In this document: positions 1-64,000 of the stretch, in pieces
Layout: every line of letters begins with the position of its first letter
Numbering within the stretch: the stretch's first letter is position 1
DNA from: Sphingobium yanoikuyae
GTDB lineage: Bacteria; Pseudomonadota; Alphaproteobacteria; Sphingomonadales; Sphingomonadaceae
Length of the DNA: 64,000 nt
Assembly: GCF_034424525.1 (NCBI RefSeq)
Contig: NZ_CP139979.1
Coordinates: forward strand, 2,065,501 to 2,129,500
Reading direction: 5' to 3'
Notes under the pieces: model-generated
Databases searched by the model: none
What the model was told of the DNA's origin: nothing
The model's input: the letters and a program-made list of their open reading frames with translations, nothing else
Position numbers and translations under genes: made by a program

Positions 1-90
1 AAGCCCGGCATTCTTCGCCGCGTGGATGCGGTCGGCGAAATCGGGCGCGCTGTCCTTGAAAAGCCATTCGATACAGGCGGACAGATACAT
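1..90 (-). CDS. hyi: Hydroxypyruvate isomerase-like protein, N-terminal part (runs off the window)
   Basis: Only the first 30 codons are in the window, read leftward from an ATG at 90-88. A strong Shine-Dalgarno (AAGGAGAAGAGGA) lies directly upstream. The residues begin MYLSACIEWLF and continue with a DRIHAAKNAGL stretch, the usual opening of Hyi/xylose-isomerase-like TIM-barrel enzymes, which interconvert hydroxypyruvate and tartronate semialdehyde. It lies downstream of the TonB-dependent receptor on the same strand, separated by a hairpin. Family assignment rests on 30 residues, so another member of the sugar isomerase-like TIM-barrel family is possible. Confidence 0.6.
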   Translation of the reverse strand, partial: MYLSACIEWLFKDSAPDFADRIHAAKNAGL

Positions 91-147
91 TCCTCTTCTC
101 CTTGGTCGCCCCCTTGTTGTCGGGGACTGGGTCCGGTCGAAGAAGAA

Positions 148-181
148 GAGGCGGCCCCGCCGGCCTAGCCGGGGCCGCCTC
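148..181 (-). terminator. GC-rich hairpin between the TonB receptor and hyi
   Basis: A perfect 11-bp inverted repeat (GAGGCGGCCCC / GGGGCCGCCTC) with a 12-nt loop begins 28 bp past the receptor stop codon. On the minus strand it is followed by a TTCTTCTTC tract rather than a clean U run, and on the plus side by ATTTTC. A transcription terminator or an mRNA 3'-end stabiliser are both reasonable readings. Confidence 0.55.
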
Positions 182-208
182 ATTTTCACGAAGCTTAGAG
201 GCGTCCGA

Positions 209-2509
209 TCAGAAGCGATAGGTGCCCCGGACGCCATAGGTGCGCGGCGTGCCGTATATATAGTTGATCAGCATGGTCCCGCCGGCATCGACATAGTTGA
301 CGAAGCTGTAGGGCCGGTAATTCTCCAGGTTGCGGACATAGGCCTGCACGCTCAGCTTGTTGCCCGGCGCGCTATATTCGAGGCTCAGGTCCGTCTGGGT
401 GAACGCCTCCTGCAATTCGGCGCGATTGTTGAACGGCTGCAGATAATAATCCGACTTGAAGCGGCTGAAGACGCTCGCGGTGATCTTGTGATCGCCAATG
501 TGGAAATCATGGTCATAGCCAAGCGCGATCGTCCATTTGGGTGACTGCACCGGGCGATTGCCGCTGAGGTCGAAGGGCTGGTTGCCGGGCGTCGACGGAT
601 CGCTGTCGTTGATCGAACCGGTCAGGCCCAGCAGCGATGTCTGGAACGCCGTCAGTTCGGCGTTCAGATAGTTGACGGTCGCCGTGAAGCGATCGTTGCG
701 CGACAGCAGGACCGTGGTGTCGGTCTCGATGCCCCAGACCCGCGACTTGCCGGCATTGACCACCTGGCTGCCGACATTGGTGTCCAGGAACACCGGGATC
801 TGCTGGTCGCGATAGTCATAATAGAAGGCCGAGGCGTTGAACTGGATCGTGCGGTCGGCAAAGCTGTTCTTCGATCCGATTTCATAGGCGGTCAGCTTTT
901 CCGAACCGAAGGAGCCGACATTGTCGAAGCCGCCGGCCTTGTAGCCGGTGCTGACCTTGCCGTAGATCAGATGGTCGCGCGACGGATTATAGTCGATGCC
1001 CAGCGTCCAGGTAGGCTGGCTTTCCTTGAAGCGCGGATGCAGTTCGGTCCGGGCGATGCTGGTGTCGTCGATTGCCGGCGGATTGGGGCCGCGCCCGAAT
1101 TGCGGGCCGTAATTATAATAGAGGCCCTTCTTCTTGTCGTGGGTGTAGCGGATGCCGCCGGTGACGCTCAGCTTGTCGACGACGATTGGCACCGTCGCCT
1201 GGGCAAAGCCGGCGATCGAGTCATTCTTCACATAGGGGCGATAGAAATAGTTGAGATAGCTGCCGCCCGCCGCCAGCGGCAGGAACAGGCCCTGCGCCAT
1301 ATACTGGTTCTCATGGAAGTAGAAGGCGCCGACCTGATAGATGATGCCGCCATTCTCGCCGCCTGACAGGCGCAGTTCATGGCTTTGCGTCTTCGAATTC
1401 TTCTCGTAATTCTGGATGAAGATGGTCGGCACATAGCCGTTGAGCGGCTGGCTGATATCCGACTTCACGTCGCGATAGCCGCCAATATAGCTCAGCGTGC
1501 CGATCGAGCCGACGTCGATGTCGAGCCGACCACGGATCGCATATTGCCTGATCTTGGTCGAACCCAGATCGCCCAGCGGGAAGGATTTGCGCGGCGGATT
1601 GAAGTCGAGATTTTGCGGCACGCCGCCATTTTCAAATTCCGGTGTCGAGGGGATGACGTCAACGATGCCGGAGGCATAGCCAGGGTTGGCAAGGACGCCA
1701 TTTGTCGCGATCACCTGGCCATATTGCGCCACGCCCGTGGTGTTCACGTCGACAAATTCGCCGGCGACATAGGCGCGGATGCCCTCGGCCGGTTCGGCAT
1801 AGAAGGACAGGCGCGCGGCATCGGTATTGCCGGCACTGCCACGGCCTGCCGGGCCATTGTTGAAATAGCCGTCATGCTCGTTGTGCATGCCGCTGGCGCG
1901 AATGGCGAATTTCTCGCCCAGCGGAATATTGACCGCGACTTCGCCGGTGATCGTGTCGTAATTGCCGTAGCTGCCGGTGGCATAGCCGGAAAATTCCCCG
2001 AGGCGCGGCTTGGCCGCCACGATGTTCAGGGCGCCGGCGGTCGCATTGCGGCCATAGAGCGTTCCTTGCGGGCCACGCAGGATCTCGATCCGCTCCAGAT
2101 CGAAGAAGCTGGCATTCAGCGCGATCGGCCGGTTGATATATTCGCCGTCGATATTGATCGTCAGCGCCGGATCGGCCGTCTCGCTATGATCCTGGCTGGA
2201 AATGCCGCGCACGGTGATCTTGGTATATTGGGTGTCGTTGGTGATGCCCAGGTCCGGCGCAAGTTGCGCGAGGCCATTCACGTCGGTGATGCCGGCCTTC
2301 AGCACCGCATCATTGTCGAACGCGCGCATCGCGATCGGCGTGTCCTGGATATTGGTGGCGCGCTTCTGCGCGGTGACGACGATGTCGGCGATCCCGACCG
2401 TGTCGGCCGCGGCCGGGCTGGCGACGTCCTGCGCCATGGCCGGCGCGGTAAGAGCTGCGATGGCCGCGCCAAGCATGAGCGCGGACAGGCTACGGAACTG
2501 TTGCATCAT
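209..2509 (-). CDS. TonB-dependent outer-membrane receptor
   Basis: A 766-residue outer-membrane active transporter that would import a scarce or bulky substrate using TonB/ExbBD energy. The N-terminus is a signal peptide ending in PAMAQ (about residues 1-27), followed by a TonB-box-like IVVTAQKR stretch. The plug domain (about 45-165) includes ITVRGISS and the conserved ILRGPQGTLYGRNA motif. The remainder is a 22-strand barrel ending in the aromatic YRF typical of BAM substrates. Length is normal for the sphingomonad family whose members import aromatics, sugars or siderophores, and the sequence alone does not reveal the substrate. The start is supported by an AGGGGAGGA ribosome-binding site. 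The downstream hyi-like gene hints at sugar-acid metabolism, but only by proximity. Confidence 0.93.
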   Translation of the reverse strand: MMQQFRSLSALMLGAAIAALTAPAMAQDVASPAAADTVGIADIVVTAQKRATNIQDTPIAMRAFDNDAVLKAGITDVNGLAQLAPDLGITNDTQYTKITVRGISSQDHSETADPALTINIDGEYINRPIALNASFFDLERIEILRGPQGTLYGRNATAGALNIVAAKPRLGEFSGYATGSYGNYDTITGEVAVNIPLGEKFAIRASGMHNEHDGYFNNGPAGRGSAGNTDAARLSFYAEPAEGIRAYVAGEFVDVNTTGVAQYGQVIATNGVLANPGYASGIVDVIPSTPEFENGGVPQNLDFNPPRKSFPLGDLGSTKIRQYAIRGRLDIDVGSIGTLSYIGGYRDVKSDISQPLNGYVPTIFIQNYEKNSKTQSHELRLSGGENGGIIYQVGAFYFHENQYMAQGLFLPLAAGGSYLNYFYRPYVKNDSIAGFAQATVPIVVDKLSVTGGIRYTHDKKKGLYYNYGPQFGRGPNPPAIDDTSIARTELHPRFKESQPTWTLGIDYNPSRDHLIYGKVSTGYKAGGFDNVGSFGSEKLTAYEIGSKNSFADRTIQFNASAFYYDYRDQQIPVFLDTNVGSQVVNAGKSRVWGIETDTTVLLSRNDRFTATVNYLNAELTAFQTSLLGLTGSINDSDPSTPGNQPFDLSGNRPVQSPKWTIALGYDHDFHIGDHKITASVFSRFKSDYYLQPFNNRAELQEAFTQTDLSLEYSAPGNKLSVQAYVRNLENYRPYSFVNYVDAGGTMLINYIYGTPRTYGVRGTYRF

Positions 2510-2560
2510 TCCTCCCCTTCGATTCCCTTTTTCTAGGGAAATTTACGAATTGCAATGATG

Positions 2561-2589
2561 GTTTTAATAACGGCCGGGCGATGCGTCAA
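2561..2589 (-). promoter_or_regulatory. Candidate sigma70-type promoter of the TonB receptor gene
   Basis: Reading leftward, TTGACG (2589-2584) is followed after exactly 17 bp by TAAAAC (2566-2561). The spacing is ideal, the -35 matches 5/6 and the -10 matches 4/6. It lies about 50 bp upstream of the receptor start. The leader in between contains a short TTCCCT/AGGGAA hairpin. Confidence 0.5.
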
Positions 2590-2697
2590 GCCATAACAGA
2601 ATGCATATTTTAATTCTGTAATTTTTGATGGTTTTGGTGATTTAGCGGGTGTGCTTTTCCTGCAACGCGATCAAGGATGGCTGTACGACTGTCATCA

Positions 2698-2776
2698 CTA
2701 GCGCGTGGACTCATTACGCACTGCACCAGATGCGCACGCAGATGAGCTTGATGGCTGCGAGGAAGTTGGCAGGGTC
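2698..2776 (-). pseudogene. IS5-family transposase, C-terminal fragment
   Basis: On the minus strand this segment encodes DPANFLAAIKLICVRIW, the characteristic C-terminus of IS5/IS427-type transposases. A one-base slip then moves the expected RNEST tail into another frame, ending at a TAG at 2700-2698. Only about 26 codons survive, butted directly against the truncated IS3 orfB, so the element was cut by a deletion or by the neighbouring insertion. It cannot be functional. Confidence 0.7.
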
Positions 2777-2777
2777 T

Positions 2778-3434
2778 TACCGCCATGTGCAGCGCCTGCA
2801 GCACCGCATCGGTGGTCTGCCTGCTCTGCATCGACCAACCCACCACGCGGCGGGAATAGAGAACGATCACGACGGCCAGATAGGCAAAGCCCTCCAGGGT
2901 TCGGATGTAGGTGATGTCTGTCACCCAAGCCTTGTCGGGCGCGGCCACGTCGAACTGGCGACCCAGAGTGTTGTCGACCGCCAGGGACGGCTTGCCGCCA
3001 TAGCTCTCCGGTCGGCGCTTGTAACCGACCTGCGCCTTGATACCCGCCAGCCTGGTCAATCGGGCAACGCGGTTCAGGCAGCAGGTCTCACCCTGATCCA
3101 GCAGGTCGTCGTGCAGCTTGCGGTAGCCATAGACCTTACCACTGTCGTTCCAAGCTTGCCGGATCAGCTCTGTCTGCCGAGCATCTTCCTAGGCCCTCAT
3201 GCTCAGTGGGCTCTTCTGCCAAGCATAGAAACCGTTGGGCTGGATGCGCAGGCACCGACACATCGATCGAACCCTGAACTGGTCACGATGCTCGGCAACA
3301 AACACGTATCTCACTTTGCAACCCTGGCGGAACGAAGCGACCGCAGGTCAACTACGCGGTGGCTTTTTTAGGATGTCGCGCTCCTCCGTCATCCGGGCCA
3401 GATCGCACTTCAATTGCCGTGTCTCGGCATCCTT
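2778..3434 (-). pseudogene. IS3-family transposase (orfA/orfB) remnant
   Basis: Leftward frames encode an OrfA C-terminus (RQLKCDLARMTEERDILKK) ending in an AAAAAAG slippery heptamer of the kind used for programmed -1 frameshifting in IS3. An OrfB segment follows, with RYVFVAEHRDQF, SGKVYGYRKLHDDL and DKAWVTDITYIRT, the last carrying the first catalytic Asp of the DDE domain. There is a TAG stop near 3190 in OrfB, a stop just after the slippery site, and OrfB is cut off after ALHMAV, losing the second Asp and the Glu. Its upstream end lies inside the ISNCY gene at about 3434, implying that this IS3 copy inserted there. Confidence 0.8.
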
Positions 3435-3945
3435 GGAAGACACTATGCTGATCAGAGTAGAAGGGGCCCGGCTTGCCGTGCCGGTCGATATACTCGCGCG
3501 TCGCCTTCATATAGGCGAAGGTGCTCTCGCTCTCGACCATCTTAAGGTGCATTAGTTCGCTCGTCGCGTCGCCGATATAGACGAGCAGGGTGCATTGCGG
3601 CCCGCGATCCTCGAACCATCAGTGCTTCGATCCGTCGATCTGGACCAGCTCACCCCGACAGTCTCGGCGATAGCGCGGCTGATATGGGCGAGGGCGGCGG
3701 GCTTCTCGATCCTTCCACAAACCCGCTTCCATCATCCGCTTGCGCAGCGTCTCGCAGCCGGCCCTGATGCCATGGCGTTCGGCCAGATACTCACGCGCCA
3801 ACGTCGGCCCGAAATCCGCATAATGCGCGCGGACCAGCGCAACGACCTGATCGCGAAAACATCGCTATGTCGTCGGTTGCTCGGCCGACCGCGCGTGTCA
3901 TCTCTATCTAGCGGAGGGGTGTCATTTCTATCCGGGCTCTATAAA
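3435..3945 (-). pseudogene. ISNCY-family (IS1202-like) transposase remnant, interrupted by IS3
   Basis: Minus-strand frames contain LAREYLAERHGIRAG, QPRYRRDCRGELVQIDGSKH, the WFEDRGPQCTLLVYI block and MVESESTFAYMKATREYIDR followed by FYSDQHSVF, matching the integrase-like core of ISNCY transposases. A TGA replaces the Trp codon after GSKH (about 3615), a frameshift lies near 3870, the N-terminus is missing, and the reading frame breaks at about 3434 where IS3 sequence starts. Two 14-bp near-identical direct repeats at 3895-3908 and 3919-3932 (GTGTCATNTCTATC) probably belong to the element's terminus. Confidence 0.75.
3895..3932. repeat. Pair of 14-bp direct repeats at the ISNCY remnant end
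   Basis: GTGTCATCTCTATC (3895-3908) and GTGTCATTTCTATC (3919-3932) differ at one base and are spaced 24 bp start to start. Their position at the edge of the ISNCY remnant suggests transposase-binding terminal repeats. An AT-rich palindrome (ATAATATATATTAT) follows around 3957-3970. Confidence 0.5.
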
Positions 3946-4017
3946 AATAAAGTCTGATAATATATATTATGTTAAATAACGGATTGGATCGATGGGAGAT
4001 ATTCCTCCTCATTCATC

Positions 4018-5322
4018 TCAGTCCTCCCGGATGCGGCTATGGGCTTTGGTGTCGCGCATGCGGATATAGACCGTCAGAGAAATCGCGATCATGACGCTGA
4101 CATAAATATAGAAAGCGGATTCCATCCCCGACTGCTTGAACCAGAGCGCGACGAACTCGGCCGTGCCGCCGAACAAGGTATTGGCGAGCGCATAAGGCAG
4201 CGCCACGCCCAATGCACGGATATGCGCAGGAAACAGTTCGGCCTTCACCACGGCGTTGATCGAGGTATAGCCGGTGACGATCACCAGGCCCGCCATCACC
4301 AGCAGCCCGGCGACCAGCGGATCGCGTGTCACGGCCAGGGTCGCGAAGATCGGATAGGTGAAGAGCACGCCCATGACGCCGAAGCCGATCATCAGCGGCT
4401 TGCGCCCGATTCGGTCGGACAAGGCACCCGCCAAAGGCTGCAACAACATGAAAATGAACAATGTTATCCCATTGATTTCCGACGCTATTTCGCGACCGAA
4501 GCCGGCTGTGTTGACGAGGAATTTCTGCATGTAGATAGAATAGGCATAGAAGGCGATCGTGCCGCCGGCGGTCAGCAGCATCACCGTCAGCGTCTCGCGC
4601 GGATGGTTGGTGATGAGTTCGATGAAGCCGGACTTGGGCGCGCCTTGGGCCTTGGCCACTTCAAAGCTTTGGGTTTCGGCAAGGCCGCGCCGCAGCCAGA
4701 AGACGATCACCGCCAGCGCGCCGCCGATGGCGAAGGGAATGCGCCAGCCCCAGGCGTCAAGCTGCGCCTCGGTTAGGATCGACTGGAGCAGCAGCAGCAC
4801 GCAGATGGCTACCAGCTGCCCGGCGATCAGCGTCACATATTGGAAGCTGGAGTAAAAGCCGCGCCGGTCCTTGCCGGCCATTTCGGTGAGATAGGTCGCG
4901 CTGGCGCCATATTCGCCGCCGATCGACAGGCCCTGCATCAGCCGGGCCAGCACGAGCAGCAATGGCGCACCGACGCCGATCACCTCATAGCCCGGCGTCA
5001 CCGCGATCAGCAGCGACCCGGCGCACATCAGCGACACCGACAAGGTAAGCCCGCTCTTGCGGCCGTGACGGTCGGCATAGGCGCCCATCAGCCAGGCGCC
5101 GATCGGTCGCATCAGGAAGCCCACGGCAAAGATGCCGGCCGCGCTCAGCAACTGGGCGGTGCGATCCTCGCTCGGGAAGAAATGCGGGGCGAAATAGAGG
5201 GTGAAGGCGGCATAGGCATACCAGTCATACCATTCGACCAGATTGCCGGTGGAACCGCCGATGATCGCCTTGAGCCGGGCGCGTTTGTCGGGTGCCGCAC
5301 CCTGCCCCTCATGTGACGTCAT
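4018..5322 (-). CDS. MFS transporter, metabolite:H+ symporter (MHS) type
   Basis: A 434-residue inner-membrane transporter with about 12 hydrophobic segments. MHS-family hallmarks are present: GNLVEWYDWYAYA at the start of helix 1, the loop 2-3 motif ADRHGRKSG (about residues 82-90), IGGEYGASATYLTE in helix 5, and WGWRIPF before helix 6. Family members (KgtP, ProP, ShiA) import dicarboxylates, betaines or shikimate with protons; which substrate applies here cannot be told. Its ATG overlaps the protease stop by 4 bp (ATGA), so it is the last gene of the leftward envelope/housekeeping run. Confidence 0.88.
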   Translation of the reverse strand: MTSHEGQGAAPDKRARLKAIIGGSTGNLVEWYDWYAYAAFTLYFAPHFFPSEDRTAQLLSAAGIFAVGFLMRPIGAWLMGAYADRHGRKSGLTLSVSLMCAGSLLIAVTPGYEVIGVGAPLLLVLARLMQGLSIGGEYGASATYLTEMAGKDRRGFYSSFQYVTLIAGQLVAICVLLLLQSILTEAQLDAWGWRIPFAIGGALAVIVFWLRRGLAETQSFEVAKAQGAPKSGFIELITNHPRETLTVMLLTAGGTIAFYAYSIYMQKFLVNTAGFGREIASEINGITLFIFMLLQPLAGALSDRIGRKPLMIGFGVMGVLFTYPIFATLAVTRDPLVAGLLVMAGLVIVTGYTSINAVVKAELFPAHIRALGVALPYALANTLFGGTAEFVALWFKQSGMESAFYIYVSVMIAISLTVYIRMRDTKAHSRIRED

Positions 5323-5978
5323 GGCGTCAGCACCATTTCACCATTTTCAACGCTCCAGCTTTTGAGACGGGACAGCATGTTCATGCCGATGACATTGACG
5401 TCGCCCAGTGCCGGGGAAACGACGACCTCGACATCATTGGCCCGCAGCGGCCCCACCGTCAGCGTCGAGATGCTGGCGCGGCGCGCGTCGATCTTGCCAT
5501 TGGCGGTGTTGAGCGGGATCGCTGGCGCATTCATGTCGATATTGAGGCCGGTGGCGCGGGCGGTATTTTCCGAAAGGGCGGTGATGGTCGCGCCGCTGTC
5601 GATCAGGAAGCGCGCGGACATGCCATTGACCATGCCCTCCACCCAATAATGGCCGTCCGGCGCGACCGGAATGCGCACCACCTGCCCATCGGACTGGATC
5701 GGCGGAGGCGCCGGCGGCGGCGCGGGCTGTGGCGTTGGCGCGGCACTGTTCTGCGGCTGGAGCAAGGCCCCCTCCTCCGCTGCGAACCGTGCCGGCATCA
5801 GTCCCGCCTTCTGGGCGAAGGTGAAGAGGCCGAGCAGGGCGCCGAAGATCAGCACCCAGAGCAGCGCCATCCGCACGAAGCTGCCCAGCGCGATGCGGCG
5901 GCCGATCAAGGCGGAGCCGACCAGGACCAGGGCGAGCAGATACCAGATGCTGGACATCGCCTGATCCGTGCCGTCCAT
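5319..5978 (-). CDS. Retropepsin-like aspartic protease, membrane-anchored (TIGR02281 type)
   Basis: A 219-residue protein with two N-terminal hydrophobic segments (about 9-26 and 35-55), a Pro/Ala-rich linker (about 78-95) and a single retroviral-type aspartic protease domain. The catalytic signature is FLIDSGATITALS (Asp at about residue 129), and the flap/second-half motif appears as INVIGMNMLSRL-like sequence near the C-terminus. Such clan-AA proteases act as dimers in the periplasm or at the inner membrane; targets are mostly unknown. The start codon shares one base with the stop of the upstream metallo-hydrolase (TGATG), indicating translational coupling. Confidence 0.85.
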   Translation of the reverse strand: MDGTDQAMSSIWYLLALVLVGSALIGRRIALGSFVRMALLWVLIFGALLGLFTFAQKAGLMPARFAAEEGALLQPQNSAAPTPQPAPPPAPPPIQSDGQVVRIPVAPDGHYWVEGMVNGMSARFLIDSGATITALSENTARATGLNIDMNAPAIPLNTANGKIDARRASISTLTVGPLRANDVEVVVSPALGDVNVIGMNMLSRLKSWSVENGEMVLTP

Positions 5979-6766
5979 CAGTGGGGTGCTCCGTCGTTAA
6001 GGTCGATGACCAACCCGTCATAGCCCGGCTCGACGCCTTTGGGGAGCGTGGCGCACAGGGTGGCATAATCCATGCTCTGGTCCATATGCGTGAGGATCGC
6101 GCGATCGGGCTGGGTTGCCATGATCCCCGCCAATGTCATCTCCAGATGGGCATGGGTGGGATGCGGCCGCGCGCGCAGCGCATCGACCACCCAGATGTCG
6201 AGATCGTCGAACAGCGCCAGCATATCCGGGGTTATTTCATGAAAATCCGTGGCATATCCGACATGACTATCATCATGACTGAAGCGAAATCCAGTCGAAT
6301 AAATGTCGCCATGGGGCATGTCGGTGCAGGCAATGTCGATATCGCCGATCCGCAGGCCGTCGGGGAGATCATGCGGGATGATGATCGGGGGATAGCCCCC
6401 CCTCCCCGCAAAGGCATAGGCAAAGCGGGCCTGGAGCAGACGCATCGTCTGGGTGCGGGCATAGCCCGGGATCGGGCTGCTACGGTGATGGAACAACTGG
6501 CGCACATCGTCGATGCCATGGCTGTGATCGGCATGATCATGCGTCCACAGAATCGCGTCGATGTCGATCACGTCGGCCGCCAGCAACTGCGCTCGCAGGT
6601 CCGGGGATGTGTCGACCAATATCCGGGTCGTCGCGCTTTCCACCAGGATCGAGACGCGGGTGCGGCGGTTCCTGGGTTCCTTGGGGTCGCAGGCGCCCCA
6701 ATCATTGCCGATCCGGGGAACGCCGGAGGATGTGCCGCTGCCAAGGATGGTCAGCTTGAGGCTCAT
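5978..6766 (-). CDS. MBL-fold metallo-hydrolase (PhnP-like)
   Basis: A 262-residue metallo-beta-lactamase fold hydrolase. The N-terminal LGSGTSSGVPRIG strand-loop and the metal-binding THDHADHSHG motif (HxHxDH, about residues 75-84) are clear, with further His ligands in DMPHGD and YATDFHE and a late LTHMDQ. The family includes PhnP cyclic phosphodiesterases and many enzymes without a known substrate. It overlaps tatD by 4 bp. An adjacent tatD-MBL pair is a common arrangement in alphaproteobacteria and suggests a nucleotide- or nucleic-acid-related phosphodiester role, which is an inference. Confidence 0.85.
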   Translation of the reverse strand: MSLKLTILGSGTSSGVPRIGNDWGACDPKEPRNRRTRVSILVESATTRILVDTSPDLRAQLLAADVIDIDAILWTHDHADHSHGIDDVRQLFHHRSSPIPGYARTQTMRLLQARFAYAFAGRGGYPPIIIPHDLPDGLRIGDIDIACTDMPHGDIYSTGFRFSHDDSHVGYATDFHEITPDMLALFDDLDIWVVDALRARPHPTHAHLEMTLAGIMATQPDRAILTHMDQSMDYATLCATLPKGVEPGYDGLVIDLNDGAPH

Positions 6767-7551
6767 GCCTGCGGCCGGCCCTCAATCTTGGCGAATAGAC
6801 GCAGGAAATTGGCCGATGTGGCCGCCGCCAGATCCTCGATGCTCTCACCGCGCAGATCGGCAAGGAAGCGGGCCGTGTCGGAAACGAAGGCCGGTTCGCA
6901 CGGCTTGCCGCGATGGGGCACCGGGGCGAGGAAGGGCGAGTCCGTTTCCACCAGCAGCCGGTCGAGCGGCAGGCGCGCGGCGGTTTCCTGCAGATCCTTC
7001 GCGCTCTTGAAGGTCACGATGCCCGAAATGCTGATATAGAAACCCAATTCCATCGCCGCATCGGCGAAGGCGCCGCTGGCGGTGAAACAGTGGATGACGC
7101 CGCTATAGGCCCCCTTCCCCATCTCGTCCCGCATGATCGCCAGCGTATCCTCTTCCGCTTCGCGCGTATGGACGATCAGCGGCAAGCCGGTCTCGCGGCA
7201 GGCGGCGATATGGCTGCGGAAGCTTTTCTGCTGCCGCTCGCGATCGCTATGGTCGTAATAATAATCGAGGCCCGTTTCGCCGATGCCGACGACGCGCGGA
7301 TGGGCCGCGCGCTCGACCAGCTTGGCGGTGTCGACATGGGGATGCTCGTCCGCCTCATGCGGATGGATGCCGACGGTCGCCCACACGTCCGCCTCGCGCA
7401 CCGCCGTGCCCAGCACATCGTCCCACTCGCTTTCGCGGGTGGCGATGTTGAGCATCAGGTCGACGCCGCGCGCACGGGCACGTTCCAACACATTAGGCTG
7501 ATCTTCGATCAACCCCTTGTAATTGAGGTGACAATGGCTGTCGATCAACAT
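6763..7551 (-). CDS. tatD: TatD-family metal-dependent DNase
   Basis: A 262-residue TIM-barrel metallohydrolase. Signature elements are the N-terminal DSHCHLN (metal His pair), GIHPHEAD, GETGLDYYYD, IVHTREAEEDT, GVIHCFTASG and ETDSPFLAPVPHRGK. TatD enzymes are 3'-5' exonuclease/AP-endonuclease-like nucleases linked to DNA repair and DNA degradation, and despite the name are not part of Tat export. It sits 3 bp downstream of metG, a conserved metG-tatD pairing. Confidence 0.93.
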   Translation of the reverse strand: MLIDSHCHLNYKGLIEDQPNVLERARARGVDLMLNIATRESEWDDVLGTAVREADVWATVGIHPHEADEHPHVDTAKLVERAAHPRVVGIGETGLDYYYDHSDRERQQKSFRSHIAACRETGLPLIVHTREAEEDTLAIMRDEMGKGAYSGVIHCFTASGAFADAAMELGFYISISGIVTFKSAKDLQETAARLPLDRLLVETDSPFLAPVPHRGKPCEPAFVSDTARFLADLRGESIEDLAAATSANFLRLFAKIEGRPQA

Positions 7552-7554
7552 CCG

Positions 7555-9123
7555 TCAGGCGTCCGCTTCGGTCAGTTCCAGGCGCGGGAAGAGCGGCTTG
7601 GGCGCGGCCAGCCCGAAATCGCTTTCGGCCAGATCGCTATACCAATGATCGCCGATCGCGCCATAGCTGCGCTTGTCGGCCGGCACGCCCATATGGTCGA
7701 GCAGCGCGGTGGCGCTCGCCGGGATCACCGGCTGGATTGCGACCGCCAGCTGGGCGATGGCGATATAGAGCGTCGCCAGCACTGTCTCCATCCGCTGGGG
7801 ATCGGTCTTGCGCAGCGACCAGGGCGCCTGCGCGTCGATATATTGGTTGCAGGCAAAGGCTGCGCGCAGCCAAGCATCGATCGCCACCGACGGCGCGAGA
7901 TCGGCCATGGCGCCGGGCATATCGCTGCGCACGACCTTGTCGATCAGCGCGAACAGCTCCGTATCGGCGGCGTCATGGCCATTGATGGCCGGCAGGCGGC
8001 CTTCCAGATTTTTCGCGATGAAGCTCAGCGTGCGCTGGGCCAGATTGCCGAACGCATTTCCAAGGTCGCTGTTCGAGCGCTGGACAATCGCTTCGGCGCT
8101 ATAGCTGCCGTCATTGCCGAAGGTCACTTCGGACAGCAGGAAATAGCGCAGCTGGTCGACGCCGAAGCGTTCGGCCAATTCCATCGGATCGGCGACATTG
8201 CCGACCGACTTCGACATCTTCTCGCCGCGGTTCAGCAGGAAGCCATGGCCGAACACCTGCTTGGGCAGCGGCAGCTTCGCGCTCATCAGGAAAGCCGGCC
8301 AGTACACCGTATGAAAACGCACGATATCCTTGCCGATGATATGGGTGATATCGCCACCCTCCGCCCAATAGCGCGCCATGCGCTCGGCATCGTCAGGATA
8401 GCCGCAGCCGGTGATATAATTGGTCAGCGCATCGACCCAGACATACATGACATGGCCGTCGGCGCCGGGCACCTTGACGCCCCAGTCGAAGCTGGTGCGC
8501 GAAATGCTGAGATCGGACAGGCCGCCTTCGACAAAGCGCAGGATTTCGTTGCGACGGCTTTCCGGGCGGATGAAGTCGGGCTGGCTGTTATAGAGGTTCA
8601 GCAGCTTGTCCTGATATTTGGACAGGCGGAAGAACCAGCTTTCCTCGACGGTCCATTCGACCGGCGTTCCCTGCGGCGACAGCTTTACGCCGCCCTCGCC
8701 GTCGGTGATTTCCTTCTCGTCATAGAAGGCTTCGTCGCGGACCGAATACCAGCCTTCGTAGCGGCCCAGATACAGGTCGCCATTGGCCTCCATCGCCCGC
8801 CAGATCGCCTGGCTGGCACGGTGGTGATCGGGTTCGCTGGTGCGGATGAAGCGATCATAGCTGATATTCAGGCTATCGTTCATCTGCTTGAAATAGGACG
8901 ACATTTCATCGGCCAGTTCGCGCGGCTCGATGCCCCGGTTGCGCGCCGTCTGAGCCATTTTCAGCCCATGTTCGTCGGTCCCGGTCTGGAAGAAGACATC
9001 GCGGCCCATCATCCGCTGGAACCGGGCGATCGCGTCGGTGGCGATCACCTCATAGGCATGGCCGATATGCGGACGGCCGTTGGGATAGGAGATGGCGGTG
9101 GTGATGGTGTAAGGCTGCGACAT
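7555..9123 (-). CDS. metG: Methionyl-tRNA synthetase
   Basis: A 522-residue class I aminoacyl-tRNA synthetase charging tRNA-Met. The HIGH signature (GRPHIGHAYEV, about residues 17-27) and the KMSKS loop (NRGEKMSKSVGN) are intact. The connective peptide lacks a four-Cys zinc knuckle, and there is no C-terminal tRNA-binding dimerisation domain, so this is the short MetG type common in alphaproteobacteria. Start MSQPYTITTAISYPNG is the normal family start. It lies 43 bp downstream of holB. Confidence 0.96.
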   Translation of the reverse strand: MSQPYTITTAISYPNGRPHIGHAYEVIATDAIARFQRMMGRDVFFQTGTDEHGLKMAQTARNRGIEPRELADEMSSYFKQMNDSLNISYDRFIRTSEPDHHRASQAIWRAMEANGDLYLGRYEGWYSVRDEAFYDEKEITDGEGGVKLSPQGTPVEWTVEESWFFRLSKYQDKLLNLYNSQPDFIRPESRRNEILRFVEGGLSDLSISRTSFDWGVKVPGADGHVMYVWVDALTNYITGCGYPDDAERMARYWAEGGDITHIIGKDIVRFHTVYWPAFLMSAKLPLPKQVFGHGFLLNRGEKMSKSVGNVADPMELAERFGVDQLRYFLLSEVTFGNDGSYSAEAIVQRSNSDLGNAFGNLAQRTLSFIAKNLEGRLPAINGHDAADTELFALIDKVVRSDMPGAMADLAPSVAIDAWLRAAFACNQYIDAQAPWSLRKTDPQRMETVLATLYIAIAQLAVAIQPVIPASATALLDHMGVPADKRSYGAIGDHWYSDLAESDFGLAAPKPLFPRLELTEADA

Positions 9124-9166
9124 GCAGCCTCCCTAGCGGCTGTTCGCGTCGCCGCAAAGCCGCTTT

Positions 9167-10138
9167 TCAGGTCGCCGCCTCAGCCAGTGCCGCGACATGG
9201 CCGCCCAGCTCGAAAACGACCGAGGCCGGGTCGAGCGACAGGATCACCGCGCCGCCCGCCAGATGCCGGGCTGCTTCCCAATGATCGAGCGCACTGCCCA
9301 GTGCCGGGCCATGACGGGTCCGGGCGGCCTGGGCAATGAAGGCGGGCGCGCGCTCCAGAAAGGCTTCGTAACGCGGCTTGGCCGCCTTGCCGGCCAGCGC
9401 CTTTGCCAGGCGCAAGCGCTCGCGATTGCCGGGATCACCGTCGGCCGCGATCGCCAGCAGCGATTTTTCGAGGCCAGCAAGGTCGAGCCCCGCATAGCGC
9501 AGCGCGCGACCAGGTGAGCCCTCCCCCGCGCGCAGCAGCGCATCGAGTTCCGGCCCGGACAGGCTTTCATCCTCGCGCCGGAGTACCGTCGCCATGGCGC
9601 TGTCCGACAGCGGATCGAAGCGCATCGTGCGGCAGCGCGAGCGAATGGTGGGCAACAGCCGACCCGGCGCATGGCTGACCAGCAGGAAGATCATGTCCGC
9701 GGGCGGCTCTTCCAACGTCTTGAGCAGGGCATTGGCGGCGCCGCGCTCCAGATCATCGGCGCTGTCGATCACGACGATGCGACGGGAGGAGAGCGACGGC
9801 GCCGACTGGATCAGCCGCTGCAGGCCGCGCACCTGGTCGACGCTGATGTTGCGTGCGGTAACGCCATCCTTCTCCAGCGGCGCCAGTTCGGCATAATCGG
9901 GATGCGCGCTCGCCTCGATCAGGCGCCGGATCGGATGGCTTTCGGGAACGTCGAGCCCCTCACCCTCGATCTTCGGACCGGCCGCATCGGCCAGCAGACG
10001 CATCGCCATGGCGCGGGCGAAGCTGGCCTTGCCGATGCCGCGTGGGCCACTCAATATCCAGCCATGATGCATGCGGCCGCTGCTTGCCGCCGCCAGCAGG
10101 GTCTGCGCCTGGGCATCATGCCCGACCAATGACGTCAT
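9167..10138 (-). CDS. holB: DNA polymerase III delta' subunit
   Basis: A 323-residue AAA+ clamp-loader subunit. It has a modified P-loop SGPRGIGKASFA (about residues 31-42), with Ala where a Thr/Ser normally follows the Lys, a Walker B-like RIVVIDSADDLE, sensor-type NALLKTLEEPP and the SRC motif in TIRSRC. Delta' is a stator in the clamp loader and need not hydrolyse ATP, so the altered P-loop is not alarming. Its start overlaps the tmk stop by 4 bp; the tmk-holB pair is widely conserved. Confidence 0.92.
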   Translation of the reverse strand: MTSLVGHDAQAQTLLAAASSGRMHHGWILSGPRGIGKASFARAMAMRLLADAAGPKIEGEGLDVPESHPIRRLIEASAHPDYAELAPLEKDGVTARNISVDQVRGLQRLIQSAPSLSSRRIVVIDSADDLERGAANALLKTLEEPPADMIFLLVSHAPGRLLPTIRSRCRTMRFDPLSDSAMATVLRREDESLSGPELDALLRAGEGSPGRALRYAGLDLAGLEKSLLAIAADGDPGNRERLRLAKALAGKAAKPRYEAFLERAPAFIAQAARTRHGPALGSALDHWEAARHLAGGAVILSLDPASVVFELGGHVAALAEAAT

Positions 10139-10761
10139 GACAGCAGGTCGTCCAGTGCCGCGAGCAGTCGGGCGGTGACATCCTCAGCCGCGCCCGACGC
10201 ATCGATTGCGCGGACCCGTTCCGGCTCATCTGCGGCAAAGCGGACGAACGCTTCGGCCACGGCCCGATGAAAGGCGCGGTCGCGACCGCCGATCCGGTCC
10301 GACACGTCGCCGTCACGGGCATGGGCGCGAGCTTCCGCCTCCGCTTCCGGCAGGGTCAGGAACAAGGTGCGATCGGGCAAGAAGCCGGCGCTGCCGATCT
10401 GGTGCAGCGCCAATATGTCGGCATCGCTGAGGTCACCCTGCCCCTGATAGGCGCGGCTGCTGTCGAGGAAGCGATCGGACAGCACCCAGGCGCCACGGGC
10501 CAGCGCCGGGCGGATCGTCTTTTCGATATGGTCGGCCCGCGCGGCAGCGAACAGCAACGCTTCGGCGCGGGCATTCCAGCGGTCCGCACCACCGGTCAGC
10601 AGCATGGCGCGGATCGCTTCCGCCCCTTCGCTGCCGCCCGGCTCGCGGGTCTCGACAACCTCAAGCCCGCGCGCGCGCAGAGCCGCCGCCAGCGCACGAA
10701 GCTGGGTCGACTTGCCGGCGCCCTCGCCGCCTTCGAGCGTGATGAAACGGCCTGTGATCAC
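10135..10761 (-). CDS. tmk: Thymidylate kinase
   Basis: A 208-residue P-loop kinase converting dTMP to dTDP. Residues 8-20 (LEGGEGAGKSTQL) form the P-loop. ETREPGGSEGAE is the dTMP-binding DR(Y/P)-type motif region, and SDRFLDSSRAYQGQG supplies the DRY/LID segment. The length matches the bacterial family. Coupled by 4-bp ATGA overlaps both to dac upstream and holB downstream. Confidence 0.96.
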   Translation of the reverse strand: MITGRFITLEGGEGAGKSTQLRALAAALRARGLEVVETREPGGSEGAEAIRAMLLTGGADRWNARAEALLFAAARADHIEKTIRPALARGAWVLSDRFLDSSRAYQGQGDLSDADILALHQIGSAGFLPDRTLFLTLPEAEAEARAHARDGDVSDRIGGRDRAFHRAVAEAFVRFAADEPERVRAIDASGAAEDVTARLLAALDDLLS

Positions 10762-11921
10762 CCGAAGAAGGACTTCAGACCATTCCAGAGACGACCGAAA
10801 ATGCCCGCTTCCGCGACATCTTCACCAGCGACCAGCGGCAGCACCTGTGGCGGCGTATCCGGGGTCTGGACGATGAGCTGGGCGATCTGCTGGCCCTTGG
10901 CGATCGGCGCCTTGATCGGGCCGGTATAGACGACCTTCACCTTCACATTGGCCGACGCGGTGCGCGGCATGGTGACGGCCATATTCTGCGGCGCGACCAG
11001 CGACACGGTCGACGCGCTGCCCAACTGGACGGCGGCGGTCTCGACCGTCTGCCCCTTCTTGAACAGCGGCTGTGCCTTCCAGGCGCGGAAGCCCCAATCC
11101 ATGAAGCGGACGGATTCGGTGATCCGGCCGTTGAAGCTGGTCAGGCCGGCGACCACCATCACCAGGCGGCGGCCATCCTGTTCGGCCGAACCGGTGAAGC
11201 CGAAACCGGCTTCTTCGGTATGGCCGGTCTTGAGGCCGTCGGCGCCCGCGATCTTGCCCAGGATCGGATTGCGATTGGCCTGCGCAATGTCGGAGCCGCC
11301 CATGGTCTTGCCCCAGGTGAAGGAGCGGGTGGCGTAGAATTTCTTGTAGAGATCCGGCGTCTCTACGATCGTGGCTTCAGCGAGCTTGGCCAGATCTTCG
11401 GCGGTGACATAGGTCACGCCCTCGTCAGGCCAGCCATTGCTGGTGCCGAAATGGCTGTTCTTGAGGCCCATGCGCTTGGCCTCCTCGTTCATCAGCGCAA
11501 CGAACGCCTGCTCGGTGCCGGCAATGCCCTCGGCCAGCACGACGCAGGCGTCATTGCCCGACAGGGTGACGATGCCGTGCAGCAGATTTTCAACCGACAC
11601 CTGCTCGCCCACCGACAGGAACATGGTCGATCCGGCCTTGGGGCCGTGCCATTGCTGCCAGGTTTCCGGACGGACCGTGAATTTGGTGTCGAGCTTCAAC
11701 TCGCCCTTCTGGATCAGGCGGAAGGCGACATGCGCCGTCATCATCTTGGCCATCGAAGCCGGCGGCATCCGGGTCTCGCCGCCCTTGTCATAGAGGACAG
11801 CGCCTGAGGAAAGATCCTTGAGATAGGCGATCGGCGCCTCGCTCGTATAGGGCGGGGCCGCGGCAACCAGCGGCTGGGCCAGCAGACCGACGAAGAGAGT
11901 GGCGGCAACGGTTTTCTTCAT
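10758..11921 (-). CDS. dacC: D-alanyl-D-alanine carboxypeptidase (PBP5/DacA-like)
   Basis: A 387-residue periplasmic DD-carboxypeptidase that trims the terminal D-Ala of peptidoglycan stem peptides. It starts with a signal peptide (MKKTVAATLFVGLLAQPLVAAA) and has the three serine-peptidase motifs: SxxK in PPASMAKMM (about 55-63), SGN in VTLSGNDACVV and KTG in DGLKTGHTEEAG. A C-terminal beta domain (PBP5_C) precedes a short amphipathic tail (FGRLWNGLKSFFG) that would anchor the protein to the outer face of the inner membrane. It lies 47 bp after rlpA and overlaps tmk. The dacA/dacC/dacD subtype is not resolvable here. Confidence 0.93.
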   Translation of the reverse strand: MKKTVAATLFVGLLAQPLVAAAPPYTSEAPIAYLKDLSSGAVLYDKGGETRMPPASMAKMMTAHVAFRLIQKGELKLDTKFTVRPETWQQWHGPKAGSTMFLSVGEQVSVENLLHGIVTLSGNDACVVLAEGIAGTEQAFVALMNEEAKRMGLKNSHFGTSNGWPDEGVTYVTAEDLAKLAEATIVETPDLYKKFYATRSFTWGKTMGGSDIAQANRNPILGKIAGADGLKTGHTEEAGFGFTGSAEQDGRRLVMVVAGLTSFNGRITESVRFMDWGFRAWKAQPLFKKGQTVETAAVQLGSASTVSLVAPQNMAVTMPRTASANVKVKVVYTGPIKAPIAKGQQIAQLIVQTPDTPPQVLPLVAGEDVAEAGIFGRLWNGLKSFFG

Positions 11922-11968
11922 GAACTCAAGCCTTCGACTGGATAGATTCGCTGGACGTATCGCTATGA

Positions 11969-12940
11969 TTAGCGCGCGTCATTAGCCATGACACGGACAT
12001 TCGCAAAGCCCTTCGCTGCCGCCGTCTTCACGCCGGCCTGCGCCGCCGCCTGCGAGGGATAGGGACCATAGCGCACACGCCAGACCGGACCGGCCGCAAC
12101 AGCATGCGCGCCGATCTGCCTGGCCAGCGCCTCAGCCCGGCTCTGCGAGGAAAGAGCAGCAACCTGAACGACATAGCCGCCAGATACCGGTTTTGTCGGC
12201 GTTGCGGTCTTCGGGACCGGCTTGGGAGTGGGGGGCGCGGGCGTATCGAAGGACGCGCCGCGACGGCTGGAACTGCTCGCGACCGGGATCGCCTGAACGA
12301 CGGGGCGTGCGGTCTGAACCTGCGCTGGCGGGCTTACCGGCACTTGCGCCAGACGCCCGCGCAGCACCTTCAGCAAAGGCGGCGGCGTCTCGATCCGCTC
12401 GGGCGCACGGTGATGAGCGCGCAGCAGCGCCTTTTCCTGCTCGGGCGGATTGACCCGGCGAACGCGAACGGCCGCAGCGCCGTCGCCGGTAATGCCCAGT
12501 TGTTCGGCCGCGCCGCGCGACAGGTCGATGATCTTGTCGTCGCTGAACGGACCACGATCGTTGAGCCGGACGAGGATGGTCCGTCCACTGCCCAGCGCCG
12601 TCACCTCGACATAGCTTGGCAGGGGCAAGGTCTTGTGGGCGCCGCTGATCGCCGACGGCACGAAATCCTCGCCATTGGCCGTCGGCTTGCCGATCGCCTC
12701 CTCGCCATACCAGCTGGCATAGCCAACCTCGTCATAATTGACCGGATCGGCCGGGACATAGGTCTTGCCGCCCACGCTATAGGGTTCGCCGATCTTGACC
12801 GGTTCGTCCACAACCGCTGGCGCCGTTACAGGTGGCGCGGGGCGTGGCGCCGGCGGCGCCGCGGCCTGCTCGCTGCCGCAGGAGGCGAGCAGAGACGCCG
12901 CGGCGCCCAGCGTGATCCAGTTCCTATTGCTTGACCGCAT
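11969..12940 (-). CDS. rlpA: Septal-ring lytic transglycosylase RlpA family lipoprotein with SPOR domain
   Basis: A 323-residue protein beginning with a lipoprotein signal (SLLASC lipobox, Cys at about 21). A double-psi beta-barrel follows (about 70-155), with YASWYGEEAIGKPTANGE and the RLNDRGPFSDDKIIDLS motif containing the catalytic Asp of RlpA. A Pro-rich linker leads to a C-terminal SPOR domain (about 245-318), which binds denuded glycan at the septum. RlpA cleaves denuded glycan strands during daughter-cell separation. It overlaps the end of the mltB-like gene by 17 bp and precedes the DD-carboxypeptidase, giving a peptidoglycan-remodelling trio. Confidence 0.92.
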   Translation of the reverse strand: MRSSNRNWITLGAAASLLASCGSEQAAAPPAPRPAPPVTAPAVVDEPVKIGEPYSVGGKTYVPADPVNYDEVGYASWYGEEAIGKPTANGEDFVPSAISGAHKTLPLPSYVEVTALGSGRTILVRLNDRGPFSDDKIIDLSRGAAEQLGITGDGAAAVRVRRVNPPEQEKALLRAHHRAPERIETPPPLLKVLRGRLAQVPVSPPAQVQTARPVVQAIPVASSSSRRGASFDTPAPPTPKPVPKTATPTKPVSGGYVVQVAALSSQSRAEALARQIGAHAVAAGPVWRVRYGPYPSQAAAQAGVKTAAAKGFANVRVMANDAR

Positions 12941-13976
12941 CGGCCAGCAACCCCACGGAAAGAGCGTAGAAATTGGAGCAATTATAGTCGAGGATCGCGC
13001 GATAATTGCTGGTCAGCAGATAGGCGGTCTTGCCCGGCCCATCCGGCTCCAGCAAGGTTGCCATGACAGTGTCCGCCGGCCAGATGCCGCTGGCCGGGAA
13101 CAGGCCCAGCTTGCGCCACTCGGCCATGGTCAGCCAGCGGCTGTGGCGGTTGAACACCCGCGGGCAGCGCGGCGCCGTCGTGCGCGCCGCCACCGAGGCG
13201 CGGTTGAAGCTGGTCGGCACGCTGACAGCCACGCCCCAGGGCTGGCCCCGCCGCCATCCCGCCGCGACAAAATAATTGGCGATCGACGCCAGCGCATCCG
13301 CCTGGCTGGTCCAGATATCCGCCCGGCCATCGCCGTCGCCATCCTTGGCGAGCTTGAGATAGACCGAGGGCAGGAATTGCGGATAGCCGGTCGCCCCGGC
13401 CCAACTGCCGACCAGCCGGCTGCGCGGCACGCCATCGTTCAGCATCTTGAGTGTCGCCAGCAATTCCGGCTCGAACAAGGTGCGGCGGCGCCCTTCATGC
13501 GCGAGCGTCGCCAGCGACCGGATCAGGTCGAAATCGCCGGTATAGGAGCCATAATTGGTTTCGTGGCCGAAAATGGCGACCATGATTTCCTCGGGCACCC
13601 CGGTTTCCGCCTCGATCCGGGCCAGCCGCGCGCGATTGGCGGCATAGACTGCCCGCCCACGGCTGATCCGCGCGGCATCGACATGCTTGACCCGATAGGG
13701 CTCGAAATTGGGAATGGGCGAATAGGTGCCCCCGCCCGGCTGGCTCTGGTCGAGCGCCACGACGCGCGGGTTGATCGTCAGGGTCGGGAAGACGGCGTCC
13801 AGCGTCGCGTCGCGAATGCCCATGGCCCGCGCCTTGGGCCGCAGCGATTCCAGATAAGCGCGAAAGTCCCCATCATCCTGCGCAACCGCGACCTGCGGCG
13901 CGGCCAATCCCGCCACAACCGTCGAAAAACCCATCATCAGCGCAATGGCCAGCGAATTGAACCGAGAATCTGCCAT
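12924..13976 (-). CDS. mltB: Lytic murein transglycosylase, MltB family (GH103)
   Basis: About 350 residues with a signal peptide (cleavage near QVAVAQ). The SLT domain has the catalytic Glu in IFGHETNYGSYTG, preceded by EAETGVPEEIMVA, and later the GATGYPQFLPSVYLKLAKDGDGDG segment typical of MltB. It cleaves the MurNAc-GlcNAc bond with 1,6-anhydro product formation. The longest frame would start at a GTG at 13991, but the ATG at 13976 has an AAAAGG just upstream and gives a normal signal peptide, so I place the start there. First gene of the leftward run, with no Cys lipobox. Confidence 0.92.
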   Translation of the reverse strand: MADSRFNSLAIALMMGFSTVVAGLAAPQVAVAQDDGDFRAYLESLRPKARAMGIRDATLDAVFPTLTINPRVVALDQSQPGGGTYSPIPNFEPYRVKHVDAARISRGRAVYAANRARLARIEAETGVPEEIMVAIFGHETNYGSYTGDFDLIRSLATLAHEGRRRTLFEPELLATLKMLNDGVPRSRLVGSWAGATGYPQFLPSVYLKLAKDGDGDGRADIWTSQADALASIANYFVAAGWRRGQPWGVAVSVPTSFNRASVAARTTAPRCPRVFNRHSRWLTMAEWRKLGLFPASGIWPADTVMATLLEPDGPGKTAYLLTSNYRAILDYNCSNFYALSVGLLADAVKQ

Positions 13977-14111
13977 GACCTTTTGTGGCACAGCCAGGGC
14001 GACCGGCGAAACCCCTATCCGATACGAAGTCGCGAATGGACGACCATTAGCCTCAATATTGTCATTTTTGCCCTTGGCTTGTTCGCCGGCTTCGCTAGGA
14101 AGCGTCGCAAC

Positions 14112-14201
14112 GGAAGTGTGGCCGAGTGGTTTAAGGCAGCGGTCTTGAAAACCGCCGTGGGTGCAAGCTCACCGTGGGTTCGAATCCCACCGCTTCCGCC
14201 A
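14112..14201 (+). tRNA. tRNA-Ser (anticodon UGA)
   Basis: The 90-nt sequence folds as a class II tRNA. The acceptor stem GGAAGTG/CGCTTCC (one G-U) is followed by discriminator G and an encoded CCA. The D-arm is GGCCGAGTGGTTTAAGGC, the anticodon loop CTTGAAA has anticodon TGA, a long variable arm is formed by GTGGGTGCAAGCTCAC, and the T-loop is TTCGAAT. It reads UCA (and with modification other UCN) serine codons. It stands alone at the boundary between the housekeeping run and the EPS locus. Confidence 0.96.
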
Positions 14202-14245
14202 TCGCTATTTTGTGTTCGGGCGCGGTGCGGTTTGGCGGGCGTCGA

Positions 14246-14500
14246 TCAGTCTTCCTGGGGAGCGATACCCATTAAGCGCCTGGCTTTGGTCCGCAACTGC
14301 TCACTAACCAGGTCTGCCAGAGCGATGCTCAAATAGTCGGTAGCGCCCCTTCAGCCTTGCGCTGCTCGCTATTCCGATCGAGCAAGATTTCGACGAAGAG
14401 TGGAAATGCGCTCAATCCTGGCGCCAAAGGAACCGAAAAGCTTCTTGAACGAGGATAGCTCGACTTCTCCGCCCGTTTGGAGGGAGTAAGCCGAATTTCA
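14246..14500 (-). pseudogene. Possible degraded coding fragment downstream of tRNA-Ser
   Basis: Three successive minus-strand frames give protein-like stretches that could be joined by frameshifts: GEVELSSFKKLFGSFGARI, then FVEILLDRNSEQRKAEGA, then DYLSIALADLVSEQLRTK ending at a TGA at 14248-14246. No single intact frame exists and I do not recognise a family. It could be a decayed gene next to the tRNA or chance. The rest of the 326-bp gap between the tRNA and the sugar transferase shows nothing else. Confidence 0.25.
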
Positions 14501-14527
14501 CAAGCCTCCCCCCGCGCCTGCGCCTAC

Positions 14528-15913
14528 TCAGAACGCCTTGTGATGAACGAGCACGTTGAAGGTCCGCAGCAGGATGCCGATATCCCGCGCGAGGCTCCAG
14601 CCGTGCAGATATTCCAGATCCGCCTCGATCCGCCGCAAGATGTCGCCGCGTGTTTCCGTCGCGCCACGGAAACCCCTGATTTGGGCCAGTCCCGTGATGC
14701 CGGGCTTGAGCGCGTGGCGATGCCAATATTGCCGATCGACCTGCCAGAAATAGGCGTTGTCAGCGGTCGAGCCCAAGGCGTGCGGCCGCGGCCCGACGAG
14801 GCTCATTTCGCCGAGCAGAACATTGAATAGCTGGGGCAGTTCGTCGATGCTCGTACTGCGAATGAAGCGCCCGATGCGGGTCACACGGTCATCACTTCGA
14901 CCGGTGGAACGGCTACCCAACGCGTCGCCGCAATCGGTCCGCATGCTGCGGAACTTATAGATCCGGAACAAGCGGTTGCCGCGACCGATGCGTTGTTGGC
15001 GAAAGAAGACCGGCCCTGTGCTGTCGATCTTGATGGCGATCGCCACCAGAAGCAGCAACGGCAGCAGCGCAATGACCAGGGGCACGGTCAAGGCAATGTC
15101 GAGCAAGCGCTTGCGCGCGCGGTCAGCAAGGTTGAGCGGGCCGCGCGAGACCACCAGGGTCGACGTGTCCAGCCAAGTCCCTACCGCAAGCGGTGCAGTC
15201 TCCCCGACCTCAGGCACGACGACTTCGCCCTGGACATTGCTGCCCTTCAATATCTCGGCCCAACTCGCCCGTCGGGCAGCCGGGCAAAGGATGATCGCTC
15301 TGTCATAATCACGCAGCAGCACACCCAATTGGTGCAGCTTGTGCGGATCATCCTCTTCGGGGCGCAGCCCGATCTGGCGCGCATCGATCACGGCTGCCGC
15401 ACCGCAATCATTGGGGCGCGCGATACCATCAAGGATCAATATCTCCGCGAACAGCTGATTTCCGAAGCAACGCCGGACCGCATAGGCCATCAGTGAGCGC
15501 TGCACGACCAGCAGCCCCAGGCTGCCAAAGACGCCGAACAATATGCCTGAGCGCAGGAAGGTCCCCACCGCCTTCGATGCGAAAATTACAAGGAAGAACA
15601 GCAGCATGGTGGCACCAAATGCCAATGTCGCAGCGCGACAGCTGATCGTCGCGCTAGTCAGACAGGACACACTGTAAGCCTGGCTGTGAAAGGCGATGAT
15701 CGCAAAGACGAGAATGCCTGCGGATAATGATCCGATCATGTCCGACGAGGATGCCGGCGAGAGGCGTGCGCCTACGCCAAAGCCAATCAGCAGCGCCAAG
15801 CAATCAGCTGATAGCAACAGCAGGCACAACCACAGGCGTGCATTGCGCCTGGCGATTAACGCCCCCGTTCCGCTCGCGCTGTGGAAACGCGCCGCCAAAT
15901 CCGGATTTGCCAT
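14528..15913 (-). CDS. Exopolysaccharide priming glycosyl-1-phosphate transferase (GumD/WcaJ/SpsB-like PHPT)
   Basis: A 461-residue polyisoprenyl-phosphate hexose-1-phosphate transferase that starts EPS repeat-unit synthesis on undecaprenyl phosphate at the inner membrane. About four N-terminal hydrophobic helices (30-140) precede a Rossmann-like cytosolic region, a re-entrant helix (about 270-295) and the catalytic domain. That domain carries [52 protein letters not shown] and [12 protein letters not shown]. The Glc-1-P specificity of GumD-type enzymes is likely but inferred. Transcribed alone leftward from an AT-rich divergent region; an AAGGA precedes the ATG. Confidence 0.92.
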
Positions 15914-16229
15914 GGCCTGTCCTTTTCCCGTCGATTGTCGACCACTGGCACAGCAATGGCCGGACGCTCCCAGTTCCGCAGCACGCAGAGGAGCGAAATC
16001 AATTCAACCGACAAGAGCACGGGCGCCTCAAAAACATCAATCCGTGACAACACCTAATTAATATTAACCAATCAATTATCAGAAATTCAATTTTATATCA
16101 GAACGAATGCAACTTAATCTGCAATTTTATTAACAGCGTAATTTCACTTATATTAATCTAATCTTTTTTTGTTAAATCAGGTAAACCAGATCATCGCCCT
16201 TCATCCAAAAATGGGAGGTCCAGGAGAAT
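15914..16229. promoter_or_regulatory. AT-rich divergent regulatory region (priming transferase / small membrane protein)
   Basis: No convincing gene is present here. From about 16045 to 16200 the sequence is strongly AT-rich (tracts such as TTAATATTAACC, ATTTTATATC, CTTTTTTTG) in an otherwise GC-rich region. It separates the leftward priming transferase from the rightward 73-residue protein, so it must hold both promoters. It contains AACACCTA at 16049-16056, a motif also found in two other EPS intergenic regions. Exact -35/-10 boxes cannot be chosen because of the base composition. Confidence 0.45.
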
Positions 16230-16451
16230 ATGACCATTGCACTCTGTGCCAGTGCGACAATCATATTGGCCGTTTGGGCGATCGGCCTTTATTATCTCTG
16301 GCAACGTCAAAATGCGTCGCTCGTCGAAATCAAGCCAGCATGGCCGGATCGCCTTTTTGCAATTTTCTGGCTCCCGATCGCACTATTGGCGCTCATCGCG
16401 ACAATCCCCTCTTTAGGGCGACAAAAAGCACCACGGCCGCAGAAATATTGA
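16230..16451 (+). CDS. Small two-helix membrane protein, function unknown
   Basis: A 73-residue ORF with two hydrophobic helices (about residues 3-23 and 43-62) separated by a short charged loop with KPAWPDR, and a basic tail (RQKAPRPQKY). A CAGGAG lies 6 bp before the ATG. Its stop falls 3 bp from the stop of the convergent response regulator, which fits two genuine genes packed end to end. I recognise no family. Position in the EPS locus suggests a membrane accessory role, which is a guess. Confidence 0.55.
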   Translation: MTIALCASATIILAVWAIGLYYLWQRQNASLVEIKPAWPDRLFAIFWLPIALLALIATIPSLGRQKAPRPQKY

Positions 16452-16454
16452 CGC

Positions 16455-17081
16455 TCATCCGTCCAGCCTCCGGCCTATTCCCGCCGCAAATGCAACTCTC
16501 AGGGCATCCGAAAGATTGCGCGTCTTGAGCTTTGCCATCAGGTTTGCGCGATGAATTTCGATCGTGCGCGGGCTGATGCCCAATTGCAGGGCGATGTGCT
16601 TGTTCGGCAGCCCCATTGTCAGGCCTGCCAGCACATCCCGCTCGCGCGGCGTCAACTTTTCCACCAGCGATTGCGCCTGCGCGACCCTTTGCCGGCGCGC
16701 ACCATTATCATATAGCACCGACCAGGCGTTCTCGACCGCCTGCAGCAGGCTCTGCCGCTCGAACGGCTTCACCAGGAAATCCACGGCACCCATCTTCATT
16801 GCCGCGACCGTCACGGCAATGTCGCCATGCCCTGTCAGCATGATGACCGGAAAATTGAGATCCGCTTCATTGAGCCGGCGCTGCACCTCCAGCCCATCCA
16901 TGTCGGGCATGCGCAGGTCCAGGATCACACAGCCCGGCGGCTCGGTCGGCGCGGCGGCGAGGAAATGAGCGCCCCTCTGCCAAGTGCGGACCGAATATCC
17001 TTCAAGCTCCAACAAGAATGCCGTTGCCGCTCTGACGGAATATTCGTCGTCCACGATGTGAATCGTCTTCATTTCCTCCAC
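16455..17081 (-). CDS. fixJ: Response regulator, FixJ/NarL type (REC + LuxR-type HTH)
   Basis: A 208-residue DNA-binding response regulator. The receiver domain (1-125) has the acidic pair in IVDDE, phospho-acceptor Asp in VILDLRMPDMDG, Thr in MLTGHGD and Lys in FLVKPF. The linker leads to a LuxR-family HTH (about 140-200) with LTPRERDVLAGLTMGLPNKHIA and GISPRTIEIHRANLM, as in FixJ. It overlaps the 3' end of the sensor kinase gene by 80 bp on the same strand, so the two form one coupled operon. Its place inside the EPS locus suggests control of EPS or microaerobic genes, but targets are unknown. Confidence 0.9.
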   Translation of the reverse strand: MEEMKTIHIVDDEYSVRAATAFLLELEGYSVRTWQRGAHFLAAAPTEPPGCVILDLRMPDMDGLEVQRRLNEADLNFPVIMLTGHGDIAVTVAAMKMGAVDFLVKPFERQSLLQAVENAWSVLYDNGARRQRVAQAQSLVEKLTPRERDVLAGLTMGLPNKHIALQLGISPRTIEIHRANLMAKLKTRNLSDALRVAFAAGIGRRLDG

Positions 17082-18993
17082 AAAGAATCCCCTTCTTACG
17101 CTTCAATGTGAAACAAAAGCAGCTGCCGGCAGGCGCGGGCTCAACCCAGATCCGCCCGCCATGGGCCTCCACAATTGTTCGACAAATGGACAATCCGACC
17201 CCAGTTCCCTCTTCCTTGGTCGTGACAAAGGCGTCGAACAGCCGCTCGCGGATTTCCGCGGCAATGCCCGAGCCGGTGTCGGTAATCATGACTTGGGTGG
17301 TAAGCTCATCGACGCGGGACGCCTGGATCGTCAGTATCCGCTCATCCATGTTGCGCATCGCATCTATGGCATTGCGACAAAGATTGCCGATCACCTGCTG
17401 GATCTGGACCGGATCGGCGAATACCGGCCCCGCGTCCGGCGCAACCCGAAGCACGACGCGGACTTGCGCACGGGCAGCTGCGGGGCGGACGAGCGCAATG
17501 CTGCTGCGCACCATTTCGCCGATATCCTGCACCTCCAGTTGCGCTTCGCCACTACTGGTGAAATCGCGCAAATGGCGCATGATCGCCCCCGCCCGCACCG
17601 CTTCGCTCGACGCGAGATGGAAAATTTCGTCCAGCTTCGCTCGGCTCCCGCCGTTGAGATTGTTGAGCAGGATGCTGCCCCCCTCCATATAGGCTGCAAG
17701 CGCTGTCAATGGCTGGGTCAACTCGTGCGACAGCATCGACGCCATCGCGCCCATTGCGCTATAGCGGGTGCCATCCAGCATTTCCGCCTGCAGGGTTTCC
17801 AGCCGAGCCTTCGTCGCCTCCTGTTCGGAAAGGTCGCGCACAAAGGCCGTAAACCTTGTGCCGCCGTTCGCTTCCATCCGCACGAAGGTCATCTCGGTTG
17901 GAAAATTCGAGCCATTATGATGCCGGCCGATCAACTGCCGCTCGATCTTTTCCGAAACATCGACGATCCGGAATGGATATTCGTCAGGCACTTCGTCTTC
18001 AGAAGGACAGACCAGCAGCAGGCTCTCGAAATTCTGGCCTTTGAGGTCCACAAGATCATAGCCGAACATGCGGGAGGCCGCTTCGTTGATATATTCGATG
18101 CAGCCGTCGGCATCGAATACGAAGACGGCGTCCGGCGCGGTCTCCAATATCAGCCGCAACTCATGCTCCCGCTCCTGCAGCGCAAGCTCATGCGCGCGCT
18201 CCAGCGTGACGTCGCGGATCAGGTTGGCAAAGCCCTGCAACGCTCCGTCATTGTCGTACAATGCCGTGACAACGCAATTCTGCAGATAGATAGTGCCATC
18301 GCTGCGGCAGCATTCATGATCGAATTCCCAGCTGCCATGCTGCCGGGCGAAGGCGAAGGCCTGCGCCATGCGCGCCTTGATCTCCGCCCGCCCTGGGTAG
18401 AGCAGCGCGACATGGCGATGCATCACCTCGCCGGTCAACCAGCCGGTAAAGCGCTCGGCACCGCGATTCCAATGCAGGATGAACCCTGAAACATCGGTCA
18501 TGTAGAGGGCATAATGCGCCGCGCCGTCGGTCAGCAGCTTCATCTGCGTCATCAGCCGGCCGACATGGGCAGCCTGATATTCCGCTCTGGCGCGCCAGAA
18601 TGTCGCGCGAAGCGCAACGACGTTGGCGGCAACCAGCGCCATGAGGAAGGCGCCCGCCGCAAGCAGCCCGCCATGAAAGCCTTCAAGCAGATAAGTGACC
18701 GCCAAGGCGGCGATACCAGCCAGAAAGCCCGGTCCGGCGCCGAACAGCATCGTCGTAAACAATGCAACGAATGTGAATATCACATAAAATTCGCTGGAGA
18801 AGGACGGATATTCATCGGCCTGAAAAGCGGCGAGCGCGATCGCGACCATGGCCAACCCGACCAGATAGCGACTGACCCCGCTCCACGAGACGTGTCGTCT
18901 GAGGCATCGCAGCCTGACCAGCGAAAAGCTGGCGCGGACTTGGCCCGCCTTGGAGATCGGCATGATGTTAAATCGTCTGACGGCTGCGAACAT
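17002..18993 (-). CDS. FixL-like sensor histidine kinase (membrane, two PAS domains, no heme His)
   Basis: A 663-residue kinase with about four transmembrane helices (40-130), PAS1 (about 150-265), PAS2 (about 280-395), a HisKA domain with SMLSHELTQPL (His423) and a HATPase domain with NLCRNAIDAM, DTGSGIAAEIRERLF and GVGLSICRTIVEAHGG. Similarity to FixL extends from PAS2 through the kinase core. In FixL the heme-ligating His precedes D-x-Y in PAS2; here the equivalent stretch is VPDEYP with Pro336, so heme-based O2 sensing is unlikely. The frame runs 80 bp into the response regulator gene, giving an unusual tail after FTLKRKKG. The ATG at 18963 is an alternative start. Confidence 0.9.
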   Translation of the reverse strand: MFAAVRRFNIMPISKAGQVRASFSLVRLRCLRRHVSWSGVSRYLVGLAMVAIALAAFQADEYPSFSSEFYVIFTFVALFTTMLFGAGPGFLAGIAALAVTYLLEGFHGGLLAAGAFLMALVAANVVALRATFWRARAEYQAAHVGRLMTQMKLLTDGAAHYALYMTDVSGFILHWNRGAERFTGWLTGEVMHRHVALLYPGRAEIKARMAQAFAFARQHGSWEFDHECCRSDGTIYLQNCVVTALYDNDGALQGFANLIRDVTLERAHELALQEREHELRLILETAPDAVFVFDADGCIEYINEAASRMFGYDLVDLKGQNFESLLLVCPSEDEVPDEYPFRIVDVSEKIERQLIGRHHNGSNFPTEMTFVRMEANGGTRFTAFVRDLSEQEATKARLETLQAEMLDGTRYSAMGAMASMLSHELTQPLTALAAYMEGGSILLNNLNGGSRAKLDEIFHLASSEAVRAGAIMRHLRDFTSSGEAQLEVQDIGEMVRSSIALVRPAAARAQVRVVLRVAPDAGPVFADPVQIQQVIGNLCRNAIDAMRNMDERILTIQASRVDELTTQVMITDTGSGIAAEIRERLFDAFVTTKEEGTGVGLSICRTIVEAHGGRIWVEPAPAGSCFCFTLKRKKGILCGGNEDDSHRGRRIFRQSGNGILVGA

Positions 18994-19284
18994 AACTCAA
19001 ACCCCGCGCTTAACGCCCAGAATTATTTCATATGCTGCGACCGTCACCCTGAAAGGGATGGCAGAAACCGGCTCACGTCTTCAATCGGACGTCTGCCCCA
19101 TGCTCACCCCTGACCGATTATTGATCCAGTTGGAGGTTTACATAATTCTCTGCTGCAATGCGCAATTTTTAACATCGGCATTAGGGGAAGTATAGTAGGT
19201 AGTTTTACACATTTTGAGAAATTTCGTTCCGCAGCTGCAAAATGTCATTGCCGGAGGATTTCCAAAAATGTCCACTTCGGAAAT

Positions 19285-20754
19285 TTAACTGGTGGAGGAC
19301 ACGCGTTTGCCCCCTGCCCGTGCGAAATGGAACATGTCGATGACAATGGTCCGTCCGACCAGTCCGAGGACGACCATATAGACCGCTGCCCCAGCGATGA
19401 CCGTCGACAACAGCATCGGAATCGGCGCTTGGCCGGCCAATGCGAACCGGAACCCCCATAGAAAAACAGCCATGACCAGCGATGCGACGACACTGGGCCG
19501 CAGCGCCTTCCAATAATCCCGCCATCCCAGCGGCAGCAGAACCACAACTGGCCAGACGGACAGGGGATAGAGGATATAGGCGCGCGCCGTGAACGCGGCA
19601 GCGACCGCAGCCATCCCATATTCAACGGCAAAGAAGAAGGTGACAATATTGACCAGCGCATAAATGCCCGCCAGCCAAGTCTGCCATTGCGGCTTCCCCA
19701 TGGCGAGCATCAGCGACTGATTGTAAATGCCGATCGCCTGGAGCGCGCCGAACAGGCTGAGGTAGCGCATAACATCCGCTGCCGCCGCCCAACGCGGACC
19801 GAACAACAGGAAAATGAACTCGTCCGATACGATCGCCAGGCCGACAAAGGCCGGGGTCGTTATGGACGATGTCGCCGACACTATTCTGAGGAAAGCCTTT
19901 GCAAGGCGGGGCGGATCCCCCTTGAGTTGCGAGAAGACCGGAAGTGCCACACGGGACAGCGCACGTGCCAGCATCAGATTGGCGGCCAGCAAAGCCCGCT
20001 TGCCGACGGTATAAATGCCTGTCGCTGCGCCGCCGAGCGCCAGGCCGATGACCATGATGTCAGCATTGGCGTTGAAGAAATTCGCAGCGCCCGTCACGCC
20101 GACATGACGGCCATAGAAAAGCACGTCCCTTGCCTTTTCCCGTGAAAAACGCAGTCGGGGTCGCATCGGGCAGGCGGCCCACAGGATTATCGTTCCGATG
20201 ACGGCTACGGCCAGATTCTGTGCCACCAGCGCCATCACGCCATAACCGGCCACCGCCAGTGCTATTCCGACGATGCCGCCGACCAGGGTCGAGATTGTCG
20301 AGCGCGTGGCCAATGGCCGCATCAGCAAGGCCCGCGTCAGCCAAGCCTGTGGCACGACGTTCAGCGCACCAAGGAAATTCGCGACACTGAGCCATCGCAA
20401 AACCATGCCCAAGCCCTGATGGGCGGCGGTCCGCTCGACCCAGTCGGCTAGCAAGAAGGTTGCAATCAGCAGCAGAGCGCCGGCCGCAGCAGAAATCCAG
20501 AAGGCCGTGTCATCCAAGTCGGCATCGGCAGCGCCGCCCTTGCTCACAAGCGATGCACTGATCCCCGACAATATGATCATCTGGAACCATTGCCCTACCA
20601 GCAGGGCCATGGCGACGATGCCCAGCATCGTCGCATCGACATAGCGCGCAATCACGAGGAAGGTCAGGAACTGCAACAGTTGCACACCCCAACTTTCCAG
20701 GATGGACCAGGCCATGCCTGAACGGACTGCGCGCCCCAACGCCGGACCTGACAT
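19285..20754 (-). CDS. Polysaccharide repeat-unit flippase (Wzx/GumJ-like)
   Basis: A 489-residue integral membrane protein with about 12-14 hydrophobic helices and the N-terminal WSILESWGVQLLQFLTFLVIARYVD segment, typical of the polysaccharide synthesis/MOP flippase family. It would translocate the lipid-linked EPS repeat unit across the inner membrane. The gene lies 12 bp downstream of the acyltransferase on the same strand, so the two are probably co-transcribed. The 290-bp stretch between its stop and the sensor kinase start holds no gene; it is AT-rich at 19130-19260 and probably carries the kinase promoter. Confidence 0.88.
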   Translation of the reverse strand: MSGPALGRAVRSGMAWSILESWGVQLLQFLTFLVIARYVDATMLGIVAMALLVGQWFQMIILSGISASLVSKGGAADADLDDTAFWISAAAGALLLIATFLLADWVERTAAHQGLGMVLRWLSVANFLGALNVVPQAWLTRALLMRPLATRSTISTLVGGIVGIALAVAGYGVMALVAQNLAVAVIGTIILWAACPMRPRLRFSREKARDVLFYGRHVGVTGAANFFNANADIMVIGLALGGAATGIYTVGKRALLAANLMLARALSRVALPVFSQLKGDPPRLAKAFLRIVSATSSITTPAFVGLAIVSDEFIFLLFGPRWAAAADVMRYLSLFGALQAIGIYNQSLMLAMGKPQWQTWLAGIYALVNIVTFFFAVEYGMAAVAAAFTARAYILYPLSVWPVVVLLPLGWRDYWKALRPSVVASLVMAVFLWGFRFALAGQAPIPMLLSTVIAGAAVYMVVLGLVGRTIVIDMFHFARAGGKRVSSTS

Positions 20755-20766
20755 ATCGCCCTCCCC

Positions 20767-21333
20767 CTAGCTACGTCGAAAATCGTCGGTTGCCCGGACA
20801 TGCTTCACGAATGCCGCGGGGTTGCCCCGCCACACTTGCCGGGCGGGAATATCATCAAAGACCACCGATCCGGCTGCCACGACGGAATGATCGCCAATCG
20901 ACACGCCGGGCAAGATGATGGCGTTGCGGCCAATCCAGACATTGCGACCGATCGTGATCGGACGGGGCCTTACGGAGCGCCCTTCATGAACGGGATGGAA
21001 GCTCGTGTCGAACATCGCGACATTGTCACCGATACGCGAACCGCCGCCGACATCGATCCGCGCAGCGCTGAAGATATGAACTCCCGTGTTCAACGAAACC
21101 TCGTCGCCAAGAATGATGGCCCCCTGCGGAACCGTAGCCAGGCGAATCCGGGTCGGTTCATTTCGCAGGCGGACATTGTTGCCGATGACCAGGGATCCGG
21201 GGTTCCGGAGATAAGGCACGCCACCTCGCACGCGCAGGCCCCGACCCGGCTGGCAGCCTTGCGCGCGGAGTCGCATCACGGTCAGTCGCGCGTAAAGATG
21301 ATCCAGTTGTGCAGACAGAAATTGCAATGCCAA
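20767..21333 (-). CDS. Left-handed beta-helix (hexapeptide) acyltransferase, WcaF/LacA-like
   Basis: About 188 residues; an O-acetyltransferase-type trimeric enzyme probably adding an acetyl group to an EPS sugar. Hexapeptide repeats run through the chain: LVIGNNVRLRNEP, IILGDEVSLNTGVHI, IDVGGGSRIGDNV, then the catalytic-site DTSFHPVHEGR (His), ITIGRNVWIGRNAIILPGVSIGDHSVVAAGSVV and GNPAAFVKHV. The longest frame opens at a GTG at 21444 but has no ribosome-binding site and an atypical N-terminus. A TTG at 21333 has GGAG about 12 bp upstream and gives MALQFLSAQLDHL, so I prefer it. Confidence 0.82.
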   Translation of the reverse strand: MALQFLSAQLDHLYARLTVMRLRAQGCQPGRGLRVRGGVPYLRNPGSLVIGNNVRLRNEPTRIRLATVPQGAIILGDEVSLNTGVHIFSAARIDVGGGSRIGDNVAMFDTSFHPVHEGRSVRPRPITIGRNVWIGRNAIILPGVSIGDHSVVAAGSVVFDDIPARQVWRGNPAAFVKHVRATDDFRRS

Positions 21334-21771
21334 ACCCGTTCTCCGACTGGCGCTCACGCGGCAAGCATGAGCCGAAAGCCTGAATAGCGGCGCGCCTCCA
21401 CGATCGAATGGGCGCCAAGAACCAAACGCACCATGCAGATCCACTCATGAAAACGCGTCCGCGTCGGACAAGATGGCACGTGCATCGAGTGCTCGCGTCA
21501 CTCACCCGAACAAACACCAAGTTCACACATAACAAAATCATGTTCCATTATGTATTTGCACCTAATTGATAGGTGTTACCCCTGATGTTGACTAATACCG
21601 CAGTTGCGTAAGAATTTCCGCAAGCAAGATCGAGGCAATATTATCGCGATCGGGCAACGGAATGATCGTTTCTTCAATGGAGACGCAATTGCTTTCGCCG
21701 ATCAATGCGCCTGGAGGCAAGATAGCGATGATGAATGCATCGCCTCTCGTCGTCGACTGGAAGCTATTTAC
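21334..21771. promoter_or_regulatory. Divergent AT-rich regulatory region with TAGGTG palindrome
   Basis: This region separates the leftward acyltransferase/flippase genes from the rightward epimerase. The part around 21490-21600 is AT-rich and contains the perfect inverted repeat CACCTA-N5-TAGGTG (21559-21575), continuing as TAGGTGTT (21570-21577). A TTGACT at 21589-21594 could be a -35 element toward the epimerase. No intact gene is visible, although the acyltransferase may extend to 21444. The palindrome is a plausible operator. Confidence 0.4.
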
Positions 21772-22770
21772 ATGAACGAAATCGGTTATCAGCCCATCAT
21801 AGCAGTGACCGGCGCGACTGGCTTCGTTGGCGGCGCGCTCGCCCGTCAACTCCTGCAAATGGGCTACCGCGTCCGCTCGATGTGCCGCAGGCCCCTGACC
21901 GAAGCGGAGCGCGAGAGCGGTATAGAGTGGATCGAGGGCTCGCTGACCGACACTGATCGTTTCGACGCGCTGCTTCGGGACGCACGCTATTGTTTTCACA
22001 TCGCCGCGATGTTCCGTACCGAAGGACCGCGCAAGGCGTTCATGCAGGTCAATCGGGATGCTACTCGGGCCCTGCTCGAAGCGAGCCGACGGGCCGGAGT
22101 CGAGCGCTTCATCTATTGCTCGTCGATTGGCGTCCACGGCAATGTGGCCGACGCCCCCGCAGACGAAAATGCGCCATTCGACCCCCGCGATCCCTATCAG
22201 GAAAGCAAGTTGCGAGCCGAAGATCTCTGCCGTGACGAAATGGGCCGGCCGGGCATGAGCGTCGTCATCGTTCGCCCCTGCTCCACCTATGGGCCAGGCG
22301 ACACCCGGATGCTAAAGCTGTTCCGCCTGGTCCAGCGTCGCCGGTTTCTGTTTGTGGGCCGGCAAACACCCAATTTCCATCCGGTCTATATTGATGATCT
22401 GGTCGCCGGCTACATATTGACGATGGTTCATCCCGATGCGCCATCGGGTACCTTCATTCTGGGTGATCGCGCCTTCCTGCCGCTGCGCGACTATGTAAGG
22501 GCCGTCGCGACCGCCTTGGATGTGCCACCGCCCAAGGCGGCCATCCCCTACAGCCTCGCGCTAATGGCCGCACGCCTGTGCGAAGCACTTTATGCGCCGC
22601 TGGGATTACAACCCCCTCTACCTCGTCGCCGGCTGACCATCTTCAGGCACAACCGCGCGTTCAGCATCGCACGCGCGCAGACCGTTCTGGGCTATCAGCC
22701 GCTGATCAATCTGGAGGAAGGCTTTCGTCGCACCATCACCTGGTATCGACAGCAGGGGATGCTCGCATGA
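21772..22770 (+). CDS. NAD-dependent epimerase/dehydratase (extended SDR)
   Basis: About 332 residues; a nucleotide-sugar or related SDR enzyme. The Rossmann signature is VTGATGFVGGALA (about residues 12-24), followed by FHIAAMFRTEG. The catalytic Ser/Tyr/Lys site is at YCSSIGVHG and DPYQESKLRAED (YxxxK). RPCSTYGPGDTRMLKLF resembles SDRs of the 4-reductase/hopanoid-associated HpnA type more than classical UDP-Glc epimerases, so the substrate is uncertain. The open frame extends upstream to 21604, but the ATG at 21772 directly precedes the fold and is the likely start. Confidence 0.85.
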   Translation: MNEIGYQPIIAVTGATGFVGGALARQLLQMGYRVRSMCRRPLTEAERESGIEWIEGSLTDTDRFDALLRDARYCFHIAAMFRTEGPRKAFMQVNRDATRALLEASRRAGVERFIYCSSIGVHGNVADAPADENAPFDPRDPYQESKLRAEDLCRDEMGRPGMSVVIVRPCSTYGPGDTRMLKLFRLVQRRRFLFVGRQTPNFHPVYIDDLVAGYILTMVHPDAPSGTFILGDRAFLPLRDYVRAVATALDVPPPKAAIPYSLALMAARLCEALYAPLGLQPPLPRRRLTIFRHNRAFSIARAQTVLGYQPLINLEEGFRRTITWYRQQGMLA

Positions 22771-22796
22771 CCATGTCCATTGGAACTCTTGCCGAC

Positions 22797-23372
22797 CTAA
22801 CGGGCAAGCCAGCGGTCGATTCTCGTCCGATCTCGGCGATCGCGGCGATGCAAGCTCCAGGCACCGGCAAAGGAAAATACCGCTGTGGTCAGCGCGAGAG
22901 GAGCCGCGATGCCGCAAACCGCCAGCATTGCCAGAGCCGATCCGGCCCCTGTGCCCCAACGAACGAACCGGCGTGTGGCACGAGTATAATCGTCGACGAT
23001 CACGTTGACATCATCGAGCATTATCCATTCCCGTCGGCTCTTCGCCCGCGCCATGATCGGCCGCACCGCCCCGTCGGGCAGCGTCAGCGCACGGATCATG
23101 ATCATATCTCCGATATCGACATCGATGCGCGCGGGCAGTTCGACGCAATATTTTCCATCAACCTGCCGGCGATAATGGATCACGCGCGTTTCCGCATCGC
23201 CCGACTGCCCAACGTCGGTCACAACGCCCCGCATCAACAACAATCCGACGCTGCCGAAATGAGTCAGCAACGCGGCATGTCGTTCACGTCCGGCGACGGC
23301 CCGCGCTGCTTGTCGCGATGCGGGCGCGATAGCGACATCCACGCTCGCCTGCCTGTTCCCGATCGGTGCCAT
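22797..23372 (-). CDS. Hypothetical membrane-associated protein
   Basis: A 191-residue protein with no family I recognise. The N-terminal half (residues 35-130) looks like a small beta-rich domain (VVTDVGQSGDAETRVIHYR, GKYCVELPARIDVDIGD), then comes a basic segment, and one or two hydrophobic helices at about 143-172 precede a strongly basic tail. It is oriented against the epimerase (27 bp apart, convergent) and diverges from the GH5 gene with 56 bp between starts. Amino-acid composition and codon use look like a real gene. A cytoplasmic or membrane regulator of EPS is one possibility, but nothing shows this. Confidence 0.6.
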   Translation of the reverse strand: MAPIGNRQASVDVAIAPASRQAARAVAGRERHAALLTHFGSVGLLLMRGVVTDVGQSGDAETRVIHYRRQVDGKYCVELPARIDVDIGDMIMIRALTLPDGAVRPIMARAKSRREWIMLDDVNVIVDDYTRATRRFVRWGTGAGSALAMLAVCGIAAPLALTTAVFSFAGAWSLHRRDRRDRTRIDRWLAR

Positions 23373-23428
23373 GCCCTACAATCTATCCCTTTGCGGCGCT
23401 CTGCTAGCACAGGCGGGCAGCGCTGACC

Positions 23429-24466
23429 ATGAGCGCCCCTCAGCGCCCGAGACGGACGGTCCTTGCGATCCGATGTGCTGCCCTCCTCTCGACGGCATGC
23501 CCTTGGATGGCCTGCGCGGCGCCACCGTTGTCGGGAATCAACCTCGCGGGCGGTGAGTTCAACTCGGGCAGGAAGCCGGGTATTTTCGGGAAGGATTATA
23601 TCTACCCCGATACCCGCACCGCGGCGCCCTTCGTCGCGATGGGCATGAAGATCGTCCGGGTTCCGATATTGTGGGAGCGGATCCAACCCGTCCCGCTCCA
23701 GCCCCTCTCGACCGCCGAGCAGGCCCGCCTCGACAAGGTCGTGGCGACCCTGGCGCCGTTCCGGGTCATCATCCTCGACATCCACAATTATGGCGCAAAC
23801 GGGGGGCAGCGACTGGATCAATCGCCAGATGGCAGCGCGAAACTCGCCGATCTCTGGCGCCGATTGGCCGAGCATTATCGCGGGAACAGGCAGGTGGCCT
23901 TCGGCCTGATGAATGAACCGAACGGCATGGCACCGACACGCTGGCGATCGATGGTGGACGAAAGCGTCGTCGCCATTCGAAAGACAGGCGCGCGCAACAT
24001 GCTGTTCGTGCCAGGCTCCAACTGGACCGGCGCGCATAGCTGGACCGCCGGCGGCCGCACCTCCAACGCTGCCGCCTTCCAGAATTTCCACGATCCAGCC
24101 GGCAATTATGCGATCGAGATGCACCAATATCTGGACTCGGACAGTTCCGGGATGAAGGCGCAATGCGAAGCGCCGCCGGTCATCCAACACCGCATGGAAG
24201 CGGCGACGAAATGGCTTCGGGACAACCGCCACAAGGGCTTCCTTGGCGAGTTCGGCGCCCCTGCAAATGCCGCCTGCCTCGACAGCCTGGACGCTCTGCT
24301 CAAGCATCTCGATGCCAATGCCGATGTCTGGATGGGTTGGGCCTATTGGGCCGGCGGCCCATGGTGGGGCGCAAGCTATCCCATGAGCCTGCAACCCGTG
24401 CAAGGCAAAGCCCGGCCACAGGCAGCCATTGTTGCAAAATACAGCCAGACGGGAGCCGCAAGATGA
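23429..24466 (+). CDS. Secreted glycoside hydrolase family 5 (cellulase-like)
   Basis: A 345-residue secreted endoglycanase. Signal peptide (about 1-31, ending CACAA), then a GH5 TIM barrel: GINLAGGEF, KIVRVPILWERI, ILDIHNYG, the acid/base Glu163 in FGLMNEPNG, and the nucleophile Glu274 in GFLGEFGAP followed by WAYWAGGPWWG. GH5 enzymes retain anomeric configuration and usually cut beta-1,4-glucans. As the first gene of the rightward EPS operon, it is likely to trim or release a polymer with a beta-1,4-glucan backbone. Its stop overlaps the next start (ATGA). Confidence 0.92.
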   Translation: MSAPQRPRRTVLAIRCAALLSTACPWMACAAPPLSGINLAGGEFNSGRKPGIFGKDYIYPDTRTAAPFVAMGMKIVRVPILWERIQPVPLQPLSTAEQARLDKVVATLAPFRVIILDIHNYGANGGQRLDQSPDGSAKLADLWRRLAEHYRGNRQVAFGLMNEPNGMAPTRWRSMVDESVVAIRKTGARNMLFVPGSNWTGAHSWTAGGRTSNAAAFQNFHDPAGNYAIEMHQYLDSDSSGMKAQCEAPPVIQHRMEAATKWLRDNRHKGFLGEFGAPANAACLDSLDALLKHLDANADVWMGWAYWAGGPWWGASYPMSLQPVQGKARPQAAIVAKYSQTGAAR

Positions 24467-25662
24467 CCCGCCTGCATTATGCGCGCCTTCCCCTTGCCTG
24501 CTCGATCGTCTTGGGCTGCCCAGCCTTTGCGCAGGTCGAAGTGCCGCCTGACGGCCTGACCGTGGCACCCACGGTGCGGATGCTCTACGACGACAATGTC
24601 CTGCGCCAGAGCGATGATCTCGTCTCCGGTGACAAGGACGATCTACGTGTCACCCCGGCGCTCGATGCCACCTTCAGGAAAAATCTCGGTGTCCACCAGG
24701 TCACGGTCGTGGGATCGTTGGGCTATGACTTCCATCAGCGCTACAGCAATCTCGATCGGGAGCGCGTTACGCTCACCGCCAAGGGCGATGTAAAGGTCAG
24801 CGCACTCTGCTATCTGCGTCCAAGCGCACGCCTGAATTTCGCACAGGCCGATCTGGCCGACCAAGGCATGATCGTCGGCAACAGTGAGCGCACCCAGGAC
24901 TATGCGGTCACGGCCGAGTGCGACAAGCCCTATGGTTACTATCCCGTCATCAAACTCGGCTATCTGCAAACGAACAATAGCGTCGATTCACGCCGGCCGT
25001 TCGACATCCGCACCCGCAGCGCGGGCATTGGTATCGCCTATAGCAAGGCAAGCCTTGGCGACATTCGACTGATGTTCAACGTCGAAGCTTTCCGCCGCCC
25101 CCACTGGTCAGACGAAACGTCCGAACTGCGCATGAGCCGCGGTGCCGACAATTATCGGGTTGGGATCGAGTTCAAACGCGCTGTCGCGCCGCGTCTCAGT
25201 TGGAGTGCCGGAATTGGCTATATTCATACCAAAGCGCGTGATGAACGGGTCGATGACTATTCGGGCCTGGGCTATCACGCAGGTGCCGTCTACCGGCCAT
25301 CGCCGCGCACCTCCCTGACATTCGACGGCAGCCGCAGCACCAGCAACCAGAGCAACACCGGTGCGACCTATATCGTCCTGACCAATTTTTCGCTGCGCGG
25401 CAATGCGACCCTCAGTTCACGATCTTCGATCCAGGCTGGCGCGAGCTATGCCAGGCGCCAGTTCAAGGGCGAGCTGTTGATCGACACCGACATGATGCGC
25501 GGTACCGACGAAACGACCGCACTCAACGCCGGATATCGATTTGCACTGCGCAGCCGCCTGACGGCCGGCGTCGACGTTCGCCACGAATGGCGAGAAAGCG
25601 CAGTCGAGCGCTACCGATATAAATCGACATCGATGATGCTGTCCCTTGGCCTTACATTGTGA
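24463..25662 (+). CDS. Outer-membrane beta-barrel protein of the EPS operon (BBP2-like)
   Basis: A 399-residue protein with a signal peptide (cleavage after PAFAQ) and a barrel of alternating amphipathic strands, ending LSLGLTL. The mature N-terminus VEVPPDGLTVAPTVRMLYDDNVLR is typical of the putative beta-barrel porin 2 group found in EPS loci (EpsL-like). It may form part of the outer-membrane exit path or a secretion accessory with the Wza-like protein. Start at 24463 chosen because of the ATGA overlap with the GH5 gene and the signal peptide; the open frame extends further upstream without support. Confidence 0.8.
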   Translation: MTRLHYARLPLACSIVLGCPAFAQVEVPPDGLTVAPTVRMLYDDNVLRQSDDLVSGDKDDLRVTPALDATFRKNLGVHQVTVVGSLGYDFHQRYSNLDRERVTLTAKGDVKVSALCYLRPSARLNFAQADLADQGMIVGNSERTQDYAVTAECDKPYGYYPVIKLGYLQTNNSVDSRRPFDIRTRSAGIGIAYSKASLGDIRLMFNVEAFRRPHWSDETSELRMSRGADNYRVGIEFKRAVAPRLSWSAGIGYIHTKARDERVDDYSGLGYHAGAVYRPSPRTSLTFDGSRSTSNQSNTGATYIVLTNFSLRGNATLSSRSSIQAGASYARRQFKGELLIDTDMMRGTDETTALNAGYRFALRSRLTAGVDVRHEWRESAVERYRYKSTSMMLSLGLTL

Positions 25663-25673
25663 GGAGCATGGCC

Positions 25674-26468
25674 ATGTTCTTACCCCGTGCGATGCGAAAC
25701 CTGTGCAGTTCCCTTCTTCTGGCCACGCTCGCCAATCCCGTATTGGCCGGCGTCGACAACAAGGAAGCTGTCGCTGCCTATGTCCTGGGTGCCAATGACG
25801 AGATTCGCGTCTCGATATTCGGCGCCTATCCGATCGAAGTCAAAACGCGGATCAAGGAAGATGGGCGCATCACCCTGCCGAGCATCGGCGACGTGGTCGC
25901 GGAGGGATCCACGACCAACGCCCTTGCAAACAATATCCGCCGGCAATTGCAGACGGGCGGATATTTCGTCGATCCGATCGTCAATGTCGAAGTCGTGAGC
26001 TTCGTCAGTCGATCGGTCACGATGTTCGGCAACCTCCAGAACCCTGGGCTCTACCCCCTGGATCGACCTCAGACGATCGCGATGATGCTGGCGCGCACCG
26101 GCGGCGCCCGCGCGGACGCGGCGGACTATGCGATCCTGCAACGAACGGGAGAAGCGGATCGGCGGATTGCCCTCAGCGATCTCGACCCGCAAAGCGGGAC
26201 CGGTCAGTTCCTGCGCGCAGGCGATTCCATCTTCGTGCCGAAGGCCGAGGAGGTATTCATCTACGGCCAGGTGAACAAGCCCGGCCGCGTCGCCTTCGAA
26301 ACCGGCATGACCCTGCGCCAGATGCTGGCCCAGGCCGGCGGGCCGACTTTGGGCGGATCGGAAAAGAAGATCACGCTGCACCGCGGCACGGAGATCATCA
26401 AGAAGGCCAGCCTCGATATGCTGGTCAAGCCTGGTGACGTCTACACCGTCAACGAGCGGACCTTCTGA
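25674..26468 (+). CDS. Polysaccharide export protein, Wza/GumB-like
   Basis: About 264 residues. Signal peptide (FLPRAMRNLCSSLLLATLANPVLAG), then a Poly_export domain (YVLGANDEIRVSIFGAYPI, GRITLPSIGDVVAEGST) and two SLBB domains (VTMFGNLQNPGLYPL, VFIYGQVNKPGRV). It forms the periplasmic/outer-membrane translocon through which the polymer leaves the cell. No lipobox Cys is evident, unlike E. coli Wza. Starts are possible at a GTG (25659, overlapping the previous stop), ATG 25668 and ATG 25674; GAGGAG at 25661-25666 is best spaced for 25674. Confidence 0.92.
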   Translation: MFLPRAMRNLCSSLLLATLANPVLAGVDNKEAVAAYVLGANDEIRVSIFGAYPIEVKTRIKEDGRITLPSIGDVVAEGSTTNALANNIRRQLQTGGYFVDPIVNVEVVSFVSRSVTMFGNLQNPGLYPLDRPQTIAMMLARTGGARADAADYAILQRTGEADRRIALSDLDPQSGTGQFLRAGDSIFVPKAEEVFIYGQVNKPGRVAFETGMTLRQMLAQAGGPTLGGSEKKITLHRGTEIIKKASLDMLVKPGDVYTVNERTF

Positions 26469-26501
26469 GATGCGATCCGGTATCCTGACAGGAGGCATTG
26501 C

Positions 26502-27806
26502 GTGAATATCTTCACCAGAATTGCCCGTTGGCTCCGACGAACGCCCGAGCCCGAGCGGCGCCGAGAAGCGCCTGGCCGGCGTTCCCGAGCAACGGGCAGC
26601 GTGCCTGAAAATGCGCAATCGGCCGGCGCTGCATCCGTCACGCCGTCTACCAATGCAGCCATGTCCGCTGACGCTGTCCGATCAGCGATACGCAAGGGGT
26701 TCAATGCCACCCAGCCCGTCACGGCCGCCCGCCATCTTCATGGCCGGCAGCAGGAGATGGACCTGCTGGTGGAGGGGGTGCTTGATCGCGGCAATCATGC
26801 GATGATCTTTGGCGGCCGAGGCACAGGCAAGACCTCGCTGGCGCGCGTGTTCGCCAATGTTGCCGACAATCGCGGCTATCTGGTCTTCTACATGGCCTGC
26901 GAGCCCGGGCAGGATTTTACCAGCTTGATCTCACCGTTCCTCGATGCCGCCCGCGGAAACCTGCCGCGCTCACCCACGACAGATACGCCGATCGTCGTTG
27001 GACCGCGCGATGTCGTGGAAGCACTCGCCGAACATGGGCAGCGAAAATTCATCTTCATCCTCGACGAGTTCGACCGCATCACCGATCCGGCTGTTCTCGG
27101 CGAATTGTCGCGCACCATGAAGCTGCTCTCCGACGCGGCCCTGCCGGTTCATATTCTGGCGGTCGGCATCGCGTCCGGATTGAGCCAGCTCATCGAAGGC
27201 CATGAATCCCTGCGGCGGCACATGACCGCCGTTCCCATCGTGCGGATCGACACGGCCGCCGTGTTCGACCTGATCGACCGCGGCGCCGCCCAGGCCGGCC
27301 TCAACTTCAGCGATGCCGCGCGCGAGACAATTGCCCATGTCGCATGCGGCTCCCCCTATCATGTCCGCCTGTTCTGCGCGCTGGCCTGCCTGGAAACCCT
27401 CAGGCAGCGCAAGACGATCGTCGAAATGCCGGCAACGCTCGCGGGAATGATGCGCGCGGTCGACGACTGGACGATCACCAATCCGACAGATGCTGCGCTG
27501 TTCCATGAAGCCATCGATCTGGGCGCCGGCCATTGGCCAATGATTGAACAGGTCGTCCGCGCCGCGATCGTTCCTCCCGGCCTCGCGCCGGAACAGCAGG
27601 CGCCGCATATCGACCGCTACGCTCCGGTCCTGGATATCCTGCGCCGCGCCATGCACGCCCGGCCGGGCAGCACTGCCCTCATGTTCCGGGACAGCCTCGC
27701 CCCCCAGTTCCTGCTCGGCATGTTGTCTGCCAGCCGCCACGGCGACCACCTGACCCGGCGTGTCGTCAGCCTTGTAGAAGGGCAGCGCCAAAGCGCTGCA
27801 TCGTAA
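26502..27806 (+). CDS. AAA ATPase embedded between wza and wzc
   Basis: A 434-residue P-loop ATPase. The N-terminal 75 residues are basic and low-complexity. The core has Walker A GGRGTGKTS (104-112), Walker B FIFILDEFD (183-191), a following LGELSRTMKLLSD helix and a winged-helix-like C-terminal half with SPYHVRLFCALAC. It resembles the ExeA/Orc1-type AAA fold. No transmembrane segment is seen. Xanthan- and sphingan-type EPS loci do not normally include such a gene. Its neighbour two genes down is a BY-kinase homologue without a P-loop, so it might provide ATPase or chaperone activity to the assembly complex; this is inference. Confidence 0.82.
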   Translation: MNIFTRIARWLRRTPEPERRREAPGRRSRATGSVPENAQSAGAASVTPSTNAAMSADAVRSAIRKGFNATQPVTAARHLHGRQQEMDLLVEGVLDRGNHAMIFGGRGTGKTSLARVFANVADNRGYLVFYMACEPGQDFTSLISPFLDAARGNLPRSPTTDTPIVVGPRDVVEALAEHGQRKFIFILDEFDRITDPAVLGELSRTMKLLSDAALPVHILAVGIASGLSQLIEGHESLRRHMTAVPIVRIDTAAVFDLIDRGAAQAGLNFSDAARETIAHVACGSPYHVRLFCALACLETLRQRKTIVEMPATLAGMMRAVDDWTITNPTDAALFHEAIDLGAGHWPMIEQVVRAAIVPPGLAPEQQAPHIDRYAPVLDILRRAMHARPGSTALMFRDSLAPQFLLGMLSASRHGDHLTRRVVSLVEGQRQSAAS

Positions 27807-27818
27807 GGGACCGATAGG

Positions 27819-29186
27819 ATGTACATGTTCGACATAACGCGAGCCATCCTGCAGCGCTGGAGAATGGCAGCCGCCATCTTCTGCTGCGTCATGGCGCTGA
27901 CGGTCCTGTGGATTGCGATCACGCCGCGCGAATATCGCGCGACCGCCACTTTGCTGTTTGACAACCGCGCACCGGACCCGACCGGCGGCAAATCGAACGA
28001 GGCGACCGGCGAATCCATGCTCGCGACGGAGTCCAGAATCCTGCAGAGCGAGGTGATCGCCCGCAAGGTGGCCGAGCGGCTTGGCCTGTTCAGGAATCCG
28101 GCCATGCGCGCCCGCTGGCAGGAGCAGACGAACGGCAACCAGAGTTTCGAAGGCTGGATCAGCCGCAGCGTCCAGTCGGGTTTGCAGGTTTCGCCCAGCG
28201 CCACCGGCAATACGATCGACGTCTCCTACCGCAGCCTGGATCCACAGCGTTCGGCGTTGATGGCCAACAGCTTCGCCCAGGCCTTCAATGATGCGCGCCT
28301 GGGCATCAGCAACGAATTCGCCCAGCGCTTTGCGGCCTGGTACAAGAAACAGATCGCCGCGTCCGAACAGCGCATGGAAGAGGCGCAGGCACGGCTCGCC
28401 GATTTCCAGCGCGCGCACGGTATTGTCGCCACTGGCGCCATCGATGCCGAAAGCACGCGCCTCAGCGAATTGTCGTCGAAACTGTCGTCGGCCGAAGCCG
28501 TTGCTGCGGAGGCCCGGTCGCGCGCGGCGGGGGGCGCCAATATGCCCGACATTCAATCGAGCGGGGTGATCCAGGGGCTAAGGGCTCAGATCGCGGCCAA
28601 ATCGGCGGAAATCAGCCAGATGGCTGCCGAACTCGGCCCCAATCATGCGACGATGCGTGCCGCCCAGCAGCAGTTGCGCCAGATGCAGGACAGTCTGGCC
28701 CAGGAAACCGGCAAGATGTCGGGCACGCTGGCGGCGGCCAGTTCGGCGGCATCGGCCAATCAGGGCACGATGCAGGCCCTGCTCGACCAGCATCGCGGAC
28801 GCATGCTGTCGCTCGCGGCCGATCGCGGAAAGCTCGCCGTGCTGGAAAGCAATGTGGAATCGGCGCGCAAGGAATATGAGGCGCAGACCGAACAATTCTC
28901 GCAGTTGCATGCCACCAGCACGGCCCCGTCACTCAATATCGTGCGGCTCGACATCGCAGAACCGCCGATGATCCCCAACGCGCCCAATATCGGCGTGCGG
29001 TTCCTGATGATGACGATGGTGGCCCTCATGCTCGCAATCGGCTCGGTCATCCTCGCCGAATGGCTCAGCCCGCGCGTCCGCAGTCGTAACACCGTCACCT
29101 ATCTTACCGGCGTGCCGTTGCTTGGTCAGGCAGACCTGCGCGTCAACGGCAAGCAACTCCGTATCGAAGGAGGCAATTGGTCATGA
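27819..29186 (+). CDS. Wzc/GumC-like polysaccharide co-polymerase (Wzz domain)
   Basis: A 455-residue inner-membrane chain-length/export protein. It has TM1 at about residues 15-35, then the Wzz motif region YRATATLLFDNRAP, a long periplasmic coiled-coil region (about 165-350, rich in Gln/Ala/Glu, e.g. EQRMEEAQARLADFQ), the Pro-rich segment AEPPMIPNAPNIG and TM2 (about 393-413). It ends shortly after, without a cytosolic kinase domain, so the kinase module is split off into the next gene, as in SpsC/SpsE or CapA/CapB systems. Overlaps the next gene by 4 bp. Confidence 0.9.
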   Translation: MYMFDITRAILQRWRMAAAIFCCVMALTVLWIAITPREYRATATLLFDNRAPDPTGGKSNEATGESMLATESRILQSEVIARKVAERLGLFRNPAMRARWQEQTNGNQSFEGWISRSVQSGLQVSPSATGNTIDVSYRSLDPQRSALMANSFAQAFNDARLGISNEFAQRFAAWYKKQIAASEQRMEEAQARLADFQRAHGIVATGAIDAESTRLSELSSKLSSAEAVAAEARSRAAGGANMPDIQSSGVIQGLRAQIAAKSAEISQMAAELGPNHATMRAAQQQLRQMQDSLAQETGKMSGTLAAASSAASANQGTMQALLDQHRGRMLSLAADRGKLAVLESNVESARKEYEAQTEQFSQLHATSTAPSLNIVRLDIAEPPMIPNAPNIGVRFLMMTMVALMLAIGSVILAEWLSPRVRSRNTVTYLTGVPLLGQADLRVNGKQLRIEGGNWS

Positions 29187-29893
29187 GGCTTCGCTCGACT
29201 GAACCGGTAGAGGATGTCTATCCCGGCCTGCCGCCGACTTACGATGGCGATCCGGGCGAGGAGACGGCGGCGGTCCACGCCAATGTCGATCCCGCAATCG
29301 CGGTGATCCACGCCCCCAGCGCAATGCTGGCGGAACAAGCGCGGGACATCCAGTCGACCCTGTCTGCAATGCGCCATCCCGACGGTCGCGCGCCCGGCTC
29401 TATCGCGGTCATCGCAATCGAGGCGAGCGAGCAGGCGGCAATATTGACCGCGAATATCGCGGTCTCGGCAGCCCTGAGCGGTCTGCGCACCTTGATCGTC
29501 GACATGGAGCATTCCGGCTTCGTTCAACATCGCCTGCTTGGCATGAATGCACGAACCGGCTCGCCGGACGACATGGATGAGCCATTTCAGCTGGTCCAGC
29601 CGAGCAGTATCCGTTCATTGTTCGTCATGGCCGCTCCCCAGCAGGATGGCTGCGCCATCGACGGCAGTCCGCTTGCGCCACTGTCGCAACGCCTGTCGTC
29701 GCTGACGGCTCACTTCGATCTGTGCCTGGTCGACGCCAGCCATATCGACGATCTCGCTCATGCGGCAGGCAGCGCCGATTGCGCGATCGTTGCGGTCCAG
29801 CGCGATCAGACATCGACCAGCGAGCTCAAGGCCGTGATCAACAAGATGACCATGCTGAACACGGTGCTGATCGGCACCATCATGCTGATCTAG
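29183..29893 (+). CDS. Degenerate BY-kinase/CpsD-like protein lacking the P-loop
   Basis: A 236-residue cytosolic partner of the Wzc-like protein. The arrangement matches CpsD/CapB P-loop tyrosine kinases: an EQARDIQSTLSAM helix, then beta-strand IAVIAIE, a helix NIAVSAALSG, RTLIVDMEH at the Walker A' position and FDLCLVDAS at Walker B. Where the family has a GxGKS/T Walker A, this protein has ASEQAA (about residues 81-86), and the A' Asp-Leu-Arg is changed to Met-Glu-His. There is no C-terminal Tyr cluster. It should therefore not bind ATP or autophosphorylate. Start ATG 29183 is favoured over TTG 29177 by AAGGAGG spacing. Confidence 0.78.
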   Translation: MRLRSTEPVEDVYPGLPPTYDGDPGEETAAVHANVDPAIAVIHAPSAMLAEQARDIQSTLSAMRHPDGRAPGSIAVIAIEASEQAAILTANIAVSAALSGLRTLIVDMEHSGFVQHRLLGMNARTGSPDDMDEPFQLVQPSSIRSLFVMAAPQQDGCAIDGSPLAPLSQRLSSLTAHFDLCLVDASHIDDLAHAAGSADCAIVAVQRDQTSTSELKAVINKMTMLNTVLIGTIMLI

Positions 29894-29928
29894 CGGTCAG
29901 CGATCGGTCGGCACCAAGGGGGTATGAT

Positions 29929-31824
29929 ATGAAAATCGCCCATATTTCCCGACAATATCATCCCGGACTCGGCGGGCTGGAAAGCTTCACCCGAAATCTG
30001 TGCCGCGAACAGGCTCGCGCCGGGCACCAGGTCAGGATGATCACCCTGGACCGCATCTTCGACGGCGACGACGCACCCTTGCCGCGATCCGAAATCATCG
30101 ACGATGTCGAGGTTGTCCGGATACCCTACCGGGGTGGACGTCGCTATCCGCTCGCACCATCCGTGCTGCACCATCTGGACGATTGCGACATCGTCCATGT
30201 CCACGCCGTCGATTTCTTCGCCGACTATCTGGCGCTGACCCGGCTGCTGCATCGCAAACCGCTGGTCCTGTCCACGCATGGCGGCTTCTTTCATACCGGC
30301 TATGCCCGTCGATTGAAGCAATTCTATTTTCACAGCATGACCCGTCTCTCACTGGCTGGATATCGGGCGATCATTGCCTGCAGCGAAGCGGACTATGAGA
30401 CGTTCGCCAAGGTCAATCGTCGCGCACTCACGCTGGTCGAAAATGGCGTGGACACGGTCAAGTTCGCCGGTCTTGCGCAATCGCCTTCCACCGAGCATCG
30501 CTTCATCTATTTCGGCCGGATCGCGCCGAACAAGCGGATCGACCTGTTGATCCGCTGGTTTGCGCATCTGCACCGGCTGGACCGGAAGGCCAGGCTGATC
30601 ATCGCGGGAAAGCCGATGGGTGTCACCTTCGCCGATCTGCAACAGATCGTCGAACAGCTCGGTTTGGGCGATCTGGTGGAATTTCATGACAGCCCCAGCG
30701 ACGAGGCGCTGCAGGCGCTGATTGCCCGTAGTACCATCTTCGCATCGCCGAGCGCCTATGAAGGTTTCGGTATTTCCCTGATCGAGGGGGTGTCCGCCGG
30801 GCTTTATCCAGTCGTCAGCGACATCCCGGCGCATCGCCGCTCCTGCGTCAAACTCGATACCGGCAGCCTGATCGATTTCGCCGATCCGCTGTCCGCTGCG
30901 CGCACCCTGCAGGACATTCGCAAGGCGCAGCAACGCTCACCCTCCCCCACCACTGCCGCAGGTCTGCTCGCTTATGGTTGGCCGGGCGTGAGCGCCAGGA
31001 TCTCGGCCATCTACGAACATATTCTGGGACGTCAGACCCGCCAGATCGGGCCGCTTCGCCTTGCCGTTCTTTCGGAGAGCGACGCGCTGAAAGCCGTTTC
31101 CGATCTGATCAGGGACCAGTCGCCGCGCGTGGTCGCATTCGGCAATGCCCATCTGATCAACCAGGCACGGCGGGTCGAGGGCGTCGCTGCCGCACTGAAC
31201 GACGCGCTGGTCCTTAATGACGGCGTCGGCGTCGATATCGCAAGCCGCCTCCGCTACGGGGACTCCTTCCCGCACAATCTGAACGGCACGGACTTCATTC
31301 CCCAGTTGCTGAAGAGCTACCCGGACCGCCTCCGGCTATTTCTGGTAGGCGCAGCCCCCGGCATCGCGGAACGTGCAGCCGCCATTCTGGAAGAGCGTCA
31401 TCCCCATATTCGCATAGTCGGCACCCTCCATGGCTTCTTCGACCCGCAAGAGGAGGAGCATCTGAGCCGCCATATTCGGGAAAGCGGCGCGGATCTGGTA
31501 ATCGCAGCCATGGGGAACCCCCGCCAGGAATTGTGGGCGGCCAAATGGGCATCCCATATCGGCCGCCCCATATTGTGCGCGGGCGCCCTGCTCGATTTCA
31601 CCGCCGGCCATGTCCCGCGCGCGCCTGGCTGGCTGCGCCGCATGCGCATGGAATGGATATTCCGGCTCATGAACGAACCGACCCGACTGGCAGACCGCTA
31701 TTTGCGCGGCAATGTCACCTTCCTCATGAATGCCATCCGTGACGCCAGGGGTGGCTACTCGGACGGGCCGATCCCGCCGCCATCGCCCCACTCCCACACT
31801 GTCCGCAACGCCGATGCCGCCTGA
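29929..31824 (+). CDS. Bifunctional glycosyltransferase: GT4 fused to GT26 (GumH-GumM-like)
   Basis: A 631-residue fusion. Residues 1 to about 365 form a GT-B, family 4 enzyme: HISRQYHPGLGGLESFTRNL, VLSTHGGFFHTGY, YFGRIAPNKRID and the E-x7-E motif in YEGFGISLIEG. Residues about 375-600 form a WecG/TagA/CpsF (GT26) domain: VAFGNAHLINQA, LNDGVGVDIASR, GTDFIPQLL, FLVGAAPG, AAMGNPRQELW and CAGALLDFTAG. In xanthan the GT26 (GumM) and GT4 (GumH) enzymes add the second and third sugars, so this protein may do both consecutive steps. ATG 29929 has AAGGGGG 7 bp upstream. Confidence 0.9.
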   Translation: MKIAHISRQYHPGLGGLESFTRNLCREQARAGHQVRMITLDRIFDGDDAPLPRSEIIDDVEVVRIPYRGGRRYPLAPSVLHHLDDCDIVHVHAVDFFADYLALTRLLHRKPLVLSTHGGFFHTGYARRLKQFYFHSMTRLSLAGYRAIIACSEADYETFAKVNRRALTLVENGVDTVKFAGLAQSPSTEHRFIYFGRIAPNKRIDLLIRWFAHLHRLDRKARLIIAGKPMGVTFADLQQIVEQLGLGDLVEFHDSPSDEALQALIARSTIFASPSAYEGFGISLIEGVSAGLYPVVSDIPAHRRSCVKLDTGSLIDFADPLSAARTLQDIRKAQQRSPSPTTAAGLLAYGWPGVSARISAIYEHILGRQTRQIGPLRLAVLSESDALKAVSDLIRDQSPRVVAFGNAHLINQARRVEGVAAALNDALVLNDGVGVDIASRLRYGDSFPHNLNGTDFIPQLLKSYPDRLRLFLVGAAPGIAERAAAILEERHPHIRIVGTLHGFFDPQEEEHLSRHIRESGADLVIAAMGNPRQELWAAKWASHIGRPILCAGALLDFTAGHVPRAPGWLRRMRMEWIFRLMNEPTRLADRYLRGNVTFLMNAIRDARGGYSDGPIPPPSPHSHTVRNADAA

Positions 31825-32869
31825 TCTCGTGCCGCCGAACCCAAGAGAGCTGCGCCGGATCGCGGTCATCATCCCCTATTTCCAGCGTGAACGGGGTATC
31901 CTGCAACAGGCCCTCCGCTCGATCGTTGCGCAAACATTCACCGCGCCCACCGAGGTGGAGCTCCTCATAATCGACGACAGTTCGCCCATCCCTGTGCTGG
32001 ACGAACTGGCAGACATGGAATTGCCACCCTGGCTGAATCTCCGGACCATGCTGCAATCGAACGCCGGCCCCGCTGCTGCGCGCAATCACGGCCTTGATCA
32101 GATCGGACCCGACATCGACTATGTCGCCTTCCTGGACTCCGATGACAGTTGGGCGCCAGATCATCTGCAACAAGGCGTGGACGCGCTCGAACTGGGGCAT
32201 GATTTCTATTTCTGCGACAGCGCTATGCCGCCCTCCAGCCTGTTCGCCTCGCTGACACTCTTTGCGCAGGGCGCCAATGAGGATGCGTTCGAACCCCTGC
32301 CTCTGGGCGGGCAGATCTATCGCCTGCAGCCCGACCGCGCGGGGCAATTCATGGTGCAGGAATATCTCTGCCAGACATCTGCCGTAATCCTGCGCCGCAG
32401 GGCGATGCGCGATCTCCGGTTCGAGGAACGGCTTCGCTATGCCGGCGAGGACTGGCTGATGTGGGTGCGGCTGGCGCACAGCGTTGAGGGGATCTGCTTC
32501 TCCAGGCTGGCCAAGGCCCAGCGTGGAGAAGGTATCAATCTCTATCGCGATGCGCATGAGCGGCTTGGTGCCAAAAATCTGCGCCGCCTCATGTCGATGG
32601 TGCTCGCCAATCGCTTGATGAGGGTCACGCCGGGCATCAGCGCTGCTGCCGCGCGCCTGACCGATCAGCGCATCGAAATCTTGCGCCTAGAGATGGCGGC
32701 GATCCTGCTTCACCCACGTGTCTATCAGGGCCTGAAAAATGGTGAGCAGCGTCGCATCATCCTGGATGCCTATCGGCTCATGAACGTCTCGCTGCTGCCA
32801 TTATGGCGCGGCATCATCATTCGAAAGATGCGCTGGCACAGCCCCCGTCTGGACGAGGCCATGACATGA
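31814..32869 (+). CDS. Glycosyltransferase family 2
   Basis: About 351 residues. GT-A fold with the family-2 signature: IAVIIPYFQRERGILQQAL, ELLIIDDSSP, NAGPAAARNHGLD and the metal-binding VAFLDSDDSWAPDH (DxD at about residues 102-104). C-terminal half helical, with AGEDWLMWVRLA acting as the ED catalytic motif. It would add one sugar to the lipid-linked repeat unit on the cytosolic face. Start at ATG 31814 overlaps the fusion GT gene by 11 bp and it overlaps the next gene by 4 bp, so it is part of the continuous operon. Sugar specificity unknown. Confidence 0.88.
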   Translation: MPPDLVPPNPRELRRIAVIIPYFQRERGILQQALRSIVAQTFTAPTEVELLIIDDSSPIPVLDELADMELPPWLNLRTMLQSNAGPAAARNHGLDQIGPDIDYVAFLDSDDSWAPDHLQQGVDALELGHDFYFCDSAMPPSSLFASLTLFAQGANEDAFEPLPLGGQIYRLQPDRAGQFMVQEYLCQTSAVILRRRAMRDLRFEERLRYAGEDWLMWVRLAHSVEGICFSRLAKAQRGEGINLYRDAHERLGAKNLRRLMSMVLANRLMRVTPGISAAAARLTDQRIEILRLEMAAILLHPRVYQGLKNGEQRRIILDAYRLMNVSLLPLWRGIIIRKMRWHSPRLDEAMT

Positions 32870-33882
32870 AACTCTTCTACTATCGCGCCAAGGAAGGGAA
32901 TTTTGGCGACGACCTCAACGGCTGGCTGTGGGAGGAGCTTGCTCCAGGCCGTTGGTCCGACGAAGCCGATACGCTGTTCTGCGGCATCGGCACGATCATC
33001 GGCAATCATATGCCGCCCGCATCGCGAATCAGAATTTTCTCGAGCGGCCTGGGCTATAGGCCGGTGCCCGAGGATTTCTCGACTGACCGCTGGGATGTGG
33101 TGGCATTACGCGGCCCGCTCACGGCGCGCGTCCTCAACCGCCCGGAACGGGCGATTGCCGATGGCGCGCTGCTGCTTTCCACGCTGGATCGGCTCAGGCC
33201 CCTACCCGAAGCGGAGCGCGGCCGGCCCATCTTCATTCCCCACTACGAAGCGATGGATGAAGGCGACTGGGCTGCCGCCTGCGCTACCGCCGACGTCAAG
33301 CTGGTGGACCCGCGGCAATGCGCACATCAGGTCATCGACGAAATCCGCCGGTCACGGCTGGTCATCGCCGATTCGATGCACGCCGCGATCATCGCCGATA
33401 CGCTGCGCGTACCCTGGGTTCCGGTCTCCAGTTCGGGAAGGATCAACAGCTTCAAATGGCTCGACTGGTCGCTTTCCCTCAACTTGCCCTATGAACCGCG
33501 AATATTGCCTACCGCGACGTTGGACACTGCCTATCGCGACGGCGTCCGGCGCCTGGTCGGTGAACATTATCGACTTGCGCATCCTGATGCAGAAGGCGCA
33601 CTTGCGCACCAAAGGCAGATGACCCGTCGTGAACAGCGGCCCTGGTGGATGTCCGTGCGGCCAAAACTGAAATATCATCTGCTCGCCCTGCCGCGGCGTC
33701 TGCCACAACCACCCGCGGTCGCGCGGCGTATCGCTACATGGAACCGACGGCAACACAGCCGCATCGCCTCTGCACTTGAACAATTGAAGAGTGAGGCGGG
33801 ATTTCTGAGCGACGATCGGATCTTTGCCAACCGTGTCGATCAGCTCAGCGTCGAATTCGACAAGCTGGTGCGTTCGGGCTGA
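32866..33882 (+). CDS. Polysaccharide pyruvyltransferase (ExoV-like)
   Basis: A 338-residue enzyme that would transfer a ketal-linked pyruvate from PEP to an EPS sugar, adding negative charge. The N-terminus KLFYYRAKEGNFGDDLNGWLW is characteristic of ExoV-type pyruvyltransferases. Also present are CGIGTIIG, SSGLGYRP, VALRGPLTARVL and the late SRLVIADSMHAAIIADTL motif (Ser-x-x-His equivalent). It starts with an ATGA overlap. Its last 43 bp overlap the 3' end of the convergent GT2 gene, an uncommon arrangement within an EPS operon. Confidence 0.88.
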   Translation: MKLFYYRAKEGNFGDDLNGWLWEELAPGRWSDEADTLFCGIGTIIGNHMPPASRIRIFSSGLGYRPVPEDFSTDRWDVVALRGPLTARVLNRPERAIADGALLLSTLDRLRPLPEAERGRPIFIPHYEAMDEGDWAAACATADVKLVDPRQCAHQVIDEIRRSRLVIADSMHAAIIADTLRVPWVPVSSSGRINSFKWLDWSLSLNLPYEPRILPTATLDTAYRDGVRRLVGEHYRLAHPDAEGALAHQRQMTRREQRPWWMSVRPKLKYHLLALPRRLPQPPAVARRIATWNRRQHSRIASALEQLKSEAGFLSDDRIFANRVDQLSVEFDKLVRSG

Positions 33883-34868
33883 ACTATCCGCGCCATCTGC
33901 GCGCGATGGTGCCAGCGGCGGATCAGATGGCGTCCCAGCATGGGCCAGTTGCTCCAGTCCGTCATCATAGCCTCCAGCAATGCCATCGGCTTGCGTGCGC
34001 GAAGATGCGGATAGACGCGGTTCCAGCTATGCTGCTGCCTAATCGCGCTGGCGCGACGGGCCAACAACCGAGACAGAACACGATCATCCCGAACGCGGGG
34101 CAGATCCAGCATGGCAAGACTATGGGCGCGCATTGCATCCAGGTTCAGTAATGTCCGGGATTGCCCCGATCCCTGATCCGAAATGGAGCCCTGCCGCTGA
34201 GTGAACAGATAATGCGGCTCTGCACTCAGAATGAAACGACCGTCTGCCAGCAGGCAATCGATGATGAAGGCGAAATCTTCGCCGTGCCGCAACTGGGGCG
34301 GGTAGCGCAGGCAACGGGTCGTCAGGAAGCGGCGACGAAAGATCGGCTTGAGCTGGCCGAAATCGAACGGCGAGCGCCCTGTGATCGCGTTGCGGACGAA
34401 TTCGGCCGGTCGGATATGCCGGATCGGCTCCGCTGTCCGCGACAATGCCGTGCCAACCACTGCTCCGGCGTGCCAATCATAGAAAAACAGATTGTCCGCG
34501 ACCAGATCGGCGTCATGCCGATCGCCGAGCGCGGTCAGATGAACCAGCCTGCCCGGTGCGAAGGCATCATCGGCGTCCAGTATCGCGATCCATTCGCCCC
34601 GCGCGGCCCCAATCCCCAGATTCCGCGCGACCGAAGGCCCACCATTGGCCTCGCTTAGCACCAGTCGCACCCGTGGGTCCTGCTCCATCAACCGTTCGGC
34701 GATTGCCACGGTTTTGTCGCCGGACGCGTCATCGACGATGATCACCTCCACCGGAAGTTTCTGCGCAAGCGCAGATTGCACCGCGCGATCCAGGCTGTCC
34801 TCGGCGTTGAACGCCGCAATCACGACACTGACAAGGGGGAGCACAGGAGCAATCGCGGGATTTTGCAT
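33840..34868 (-). CDS. Glycosyltransferase family 2 (ExoO/ExoM-like), inserted on the opposite strand
   Basis: A 342-residue GT-A enzyme: VSVVIAAFNAEDSLDRAVQ, VIIVDDASGDKT, NGGPSVARNLGIG and WIAILDADDAFAPGR (DxD at about residues 98-100), then HGEDFAFIIDCLLADGR as the catalytic ED segment. It is the only leftward gene between 23.4 and 39.6 kb; its 3' end overlaps the pyruvyltransferase by 43 bp and its 5' end faces the AT-rich start of the GT4 gene. This suggests a later insertion or inversion of this cassette. Acceptor and donor unknown. Confidence 0.88.
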   Translation of the reverse strand: MQNPAIAPVLPLVSVVIAAFNAEDSLDRAVQSALAQKLPVEVIIVDDASGDKTVAIAERLMEQDPRVRLVLSEANGGPSVARNLGIGAARGEWIAILDADDAFAPGRLVHLTALGDRHDADLVADNLFFYDWHAGAVVGTALSRTAEPIRHIRPAEFVRNAITGRSPFDFGQLKPIFRRRFLTTRCLRYPPQLRHGEDFAFIIDCLLADGRFILSAEPHYLFTQRQGSISDQGSGQSRTLLNLDAMRAHSLAMLDLPRVRDDRVLSRLLARRASAIRQQHSWNRVYPHLRARKPMALLEAMMTDWSNWPMLGRHLIRRWHHRAQMARIVQPERTSLSNSTLS

Positions 34869-34951
34869 AGGTGTTATGCCTTACTCGAAAGCGATAATAA
34901 GCTTCGATATACCAATCGATGAAACCGCAACGAATTGAGGAATTTCACCTA
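34866..34951. promoter_or_regulatory. Divergent start region with TAGGTGTT motif
   Basis: The short gap between the leftward GT2 and the rightward GT4 contains GCATAGGTGTTATGC (an inverted repeat around 34865-34879), overlapping the GT2 start, and CACCTA at 34946-34951. The same TAGGTGTT octamer occurs at 21570 and, inverted, at 16049. It may be an operator or a chance resemblance. Confidence 0.3.
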
Positions 34952-36103
34952 GTGGAATTATCTGACACACCCAACGTTGCAATATACAGAAGAGGCTTCC
35001 TTCCTCTTTCTGAAACCTTCATATCAGACCACATACAGGGCCTTAATAGATATAATCCGATCATAATAACTGAAAATATACTGAACGGATACTCTATTAA
35101 CGGCCACACTCCCCATCTGTTGCATCGTGCTCAGGCGGGTAAATATGAAAAAGTCTATAATCGGCTGACCGGCCGATATCGCCATGTCGGCGATGTCCTG
35201 TCGGCTTCCTCGACGCGATTGATCCATGCGCATTTCCTGCAGGATGGGGCGAACATCCTGTCCCTTGCCGCGCGACGGAACATACCGCTGGTGGTCACCG
35301 CCCATGGCTATGATGCAACGGTGACGGCGCGCGAACATGCGCGCCGCACCGAAGGACTTTGGTATCTGATGCTCAAGCCCTTCCTTCTGCGTTACGCCCA
35401 TGGCATCATCTGCGTATCCCAGTGGATCAAGCAGTGCCTGCTCGACGCAGGTTATCCCGACCACAAGCTGCGCGTCATTCCGCTGGGTATCGACACGTCC
35501 AGCCTGCCGCCGCCACCCGCCGCCCATGGCCGCCGGGGCGCCCTCTTCGTCGGCCGTCTGGTCGAAAAGAAGGGGGTCAATTTCCTGCTCGACGCCTGGG
35601 CGAAACTGCCAGAACGCGTCCGAAGCGAACCGCTCACCATTATCGGCGACGGCCCCCTGATGCCCGCCCTGGTCGCCCAGGCCCACCGGCTTGGCATCCA
35701 GCCGCATTTCCTGGGCGCACGATCTCGCGCGGAGGTCTTCGCGGCCATGGCCCGTCACCGCATCTTCGCGATGCCGAGCGTGCGCGCGTCAAACGGCGAT
35801 TCCGAGGGGCTTCCTATCGTGCTGATGGAAGCGCAGGCGATGGGCATGGCGGTAATCGCGTTTGACGATGGCCCGATGCGCGAAGCGATCAAACCCGGCA
35901 TGACCGGGCTGCTCGCACGATCGCGCAACAGCCACGACTTTGCCGACCATTTGCAAACGCTTCTGGGCGCGCCGGACCTGTGCGGCGATTTTGGCCGAGC
36001 CGGCCGGTCCCATGTGGCCGCCAAGTTCGACCTCCGCAACCGCGTAGCCGCCCTGGAAGATTATTATGACGAGATTCTTGCCAGCACGGAGGCCCGTTCA
36101 TGA
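34919..36103 (+). CDS. Glycosyltransferase family 4 with compositionally foreign 5' end
   Basis: A 394-residue (or 383-residue) GT-B enzyme: PNVAIYRRGFLPLSETFI, IHAHFLQDGANIL, VVTAHGYDATV, FVGRLVEKKGVNFLLDAW, and NGDSEGLPIVLMEAQAMG as the E-x7-E region. GumH/AmsK-like retaining transferase. The ATG at 34919 has no clear ribosome site; a GTG at 34952 is preceded by GAGG. Codons 1 to about 75 are AT-rich and use AGA and ATA repeatedly (AGA AGA for Arg-Arg; ATAATA for Ile-Ile), while the rest is GC-rich with CGC/ATC. The join near 35110-35160 suggests recombination within the gene. Confidence 0.9.
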   Translation: MKPQRIEEFHLVELSDTPNVAIYRRGFLPLSETFISDHIQGLNRYNPIIITENILNGYSINGHTPHLLHRAQAGKYEKVYNRLTGRYRHVGDVLSASSTRLIHAHFLQDGANILSLAARRNIPLVVTAHGYDATVTAREHARRTEGLWYLMLKPFLLRYAHGIICVSQWIKQCLLDAGYPDHKLRVIPLGIDTSSLPPPPAAHGRRGALFVGRLVEKKGVNFLLDAWAKLPERVRSEPLTIIGDGPLMPALVAQAHRLGIQPHFLGARSRAEVFAAMARHRIFAMPSVRASNGDSEGLPIVLMEAQAMGMAVIAFDDGPMREAIKPGMTGLLARSRNSHDFADHLQTLLGAPDLCGDFGRAGRSHVAAKFDLRNRVAALEDYYDEILASTEARS

Positions 36104-37224
36104 TCGGACAATCCGCCGCAAAGCCACAGCCGGTTCACGCCGAAGGACACCGCGTCCTCATCATCTCGCGCCATGACTATCGGACCCGGCGCCGCGCGAG
36201 CGTGCATTTCGTGGCGCGCCATATGGCGCAACAGGGCCATCAGGTGACCTTCATGTCGATCGGCTACAGCTGGCTGTCGCGCCTGCGTGGCGACAGCCGG
36301 GCCGATCTGTTTGATCGCGCCAATGCCTGGGAACAGGTGGATGGGCTGCAAGCCTATCTGTGGCGCAGCGCATGGCATCCGGTGAAGTTGCCGGTCTCGG
36401 GCAAGGTGGAATCCTGGCTTTACAGCAAATGGGCCAGAAACCGCTGCACCGCGCTGGACGAAGCGGCAGGCGCGGCGGACATCATCATCGTCGAATCCGG
36501 CATTGCGCCGGTATTGCTGAAGCGCATCCGAGCCGTCGCACCCTCGGCGCGGATCGTCTATCGGGCCACGGATCTTCTATCCACCGCCGGCGTGCCTGAA
36601 TGCATTGAAGACATGCTTTGGCAATCGGAGGCCGATATCGACCTGATCGTGGTCGTCGCCCGCTCCATGCTCCCGCATTTCGAGGCCTTCAGCTGCCCCA
36701 AATTATTCATTCCGCATGGCGTCGACACTGCTTTGCTTAATCAGGCAACAGACAATCCCTATGCGACCAAGCGCAACGCGGTCACGGTCGGATCGATGCT
36801 GTTCGATGCCGGGGCGATCCGCACCCTCGCGCTGGCACGCCCGGAATTCACCTTCCACACCATCGGATCGCCCAAGAGCGTCTTTCCGACCAATGTGATC
36901 CAGCATGACGAGATGCCTTTTGCGCAAACGCTCCCCTATCTCCAGCATGCCGATGTCGGGATCGCGGCCTATCAGCGCGCGGCTGCCGCCGCCTATCTCG
37001 CCGATTCCAGCCTCAAACTCCTGCAATATAAGGCAATCGGCCTGCCCGCCGTTTGCCCCGATTTCGCCGTTGGCGACCATGCCCTGCGCTTTGGCTACCG
37101 GCCTGATCATCCGCAGGAGATCGTCGAGGCTTTTGATCAGGCGCTGAACGCTGGCCGCAGCCCGGTGGCGAGCAAGGATTGGAGCGACGTGGCCGCCAGG
37201 CTCGTCGAGGCTTCTCTTGGCTGA
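36100..37224 (+). CDS. gumK: GumK-like glucuronosyltransferase (GT70)
   Basis: A 374-residue GT-B enzyme closely resembling xanthan GumK, which transfers GlcA from UDP-GlcA to the lipid-linked trisaccharide. Matching blocks include ISRHDYRTRRRASVHFV at the N-terminus (catalytic Asp region), GYSWLSRLRGDSR, IIVESGIAPVLLKRI, RIVYRATDLLST, FIPHGVDTALL, AVTVGSMLFD and YLADSSLKLLQYKAIGLPAVCP followed by FGYRP. It overlaps the upstream GT4 by 4 bp. Its presence predicts glucuronic acid in the polymer side chain, linked as in xanthan or acetan-type EPS; the acceptor may differ. Confidence 0.88.
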   Translation: MIGQSAAKPQPVHAEGHRVLIISRHDYRTRRRASVHFVARHMAQQGHQVTFMSIGYSWLSRLRGDSRADLFDRANAWEQVDGLQAYLWRSAWHPVKLPVSGKVESWLYSKWARNRCTALDEAAGAADIIIVESGIAPVLLKRIRAVAPSARIVYRATDLLSTAGVPECIEDMLWQSEADIDLIVVVARSMLPHFEAFSCPKLFIPHGVDTALLNQATDNPYATKRNAVTVGSMLFDAGAIRTLALARPEFTFHTIGSPKSVFPTNVIQHDEMPFAQTLPYLQHADVGIAAYQRAAAAAYLADSSLKLLQYKAIGLPAVCPDFAVGDHALRFGYRPDHPQEIVEAFDQALNAGRSPVASKDWSDVAARLVEASLG

Positions 37225-38488
37225 GATTGCCCTTTCTCCGCCGGCTCGCGCGCGGCGCGACGCGGTGCATCGACGCAGCCTGATCCATGACAGGCTCGTC
37301 AACTATGTCGCCGCCGGACTGCTGGTCGCCACGGTACTCTTCAATCCGGCCTTGGCCTGGGTCAACGCGCATCTGTTCCCGATGACAGCCGGAATCGTGT
37401 CCGCCGCGCAGGCGGGCATAGTTCTGACCGCCCTGCTCGTTGGGATCACACAACCGGTCCAATATAGTTTCCGGTGGCTTGCGCTGACCTGGATCATGGT
37501 CGTTTCGGCGCTGCTGACGAGCGCGATCAAGGGATATTTCGAACCCAAGATCCTGGGCGACATATTGTTGATCCCCGCCTTCATCCTGCTTGGAACCCGC
37601 ATTGAAGGCGCGTTGCTGCGTCAGACAATGTTGTCGTTGCAATTGCTGATCATGTTGGTGGGCCTGTGGGAACTGGCGAGCCCTGGCGGCTTTGGTTCGA
37701 CCTTTCGCGTGATCGACTATTATGTGCAGACCCGTGGCTATGACGCAGATGCCTTCTGGGCTGGCGGCGACCTGTTTCTCAGTTCGGAACGTCCCGGCGG
37801 CCGCATGCTGCTCGACGGCCTTGGCCTGCATCGCGGATCATCGCTGTTTCTGGAGCCGGTATCGCTCGGCAACTGGGCGATCGTCGGCACCATCTTCACG
37901 GCAGCCATGTGGCGGTCTCTGTCGAACGGTGCGCGACTATTCATGCTGGTTTCGACGGCGGTGCTGCTGGTCACGTGCGATGGCAGGCTTGCGCTCAGCG
38001 TGATCCTGCTCTTCTGCCTCTATCTGCCGATCAGCGCCTATGTTCCGGATCAATGGAGCGTCGCCTATCTGCCGTTGCTGCTTCTCGCATTGGTCGGGGG
38101 CGAAGCGCTGGGAATTTTGGCGGAGCATCAAGACAATCTTCCCGGACGGCTCAGCGTCGGGCTCGATGCGCTGCGATCGATGGACCTTGACCAGTTGTTG
38201 GGCATCCGCGCGGATCGGGTCCGGTTCGATGACGCCGGCTGGGCCGATTTCGTCCAGGCCCAATCCGTGGTGATCGCGATCGGGCTCTGGTTGGCACTCG
38301 CCTGCAGCAGCTTCGGCCGCGATCCCGGCAACCGGATGGCAAAGCATGGCATTATGCTCTTCCTCGCACTCTGCCTGCCCATCAGCAATTCACTGCTGTC
38401 AATCAAGACAGCCGCTCTGATGTGGGTCGTCTACGGCTTCTGTTATGCCCGCGGACGCCTGACGCGCATGGAAGGAAACGCCGCATGA
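37217..38488 (+). CDS. EPS polymerase (Wzy/GumE-like)
   Basis: A 423-residue integral membrane protein with about 11-12 hydrophobic helices and a longer periplasmic loop (about residues 165-215) containing RGYDADAFWAGGDLFLSSERPGGR and LHRGSSLFLEPVSLGNW, consistent with a Wzy-type polymerase joining repeat units at the periplasmic face. Sequence is poorly conserved in this family, so the call rests on topology and position. It starts at a TTG (37217) preceded by GAGG and overlaps gumK by 8 bp, then overlaps the acyltransferase by 4 bp. Confidence 0.78.
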   Translation: MAEIALSPPARARRDAVHRRSLIHDRLVNYVAAGLLVATVLFNPALAWVNAHLFPMTAGIVSAAQAGIVLTALLVGITQPVQYSFRWLALTWIMVVSALLTSAIKGYFEPKILGDILLIPAFILLGTRIEGALLRQTMLSLQLLIMLVGLWELASPGGFGSTFRVIDYYVQTRGYDADAFWAGGDLFLSSERPGGRMLLDGLGLHRGSSLFLEPVSLGNWAIVGTIFTAAMWRSLSNGARLFMLVSTAVLLVTCDGRLALSVILLFCLYLPISAYVPDQWSVAYLPLLLLALVGGEALGILAEHQDNLPGRLSVGLDALRSMDLDQLLGIRADRVRFDDAGWADFVQAQSVVIAIGLWLALACSSFGRDPGNRMAKHGIMLFLALCLPISNSLLSIKTAALMWVVYGFCYARGRLTRMEGNAA

Positions 38489-39582
38489 GCCCTGGCCGTC
38501 ATATACCGGCGCTCGACGGCATCAGAGGCTTTGCTGCCCTGCTCGTCGTATTCTGCCACTTCCGCACGTTCGGCTATCCCGAACTTCTGCATCCGCGCGC
38601 CGGCGATTATGGCGTCCTGCTGTTCTTCACGCTCAGCGGCTTTCTCATGGGCCATCTCTACCTCCCCAGAACGCCCGACCGAGATGCGTTGGCATCCTAC
38701 GCTGCGGCGCGCATAGCCCGCATCGTGCCGCTCTACGCCTGTGTCTCGCTGCTATCCTTCCTCATCTATCGCTTCGTCTACGCCGATTTCATCTATCCGA
38801 TCGGACTGATCGAACTGGTCCGGCAGGGAACATTCACCAGTACCGTATCGGTCTTCTGGTCGATCGGGCCGGAGTTCCAATTCTACTTTCTCTTCCCGGC
38901 GATCTGGGCGGCAACCTATGCGAACCAACCGCTACGCGGCTGGCTATACTTGGCGATCGGGGTAATTATCGCGATCTGCTATGTAACAAGCCCGTGGTTG
39001 CCTGGCATTTTTGCCTTAGCAAAGATGCATATCTTCATGACCGGCATTATCTGCGCCGTCCTGGTCCGAAAGGTTCCCGAAGCGCGCATGGTACGGTTAT
39101 TCGCGCCGCTACTCCTATTCACCGGCTTGTTCTTCTGGATGCTTATTGCCCCCCCCCTTTCGGCACGGGCGTGGATATTCCCACCGGTGACGGACGATCC
39201 CAAGCATATTATCTATTATGCCGATCCATTGAAGATTGCGGCCTGCGCGCTGGTGATCATAGGCGCGACCATTCGTCACCCGCTGAACAATATCCTATGG
39301 GGAAACAAGCTCATGCGCCGGCTCGGTGCCTATAGCTTTTCGCTATATCTTCTCCATATGCCAGTCCTGCAGCTTGTCCGCCTGGCTGGCGCAAGGTTGC
39401 ACCTAAACATGCCGGAACAGATACTCTGCGCGATCATCTTGTCTCTCGCCGTCGCCGGTCTGTCCCATGAACTGTTTGAACGCCCCGTCGGCAACTGGAG
39501 CAGGCGCAAGCTGAGCGACGTCTTTAACGGACGAAACCGGCGACAGCTCATGCCCCAAGCGGCAGAGAGCCGCTCGTCCTGA
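38485..39582 (+). CDS. Acyltransferase family 3 (OafA/GumF-like) O-acyltransferase
   Basis: A 365-residue membrane protein with about 10 helices. The N-terminal PALDGIRGFAALLVVFCHF motif with the conserved His at its end is the acyltransferase-3 signature. Further along, LLFFTLSGFLMGHLYL and FWSIGPEFQFYFLFPAIW match the family. GumF and GumG of xanthan are of this type and acetylate mannose residues, so this enzyme probably adds acetyl or another acyl group to the EPS. Last gene of the rightward operon; start at the ATGA overlap with the polymerase. Confidence 0.88.
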   Translation: MSPGRHIPALDGIRGFAALLVVFCHFRTFGYPELLHPRAGDYGVLLFFTLSGFLMGHLYLPRTPDRDALASYAAARIARIVPLYACVSLLSFLIYRFVYADFIYPIGLIELVRQGTFTSTVSVFWSIGPEFQFYFLFPAIWAATYANQPLRGWLYLAIGVIIAICYVTSPWLPGIFALAKMHIFMTGIICAVLVRKVPEARMVRLFAPLLLFTGLFFWMLIAPPLSARAWIFPPVTDDPKHIIYYADPLKIAACALVIIGATIRHPLNNILWGNKLMRRLGAYSFSLYLLHMPVLQLVRLAGARLHLNMPEQILCAIILSLAVAGLSHELFERPVGNWSRRKLSDVFNGRNRRQLMPQAAESRSS

Positions 39583-39737
39583 TCGGTAAAAATCCCACAG
39601 GTTTCGGACGAACGCGAACTGCCCTTGTGCAGACCATTCACGACGCCGGCTTATACCGGGGTGCCGGCCTTCATAGCGAAGCTATCTGGGCAGCGGCCTC
39701 ATAAATGTCTGAAGGGCGCGACAATGCGCCCCTGCCA

Positions 39738-39952
39738 TGAGTTCCCCACCACCTGCTACAACCGTTTCATGCGAAGGCGGGAGCGTGGGACCGACTAATG
39801 GATGCCATCAGCGCCGCCCATGCCGGTGACATCCAGATGATCGACAACAGCTCGCGGTCAACTTCCTCACCATGATGCAACTCGCCTCTATCCGGCTGTA
39901 CGGCGACCTTATGAAACTACGACCCAATCTGAAAACCGCCGCCGATCGCTAA
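39738..39952 (+). pseudogene. IS5-family transposase remnant with internal deletion
   Basis: Frames on the plus strand encode FPTTCYNRFMR and AWDRLMDAISAAHAGDIQMID, a central IS5/IS427-type transposase segment, and then a C-terminal piece NFLTMMQLASIRLYGDL ending at TAA 39950-39952. The middle DDE portion between them is missing and the frames do not join. The rest of the 405-bp gap (39583-39737) has no recognisable gene. It marks the right-hand border of the EPS locus. A GC hairpin (CGCCGCC/GGCGGCG, 39937-39962) overlaps its end. Confidence 0.7.
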
Positions 39953-39987
39953 ACCGGCGGCGATGTGTGTCGATAAATGACCCGCGC

Positions 39988-40500
39988 TTACTCGCAATAG
40001 ACGTTGCCGCGATCGATCTCACGGCCCAGCGCGCCGCCGACGCCTGCGCCCAGGATCGTGCTCAGCACGCCGGAATCGCCGTCACCCAGCGCATTGCCTA
40101 GGAGGCCGCCGACGGCGGCGCCGACAATCAGGCCGGTCGATCCATCATTGCGACGGCAATAATATCGCCCGTTACCACCGCGATAGATGCGCGTGTTCCG
40201 GTCGATGCGATAGCGGTCGCGCGACGAACCCGGGCGATAATGCTGGTCAGGATAATATTTGCCGCCGTGAGAGGCGGAATGGGACGGCTTGCCCGGTGCC
40301 GGCGGGCGTCCATTATTATGGGATGGCTTGCCGTGGGATGCGCCAGGGCCCGGCCCGCTATTATGGCCCGGCGGTCGGTTGCCCGGACCGTTGCCATTAT
40401 TGTGCGAAGGCTTGTTCTGCCCATGGCCGGGCGGCTGGGCCGTTGCCGCAATCGGGGCCGCGATCACAGCCAAGGCCAATACCATCGCAAATTTCCTCAT
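39988..40500 (-). CDS. Secreted glycine-zipper protein, Pro/His/Asn-rich
   Basis: About 170 residues. Signal peptide (MRKFAMVLALAVIAAPIAATA), then a low-complexity region rich in Gly, Pro, His, Asn and Ser with repeated GKPSHNNG-like units. A short YYPDQHYRPGSSRDRYRIDRN segment follows, then a glycine-zipper (GLIVGAAVGGLLGNALG, GAGVGGALGREID) of the 2TM type near the C-terminus. Glycine-zipper proteins associate with the outer membrane; function unknown. The frame opens earlier (40548), but the ATG at 40500 precedes the signal peptide directly. Confidence 0.75.
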   Translation of the reverse strand: MRKFAMVLALAVIAAPIAATAQPPGHGQNKPSHNNGNGPGNRPPGHNSGPGPGASHGKPSHNNGRPPAPGKPSHSASHGGKYYPDQHYRPGSSRDRYRIDRNTRIYRGGNGRYYCRRNDGSTGLIVGAAVGGLLGNALGDGDSGVLSTILGAGVGGALGREIDRGNVYCE

Positions 40501-40602
40501 GCCTTTCTCCTTCCGCCGGAACATCCGGTCCGCATCGCACAGGCGCAATGCGCAACGGCCTGTCAGCGCAAGAGTTCCCCATTTTCATTGCAGGACCAAA
40601 AC

Positions 40603-40633
40603 AAAAAAAGGGCGCTGCCATCGGCAACGCCCT
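40603..40633 (-). terminator. Rho-independent terminator of secA
   Basis: Leftward, a near-perfect 12-bp stem (AAGGGCGTTGCC / GGCAGCGCCCTT) with a 3-nt loop is followed by seven T residues. It lies 28 bp past the secA stop codon. Confidence 0.88.
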
Positions 40634-40660
40634 TCCCTGTTTCTCGCCTGTGGTCGCGCC

Positions 40661-43393
40661 TCAGCTCAGCGCACCATGGCAATGCTTGTATTTCTGACCC
40701 GAACCGCAGGGGCAAAGCGCGTTGCGGCTGATGTCGAGATTGGCGAACTCGCCCGGCGCGACATTGTCCACCGGCGCGCGCGGAATGGTGGTGGTGATGC
40801 CCGCCAGCTGGCTGCCATCGATATCCGCGCTGTTATCCTCGCCCGAGAAGGGGTCGATATGGGTGGTGATGAAGTCCGGCAGCACCGGCAGGTCGAACTG
40901 CGGCTGCGGCGCTTCCATACGGAACTGCACCCGCGCGATCGAGCTGGTCACGTCCTCGCGGATATTCTCGAGCATGCGCTCGAACAGGGCGAAGGCTTCC
41001 TGCTTATATTCGTTGATCGGCGTCTTCTGCGCATAGGCGCGCAGATGCACCACCTGGCGCAGCGCGTCGAGCGTCGAGAGATGCTCCTTCCAGTGATGGT
41101 CGAGGCTCTGGAGCATGATGCTCTTCTCGATCATGTGCCAGTCGGCCGCTTCGACTTCCTGCGTCTTCTCGGCAATGGCCGCGTCGGCCAGACCGGCAAG
41201 CCGCTCCTCGATCATTTCCGGATCGACGGCGTCCTCGGCCAGCCAGGCGTCGAAATCAGGCTCCAGACCCAGCACTTCGGCGGTGCGCAGCTTCAGCCGC
41301 TCCATATCCCATTGTTCGGGATAGGTGCCCGGCGGGCAGGATGCGCCGACCAGGTCATTGACCGTTTCATGGCGCATGTCGGTGACGACATCGTCCACCG
41401 TTTCGGCGTCCATGATGTCGCTGCGCTGCTCGTAGATCACCTTGCGCTGGTCATTCATGACATCGTCATATTCGACGACCTGCTTGCGGATGTCGTAGTT
41501 GCGGGCCTCGACCTTGCGCTGGGCGGTCTCGATCGCCTTGCTCAGCCACTTGGACGGGGGCAGTGCCTCGCCATCCTCCAGGTTGGAACGGATCATCTTG
41601 GCGAACATCGTGTCCGGGCCGAAGATGCGCATCAGGTCATCGTCGAGGCTGAGGTAGAAGCGCGACAGGCCGGGGTCTCCCTGACGGCCCGAACGGCCAC
41701 GCAGCTGATTGTCGATACGGCGGCTTTCGTGCCGCTCGGTCGCCAGAACGAACAGGCCGCCGGCGGCCAGCACTTCCTGCTTCTCCGCCTCGATCTCGAC
41801 CTCGATGCGGGCGACCGCTGCGTCGCGCTCCGGGCCTTCCGGCATATCACGCAGCTCGTCCTCGACGCGCATCTCCAGATTGCCGCCCAGCTTGATGTCG
41901 GTGCCGCGGCCAGCCATGTTGGTGGCGATCGTCACTGCGCCCTTGCGGCCTGCCTGGGCCACGATATGGGCTTCGCTCTCGTGGAAGCGCGCGTTCAGGA
42001 CCGCATGCTTGACGCCTTCCTGATTGAGGAATTCCGACAGCATTTCCGACTTTTCGATCGACACGGTGCCGACCAGCACCGGCTGACCCTTTTCGGCATG
42101 TTCCTTGATGGTGCGCGCGATGCCCCGGAACTTGTCTTCCAGATTCTTGTAGAACGTGTCTTCTTCGTCGACGCGCTGCACCGGCCGATTGGTCGGGATG
42201 GTGACGACGTTCATTTTGTAGATTTCGTAGAATTCGGTCGCCTCGGTCGATGCGGTGCCGGTCATGCCCGAAATCTTGGGGTACATGCGGAAATAATTCT
42301 GGAAGGTGATCGACGCCAGCGTCTGGTTTTCCGGCTCGATCTGGACGCCTTCCTTGGCTTCCACCGCCTGGTGCAGACCGTCCGACCAGCGGCGGCCATC
42401 CATCATGCGGCCGGTGAATTCGTCAATGATGACGACCTTGCCGTCCTTGACGATATAATCGATGTCGCGGCGGAACATCACCACCGCGCGCAGCGCCTGG
42501 TTGACGTGATGGACGACCTGCGTGTTCTCGAAATCGTAGAGATTATTGCCCTGGAGCAGGCCGGCGGCCTCCAGCAGGCGCTCGATCTTCTCGGTGCCGT
42601 CTTCGGTCAGCGTAATCGTGCGCTGCTTCTCGTCCTTCTCATAATCCTCCTCGACCAGCTGCTTCACGATCGCGTCGACCGCGACATACAGCTCCGACTT
42701 GTCGTCGGTCGGACCGGAAATGATCAGCGGCGTGCGCGCTTCGTCGATCAGGATCGAATCGACTTCGTCGACGATCGCATGGTTGAACGGGCGCTGGACC
42801 ATCGCACCGCGATCGAACTTCATGTTATCGCGCAGATAATCGAAGCCGAGTTCATTGTTGGTCGCATAGGTGATGTCGGCATTATAGGCCTCGCGGCGCT
42901 GGTCTTCCGACAGGTTGGGCACGATCACACCGGTGGTGAGGCCCAGGAAGCGATAGACCTGACCCATCCATTCGCAGTCACGGCTGGCCAGATAGTCGTT
43001 CACGGTGACGACATGGACGCCCTTGCCCTCAAGCGCGTTCAGATAGGTGGCGAGCGTCGCCACCAGCGTCTTGCCCTCACCGGTGCGCATTTCGGCGATC
43101 TCGCCGCGATGCAGGACGATGCCACCGATCATCTGGACGTCGAAGTGACGCATGCCGAGCACGCGGACCGAGGCTTCACGAACGGTCGCAAAGGCTTCGG
43201 GCAGCAGGCCGTCCAGCGTTTCGCCATTGGCCAGGCGCTCACGGAAGCGCGCCGTCTGGTTCACCAGTTCATCATCGCTCATCGCCTGGATCGTCGGTTC
43301 GAAGGCGGCGATCTGGTCGATGACCTTGCCCAGCGATTTCACATAACGTTCGTTGGACGATCCGAAGATAGACTTGGCGAGTGCGCCGAACAT
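40661..43393 (-). CDS. secA: Preprotein translocase ATPase SecA
   Basis: A 910-residue motor that drives Sec-dependent export through SecYEG. DEAD motor NBD1 with [20 protein letters not shown] (Walker A) and [20 protein letters not shown] (Walker B region), the preprotein crosslinking domain, NBD2 with [13 protein letters not shown] and [10 protein letters not shown], and a C-terminal zinc-binding SEC-C tail [14 protein letters not shown] that contacts SecB. The open frame continues 30 codons upstream, but the ATG at 43393 gives the standard [11 protein letters not shown] start. A good promoter lies upstream and a terminator downstream, so it is monocistronic. Confidence 0.97.
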
Positions 43394-43454
43394 GCAAATT
43401 CCTGACAATGAGGGGGCCATGGGTCCAACGGACACATGGGCAGATATGCGCCGC

Positions 43455-43483
43455 GATTTAGGCACGGCACAGCCGATAGTCAA
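43455..43483 (-). promoter_or_regulatory. Candidate sigma70-type promoter of secA
   Basis: Leftward, TTGACT (43483-43478) and TAAATC (43460-43455) are separated by exactly 17 bp, about 60 bp upstream of the secA start codon. Matches are 5/6 for the -35 and 4/6 for the -10. No rival signal is as good in the 272-bp gap between secA and the membrane glycosyltransferase. Confidence 0.55.
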
Positions 43484-43665
43484 TCAATGCGACGGACTGT
43501 CGCACGGCTGTAACGGCTTTGCCCGATGCGGTTTTGCCGCAGCCGCGCCGTCCTGCCGTCGTGCAGGCGCGACGCGCCGCCGAAAATATTTTGCGTTTGG
43601 GCGCACGCCGCCGCAAGAGCGCCACGACAACAAGGGTCGCAAACAGGGTGTATCGTTCCATTTCC

Positions 43666-45165
43666 ATGGCGCCGTCGCGCCGATTGCGCCTGCCTCTGGC
43701 GGCGCTGCTGGTTAGCGCATTGACCGGCTGGTTCCTGATCGCCGCGATTGCCGCACCCTTCGATCATGACGAAAGCCAATATGTCGCAGGCGCCTATTTC
43801 AGCGGCCATGCGGTCATGTTTCGCGACTTTCTCTATCTTCAGCCGCCGCTGCACGCATGGGTGCTGGCACCGCTGAGCCTATTGGCATCGGGCCATATGG
43901 TACTGGCGATGCGCCTTGCCACCGCCGTCATGGCACTCGCGACGCTTGCGCTCATCTGGGCGGCCCAGCGTGCGGCAGACATATCCCGCTCCAGCGCTAC
44001 CCTGGCCATGTTACTGATGGCGGCGACAGCCGCGTTCCAGTTCAGCGGCTCCGTTGTCCGGAACGATATGCTGCCGACCCTACTGGCCTCCGCCGCCATG
44101 CTGCTGACCTTGCTTGGCCTGCGCCATCGCTCGGACAGCCACTGGCTTGGGGCCGGCATGCTGTTTGGCCTTGCGATCACGACAAAGCTCAATTTCGCTC
44201 CGCTCGGCGCGACCGTCGGCCTGTTCGTCATCGCCAGCGGCGGCCGGCACGCTGTTCGCGCCGCCCTGTTCCTGGCACTCGGCGCGCTGCTGGGCATGGT
44301 CCCCATGGTCATTGCCTGGGCATCCGGGCCGGACGGCTTTCTCTACGGCATCCTGACCTATGGCGTGACCGCGCCCCACGCCTGGTATGCCGCCAACGGC
44401 GCCGCGCAGGAGCTGGCGACGGCGGAAAAGCTGCGCGACCTTGTCAAATATCTCTGGAAGGGGCCGGCGCTTGTCGCCTTGCTGCTGCTCATCGCCAACT
44501 GGATCGCGACCCGTGGCCGCACGCGCTCATCCGGGCGTCGGCTGGCGATCTGGATGAGTGCCGGCGCGCTGATCGGGGCCGCGCTGCCGACCCCTACGCA
44601 ATTGCAATATCTGATGCCGCTGCTGCCGCCGCTCGCCCTTGCCCTCGGCTATCTGCTCGACGATGCCCGTCACTGGTGGCCGCTGCGGCGCAAGGCGATG
44701 CTGGCGCTGCTCTGCCTGGCAGCGATCCCCGGTCTCATTCCCTCGATCCGGGATCTGGCAACGGCCGCCCGTACCGGATCGCCGCTATTGGCTGCACAGG
44801 CCAATGCCCATTGGCTGGGCATGACGGTGCGCGCCGCAGGCGGCGCCGATATCCTCACCCTCTCCCCGCATCTCGCAATCGACAGCGGCCTGGCGCTCGA
44901 TCCGCGCCTTGCAACCGGCCCGTTCGTCTATCGCACCGGTTGGACGCTCCGCCCCGAGCAGGCGCGCCGGCTCCATGCGCTGACGCCTGCCTCCCTGCCA
45001 GGCCTGGATCGCGCCATGCCGGCGGCAATCCTTACCGGCTATGAAAATGGCACACGGAAATTGCCGCTGCGGCCCGACGACAGCCTGGAAAATTATGCCC
45101 GTCGCCATGGCTATCGCATGCTCCCGATGCCCGATGGCGTCGGGCGCCTCTATCTGCGGGACTAG
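43666..45165 (+). CDS. Membrane glycosyltransferase, GT39/ArnT-like (GT-C)
   Basis: A 499-residue protein with about 10-11 transmembrane helices in the first 390 residues and a soluble C-terminal part. The acidic motif in the first periplasmic loop, PFDHDESQYVAGAYF, followed by FRDFLYLQPPLHAW, is typical of GT-C enzymes (GT39/GT83) that use polyprenyl-phosphate sugars at the periplasmic face. The acceptor (lipid A, protein or polysaccharide) cannot be told. The open frame starts at 43519, but ATG 43666 immediately precedes TM1. Divergent from secA and 39 bp upstream of argJ. Confidence 0.78.
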   Translation: MAPSRRLRLPLAALLVSALTGWFLIAAIAAPFDHDESQYVAGAYFSGHAVMFRDFLYLQPPLHAWVLAPLSLLASGHMVLAMRLATAVMALATLALIWAAQRAADISRSSATLAMLLMAATAAFQFSGSVVRNDMLPTLLASAAMLLTLLGLRHRSDSHWLGAGMLFGLAITTKLNFAPLGATVGLFVIASGGRHAVRAALFLALGALLGMVPMVIAWASGPDGFLYGILTYGVTAPHAWYAANGAAQELATAEKLRDLVKYLWKGPALVALLLLIANWIATRGRTRSSGRRLAIWMSAGALIGAALPTPTQLQYLMPLLPPLALALGYLLDDARHWWPLRRKAMLALLCLAAIPGLIPSIRDLATAARTGSPLLAAQANAHWLGMTVRAAGGADILTLSPHLAIDSGLALDPRLATGPFVYRTGWTLRPEQARRLHALTPASLPGLDRAMPAAILTGYENGTRKLPLRPDDSLENYARRHGYRMLPMPDGVGRLYLRD

Positions 45166-45204
45166 CGCCCGATCGGGCCATTGACGCAAAGGGGGATTTC
45201 GCTC

Positions 45205-46443
45205 ATGCCGCGCCCCATGACCGACCGTTCCCCCCTCGCCCCCGCCGCCTTTCCCGCCCTGCCCGCCATTGCCGGCGTGACGCTGCGTGTCGCCAAGGCG
45301 CGATACAAGAATTGGGACCGGTGCGACCTCACCTATGTCGAGCTGGACGCAGGCACGGCGGTCGCCGGCGTGACGACGCAGAGCAAATGCCCCTCGCCCG
45401 AGGTCGAATGGTGCCGGGACGCTATCCCGATGGGCCAGGCCCGCGCCGTCGTCGTCAATGCCGGCAACGCCAACGCCTTCACTGGCCATCGCGGCCGCGC
45501 CGCCGTGGAGGCGATCGCGGCCAAGGTCGCCAATCACCTGTCCTGCCAGCCCTCCAATATTTTCGTCTCCTCGACCGGCGTGATCGGCGTGCCGCTGCCG
45601 ATCGACAAGGCCGAGGCAGGCCTCGAAGCCGCCTTCACCGCCGCGCCCTGCGGCTGGGAGGATGCGGCGAACACCATCGGCACCACCGACACCTATGCCA
45701 AGGGCGCCCATGTTTCGGCGATGATCGGCGACACTCGCGTCGACCTGGTCGGCATCATCAAGGGATCGGGCATGATCGCGCCCGACATGGCGACGATGCT
45801 CGGCTATATCTTTACCGACGCCGCGATCGATCCGGCGCTGCTGCAGCAGATGCTGTCAGCTGCCAACAAGCGGACCTTCTCCTGTATCACCGTCGACAGC
45901 GACACCTCGACCAGCGACACGGTGCTGGCCTTCGCCACCGGCAAGGCCGGCAACGCCCCGCTCGCGTCGATGGAAGATGCTGGCGCCGACGCCTTCGCCG
46001 CCGCGCTCTCCGACCTCTGCCGCCAACTCGCCCATCTGGTCGTGCGCGACGGCGAAGGCGCCAGCAAGTTCATCGAAATCACGGTCGAGGGCGCCGAAAG
46101 CGACGCCAGCGCCCATCGCATTGCCCTCTCCATCGCCAATTCGCCGCTGGTGAAGACCGCGATCGCGGGCGAGGACGCCAATTGGGGTCGCGTCGTCATG
46201 GCCGTCGGCAAGGCGGGCGAACCGGCCGAGCGCGACAAGCTGGCGATCCGCTTCGGCGCGACGCAGGTCGCCGCCGGCGGCCTGGCGCTGGACGGCTATG
46301 ACGAGGCGCCGGTGGCCGCCCATCTCAAGGGCCAGGATATCGTCATCGGCGTCGATATCGGCCTGGGCGAAGGCCGCGCCACGGTGTGGACCTGCGACCT
46401 GACGCACGGCTATATCTCGATCAACGCGGATTATCGCAGCTAA
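45205..46443 (+). CDS. argJ: Bifunctional ornithine acetyltransferase / N-acetylglutamate synthase
   Basis: A 412-residue enzyme recycling the acetyl group between N-acetylornithine and glutamate in arginine synthesis. The autoproteolysis site is intact: KGSGMIAPDMATMLGYI, where cleavage before the Thr of ATML gives alpha and beta chains and frees the nucleophile. Also present are VVNAGNANAFTG, SSTGVIGVPLP and a C-terminus with LTHGYISINADYRS. ATG 45205 is preceded by AAAGGGGG at suitable distance; an upstream TTG in the same frame lacks such a site. Confidence 0.96.
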   Translation: MPRPMTDRSPLAPAAFPALPAIAGVTLRVAKARYKNWDRCDLTYVELDAGTAVAGVTTQSKCPSPEVEWCRDAIPMGQARAVVVNAGNANAFTGHRGRAAVEAIAAKVANHLSCQPSNIFVSSTGVIGVPLPIDKAEAGLEAAFTAAPCGWEDAANTIGTTDTYAKGAHVSAMIGDTRVDLVGIIKGSGMIAPDMATMLGYIFTDAAIDPALLQQMLSAANKRTFSCITVDSDTSTSDTVLAFATGKAGNAPLASMEDAGADAFAAALSDLCRQLAHLVVRDGEGASKFIEITVEGAESDASAHRIALSIANSPLVKTAIAGEDANWGRVVMAVGKAGEPAERDKLAIRFGATQVAAGGLALDGYDEAPVAAHLKGQDIVIGVDIGLGEGRATVWTCDLTHGYISINADYRS

Positions 46444-46455
46444 GGGGACCGGCGC

Positions 46456-47253
46456 ATGATGGTGGAACTGCATGATCCCGTCGTCGCGCTGATGCGGCAG
46501 GTGGGGCGCGACATCGTCATGCCCCGCTACCAGAATCTGGCGGCGGAAGAGATTAGCGAGAAGGCGGCGAACGACTTCGTCACCATCGCCGACAAGGAAA
46601 GCGAAATCCGGCTGGCCGAAGGGCTGACGTCGATCCTGCCCGAAGCCGGGGTCATCGGCGAAGAGGCCTGCGCAGCCGACCCGTCGATCCTCGACCGCGC
46701 CGGCGACGGCCTCAACTGGATTATCGATCCGATCGACGGCACGGGCAATTTCGCGTCGGGCAAGCCGCCCTTCGGCATCATGATCGCGCTGGCCGACAAT
46801 GGCGCCACTTTGGCCGGCTGGATCCTCGATCCACTGACCGGGCGGCTATGCCATGCGACCCTGGGCGGCGGCAGCCATGTCGATGGCGAACGGATCATGG
46901 CGAAGGAAAGTAGCGGCGACCTGCCGATCGCTGCCATTTCCACCATCTTCATGGAGGCGGCGGAACGGGCCGAGATGGAGCGCAAGTCGCAGGCCATTTT
47001 CACCATGGTGGACATTCCCCGCTGCGCGGCGGAGCAATATCCCCGGCTGGTGCTGGGCCAGAATGACGTGTCGATCTTCGCGCGCGTGCTGCCCTGGGAC
47101 CATGCGGCCGGCACCCTGTTCGTCAATGAGGCAGGGGGCTGCTGCCAGCGGCTCGACGGCAGCGCCTATCGGGTCGGTGAACAGCGTCGGGGCCTGATGG
47201 GCGCGTCCTCGCCGCGCCTGTGGGATCTGGCGGCCAAGACCTATTATGCCTGA
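46456..47253 (+). CDS. Inositol monophosphatase family protein (HisN-type phosphatase candidate)
   Basis: A 265-residue Mg2+-dependent sugar/alcohol phosphatase. It has the family motifs IGEEA (Glu ligand), WIIDPIDGTGNFASGKPPFGIMIAL (DPIDGT signature, metal-binding Asp residues) and PWDHAAGTLFVNEAGG near the C-terminus. The family includes inositol monophosphatase, histidinol-phosphatase HisN and CysQ; specificity is not decidable here, although proximity to argJ makes an amino-acid biosynthesis role plausible. 12 bp downstream of argJ, so likely co-transcribed. Confidence 0.87.
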   Translation: MMVELHDPVVALMRQVGRDIVMPRYQNLAAEEISEKAANDFVTIADKESEIRLAEGLTSILPEAGVIGEEACAADPSILDRAGDGLNWIIDPIDGTGNFASGKPPFGIMIALADNGATLAGWILDPLTGRLCHATLGGGSHVDGERIMAKESSGDLPIAAISTIFMEAAERAEMERKSQAIFTMVDIPRCAAEQYPRLVLGQNDVSIFARVLPWDHAAGTLFVNEAGGCCQRLDGSAYRVGEQRRGLMGASSPRLWDLAAKTYYA

Positions 47254-47270
47254 CCGAAGGAAGACCGACT

Positions 47271-47882
47271 ATGCTGACGATCTGGGGCCGCCTCAATTCG
47301 CATAATGTGAAGAAGGTCGCCTGGTTCGCGCAGGAAATCGGCCTGCCCTTCGTCCGCCATGATGTCGGCATGGAACATGGCATGTCCGACGCCTATCTGG
47401 CGATGAACCCCAACCGGCTGATCCCGACGATCGAGGATGGCGATGTCATACTGTGGGAGTCGAACGCGATCCTGCGCTATCTCGCCCATCGCTATGCGCC
47501 GGAGGAGATCTATCCTGCCGACCCGGCATTGCGGGCGCAGGGCGACAAATGGATGGACTGGCAATTCAGCTTTGCCGATGCCCAGCGCGACGCCTTCATC
47601 CAGTTGGTGCGACGCCAAGATGGACAGCGAAATTTACAGGTCATCGAGCAATCGGCGCAGGCGTCGGGCGCGGCGATGGCGATCCTCGACCGGGCGCTGG
47701 CGGATCAAGAATGGCTTTCGGGTGTCAATTTCGGTGTCGCGGATGTGCCTATGGGCGTCTACGCCCATACCTATTTCACGCTCGAAATACCGCGGCCCGC
47801 CCTGCCGCATCTGCGCGCCTGGTATGACCGGCTGCGCGAAAAGCCGGCCTATGCCGAACTGGTGATGATCCCGCTCAGCTAA
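47271..47882 (+). CDS. Glutathione S-transferase family protein
   Basis: A 203-residue GST. The N-terminal thioredoxin-like domain (1-80) starts MLTIWGRLNSHNVKKVAWFA, with Ser/Asn at the glutathione-activating position, and carries NPNRLIPTIEDGDVILWESNAILRYLAHRY (cis-Pro and ESxAI glutathione-binding motif). The C-terminal helical domain follows, with LSGVNFGVADVPMGVYAHTYF (N-capping box). Start ATG 47271 follows an AAGGAAG; the open frame is longer upstream. Substrate unknown. Last gene before a strong bidirectional terminator. Confidence 0.9.
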   Translation: MLTIWGRLNSHNVKKVAWFAQEIGLPFVRHDVGMEHGMSDAYLAMNPNRLIPTIEDGDVILWESNAILRYLAHRYAPEEIYPADPALRAQGDKWMDWQFSFADAQRDAFIQLVRRQDGQRNLQVIEQSAQASGAAMAILDRALADQEWLSGVNFGVADVPMGVYAHTYFTLEIPRPALPHLRAWYDRLREKPAYAELVMIPLS

Positions 47883-47883
47883 T

Positions 47884-47919
47884 AAAAAGGGACGGCAGCC
47901 CGGCTGCCGTCCCTTTTTT
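47884..47919. terminator. Bidirectional rho-independent terminator between gst and trxA
   Basis: A perfect 12-bp stem (GGGACGGCAGCC / GGCTGCCGTCCC) flanked by AAAAA on the left and TTTTTT on the right. It serves the rightward gst operon and the convergent leftward trxA. Confidence 0.93.
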
Positions 47920-47934
47920 AGATTTACCAGCGAC

Positions 47935-48255
47935 TTAGAGGACGCTTTCGATCCAGCCCTTGAGCGCGCTCTTGGGTGCGGCGCCGACCTTGGTCGCGGC
48001 GACTTCGCCATTCTTGAACAGGATCATCGTCGGGATGCCGCGCACGCCATATTGGCCCGGCGCATCGGGATTTTCGTCGATGTTGATCTTGGCGATCGTG
48101 ACCTTGTCGGCCAGTTCCTCGCTAATCTCTTCCAGAGCCGGGCCGATCATCTTGCACGGGCCGCACCATTCGGCCCAGAAGTCGACAAGGACGGGCTTGT
48201 CGGCGTCGATCACGTCCTGCTTGAAGCTGACATCGGTAACTGCCTTGGTGGCCAT
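47935..48255 (-). CDS. trxA: Thioredoxin
   Basis: A 106-residue thioredoxin, the general protein disulfide reductant. Active site WAEWCGPCK (CGPC, residues about 28-36), cis-Pro in [14 protein letters not shown]-terminal amphipathic helix ending SVL. Normal length for TrxA1. It lies 59 bp downstream of addA on the same strand with its own good ribosome-binding site (TAAGGAGTTTG). Confidence 0.96.
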
Positions 48256-48314
48256 AACTGCAAACTCCTTAAGTTGGTCGATATCTAGGATGGCTGCGCC
48301 CGCTGCTCAACGGG

Positions 48315-51300
48315 TCACAGCAGCAAATATTGCTGCGTGGGCGAAAAGCCCGGCTTGTAGGGCGCCAGTTGGGCAGCCGGCAGCGCGATGAGCCGCGCCG
48401 CGCTGGTATAGAGCAGGGCCGCCTCCACCGTGCGGCCCGGGAAGATCACTTCCAGCGCCGCGACATAGGCCGCCATCTGCCGGACATGGGCGACCGGCAC
48501 TTCCTCCGCATCGCGCGGCGTCATCCGCCCGGTCTTGAAATCGACCAGCTGGACCCGGTCCGCCTCGACCCGCAGCCGGTCGACGGTGCCGGCAATCACC
48601 GCTTCGCCCACCACCGCGGCGATCGGCGCCTCGGCGAGCGCGCCCGGCGCAAACAGGGCGGCGAAATGCGGATCCTCGATAACCCGCAGTGCATGGTCGA
48701 TCACGTCCCGGCGCAGTGCGGCATCTCCCGCCACCTGCTGTTCCAGCCAGCGTTCGGCGCCCTCGCGCCGCCGCTCGGCCGGCAGGTCGGGCAGGCGCTG
48801 GAACAGGGCATGAAGCCAGCGACCGCGTTCGGCCGCCTGGCGCATCGCAGCCGTCGGCGGCGGGTTGGGGACATCATCCTCGACCGGCGCGGACGGCGCC
48901 AGCGGCCGGGGCGGACGCTGTTCCGCCGGCGCCTGCGCGCGCAGCCACTCCGGCTCGACCACCACGGGCTTGTCTTCGGCGCTTTCGGGCTGCACGGCCT
49001 TGGGCGTCAGCACCTCGGCCCCGCGCCAGCGCCGGCGGGCGCCCCAGAGCGGATCGGCCTCCCAATCACAGCCCATGTCGACCATCGCCGCATCGACCGC
49101 GCCATACCAGCTTTGCGCCTTCACCTCGCCCTTCGCCCTTGGCCCGAGCGATCCGGCAACGATCAGTTTCTCCTCGGCACGGGTCAGCGCGACATAGAGA
49201 AGGCGCCAATGCTCCTCCCGCTCGATTGCCGCGGCATCGGCCGCGACGTCGCCGATCGGCCCCAGTCGCTCGCCCTTGCGCGGGGCCAGGATCGGCAGGC
49301 CGTTCCATTCAAGCGAATCCATGCGGTTGCCGGCGTCGGGATCAAGACAGGCATCGGCGAGGATCACGATCGGCGCCTGCAATCCCTTGGCGCCATGCAC
49401 GGTCAGCAACCGCAGCGCATCGCCTTGCGCCGCCGCATCGCGGACGATTTCGACTTCGCCGCGATCGAACCAGTCGATGAAACGCTGGAGCGAGGGATGG
49501 TCGTCCGCCTCGAAACCTAGCGCGGCGTTCAGCAATTCCTCGATCGGGTCGGCCGCTTCCGCGCCCAGCCGCTCGATCAGCCGGCGGCGCCCGTCCATCG
49601 GGCCGGACAGGATCGCCTCCAGATAGCGATAGGGGGTGGTGAAATCCGCCTGCCCCAGCAATTGGCGCAGCGGCAGCAATTGCGCATCATCCAGCCGCTG
49701 GAGCAGATGACGCCACAGGCCACCCTTGCGCCCGATCGCCCGCTGCATCAGCTCGTCCTGGGTCCAGCCGATCAGCGGCGACACCAGCAGGGCGGCAAGG
49801 TTCAGGTCATCGTCGGGCTGCGTGGCAAAGCGCAGCGCGGCGAGCAGGTCACGGACCGCCAGCGGCGCATTGAGGCGCAGGCGGTCGATGCCGGCAACCG
49901 CCACCTTCTCTTCATACAGGCGCGCGACGATCAGCCGGGCCAGTTCGCTGCGGCGGCGGACCAGGATCATGATGTCGCCAGGGCGGACCGGGCGGCCCCG
50001 TGCCTCCAGCATCATCTTGTCGTCGATCCATTGCCGGATCTGGCGCGCGATCTTGCCGGCCAGTTCCCGTTCCTGATCGGCGACCCAATCCTCCTCGCCC
50101 TCCACCTCGTCGGCCAGGCCCGCAATCGTCGGCTTCCACAGCAGCACCTCGCCGGGATGGCGATTGGCGCTGATATGCCGCACTTCGCCCTCGGTCAGGC
50201 CCAGCGACTGCGCCCGCAAGGTGGCGATCGTCCGGTCTACCAGATCCAGCACCGGCGGCGTCGAGCGGAAGCTGCGATCGAGCGATAGGTCGTGGAAGGC
50301 ATGGCCGGCCATGTCGGCATGGCGGGAAAAGACCATCTGCGCGGCGGCGAAGGCCTGCGGGCTGGTCCCCTGAAAACCGAAGATCGCCTGCTTGAAATCG
50401 CCCACGGTGAAGATGGTCCGAACCTTGTCGGCCTTGGCACCGTCACCGGCGAAGAACTCGGCCGCCAGCGCGCCGACGATCGCCCATTGATGGACGTTTG
50501 TGTCCTGCGCCTCGTCGACCAGGATGTGGTCGATCCGCTGGTCCAGCTTGTAGCGGATCCATTCGGCGATCCCCTCCTTCTGGAGCAGGGACGCTGTGCG
50601 CGCGATCAGGTCGTCGAAATCGACAGCGCCGGCGAGCCGCTTGGCTTCATCATAGGCGCGGGCATAGGCACGGCCGGCATGGAGCGCGCGGGCCAGCAGG
50701 GCGGCATAGTCCGCCTGGAGCTTGACCCCGATCAGTTCGGCGCAGCGGGCATGAAGCCGCGCCGTTGCCTCGCCATAGCCGTCGATCGGCGGTACCCAGC
50801 CCTTGGCGGAGATGAGATCGCCATCCGCCTTGGCCCAAGCGCTGTGCAAGTCGGTCAGGGTTGCGGCACGCGCGGCGGGATCGCGGCCGCGCCAGGCGGC
50901 GATCCGGTCGCAGCGCTCCAGTGCCCGCCCCGTGCCCCAGTCGGCATTGGCCTGCGCCACCCAGGCGAGGCTGCGCATGTCGAACATGGCGTCGCTGCAC
51001 TGTTCCGCCACCCAGGCGTCGATATCGCCTTCGGGCAAGCCCAGTTCGCGCGCCAGCCAGGGACCGATATCGCCGGGTAGCTCTGTCAGTGCGGAGAGGC
51101 GCGCGGCACAGCGCAGCAGGAAAGTCTCGGCCGCCCCCTCTCCCAGTCGCAGGCTCAAAGCCTGCAACGCGTCGATCAGGTCGCCATCGCCCAGTTCCTC
51201 GGCGCGGATGACCATGTCGGCCAGCGTCTGGCGGGCCAGCACACCCTGTTCGCGTGCGTCGAGCGGACGAAAGCCGGGGGCGAGATCCGCCTCCAGCGGG

Positions 51301-51725
51301 AAGGAGGCGAGCAATTGCTGACAGAAGCCATGGATGGTCTGGATGCGCAGGCCGCCACCGGTCGATTCCAGCACTTCGGCGAACAGGCGGCGGGCGCGGT
51401 CGCGCGCTTCCGGTCCGCTCTCTTCGCCCAGCGCTTCCAGATCGTTGAACAGATCGCGTTCCTCGGCCTGCACCCAGGTGGCGAGCCGATCATGGATGCG
51501 GTCGGCCATTTCCGCCGCGCCAGCCTTGGTAAAGGTCAGGCAGAGGATATTTTCCGGCCGCACACCCTGCAGCAGCAGGCGGAAGACACGCGCGGTCAGC
51601 ACATGGGTCTTGCCGGTGCCGGCGGAGGCCGACAGCCAGACATGGGCGTCGGGCGCAGCGGCCAGCGCCTGCGCGCCGGCCAGCGGTTGCAAAGGGCTGG
51701 AGCCTTTAGCCATCGTCGCGCCCAT
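48315..51725 (-). CDS. addA: Double-strand break repair helicase-nuclease AddA
   Basis: A 1136-residue UvrD-like helicase/nuclease subunit. Walker A SASAGTGKTHVLTAR (about residues 32-46), Walker B/motif II DHILVDEAQDTN, motif III-like TVGDFKQAIFGFQG, motif V/VI LLTVHGAKGLQAPIVIL and LLYVALTRAEEKL. A C-terminal PD-(D/E)XK nuclease domain has GTVDRLRVEADRVQLVDFKTGR. With AddB it resects breaks to load RecA. Overlaps addB by 20 bp. Length and order addB-addA are usual for alphaproteobacteria. Confidence 0.96.
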   Translation of the reverse strand: MGATMAKGSSPLQPLAGAQALAAAPDAHVWLSASAGTGKTHVLTARVFRLLLQGVRPENILCLTFTKAGAAEMADRIHDRLATWVQAEERDLFNDLEALGEESGPEARDRARRLFAEVLESTGGGLRIQTIHGFCQQLLASFPLEADLAPGFRPLDAREQGVLARQTLADMVIRAEELGDGDLIDALQALSLRLGEGAAETFLLRCAARLSALTELPGDIGPWLARELGLPEGDIDAWVAEQCSDAMFDMRSLAWVAQANADWGTGRALERCDRIAAWRGRDPAARAATLTDLHSAWAKADGDLISAKGWVPPIDGYGEATARLHARCAELIGVKLQADYAALLARALHAGRAYARAYDEAKRLAGAVDFDDLIARTASLLQKEGIAEWIRYKLDQRIDHILVDEAQDTNVHQWAIVGALAAEFFAGDGAKADKVRTIFTVGDFKQAIFGFQGTSPQAFAAAQMVFSRHADMAGHAFHDLSLDRSFRSTPPVLDLVDRTIATLRAQSLGLTEGEVRHISANRHPGEVLLWKPTIAGLADEVEGEEDWVADQERELAGKIARQIRQWIDDKMMLEARGRPVRPGDIMILVRRRSELARLIVARLYEEKVAVAGIDRLRLNAPLAVRDLLAALRFATQPDDDLNLAALLVSPLIGWTQDELMQRAIGRKGGLWRHLLQRLDDAQLLPLRQLLGQADFTTPYRYLEAILSGPMDGRRRLIERLGAEAADPIEELLNAALGFEADDHPSLQRFIDWFDRGEVEIVRDAAAQGDALRLLTVHGAKGLQAPIVILADACLDPDAGNRMDSLEWNGLPILAPRKGERLGPIGDVAADAAAIEREEHWRLLYVALTRAEEKLIVAGSLGPRAKGEVKAQSWYGAVDAAMVDMGCDWEADPLWGARRRWRGAEVLTPKAVQPESAEDKPVVVEPEWLRAQAPAEQRPPRPLAPSAPVEDDVPNPPPTAAMRQAAERGRWLHALFQRLPDLPAERRREGAERWLEQQVAGDAALRRDVIDHALRVIEDPHFAALFAPGALAEAPIAAVVGEAVIAGTVDRLRVEADRVQLVDFKTGRMTPRDAEEVPVAHVRQMAAYVAALEVIFPGRTVEAALLYTSAARLIALPAAQLAPYKPGFSPTQQYLLL

Positions 51726-54684
51726 ACCATTCCTCCAGCCGCATCAGTTGGTCATAATCACCATAATTGGCCACTTCCGGATTGACCTGCGCGGCGAAGG
51801 GCGCAGCGCCGGTCAGCCAGGTTTCGGCCGCGTCGCGGAACTGGTCGTAGACGAAGGCGGTGAAATCGGCGGTGACCACCTTGTCGCGCTTGCCCATCGG
51901 ATCGACCGGGCTCTCGCGATAGCCAAAGGCGTCGCCCTTCTTGGCGAGCGACCAATATTCGAAACTGCCCGCCACCCGCGCGCCGGCCACGCCGGGAAAG
52001 GCGCCATCGGCGGATTCCGCGATCAGGCCGAGCAGGCCCAATTGCAGCGCATAGCCGCCGCGCACCTGCCTCGCGCTGGGCGGCTTGCCGGTCTTGTAGT
52101 CGACGATGCCGATGCTGCCATCGGGCATCCGGTCGATGCGATCGGCCTTGCCGGTCAGCAGCACGCCGGCAATCTCTGCTTTCCCTTCGGTCTCCACAGC
52201 CAGGATATGGCGGCCCGCGGACTGATCCTTCGCCACTTCGGCCGCGATCCAGCGGATCGCCTCGATCAGGCGCGGCTGCCATAGGGCGCGGAGCAGCGGA
52301 TGGACATCGGGCCGGGCGAACATGGCGCGGGCGCGCGCCTCCAGATCGGCCGGATCACGGCTGCCGCCCTGCGCCCAATGCTCCAATATCTCATGCACGA
52401 CCGTGCCGCGCCAGGCCGGGCCGGCATCGGCATCGACCGGATCGAGGCGATTGAGCTTCAGGATACGCCGGGCATAGAAAGCAAAGGGATCGGCCTTCAG
52501 CCGGTCGACATCGGTGACGGGGATGCGGGTCGGACGGACGGCGAGCGGGGGCACCGGCGCGGGGCGCGCGGACGGCCGGTGGCTAGGTGGCAGGTCCAGC
52601 GCATCGGCCAGCAGGCGATAGCGATCAGCGGTTTTCCATTGCGGCCCTGCCATCGCCTTCAGGCGCAGCCAGAAGCGCGAGGCGATCGCCGGCCCACCGC
52701 TGCCGCGCCGGGCACGGGTGATCAGGACATGCGGGGCGCCGAGCGCGCTCGCAAAATCATGCGCAGCAAGGCCGATCCGGGTTTCCAGGCCCGGCAAGCC
52801 CAGTTCGCGGCGGATGCGCGGCGCCAGCCAGGGATCGGGCGACGGCAGGCCCGGCCAGCTACCTTCGTTGAGGCCGCCCAGGATCATCAGGTCCGCCTGC
52901 ACCAGTTGCGCCTCGACCAGGCCCAATATGGCAATGCGCGGATGCCCGCCCTGCGGCGGGCGCACCGACACGCCGCCCAGCATATGGTCGAGCAGCGCCG
53001 GCAGCGATCGGATATCGGCCTGACGCGGCCCTTCGGTGGCGGCCGCCTCCATCTCGGCGAACAGGTCGGCCGCGGCATGGCCCTGATGCCCGGCCCAGAG
53101 CGCGTCATTGGTGAGCGCTCCGGCCTGTTCGCGCACCGCCGCCAATTGTCCCGCCAGATCGGGCGCGAGCGCGAAGGCGGCTTCCAGCGGTTCGAGCAGA
53201 TCGCGCGCGCAGGGCCACCAGGCGCGAGCCTGCGCGCGCAGCTCCTTCTGCCGGTCATCACCCTCGCGCGGCTCCAGCAGCAGGTCGATGCCGCGCAGCC
53301 CCGCCTGTGGACGCGGTCCGCGCAGCAGCAGGTCGAGTTGGCGCACGCCCTCCAGCCAGGGCAGGCGCATCTCGCCGCGCATCACCAGCGGATGCTTGAG
53401 CAGGGTCAGCAGCGCCACTGGCGCAAAGCGCTCGGCCGCCGCCTCCGCCATCGCGATCAGCAGGGTGCCGGGCGGCAGGCGGGAGAGCGGCTGACCGGCG
53501 GAATCGTCGGCTTCTATGCCCCAGCGGCGCAGATGGGCGGAGACGCGCACGGCGAGCTGCCGGTCAGGCGTCACCAGCGCGGCGGTGCGTTCGGGCGTTT
53601 CCAGCGCCTCACGCAGCGCAATGGCAATGGCCTGCGCTTCTTCGCCCGGCGTCGCCACCTCCAGCGCCTCGACCCCGGCGAGCGAGCGGTCGGCGGTCTT
53701 GAGGTCGCGCCAGCGGCTGGTCAGGCGCGGCGGCAGCATCGCGTTGGAAATATTGCGGCCGCGTACGGCGCGGGCATCATGCTCGCTGCCCCAGCGCCAC
53801 TGGGCGACATCCTCGCGGCTGGCGCTCATCCGGTCGAGCAGACGCTTCAGAGCATATTGCGGATGGGTCTCATGCCCGGCTGCGCTGCGGCCGGTGACGG
53901 GATCGGGCGGGAACGGACCGATCGCCGCCCAGGCGTCCTCGTCCAAATTCTGGTCGAGCCCGGCGAACACCACCTGGCCGTTGGGCAGTTCGGCGATCCG
54001 CCGCAGCAGCCCCGCGATCGCCGGCGCGGTGGCGCTGATGCCGGCCGCGACGATGAAGCCCGGCGGCGGGGCCTCAGCCCAACGTGCAGCGACCCGATCG
54101 AACAGGCGATTGCGCCGATCCGCAAGGTCGATGAAGCCCAGCCGCGCCAGTTCGGCCGGCCAGCGGGCAATCAGGATGGAGAAGAGGTCGAGCGATTTTT
54201 CCCAATGGCTCGACAGCCCCTCGATCAGGTCGAGCTTCGACAGCGCATCGAGCGGCGCCCGCTCCACCTGCATCTGGTCGAGCACGGCGCCGAGCGCCTG
54301 CCCCAATTGCAGCGCCTGGCCGGCATCGGCCGCGCCGCCAGCATCCTGCACCATGCGCGCAAGGATCATCTGCCGTCGCATCGGCGGGATGGCGGCGGGA
54401 ACGGCATCGCCTTCCCACAGCGGATCGAGCGCGCCGCCAACTTCCTCGCCCAGTTCCGGATCGCCCAGCGCGACCAGACGGGGCAGCAGCAGGCCGCCCT
54501 CGGCCCGACGGACAAAGGCATCGCTGACGGCGCGGACGGCGCGATTGCTGGGGAGCAGGATCATGCCCTGCGCCAGGCGGACGGGATCGCTTCCTTGCTG
54601 CGCCAATATGCCGGCGACCAGCGCGTCGGCGAAGGCGCGGTGCGCCGGGATGGTGTACAGCGCCGGCTTGGTCCGGTCACCCAT
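51706..54684 (-). CDS. addB: Double-strand break repair protein AddB (alphaproteobacterial type)
   Basis: A 992-residue partner of AddA. The N-terminal region has an inactivated-helicase look (LLPSNRAVRAVSDAFVRRA, LVALGDPELGEEVGG) without a clear Walker A. The C-terminal PD-(D/E)XK nuclease has GTVVHEILEHWAQGG, LTGKADRIDRMPDGSIGIVDYKTGKPPSARQV and YALQLGLLGL. The arrangement matches alphaproteobacterial AddB, in which the Fe-S cluster of Bacillus AddB is absent. Overlaps murU by 8 bp and addA by 20 bp, so translation of the whole set is likely coupled. Confidence 0.94.
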   Translation of the reverse strand: MGDRTKPALYTIPAHRAFADALVAGILAQQGSDPVRLAQGMILLPSNRAVRAVSDAFVRRAEGGLLLPRLVALGDPELGEEVGGALDPLWEGDAVPAAIPPMRRQMILARMVQDAGGAADAGQALQLGQALGAVLDQMQVERAPLDALSKLDLIEGLSSHWEKSLDLFSILIARWPAELARLGFIDLADRRNRLFDRVAARWAEAPPPGFIVAAGISATAPAIAGLLRRIAELPNGQVVFAGLDQNLDEDAWAAIGPFPPDPVTGRSAAGHETHPQYALKRLLDRMSASREDVAQWRWGSEHDARAVRGRNISNAMLPPRLTSRWRDLKTADRSLAGVEALEVATPGEEAQAIAIALREALETPERTAALVTPDRQLAVRVSAHLRRWGIEADDSAGQPLSRLPPGTLLIAMAEAAAERFAPVALLTLLKHPLVMRGEMRLPWLEGVRQLDLLLRGPRPQAGLRGIDLLLEPREGDDRQKELRAQARAWWPCARDLLEPLEAAFALAPDLAGQLAAVREQAGALTNDALWAGHQGHAAADLFAEMEAAATEGPRQADIRSLPALLDHMLGGVSVRPPQGGHPRIAILGLVEAQLVQADLMILGGLNEGSWPGLPSPDPWLAPRIRRELGLPGLETRIGLAAHDFASALGAPHVLITRARRGSGGPAIASRFWLRLKAMAGPQWKTADRYRLLADALDLPPSHRPSARPAPVPPLAVRPTRIPVTDVDRLKADPFAFYARRILKLNRLDPVDADAGPAWRGTVVHEILEHWAQGGSRDPADLEARARAMFARPDVHPLLRALWQPRLIEAIRWIAAEVAKDQSAGRHILAVETEGKAEIAGVLLTGKADRIDRMPDGSIGIVDYKTGKPPSARQVRGGYALQLGLLGLIAESADGAFPGVAGARVAGSFEYWSLAKKGDAFGYRESPVDPMGKRDKVVTADFTAFVYDQFRDAAETWLTGAAPFAAQVNPEVANYGDYDQLMRLEEWYGRDDG

Positions 54685-55384
54685 GGGCGATCATCGACTC
54701 CACGACGGGAATGGCCTGCGGCGTGCCCACGTCGAACCACAGCCCCTGATGCACCGCGCCATAGAGACGCCCGGCCGCGATCGCACGGTTCCAGAAGATG
54801 TTCGTCGAAAAGACATCCGCCGGCGGATCGACCAGCAAGCGAGGCGAGAGGATCTGGACGCCGGTGAACACGAACGGCGCGACGTGGGCGGTCTTGCGCC
54901 GGGTCAGACGGCCATTGGCATCCATATGAAAATCGCCCGGTCCGCTATGGCAATTGGCCCGCGCCAGCGGCACCAGCAGCAGCAGCGCGTCCATCCGTTC
55001 GGGATCCCATAGCCGCTGCATCATGCCCAGCGTTTCGGCCGGGCCATCGATCCACAGATTGTCGCTATTGGCGCAGATGAACGGCTTGTCGCCGAGCAGT
55101 GGCCTGGCGTGGATCAGCCCGCCGCCGGTCTCCAGCAGCTTGGCCCGCTCGTCCGAGATGCGGAAGTCCATGTCCTTGCGCGTCCTCAGATGCGCCTCGA
55201 CCGTGTCAGCAAGATAATGGACATTGACCACCACCGTCTTGATGCCGCCGGCCGCGAGCCGATCGAGCGCATGGTCCATCAGCGCCTTGCCGGCGACCTT
55301 TACCAGCGGCTTGGGCCGCGTTGCGGTCAATGGCCGCATCCGCTTGCCGAGGCCTGCTGCCATGAGCATGGCGGTATCGATCAT
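54677..55384 (-). CDS. murU: N-acetylmuramate alpha-1-phosphate uridylyltransferase MurU
   Basis: About 235 residues; a nucleotidyltransferase converting MurNAc-1-P to UDP-MurNAc in the fosfomycin-bypass cell-wall recycling route. The N-terminal TAMLMAAGLGKRMRPLTATRPK is the NTP-transferase signature (GxGxRxxPxT with Lys). Later come VVNVHYLADTVEAHL, LETGGGLIHARPLLG, CANSDNLWIDGP (metal Asp) and GLWFDVGTPQAI. The longer upstream frame is spurious: the ATG at 55384 overlaps the amgK stop by 4 bp. Pairing with amgK supports the specific function. Confidence 0.92.
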   Translation of the reverse strand: MIDTAMLMAAGLGKRMRPLTATRPKPLVKVAGKALMDHALDRLAAGGIKTVVVNVHYLADTVEAHLRTRKDMDFRISDERAKLLETGGGLIHARPLLGDKPFICANSDNLWIDGPAETLGMMQRLWDPERMDALLLLVPLARANCHSGPGDFHMDANGRLTRRKTAHVAPFVFTGVQILSPRLLVDPPADVFSTNIFWNRAIAAGRLYGAVHQGLWFDVGTPQAIPVVESMIAHG

Positions 55385-56367
55385 GCCTGGGCAAACTCCG
55401 CGAGCGCATGATGGCGCTTGTCGGCAGGGATATTGGCGTCGAACCAGACCTTCACCGGCGCCAGCGCCGGATGGGCGAGATCGCGTTCCAGCAGCCCCCA
55501 CATGCGCGGCAGGTAGGACAGATAGCGCGGCTTGTGGTCGCGCTTCCAAAGGCGGGTGAAGATGCCGATGATCTTGGCGTTGCGCTGAGCGCCCAGCACC
55601 GCATAGGCGGCATCGAAATCGGCCGGCGGATTGGCGACCGCATGATAATGGGCGAGCATCGCCGCCTCCAGTTCGGGCGACACGTCGCGCCGGGCATCCT
55701 GCAGCAGCGAGACGAGATCATAGGCCGGATGGCCGGCCAGCGCGTCCTGAAAATCGAGCAGGCCCAGGCCTCGCACTTCGGGCCGGTCAATCAGCATGAT
55801 ATTTTCGGCATGATAGTCGCGCAGCACGGTGACGACAGGGCTTGCCGACTGTTCGGCGATCGGCAGCACCGCGTCCCAGGCCGCATGATATGCGTCGGCA
55901 TCGACATCCAGCTCCAGCGCCGGGCAATACCATTCGGTCAGCAGCCCGACCTCGCGCTGATAGACCGCGCGGTCATAGGGCGGGACATCCGCTGCGGGCA
56001 GCTTGTGCAGGTCGGCCAGCAGATCGATCGCGCGGCGATAGACCGCCAGTTCACCCGCCGGATCCTCCTCGACATGCTCCTTCAGGCGCTCGTCACCAAA
56101 ATCTTCGATCAGGACGAGGCCCTGCGTCAGATCCTGCGCCAGGATTGCCGGCGCGGCAAAGCCCTGACCCAGCAGATGCTGAGCAATCACGATGAACGGA
56201 CGCGGATCTTCATGCGGCGGCGGCGCGTCCATCAGCACGGCACGGCGGCCGCCGTCGACCACGCGGAAATAACGACGGAAGGAGGCATCGCCGGCAAGCG
56301 GCACGATGGCGGCGCCATCCCAACCCGCCTGCGTGAGGAAAGCGGGGGCGGTTGCGGGGGGGATCAT
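55381..56367 (-). CDS. amgK: N-acetylmuramate/N-acetylglucosamine kinase AmgK
   Basis: About 328 residues; an aminoglycoside-phosphotransferase-fold kinase that makes MurNAc-1-P for MurU. It has GDASFRRYFRV near the N-terminus (nucleotide loop), LIEDFGDERL, the catalytic loop TVLRDYHAENIMLI (Asp) and LGLLDFQDALAGHPAYDLVSLLQDARRDV (metal-binding Asp). Start ATG 56367 makes a 4-bp overlap with tsaE; an in-frame ATG at 56379 would overlap by 16 bp. The gene pair gives the organism a route to UDP-MurNAc that bypasses MurA, the target of fosfomycin. Confidence 0.92.
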   Translation of the reverse strand: MIPPATAPAFLTQAGWDGAAIVPLAGDASFRRYFRVVDGGRRAVLMDAPPPHEDPRPFIVIAQHLLGQGFAAPAILAQDLTQGLVLIEDFGDERLKEHVEEDPAGELAVYRRAIDLLADLHKLPAADVPPYDRAVYQREVGLLTEWYCPALELDVDADAYHAAWDAVLPIAEQSASPVVTVLRDYHAENIMLIDRPEVRGLGLLDFQDALAGHPAYDLVSLLQDARRDVSPELEAAMLAHYHAVANPPADFDAAYAVLGAQRNAKIIGIFTRLWKRDHKPRYLSYLPRMWGLLERDLAHPALAPVKVWFDANIPADKRHHALAEFAQA

Positions 56368-56822
56368 ATCTGTGACCATCGGTCCGTCCAAGCGTCGGGC
56401 ACGCGCGCTGTCAAGCGCCGTGCGCCATCCGGCTCGATCATGATGGTCAGAAACAGGGCGTGCGACCAGAGCCCATCGCCCAGCCTGTCGGGCCATTCGA
56501 TGATCAGCAGGCTGTCCTGCAGATATTCGTCGAGCGCCAGCTCGGCCGCTTCCTCCGCATCATCAAGCCGGTAGAGATCGACATGGGCGACCGGCAGGCG
56601 GACATCGGGAATGTCATAGGGCTGGACAATCGCGAAGCTGGGGCTGGGCGCCTCCCCTTCCAGGCCGAGCCCCTCCAGCAGGCCGCGCGCCAACGTCGTC
56701 TTGCCGGCGCCAAGGCCGCCTTCCAGCGCGATGACGTCGCCGATGCGGACATGGCTCGCCAGTCGTCGGCCCAGATCGAGCTGAGCACCCTCGCCCTCCA
56801 GGATCATATCCAGCTCAGCCAC
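56364..56822 (-). CDS. tsaE: tRNA t6A biosynthesis ATPase TsaE
   Basis: A 152-residue P-loop ATPase needed with TsaB/TsaC/TsaD for threonylcarbamoyladenosine at position 37 of ANN-decoding tRNAs. Walker A LEGGLGAGKTTLARGLL (about residues 34-50), SPSFAIVQPYDIPD, HVDLYRLDDAEEAAELALDEYL and IIEWPDRLGDGL are all canonical TsaE blocks. Overlaps divL by 8 bp and amgK by 4 bp, placing it in the divL-tsaE-amgK-murU-addBA series. Confidence 0.95.
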   Translation of the reverse strand: MAELDMILEGEGAQLDLGRRLASHVRIGDVIALEGGLGAGKTTLARGLLEGLGLEGEAPSPSFAIVQPYDIPDVRLPVAHVDLYRLDDAEEAAELALDEYLQDSLLIIEWPDRLGDGLWSHALFLTIMIEPDGARRLTARVPDAWTDRWSQI

Positions 56823-59163
56823 GCGGCAGCTCGATCACGACCATCGTTCCCTGCCCCGGCTCCGACACCAGTTCGAACGTGCCGCCATGGGCTTGTGCCA
56901 ACTGCTTGACCAACGGCAGGCCGATCGTCGCGCGCGCGCCCTTGCGATTCTGTTCGGCGCGGCTGATCGCATCGAAGATCGTGGCTTGCCGGGTGGCATC
57001 GATGCCGGGGCCATTGTCCGACACGACAAGGCGGGCGAGATCGGGACCGCCATCGCCATGCAACAGCACCCGTGCGCCCGAGCCGCAATAGCGCACCGCA
57101 TTTTCCAGAAGATGATCGACCGCCTGGCCGATCCGGCGTGCATCGCCCTGGATCACCCCCAGCGTATCCTGCAGGGTAACGGCAAGATCGATCCCCTTGG
57201 CCTTTGCCTCGGCGTCGATGCGCGCGACGCTGGCGCGCACCAGCGCCGCCAGATCGACCTCGCTGCGTTCGATCGGCAAAGTGCCGGCCTCGCCCTGGGT
57301 CAGGTCGAGCACATTGTCGATCAGCATCGACAGGCGTCCGGTGCTCTGCAGGATGCCGTTCACATATTCGACCGCACTGTCGCTGAGTTCGCCGGCATAG
57401 CCCGCGCTCATCATCTCGGCAAAGCCGGCTATGGTCGTCAGCGGCGTGCGCAATTCATAGCTCATGTTCGTGACGAAGGCGGTCTTGACCTTGTCGGCCT
57501 GTTCCAGCGCCTCATTGCGATCGCGCAGCATCTGCTCGACCCGCCGGCTGTCGGTGACATCCAGCATGGTGAACAGCGCATTGCCATCCGGCAGCGGAAT
57601 GGCGGCAAATTCGAAGATGCGCCCGTCGGCAAAGCCGACATGGCCGACACGCTGCTTGCGCTCGACCGTTGCCGCGCGGACCAGTTCGCGCACCAGATTG
57701 CTCTGCTGCGGCTTGGCAAGCCGGCTCTGCACGGCGCGCATCAACTCATCGATGCGGGGATGCTTGCCCAGCGCCTCTTCACTGATGTCCCAGATTGTGC
57801 GGAAACGGCTGTTCCACAGATGCAGGCGCCCATCCGACGAGAAGACGCCGATCGCCTCGAACAGATTGTCGAAGGTCGCTGTCCGCACCCGCAGCAGCGT
57901 ATCGCGCGCGCTCGACAATTGCACCTGCTCGGTCCGATCCTCGAAGATCAGCAACAGGCCACCGTCGGGCAGCGGCTGGGCATAGACGCGCAAATGCGTG
58001 CCATCGACCAGCAGCCAGTTTTCCTCCAGCGGATCAGGCGACAGGAACCAGTCGCGCCGCTCCGCGCGCCAGGCCGGGAAGTCACGATTTTCCGGCAGGC
58101 GGCGGGCATCGCGCATCTGATCGAGCACACGCTCGAACAGCGGTGCATCCGTGAGCGCTTCCTGTTTCAGGCCGAACAGGCTGATGAAGGGCTGGTTCCA
58201 GAAACGCAGCGCCCGGTCGGGACCAAAGCGCGCAACACCGGCCGACAGACGATCGAGCAGATCGCGCTGCGCCGCTTCCAGCCGACGATGCTCGACCCGC
58301 GCCTGTTCCAGTTCATGCTGGTCCATCGCGAAACCTGCGACACCGGCCGCGCCCAGCGGCACGTCGACGACGCGCATCGTCCGCCGTTCGCCGTCGATCG
58401 TTGCCGGAACGATACGGGCAAGAGAATTGCCCTCGTCGAGCGCCTGTGCTGCGGCGTCCTGCGGGCTGAAGCCGTTCACATTCTCGACCAGTTCGGTGCC
58501 GTTCATGATCACGTCATGGGCGCCAGCGCCGTCGACGGCGCGGACATAGGCGCTGTTGACCAGGCTCAGGCGCAGGTCGGGCGTGCGGTGCCACATCGGG
58601 AAGGGCGCCGCTTCCACCAGTCCGGCGAGCGCCTCCAGCGCCTCGCGCAATTGTCCGACGGTCGCGCTCAGCGCCTGGATCTCCGCCTGGCTGTCGGTCG
58701 CGTCGAAGATCCACAGCACGACGCCGCCATTGGCGGCCAGCGCCGGCCCGGCGGGCGCACCGCGAACCAGCAGCGTGCGCGACGAGCCGCTGCCCCGGAT
58801 CGGCAGCGAAAAACTCTTGCCCGCTTTCTGTGCGGCGCCGATCTCGCGCCCCAGTGCAGCCGCATCGGCCGGCTCAAGCCCGCCATCGGGCGCCGTCAGT
58901 TCGGACACGAAGGTCGGTACGCGGTCCCGGCCCAGCCATTTGCCCAGCCGGTCGGCGGCCTCCATCCGGCCGTCGGGATGAATGATGACGGGCGCAGCCG
59001 GCGCCGACGCGAGCAGCGTCGTCAGTCGATCAAGCTTCCCCTGCGCCTGCATGCCTGCGCGGCGCATGCGCTGACCCGTGATCAGCGCCCATATCGCAGC
59101 CCCCAGCCAGCCGGCCATCACCGTGCCCAGCAACAAAGTGGCAAGCGGGCTCATAGACCCCAT
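56815..59163 (-). CDS. divL: DivL-type tyrosine-containing pseudo-histidine kinase
   Basis: A 782-residue multi-PAS kinase-like protein. One N-terminal membrane helix (about 8-28), three or four PAS-like modules up to about 540, a HisKA-type dimerisation helix and a HATPase domain (DHLLENAVRYCG, VVSDNGPGIDATRQ, IGLPLVKQLAQAHGG). The H-box reads FVTNMSYELRTPL, with Tyr569 replacing the phospho-acceptor His, exactly the feature that defines Caulobacter DivL. DivL binds DivK~P and controls CckA, hence CtrA and the cell cycle. The family length (about 770) agrees. First gene of the leftward operon. Confidence 0.88.
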   Translation of the reverse strand: MGSMSPLATLLLGTVMAGWLGAAIWALITGQRMRRAGMQAQGKLDRLTTLLASAPAAPVIIHPDGRMEAADRLGKWLGRDRVPTFVSELTAPDGGLEPADAAALGREIGAAQKAGKSFSLPIRGSGSSRTLLVRGAPAGPALAANGGVVLWIFDATDSQAEIQALSATVGQLREALEALAGLVEAAPFPMWHRTPDLRLSLVNSAYVRAVDGAGAHDVIMNGTELVENVNGFSPQDAAAQALDEGNSLARIVPATIDGERRTMRVVDVPLGAAGVAGFAMDQHELEQARVEHRRLEAAQRDLLDRLSAGVARFGPDRALRFWNQPFISLFGLKQEALTDAPLFERVLDQMRDARRLPENRDFPAWRAERRDWFLSPDPLEENWLLVDGTHLRVYAQPLPDGGLLLIFEDRTEQVQLSSARDTLLRVRTATFDNLFEAIGVFSSDGRLHLWNSRFRTIWDISEEALGKHPRIDELMRAVQSRLAKPQQSNLVRELVRAATVERKQRVGHVGFADGRIFEFAAIPLPDGNALFTMLDVTDSRRVEQMLRDRNEALEQADKVKTAFVTNMSYELRTPLTTIAGFAEMMSAGYAGELSDSAVEYVNGILQSTGRLSMLIDNVLDLTQGEAGTLPIERSEVDLAALVRASVARIDAEAKAKGIDLAVTLQDTLGVIQGDARRIGQAVDHLLENAVRYCGSGARVLLHGDGGPDLARLVVSDNGPGIDATRQATIFDAISRAEQNRKGARATIGLPLVKQLAQAHGGTFELVSEPGQGTMVVIELPRG

Positions 59164-59304
59164 TGCGCCATTCCCATCCCGTTCGCGACCAGTTGTTTAT
59201 CGTTCATACAGACCAATGGCCACGGGCCTAACGCAACTTGGCGCCGGCGGAAAGCGCCCAGATATGATGAATGCCCGGCACAGCATGGTCCGGGCATCGG
59301 ATAA

Positions 59305-59334
59305 GGTAAAAGGGGGAGGATGGCCTCCCCCTTT
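59305..59334 (-). terminator. Rho-independent terminator of ahcY
   Basis: Leftward, an 11-bp perfect stem (AAAGGGGGAGG / CCTCCCCCTTT) with a 4-nt loop followed by TTTT, starting 8 bp past the ahcY stop codon. Confidence 0.85.
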
Positions 59335-59341
59335 CCAATTT

Positions 59342-60760
59342 TTAGTAGCGGTAATGGTCCGGCTTGAACGGGCCTTCCACCGGCACGCCGATATAGTCGG
59401 CCTGACGCTGGCTGAGCTGGGTCAGCTTCACGCCCAGCTTTTCCAGGTGCAGCGCGGCGACCTTCTCGTCCAGATGCTTGGGCAGGACATAGACGTCGTT
59501 GCCGTAGGTTTCGCTCTTGGTCCACAGCTCGATCTGCGCCAGCGTCTGGTTGGTGAAGCTGGCCGACATCACGAAGCTGGGATGGCCGGTGGCGTTGCCC
59601 AGGTTGACCAGGCGGCCCTTCGACAGGACGATGATCTTCTTGCCATCGGGGAATTCGACTTCGTCGACCTGCGGCTTGATCTCGGTCCACTTCATGTTGG
59701 CGAGGCCGGCGATTTCGATCTCGCTGTCGAAGTGACCGATGTTCGACACGATCGCCATATTCTTCATGGCGCGCATATGATCGACGGTCAGAACGCCTTC
59801 GTTGCCGGTGGCGGTGACGAAGATGTCGGCGCGCGGCGCGGCTTCTTCCATCGTCACGACTTCATAGCCTTCCATCGCGGCCTGCAGGGCGCAGATCGGA
59901 TCGATTTCGGTCACGAGAACGCGGGCACCGCCGTTGCGCAGCGATGCGGCCGAACCCTTGCCGACATCGCCGAAACCGGCAACGCAGGCGACCTTGCCAG
60001 CCAGCATGACGTCGGTGCCGCGACGGATGGCGTCGACCAGCGATTCCTTGCAACCATAGAGGTTGTCGAACTTCGACTTGGTGACGCTGTCGTTCACGTT
60101 GATTGCCGGGAAAGGCAGCTTGCCCTTCTTCGACAGTTCATACAGACGATGCACGCCGGTGGTGGTTTCTTCCGACACGCCCTTGATCGACTGGACGGTC
60201 TTGGTCAGGAAGCCAGGACGCTCAGCCAGCACGCGCTTCAGCACGGCGCAGAAGATTTCCTCTTCCTCGTTCGACGGCGTGAACAGCTCTTCGCCGGCTT
60301 CGACGCGGGCGCCCCACAGGGCGAACATGGTGGCGTCGCCGCCATCGTCGAGGATCAGGTTGCAGACGCCGCTGTCGTCATTGTGCCAGTCGAAGATGCG
60401 CTCGACATAGTCCCAATATTCCTGGAGGCTCTCACCCTTGACGGCGAAGACCGGCACGCCCGACGCGGCGATCGCGGCGGCGGCATGGTCCTGCGTCGAA
60501 TAGATGTTGCAGGTCGCCCAGCGGACCTGCGCGCCCAGCGCGGTCAGCGTCTCGATCAGCACGGCGGTCTGGATCGTCATGTGCAGCGAACCGGTGATGC
60601 GCGCGCCCTTGAGCGGCTGCGACGCACCGAATTCGGCGCGCAGAGCCATCAGGCCGGGCATTTCGGTTTCGGCGATCTCGATTTCCTTGCGACCAAAGGC
60701 AGCAAGGCCGATATCGGCGATCACATAATCCTGCGCCTTGTCAGCGGGTACGGTGGCCAC
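59342..60760 (-). CDS. ahcY: S-adenosylhomocysteine hydrolase
   Basis: A 472-residue NAD-dependent enzyme splitting S-adenosylhomocysteine to adenosine and homocysteine, clearing the inhibitor of methylations. Diagnostic stretches are [51 protein letters not shown], the NAD-binding [14 protein letters not shown] and [11 protein letters not shown], and C-terminal DHYRY. The start is the GTG at 60760 ([20 protein letters not shown]), preceded by GGAGACAGG; the longer frame to 60859 would translate through the structured leader. A terminator follows. Confidence 0.97.
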
Positions 60761-60790
60761 GAGCCTGTCTCCATCATTAGAAATTGACCG

Positions 60791-60843
60791 GCCGCCGGCA
60801 TAAGGAAGGCGGCGGCGATGGTCGGGCTTTACCAATCGCCGCC
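60791..60843 (-). promoter_or_regulatory. Structured ahcY leader with two mutually exclusive hairpins
   Basis: In the 5' leader of ahcY, hairpin 1 (60811-60843) pairs GGCGGCGATTGGT with ACCATCGCCGCC around an AAAGCCCG loop. Hairpin 2 (60791-60816) pairs GCCGCCGCC with GCCGGCGGC. They share 60811-60816, so only one can form at a time. Such a switchable leader in front of an S-adenosylhomocysteine gene could be a riboswitch or attenuator, but I do not see the conserved cores of the known SAH or SAM classes. Confidence 0.4.
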
Positions 60844-60879
60844 AAGCATGGCAACTCAATATAAAGTTTTCTTTATGTG

Positions 60880-61470
60880 TTAATTGGCCGGACCCCGAGC
60901 CTGTGCGGACGGCAGGCGCGCTGCTCCTTCGGCCATGGCGATGGATCGGCCCACAGAGCCGCCGCTTACACCTTCGTCGGCCAGCAGATCATTGGCCAGC
61001 GCGATCGCCATGTCGCACTGGGGCGCATCGATCCGCGGCGCGATGCCGGCAGATTCCGACAATTTCCAGATCGCCGCCCGATTGGCCGGGACCGCATTGG
61101 CCGCCGCCTGAATCGCCTGAAGATCCCGGCACTCCAGCCCGCCGGCACCCGCGCCATAGCTGTTCGCCAACATGATGACATAATCATCATAGGCATCGAG
61201 GCCGCCTTCCAGACCCGCAACATCCGCAAAGTGGCTGCGCAGCGCGTCATTCACCTCGACCAGAGCCGTCCGCTTTTCACGCACGAACTGGTTATAGGCC
61301 GGCAGGAAATCATAGGCGCTGGTGTTGCAGCGAAGCGCCGACACCATCAGCATCATCTCGAAATTGCGGACCTGGGCCGCCTCGACATGATCCTTCTTCC
61401 AGCAGGTCGCCGCCGACGCCGGCGCGAGCGGCATTGCTGCGGCAAGCGCCGCACAGATAATCTTCTTCAT
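60880..61470 (-). CDS. Small secreted protein of unknown function
   Basis: About 196 residues. Signal peptide [20 protein letters not shown], then an alpha-helical mature domain with [38 protein letters not shown] and a repeated Cys pattern (Cys in CWKK, RCNT, LECRDL, PQCDMA), so two disulfides are likely. I do not know the family. The upstream frame to 61527 is not supported; the ATG at 61470 directly precedes the signal peptide. TTAA-N7-TTAC, resembling a CtrA site, lies about 76 bp upstream. Confidence 0.75.
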
Positions 61471-61656
61471 GAAATAAACCCCGCATATTCCCCAGAGACG
61501 AAGAATGGGCGGAACCAATTGCTGCAATCTATCGCGCTATGGTTAAGGCGAATTTACCCTAAACGGTTCAGTTACGATGTCAGAACAAGCGGCCAATGGC
61601 TGTTGTTGTTATACCCCTGAAACGGCCGAAAATCGACAGCGCAACGGATCGAAAAG

Positions 61657-62217
61657 TCAGGCCGACCCGCCGCCGCTCACCAGATGGGCCGAATCGACCC
61701 CTGCAGCGGCATAGGCCGCGCGCCATTTGCGGTGCGCAGGCGTGTCGAACAGCAGGGCCGCATCACCCTCGGCCAGGAACCAGCTTTCGCCCGCCATTTC
61801 CCGTTCCAGCTGGCCCGCGCCCCAGCCCGCATAGCCCAGCGCGACAAGATAGCGGCTCGGGCCGCGCCCTTCGGCAATCGCCTTCAATATATCGAGCGAG
61901 CCGGAAAGTCCCCAGTCCGGCCCGGACTGCACCATATCCTGCCCCGCCCAATCGAGCGAATGCAGCACGAAGCCGCGCCGCGGCTCCACCGGCCCGCCCT
62001 TCAGAACAGGCTGGTCAGGAATGGCCGAAGCGTCGATATCGAAACTCTGGAGCAAGTCGCGCAAGCCGACCCCCTCGACCTCCTCGCTCAGGGAAATGCC
62101 CAGCGCCCCATCCTCGTCATGCACGCACAGCGCAATCACGGAATGGTCGAAGCGCTCATCTTCCATGCCCGGCAATGCCAGTAGGAAGCGGCCGCCATAG
62201 AAGCGCGGATCGGTCAT
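61657..62217 (-). CDS. yqgE: YqgE/AlgH family protein (DUF179)
   Basis: A 186-residue protein of the UPF0301/AlgH family. Conserved blocks are YGGRFLLALPGMEDERFDHSVIALCVHDEDGALGI near the N-terminus (here without a gap), VLKGGPVEPRRGFVLHS, SLDILKAIAEG and LVALGYAGWGAGQLEREMAGESW. AlgH was named as an alginate regulator in Pseudomonas, but the biochemical role is not established. The frame stays open far upstream (to 63921), antisense to two other genes; the family start MTDPRFYGG is at 62217. Confidence 0.92.
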   Translation of the reverse strand: MTDPRFYGGRFLLALPGMEDERFDHSVIALCVHDEDGALGISLSEEVEGVGLRDLLQSFDIDASAIPDQPVLKGGPVEPRRGFVLHSLDWAGQDMVQSGPDWGLSGSLDILKAIAEGRGPSRYLVALGYAGWGAGQLEREMAGESWFLAEGDAALLFDTPAHRKWRAAYAAAGVDSAHLVSGGGSA

Positions 62218-62361
62218 GCTGCGGAATATAGGCAGAAACGCGCCAATGCCAATCGGCGACCGTCGCGACAAAGGGGCATCGTGCCATATTCCGCGCCCGC
62301 ACCCTTGACAGCGAAGGCGCGAGCAACGAACTCCGCGACGCCACAGGCCAGGAGACAAGAT

Positions 62362-62844
62362 ATGACCATCGCCAAGGGTGATCGCCTTCCCAGCACGACC
62401 TTCATGAAGATGACCGAAAACGGCCCCGAACAGGTTGTTTCGGACGAATATTTCGCGGGCCGCACCGTCGCCCTCTTCTCGGTGCCCGGCGCCTTCACGC
62501 CGACCTGCTCGGCCAAGCACCTGCCCGGCTTCATCGAAAAGGCCGACGCCCTCAAGGGCAAGGGCGTCGACGAGATCGCCTGCACCGCCGTCAACGACGC
62601 CTTCGTCATGGGCGCATGGGGCAAGTCGGCCGGCGCCGATGACAAGGTGACCATGCTGGCAGACGGCAATGGCAGCTTCGCGCAGGCCGTGGGCCTGACC
62701 ATGGACGGCAGCAAGTTCGGCCTTGGCGAGCGCGGCCAGCGCTTCTCGATGATCGTCAAGGACGGTGTCGTCGAGGAACTGAACGTCGAAGCACCGGGCG
62801 ACTTCAAGGTCTCCTCGGCTGACTTCATGCTCGAGCAGCTCTGA
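62362..62844 (+). CDS. Peroxiredoxin, Prx5 type
   Basis: A 160-residue thiol peroxidase reducing H2O2 and alkyl hydroperoxides. It has GDRLPSTTF at the N-terminus, the peroxidatic Cys in VPGAFTPTCSAKHLPGF (about residue 50), VNDAFVMGAWGKS and a Prx5-type GLGERGQRFSMIV with catalytic Arg. Start ATG 62362 is preceded by AGGAGACAAG. Divergent from yqgE by 144 bp, which must contain both promoters. Followed by a strong terminator. Confidence 0.95.
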   Translation: MTIAKGDRLPSTTFMKMTENGPEQVVSDEYFAGRTVALFSVPGAFTPTCSAKHLPGFIEKADALKGKGVDEIACTAVNDAFVMGAWGKSAGADDKVTMLADGNGSFAQAVGLTMDGSKFGLGERGQRFSMIVKDGVVEELNVEAPGDFKVSSADFMLEQL

Positions 62845-62853
62845 ATTTTCCGG

Positions 62854-62892
62854 TCGCGCGCCCGGCCGGATCGGTCGGGCGCGCGATTGTTT
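62854..62892 (+). terminator. Rho-independent terminator after the peroxiredoxin gene
   Basis: A perfect 11-bp stem (TCGCGCGCCCG / CGGGCGCGCGA) with an 11-nt loop, followed by TTGTTT, starts 10 bp after the stop codon. Confidence 0.85.
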
Positions 62893-62937
62893 CGCTGGCA
62901 TCTTCCTTCCGTCACACAAGTGCGGTAGCAAGAGGTG

Positions 62938-64000
62938 ATGACACAGAGCATCGGCACAGCGATCGTCGCGCAACTCGACGCCATCTATCAGACATCCATC
63001 GAAAATCTGCGGGAGGCCATGCGCGCCTATGCCCGCGATGGCAGCATACCGCCGCCCGAGGCTCGGGCCGACCGGCGCTTCTGCTATCCCGAACTGCGGG
63101 TCACCTATCAGGATGACAGCCAGGCACCGCCGCCGGGCCGCTCCTTCGCGCGCCTGTCGAAGCCCGGCCGCTACGTGACCACGGTCACCCGGCCCGCGAT
63201 GTTCGCCGATTATCTCGCCGAACAGATCGACCTTCTGGTCCGCGATTATGGCGTGGAGGTCGAAACCGGCCTGTCGGATCAACAGATCCCCTTCCCCTAT
63301 GTCCTCGACGGGCTCGACATCAATGCGCTCGACGGCACGCCGCCGACCGAACTGGCGCGCCACTTCCCGGCAACGGAACTGGCAGAGATCGGCGATGAGA
63401 TCGCCGACGGACTGTTCACGCCCGATGCCGAAGGGGACCGTCCGCTTGCCCTGTTCGACGGGCTGCGCACCGATTTTTCGCTGGCGCGCCTGAAGCACTA
63501 TACCGGCACGCCGGCGGAGCATGTGCAGCGCTATATCCTGTTCACCAACTATCATCGTTATGTCGACGAGTTCGTGGACTGGGCCTGCAAGGAACTGCAG
63601 CGCCCGGACAGCCGCTTCACCGCGCTGTCGGGTGCCGGTGGCGTCTATGTGACGCCCGAAACCGCCGACCCCGCACAGATGATCGCCGACAGCGCCTGGC
63701 GCAAGCACCAGATGCCGGCCTATCATCTGATCGCACCGGGTCGCAGCGGCATCACCCTTGTCAACATCGGCGTCGGCCCGTCCAACGCCAAGACCATCTG
63801 CGACCACCTGGCCGTGGTGCGCCCGGAAGCCTGGCTGATGATCGGCCATTGCGGCGGCCTGCGCCCCAGCCAGCGGATCGGCGACTATGTGCTGGCCCAT
63901 GCCTATCTGCGCGATGACCATGTGCTGGACGAAATGCTGCCGCCGGAAATCCCGGTGCCGGCGATCGCCGAGGTCCAGGTCGCAATGGCGAGCGCCGCCG
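62938..64000 (+). CDS. amn: AMP nucleosidase, N-terminal 354 codons (runs off the window)
   Basis: This enzyme hydrolyses AMP to adenine and ribose 5-phosphate. The N-terminal AMN domain (MTQSIGTAIVAQLDAIYQTS, RYVTTVTRPAMFADYLAEQI, YVLDGLDINALDG) is followed by YILFTNYHRYVDEFVDWA and the start of the nucleoside phosphorylase-like catalytic domain (LVNIGVGPSNAKTICDHLAVVRPEAWLMIGHCGGLR). ATG 62938 follows AAGAGG. The gene continues past 64000; full-length Amn is about 480-490 residues, so roughly a quarter is missing. Confidence 0.94.
   Translation, partial: MTQSIGTAIVAQLDAIYQTSIENLREAMRAYARDGSIPPPEARADRRFCYPELRVTYQDDSQAPPPGRSFARLSKPGRYVTTVTRPAMFADYLAEQIDLLVRDYGVEVETGLSDQQIPFPYVLDGLDINALDGTPPTELARHFPATELAEIGDEIADGLFTPDAEGDRPLALFDGLRTDFSLARLKHYTGTPAEHVQRYILFTNYHRYVDEFVDWACKELQRPDSRFTALSGAGGVYVTPETADPAQMIADSAWRKHQMPAYHLIAPGRSGITLVNIGVGPSNAKTICDHLAVVRPEAWLMIGHCGGLRPSQRIGDYVLAHAYLRDDHVLDEMLPPEIPVPAIAEVQVAMASAA

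What the first reader, a model, noticed from the sequence alone, without database searches (positions are those of the whole stretch)
26502..29893. AAA ATPase paired with a P-loop-less BY-kinase homologue inside an EPS export module
Seen: between wza-like and wzc-like genes there is a 434-residue AAA ATPase with intact Walker A/B. The wzc-like gene is followed by a CpsD/CapB-like protein in which GxGKS/T has become ASEQAA, the A' motif has become DMEH, and no Tyr cluster remains. Known: Wzc/CpsD-type BY-kinases use ATP-dependent autophosphorylation cycles to control EPS polymerisation. Inference: the kinase cycle has been lost and the AAA ATPase supplies the ATP-driven switch or remodelling step for the Wzc ring, a different control logic for Wzx/Wzy polysaccharide export.
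Basis: partly seen in the sequence, partly recalled or inferred. Interest (0 to 1): 0.72.

Follow-up and report, generated by a model that had tools for sequence, protein, structure and literature searches.

The report
ATPase-pseudokinase module for slime export
A set of five adjacent genes that helps sphingomonad bacteria make and export a slime polysaccharide carries a broken copy of the usual control kinase together with an intact ATPase of another kind; in a relative that ATPase is already known to be essential, so it may be what drives this version of the export machine.

Summary
Window 24463-29893 is one operon: EpsL-like barrel, EpsE/Wza-like, AAA, EpsF-like PCP-2, and a BY-kinase-fold protein without Walker A, A' or B motifs or Tyr tail. 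The order recurs in sphingomonads and is that of promonan genes prmC-prmG of Sphingomonas sp. LM7, where deleting the AAA gene (prmE) or the kinase-like gene (prmG) abolishes EPS (PMC11340318). That paper calls PrmG a bona fide kinase; its sequence, recovered here, has no P-loop. So PrmE is the only recognisable ATPase of that PCP/export core. BY pseudokinase/PCP-2 pairs are already published (EcpK/EpsV, HfsB/HfsA; PMC12004946), as is the need for the AAA in promonan; joining the two is what I add. Tied to the in-operon AAA is complete motif erosion (0 of 64 keep A' or Walker B; elsewhere 41 and 43 of 44), in one clade, hence one event. That the AAA drives the PCP/pseudokinase cycle is inference, about 0.4.

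The parts
24463..25662 (+). EpsL-like outer-membrane beta-barrel (PrmC-like position)
   Evidence: Pfam BBP2_2 67.9 bits; TIGR03014 EpsL 78 bits, below its cut-off 275
25659..26468 (+). EpsE/Wza-like polysaccharide export protein (Poly_export + SLBB)
   Evidence: Pfam Poly_export 63.3 bits, SLBB 58 bits; TIGR03028 148.5 bits, below its cut-off
26502..27806 (+). AAA ATPase, PrmE-type, intact Walker A and B, ORC1/CDC6-TnsC-like AAA+ fold
   Evidence: 34% identity over 367 columns to PrmE of strain LM7
27819..29186 (+). EpsF-like polysaccharide co-polymerase (PCP-2) without kinase domain
   Evidence: TIGR03017 286.6 bits; Pfam Wzz 23.2 bits, under its cut-off 25.5; 30% identity to PrmF
29183..29893 (+). 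BY pseudokinase (EpsG/CpsD fold, no Walker A, A', B, no Tyr tail), begins MRLRST
   Evidence: TIGR03029 31.1 bits, cut-off 313.8
29929..31824 (+). GT4 + WecG/TagA fusion glycosyltransferase directly downstream (PrmH position)
   Evidence: Pfam Glyco_tran_WecG 180.2 bits and Glycos_transf_1 90.5 bits
23429..24466 (+). GH5 cellulase-family glycoside hydrolase directly upstream
   Evidence: Pfam Cellulase 151.2 bits; a similar protein follows the AAA-pseudokinase pair in L065 (by eye)
19285..20754 (-). Wzx-type flippase
   Evidence: Pfam Polysacc_synt_3 192.6 bits
37217..38488 (+). probable Wzy-like polymerase, by position and hydrophobic look only
   Evidence: no Pfam hit at 0.1; inference
14528..15913 (-). 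initiating polyprenyl glycosylphosphotransferase (PrmA-like function)
   Evidence: TIGR03023 298.8 bits (cut-off 410.75), TIGR03025 286.9 bits (cut-off 295.55)

Best explanation
This is the inner-membrane and export core of a promonan-type Wzx/Wzy exopolysaccharide pathway. Shown: a kinase-less PCP-2 (EpsF/PrmF) is encoded with a BY-kinase-fold protein that has lost its nucleotide-binding motifs and has no Tyr tail, and with an intact AAA ATPase. [quoted passage not shown] Proposed, not shown: the AAA binds this PCP/pseudokinase assembly at the cytoplasmic face and uses ATP binding or hydrolysis to load, open or reset the ring, giving the nucleotide-driven step that autophosphorylation gives in Wzc systems.
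For: Same five-gene order in Sphingobium, Sphingomonas and Novosphingobium records and in unnamed relatives. Of 113 distinct EpsG-like proteins 0 have GK[ST] at the P-loop (3 have the letters elsewhere); of 107 homologues of PrmG found in the large protein set 0 have GK[ST] anywhere. Of the 120 AAA homologues listed (189 found) 120 keep Walker A and 120 Walker B. In the fetched loci 126 of 127 distinct AAA match Walker A (the exception is the 242-residue frame L187) and 119 of 127 a strict Walker B pattern; five of the other eight keep DE[F/Y]D after another residue, L184 has DEFN, L089 DEAD, L189 none found. Published genetics: deletion of prmE or prmG is EPS- in LM7 (PMC11340318, Table 4, section 9 read). 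LM7 identity of L219: its protein is 100% identical to P0121 'Sphingomonas sp. LM7', and contig length is 4155514 in both. Complete motif erosion goes with the AAA inside the operon: 64 such loci keep A' 0, Walker B 0; 44 others keep A' 41, Walker B 43. AAA and pseudokinase stay adjacent where no EpsF lies between them (L065 = L243, L157, L244). Low dN/dS.
Against: No interaction, ATPase activity or localisation was tested, and no complex was modelled. The in-operon AAA loci are one clade in the EpsF tree (64 rows, support 100), so the erosion/AAA link is one evolutionary event. EcpK/EpsV and HfsB/HfsA are published as working by scaffolding, with no AAA in that paper's text. EpsG-like proteins with no AAA in the fetched stretch also lack the P-loop lysine, so a pseudokinase need not have an AAA partner. 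The AAA fold is that of initiators, TnsC and clamp loaders as much as of remodellers. In the same genome a TIGR03015 ATPase lies beside an intact kinase, and L277 pairs an AAA homologue with an intact Walker A.
Confidence: 0.4

Rival explanations
1. Scaffold only: as proposed for EcpK and HfsB, the pseudokinase alone guides PCP assembly; the AAA is an assembly factor for the outer-membrane exporter (EpsE/EpsL) or another part, comparable to the XrtA/PEP-CTERM ATPase and ExeA, and does not act on the PCP ring.
For: Pseudokinase/PCP pairs without a reported AAA exist (PMC12004946), and here 10 distinct EpsF loci have no AAA in the fetched stretch (one of them, L141, comes from a genome with an AAA on another contig). 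PrmE's best NCBIfam match is the XrtA ATPase TIGR03015, 29 bits, far below cut-off 324.5. In many loci the AAA lies divergently next to EpsL. EpsE is the direct neighbour of the AAA in the window.
Against: In the three distinct loci where EpsF is not between them the AAA stays next to the pseudokinase. The window AAA shows no TIGR03015 match at E 0.1 and only a weak profile match to the own-genome TIGR03015 protein (probability 73.8). No peptidoglycan-binding domain was matched.
Confidence: 0.27
2. Regulatory switch: the AAA is a STAND/ORC-like nucleotide-dependent signalling switch that permits or blocks EPS production according to an unknown signal, with slow hydrolysis, rather than a mechanical driver.
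For: Pfam nSTAND1 54.7 bits for PrmE, over its cut-off 27.1, and 26.5, just under it, for the window AAA; ORC1/CDC6 fold.
Against: No sensor repeat domain was matched. The gene travels with the core export genes. Its deletion phenotype is complete loss (PMC11340318), which a switch could also give.
Confidence: 0.17
3. An intact BY-kinase encoded elsewhere phosphorylates or replaces the pseudokinase in trans.
For: Own genome has intact kinases: L001 and L002 with EGKS and a Tyr-rich end, L003 with GEGKS, L004 with GEGKT.
Against: Three are fused to PCP domains of their own and the fourth lies about 2 kb from a TIGR03015 ATPase. The pseudokinase has no Tyr tail to phosphorylate (0 of 64 in-operon loci with three or more Tyr in the last 30 residues). 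In LM7 prmG itself is essential (PMC11340318).
Confidence: 0.06

Closest known systems
Promonan (prm) cluster of Sphingomonas sp. LM7, PMC11340318
   Same: Gene order outer-membrane barrel, Wza, AAA, EpsF, CpsD/CapB-like, WecG-type GT. AAA 34% identical over 367 columns, PCP 30% over 442. AAA, PCP and kinase-like genes each essential for EPS in LM7 (published).
   Different: Different glycan genes: here a GT4-WecG fusion, GH5 and another glycosyltransferase set; LM7 has GH10, GH16 and GT2 genes. The paper treats PrmG as a bona fide kinase; its sequence here lacks a P-loop. The two pseudokinases are far apart (31.6 bits).
BY pseudokinase/PCP-2 pairs EcpK/EpsV (Myxococcus) and HfsB/HfsA (Caulobacter), PMC12004946
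   Same: Kinase-less PCP-2 with a stand-alone BY-kinase-fold partner lacking Walker motifs and Tyr tail.
   Different: No AAA partner is mentioned in that paper ('AAA' 0 occurrences in the main text); here an intact AAA is encoded between export protein and PCP. HfsB and EcpK sequences were not compared here.
EpsE/EpsF/EpsG/EpsL of XrtB/methanolan-type loci (TIGR03028, TIGR03017, TIGR03029, TIGR03014)
   Same: All four components have their best NCBIfam match there; the EpsG partners of four EpsF proteins over the TIGR03017 cut-off also lack the P-loop lysine (L167-L170).
   Different: All four window proteins score below the curated cut-offs; no AAA of this family was found within the about 20 kb fetched around those four loci.
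XrtA/PEP-CTERM ATPase TIGR03015
   Same: An AAA_22-like ATPase of exopolysaccharide-associated loci (family name; role recalled); distant match of PrmE, 29 bits.
   Different: No match of the window AAA at E 0.1; in the same genome the TIGR03015 protein lies beside a kinase with intact GEGKT (TIGR03018 198 bits, below cut-off 230.65).

Membership tests
Canonical BY-kinase (CpsD/CapB/Wzc) | Walker A GK[S/T], A' and Walker B motifs | tested here: not met
   EASEQAAIL, DMEHS, LVDAS
Canonical BY-kinase (CpsD/CapB/Wzc) | C-terminal Tyr-rich tail | tested here: not met
   C-terminus LNTVLIGTIMLI
BY pseudokinase + kinase-less PCP-2 (EcpK/EpsV, HfsB/HfsA) | BY-kinase fold without Walker motifs and Tyr tail | tested here: met
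BY pseudokinase + kinase-less PCP-2 (EcpK/EpsV, HfsB/HfsA) | PCP-2 partner without a kinase domain | tested here: met
   455 aa; TIGR03017 covers residues 13-437, no kinase family matched
BY pseudokinase + kinase-less PCP-2 (EcpK/EpsV, HfsB/HfsA) | Direct pseudokinase-PCP interaction, needed for function | not testable with these tools
   Published for EcpK/EpsV (PMC12004946); essentiality of PrmG published (PMC11340318)
Promonan-type (Prm) assembly module | Gene order OMP-Wza-AAA-EpsF-CpsD-like-WecG | tested here: met
Promonan-type (Prm) assembly module | AAA and EpsF in one clade with PrmE and PrmF | tested here: met
   In-operon EpsF: one clade of 64 rows, support 100. AAA: clade of 67 rows, support 100. 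Both hold the window and L219 = LM7; quick trees
XrtB/methanolan EpsEFG equivalogs | Scores above the curated NCBIfam cut-offs | tested here: not met
   148.5 of 262.65; 286.6 of 422.75; 31.1 of 313.8; EpsL 78 of 275
XrtB/methanolan EpsEFG equivalogs | XrtB exosortase and PEP-CTERM proteins | not tested
   no search was made for an exosortase
XrtA/PEP-CTERM ATPase TIGR03015 | Score above the curated cut-off 324.5 bits | tested here: not met
   No match at E 0.1 for the window AAA; PrmE 29 bits
AAA+ ATPase | Walker A, Walker B, AAA domain score above gathering cut-off | tested here: met
   AAA_16 33.1 (32.6), AAA_22 31.9 (27.0); K110, D188, E189 invariant in 68 aligned sequences

The most novel reading that the evidence does not exclude
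A third way to power a Wzx/Wzy co-polymerase: beside a BY-kinase that has lost its catalytic site, an AAA+ ATPase of the ORC/TnsC fold class became the nucleotide-driven engine that loads, opens or resets the PCP-2/pseudokinase ring, so that chain growth is timed by AAA turnover instead of tyrosine phosphorylation.
Probability: 0.33. Interest if true: 0.82.

Novelty: new variant of a known kind. Interest (0 to 1): 0.6.

Why it matters
How PCP-2 rings without kinase activity cycle between assembly states is an open question raised in PMC12004946. PMC11340318 left an essential ATPase, PrmE, without a role, while taking PrmG for a working kinase. Reading both together makes one testable case: a genetically tractable freshwater strain in which the only recognisable ATPase of the PCP/export core is the AAA. 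If it drives the ring, polymer length could be tuned through that enzyme. If not, the strain still separates scaffolding from nucleotide-driven cycling.

Tried and rejected
AAA as compensation for kinase loss, in the strict form: rejected. All 10 distinct EpsF loci with no AAA in the fetched stretch also lack GK[ST], some with GDGRS or GDGTS P-loops (GEGRS in P0224-P0227). AAA absence was judged on stretches of at most about 20 kb: L141's genome has an AAA on another contig, and L165 and L172 lie near contig ends. What remains is a link between the in-operon AAA and loss of the other motifs.

Amphipathic membrane helix at the AAA N-terminus: strong in the window (IFTRIARWLRR; 0 and 1 of 100 shuffles as high in its two rows), but over the 85 rows of A1 and A3 only 20% reach shuffle p 0.1, so not claimed for the family.

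AAA as an XrtA ATPase: rejected by score; a distant tie remains possible.

Scattered AAA homologues: 12 of the 50 order-wide matches had no EpsF/EpsG gene in the fetched stretch (my tally; one of the 38 others, L157, has only the pseudokinase). Five of the 12 (L058, L182, L184, L188, L189) group in the AAA tree with homologues from other phyla; L187, a 242-residue frame, is not in the tree; six (L052, L174, L177, L179, L180, L181) fall inside the sphingomonad clade. Of these L174, and L056 from the set, were checked by Pfam (10 proteins in all) and sit among Wzy, glycosyltransferase or transporter genes; the other five were only read by eye. Loci from other phyla and L082 (L082-L090, L092-L103) showed no EpsE/F/G/L-type gene by my HMMs in the DNA held. 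Outside the order, 3 of the 288 genomes of the class sample other than G000 had a match (the sample also holds a few same-family genomes): L277 beside a fused PCP-kinase with intact EGKT, L276 near Wzx- and GT-like genes on a 7 kb contig (by eye), L278 unlinked.

Rows dropped before the table: 167 loci scanned, 120 with an adjacent EpsF-EpsG pair; 12 dropped as repeats of the same EpsF; 9 with EpsF or EpsG but no pair by my rule (L065, L078, L157, L158, L162, L171, L224, L243, L244; L162 and L224 because of over-long frames). In L173 one of two pairs was used. L080 was relabelled in-operon by hand. The 3 in-operon 'GxS/T remnants' (L062, L238, L251) are chance strings. In one search the label noEps also covers loci whose pair my rule missed.

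Limits: loci were mostly chosen by AAA searches, so AAA-free EpsF/EpsG operons are few. The EpsG detector was seeded on pseudokinases. Trees are quick ones with open forks. Fused Wzc kinases of other genomes were not fetched, apart from L171 and L277. Literature: in the held library searches showed me no paper linking the AAA to a pseudokinase; listings were capped. Cuthbertson's analysis is known only as cited in PMC12004946. PMC12004946: outline, abstract and passages seen. PMC11340318: passages and section 9. PMC5399355 and PMC1569441: passages only.
Full report

Is it a module. In the relatives' sample 21 of 61 genomes match the AAA at E 0.001. I fetched 24 loci; 17 of them and the window keep the order EpsL-EpsE-AAA-EpsF-EpsG, four (window, L035-L037) in the window's version and 14 (L038-L051) in a second version that also occurs in this genome (L038). 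In all 18 the kinase-like protein lacks the P-loop. The other seven loci hold distant AAA homologues; two of them have EpsL-E-F-G some kb away with GASY and GTSY in place of GKS/T. Records named Sphingobium, Sphingomonas and Novosphingobium show the same order. In other sphingomonads the AAA is divergently transcribed next to EpsL-E-F-G or lies some kb away. The order-wide search found the AAA in 45 of 396 genomes, the genus-wide one in 68 of 250 genomes of G400's genus, with 74 matches, of which I fetched 38 more loci; all 38 have an EpsG-like protein and none of these has GK[ST] at the P-loop. Outside the order it is rare. dN/dS of 0.03 to 0.39 indicates that AAA, PCP and pseudokinase are all maintained.

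If the AAA had replaced the kinase, EpsF/EpsG operons without AAA should have working kinases. They do not: 0 of 113 distinct EpsG-like proteins have GK[ST] at the P-loop. The 10 distinct loci with no AAA in the fetched stretch include four whose EpsF scores above the TIGR03017 cut-off, with P-loop stretches DPEDGAAL, RPRDGRSF, NAGDGTSL and NPTGGASL. Loss of the lysine is thus general in the stand-alone EpsG type sampled. What does go with the AAA is the depth of erosion. Where the AAA lies between EpsE and EpsF (64 distinct EpsF loci), A' is left in 0, Walker B in 0, a GxS/T string in 3 (chance strings by inspection), and 54 have the MRLRS-like start. In the 44 other loci (26 with AAA on the opposite strand, 8 same strand elsewhere, 10 without) the counts are A' 41, Walker B 43, GxS/T 43, MRLRS-like start 0. 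These 64 are one clade in the EpsF tree (support 100), placed beside the four EpsF rows over the cut-off, which come from outside the class (support 89), so this is one event. The AAA tree gives the corresponding clade, 67 rows, support 100, which also holds the loci where AAA and pseudokinase are neighbours without EpsF between them.

Link to published work. The order is that of prmC-prmD-prmE-prmF-prmG-prmH of Sphingomonas sp. LM7 (PMC11340318, section 9 read). There deletion of prmE (AAA), prmF and prmG each gives an EPS- phenotype. The authors describe prmE as an ATPase not previously associated with polysaccharide assembly and prmG as a bona fide BYK (passages). I could recover this locus: L219 encodes a protein 100% identical to one named for LM7, on a contig of the same length, 4,155,514 bases. 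PrmG there reads LAVLSLQGGDEASILAANL, with no GK[ST], no DxP Walker B and no Tyr tail. So the kinase reading of PrmG is not supported by its sequence, and PrmE is the only recognisable ATPase of the PCP/export core. Separately, PMC12004946 (abstract and passages seen) presents BY pseudokinase/PCP-2 pairs (EcpK/EpsV, and HfsB/HfsA from earlier work) as a phosphorylation-independent subfamily and asks how a pseudokinase can stimulate a PCP; AAA does not occur in its text. I saw no paper that joins the two lines in searches.

How it most likely works. Shown: gene content, motifs, predicted folds, conservation. Published: essentiality in LM7. Inferred: the pseudokinase caps the cytoplasmic end of EpsF as a scaffold, by analogy with EcpK/EpsV. 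Proposed: the AAA acts on this assembly with ATP. Support: the AAA's intact catalytic motifs (120 of the 120 listed homologues; in the fetched loci 126 of 127 Walker A and 119 of 127 strict Walker B), its essentiality, and its adjacency to the pseudokinase in three distinct loci without EpsF between them (L065 = L243, L157, L244). In G366, source of L157, an EpsF-like gene lies about 28 kb away. Against: no interaction data, a single evolutionary event, pseudokinase systems without a known AAA, and an AAA homologue beside a fused kinase with intact Walker A in L277. The own genome also holds a TIGR03015 ATPase about 2 kb from a kinase with intact GEGKT, so an ATPase near such genes need not mean a dead kinase.

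Verdict. New variant of a known kind, interest 0.6.

Noticed in passing
own genome G000:C1:1637386-1640833 (L038): A second, diverged copy of the same EpsL-EpsE-AAA-EpsF-pseudokinase operon in the same chromosome; its pseudokinase is longer (301 aa).
   Followed up: partly
own genome G000:C1:1423655-1426789 (L004, L259, L263): A kinase frame with SGEGKT (TIGR03018 198 bits, below cut-off) and a TIGR03015 ATPase over its cut-off, about 2 kb apart: a natural comparison to the window operon.
   Followed up: partly
window 29183-29200 and homologues: The pseudokinase N-terminus MRLRS[T/S] is conserved between otherwise diverged versions (54 of 64 in-operon loci; 98 of 107 homologues start so) and was seen in 0 of the 44 other loci; its role is unknown.
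   Followed up: no
L174 and L056: Members of the same AAA clade sit in other polysaccharide loci with Wzy_C, glycosyltransferase or hexapeptide-transferase and transporter genes instead of EpsE/F/G.
   Followed up: partly
P0224-P0227, L168, L171: EpsG-like proteins with a P-loop lysine-to-arginine change (GEGRS/GDGRS), a possible intermediate of kinase loss.
   Followed up: no
window 16455-18993 (-): A PAS-domain-like histidine kinase and a response regulator (FixL/FixJ-like, by eye) between the initiating transferase and the flippase, possible regulators of the cluster.
   Followed up: no
L173 (G676, same class, other family): Two tandem EpsF-pseudokinase pairs followed by an AAA of this family.
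   Followed up: no
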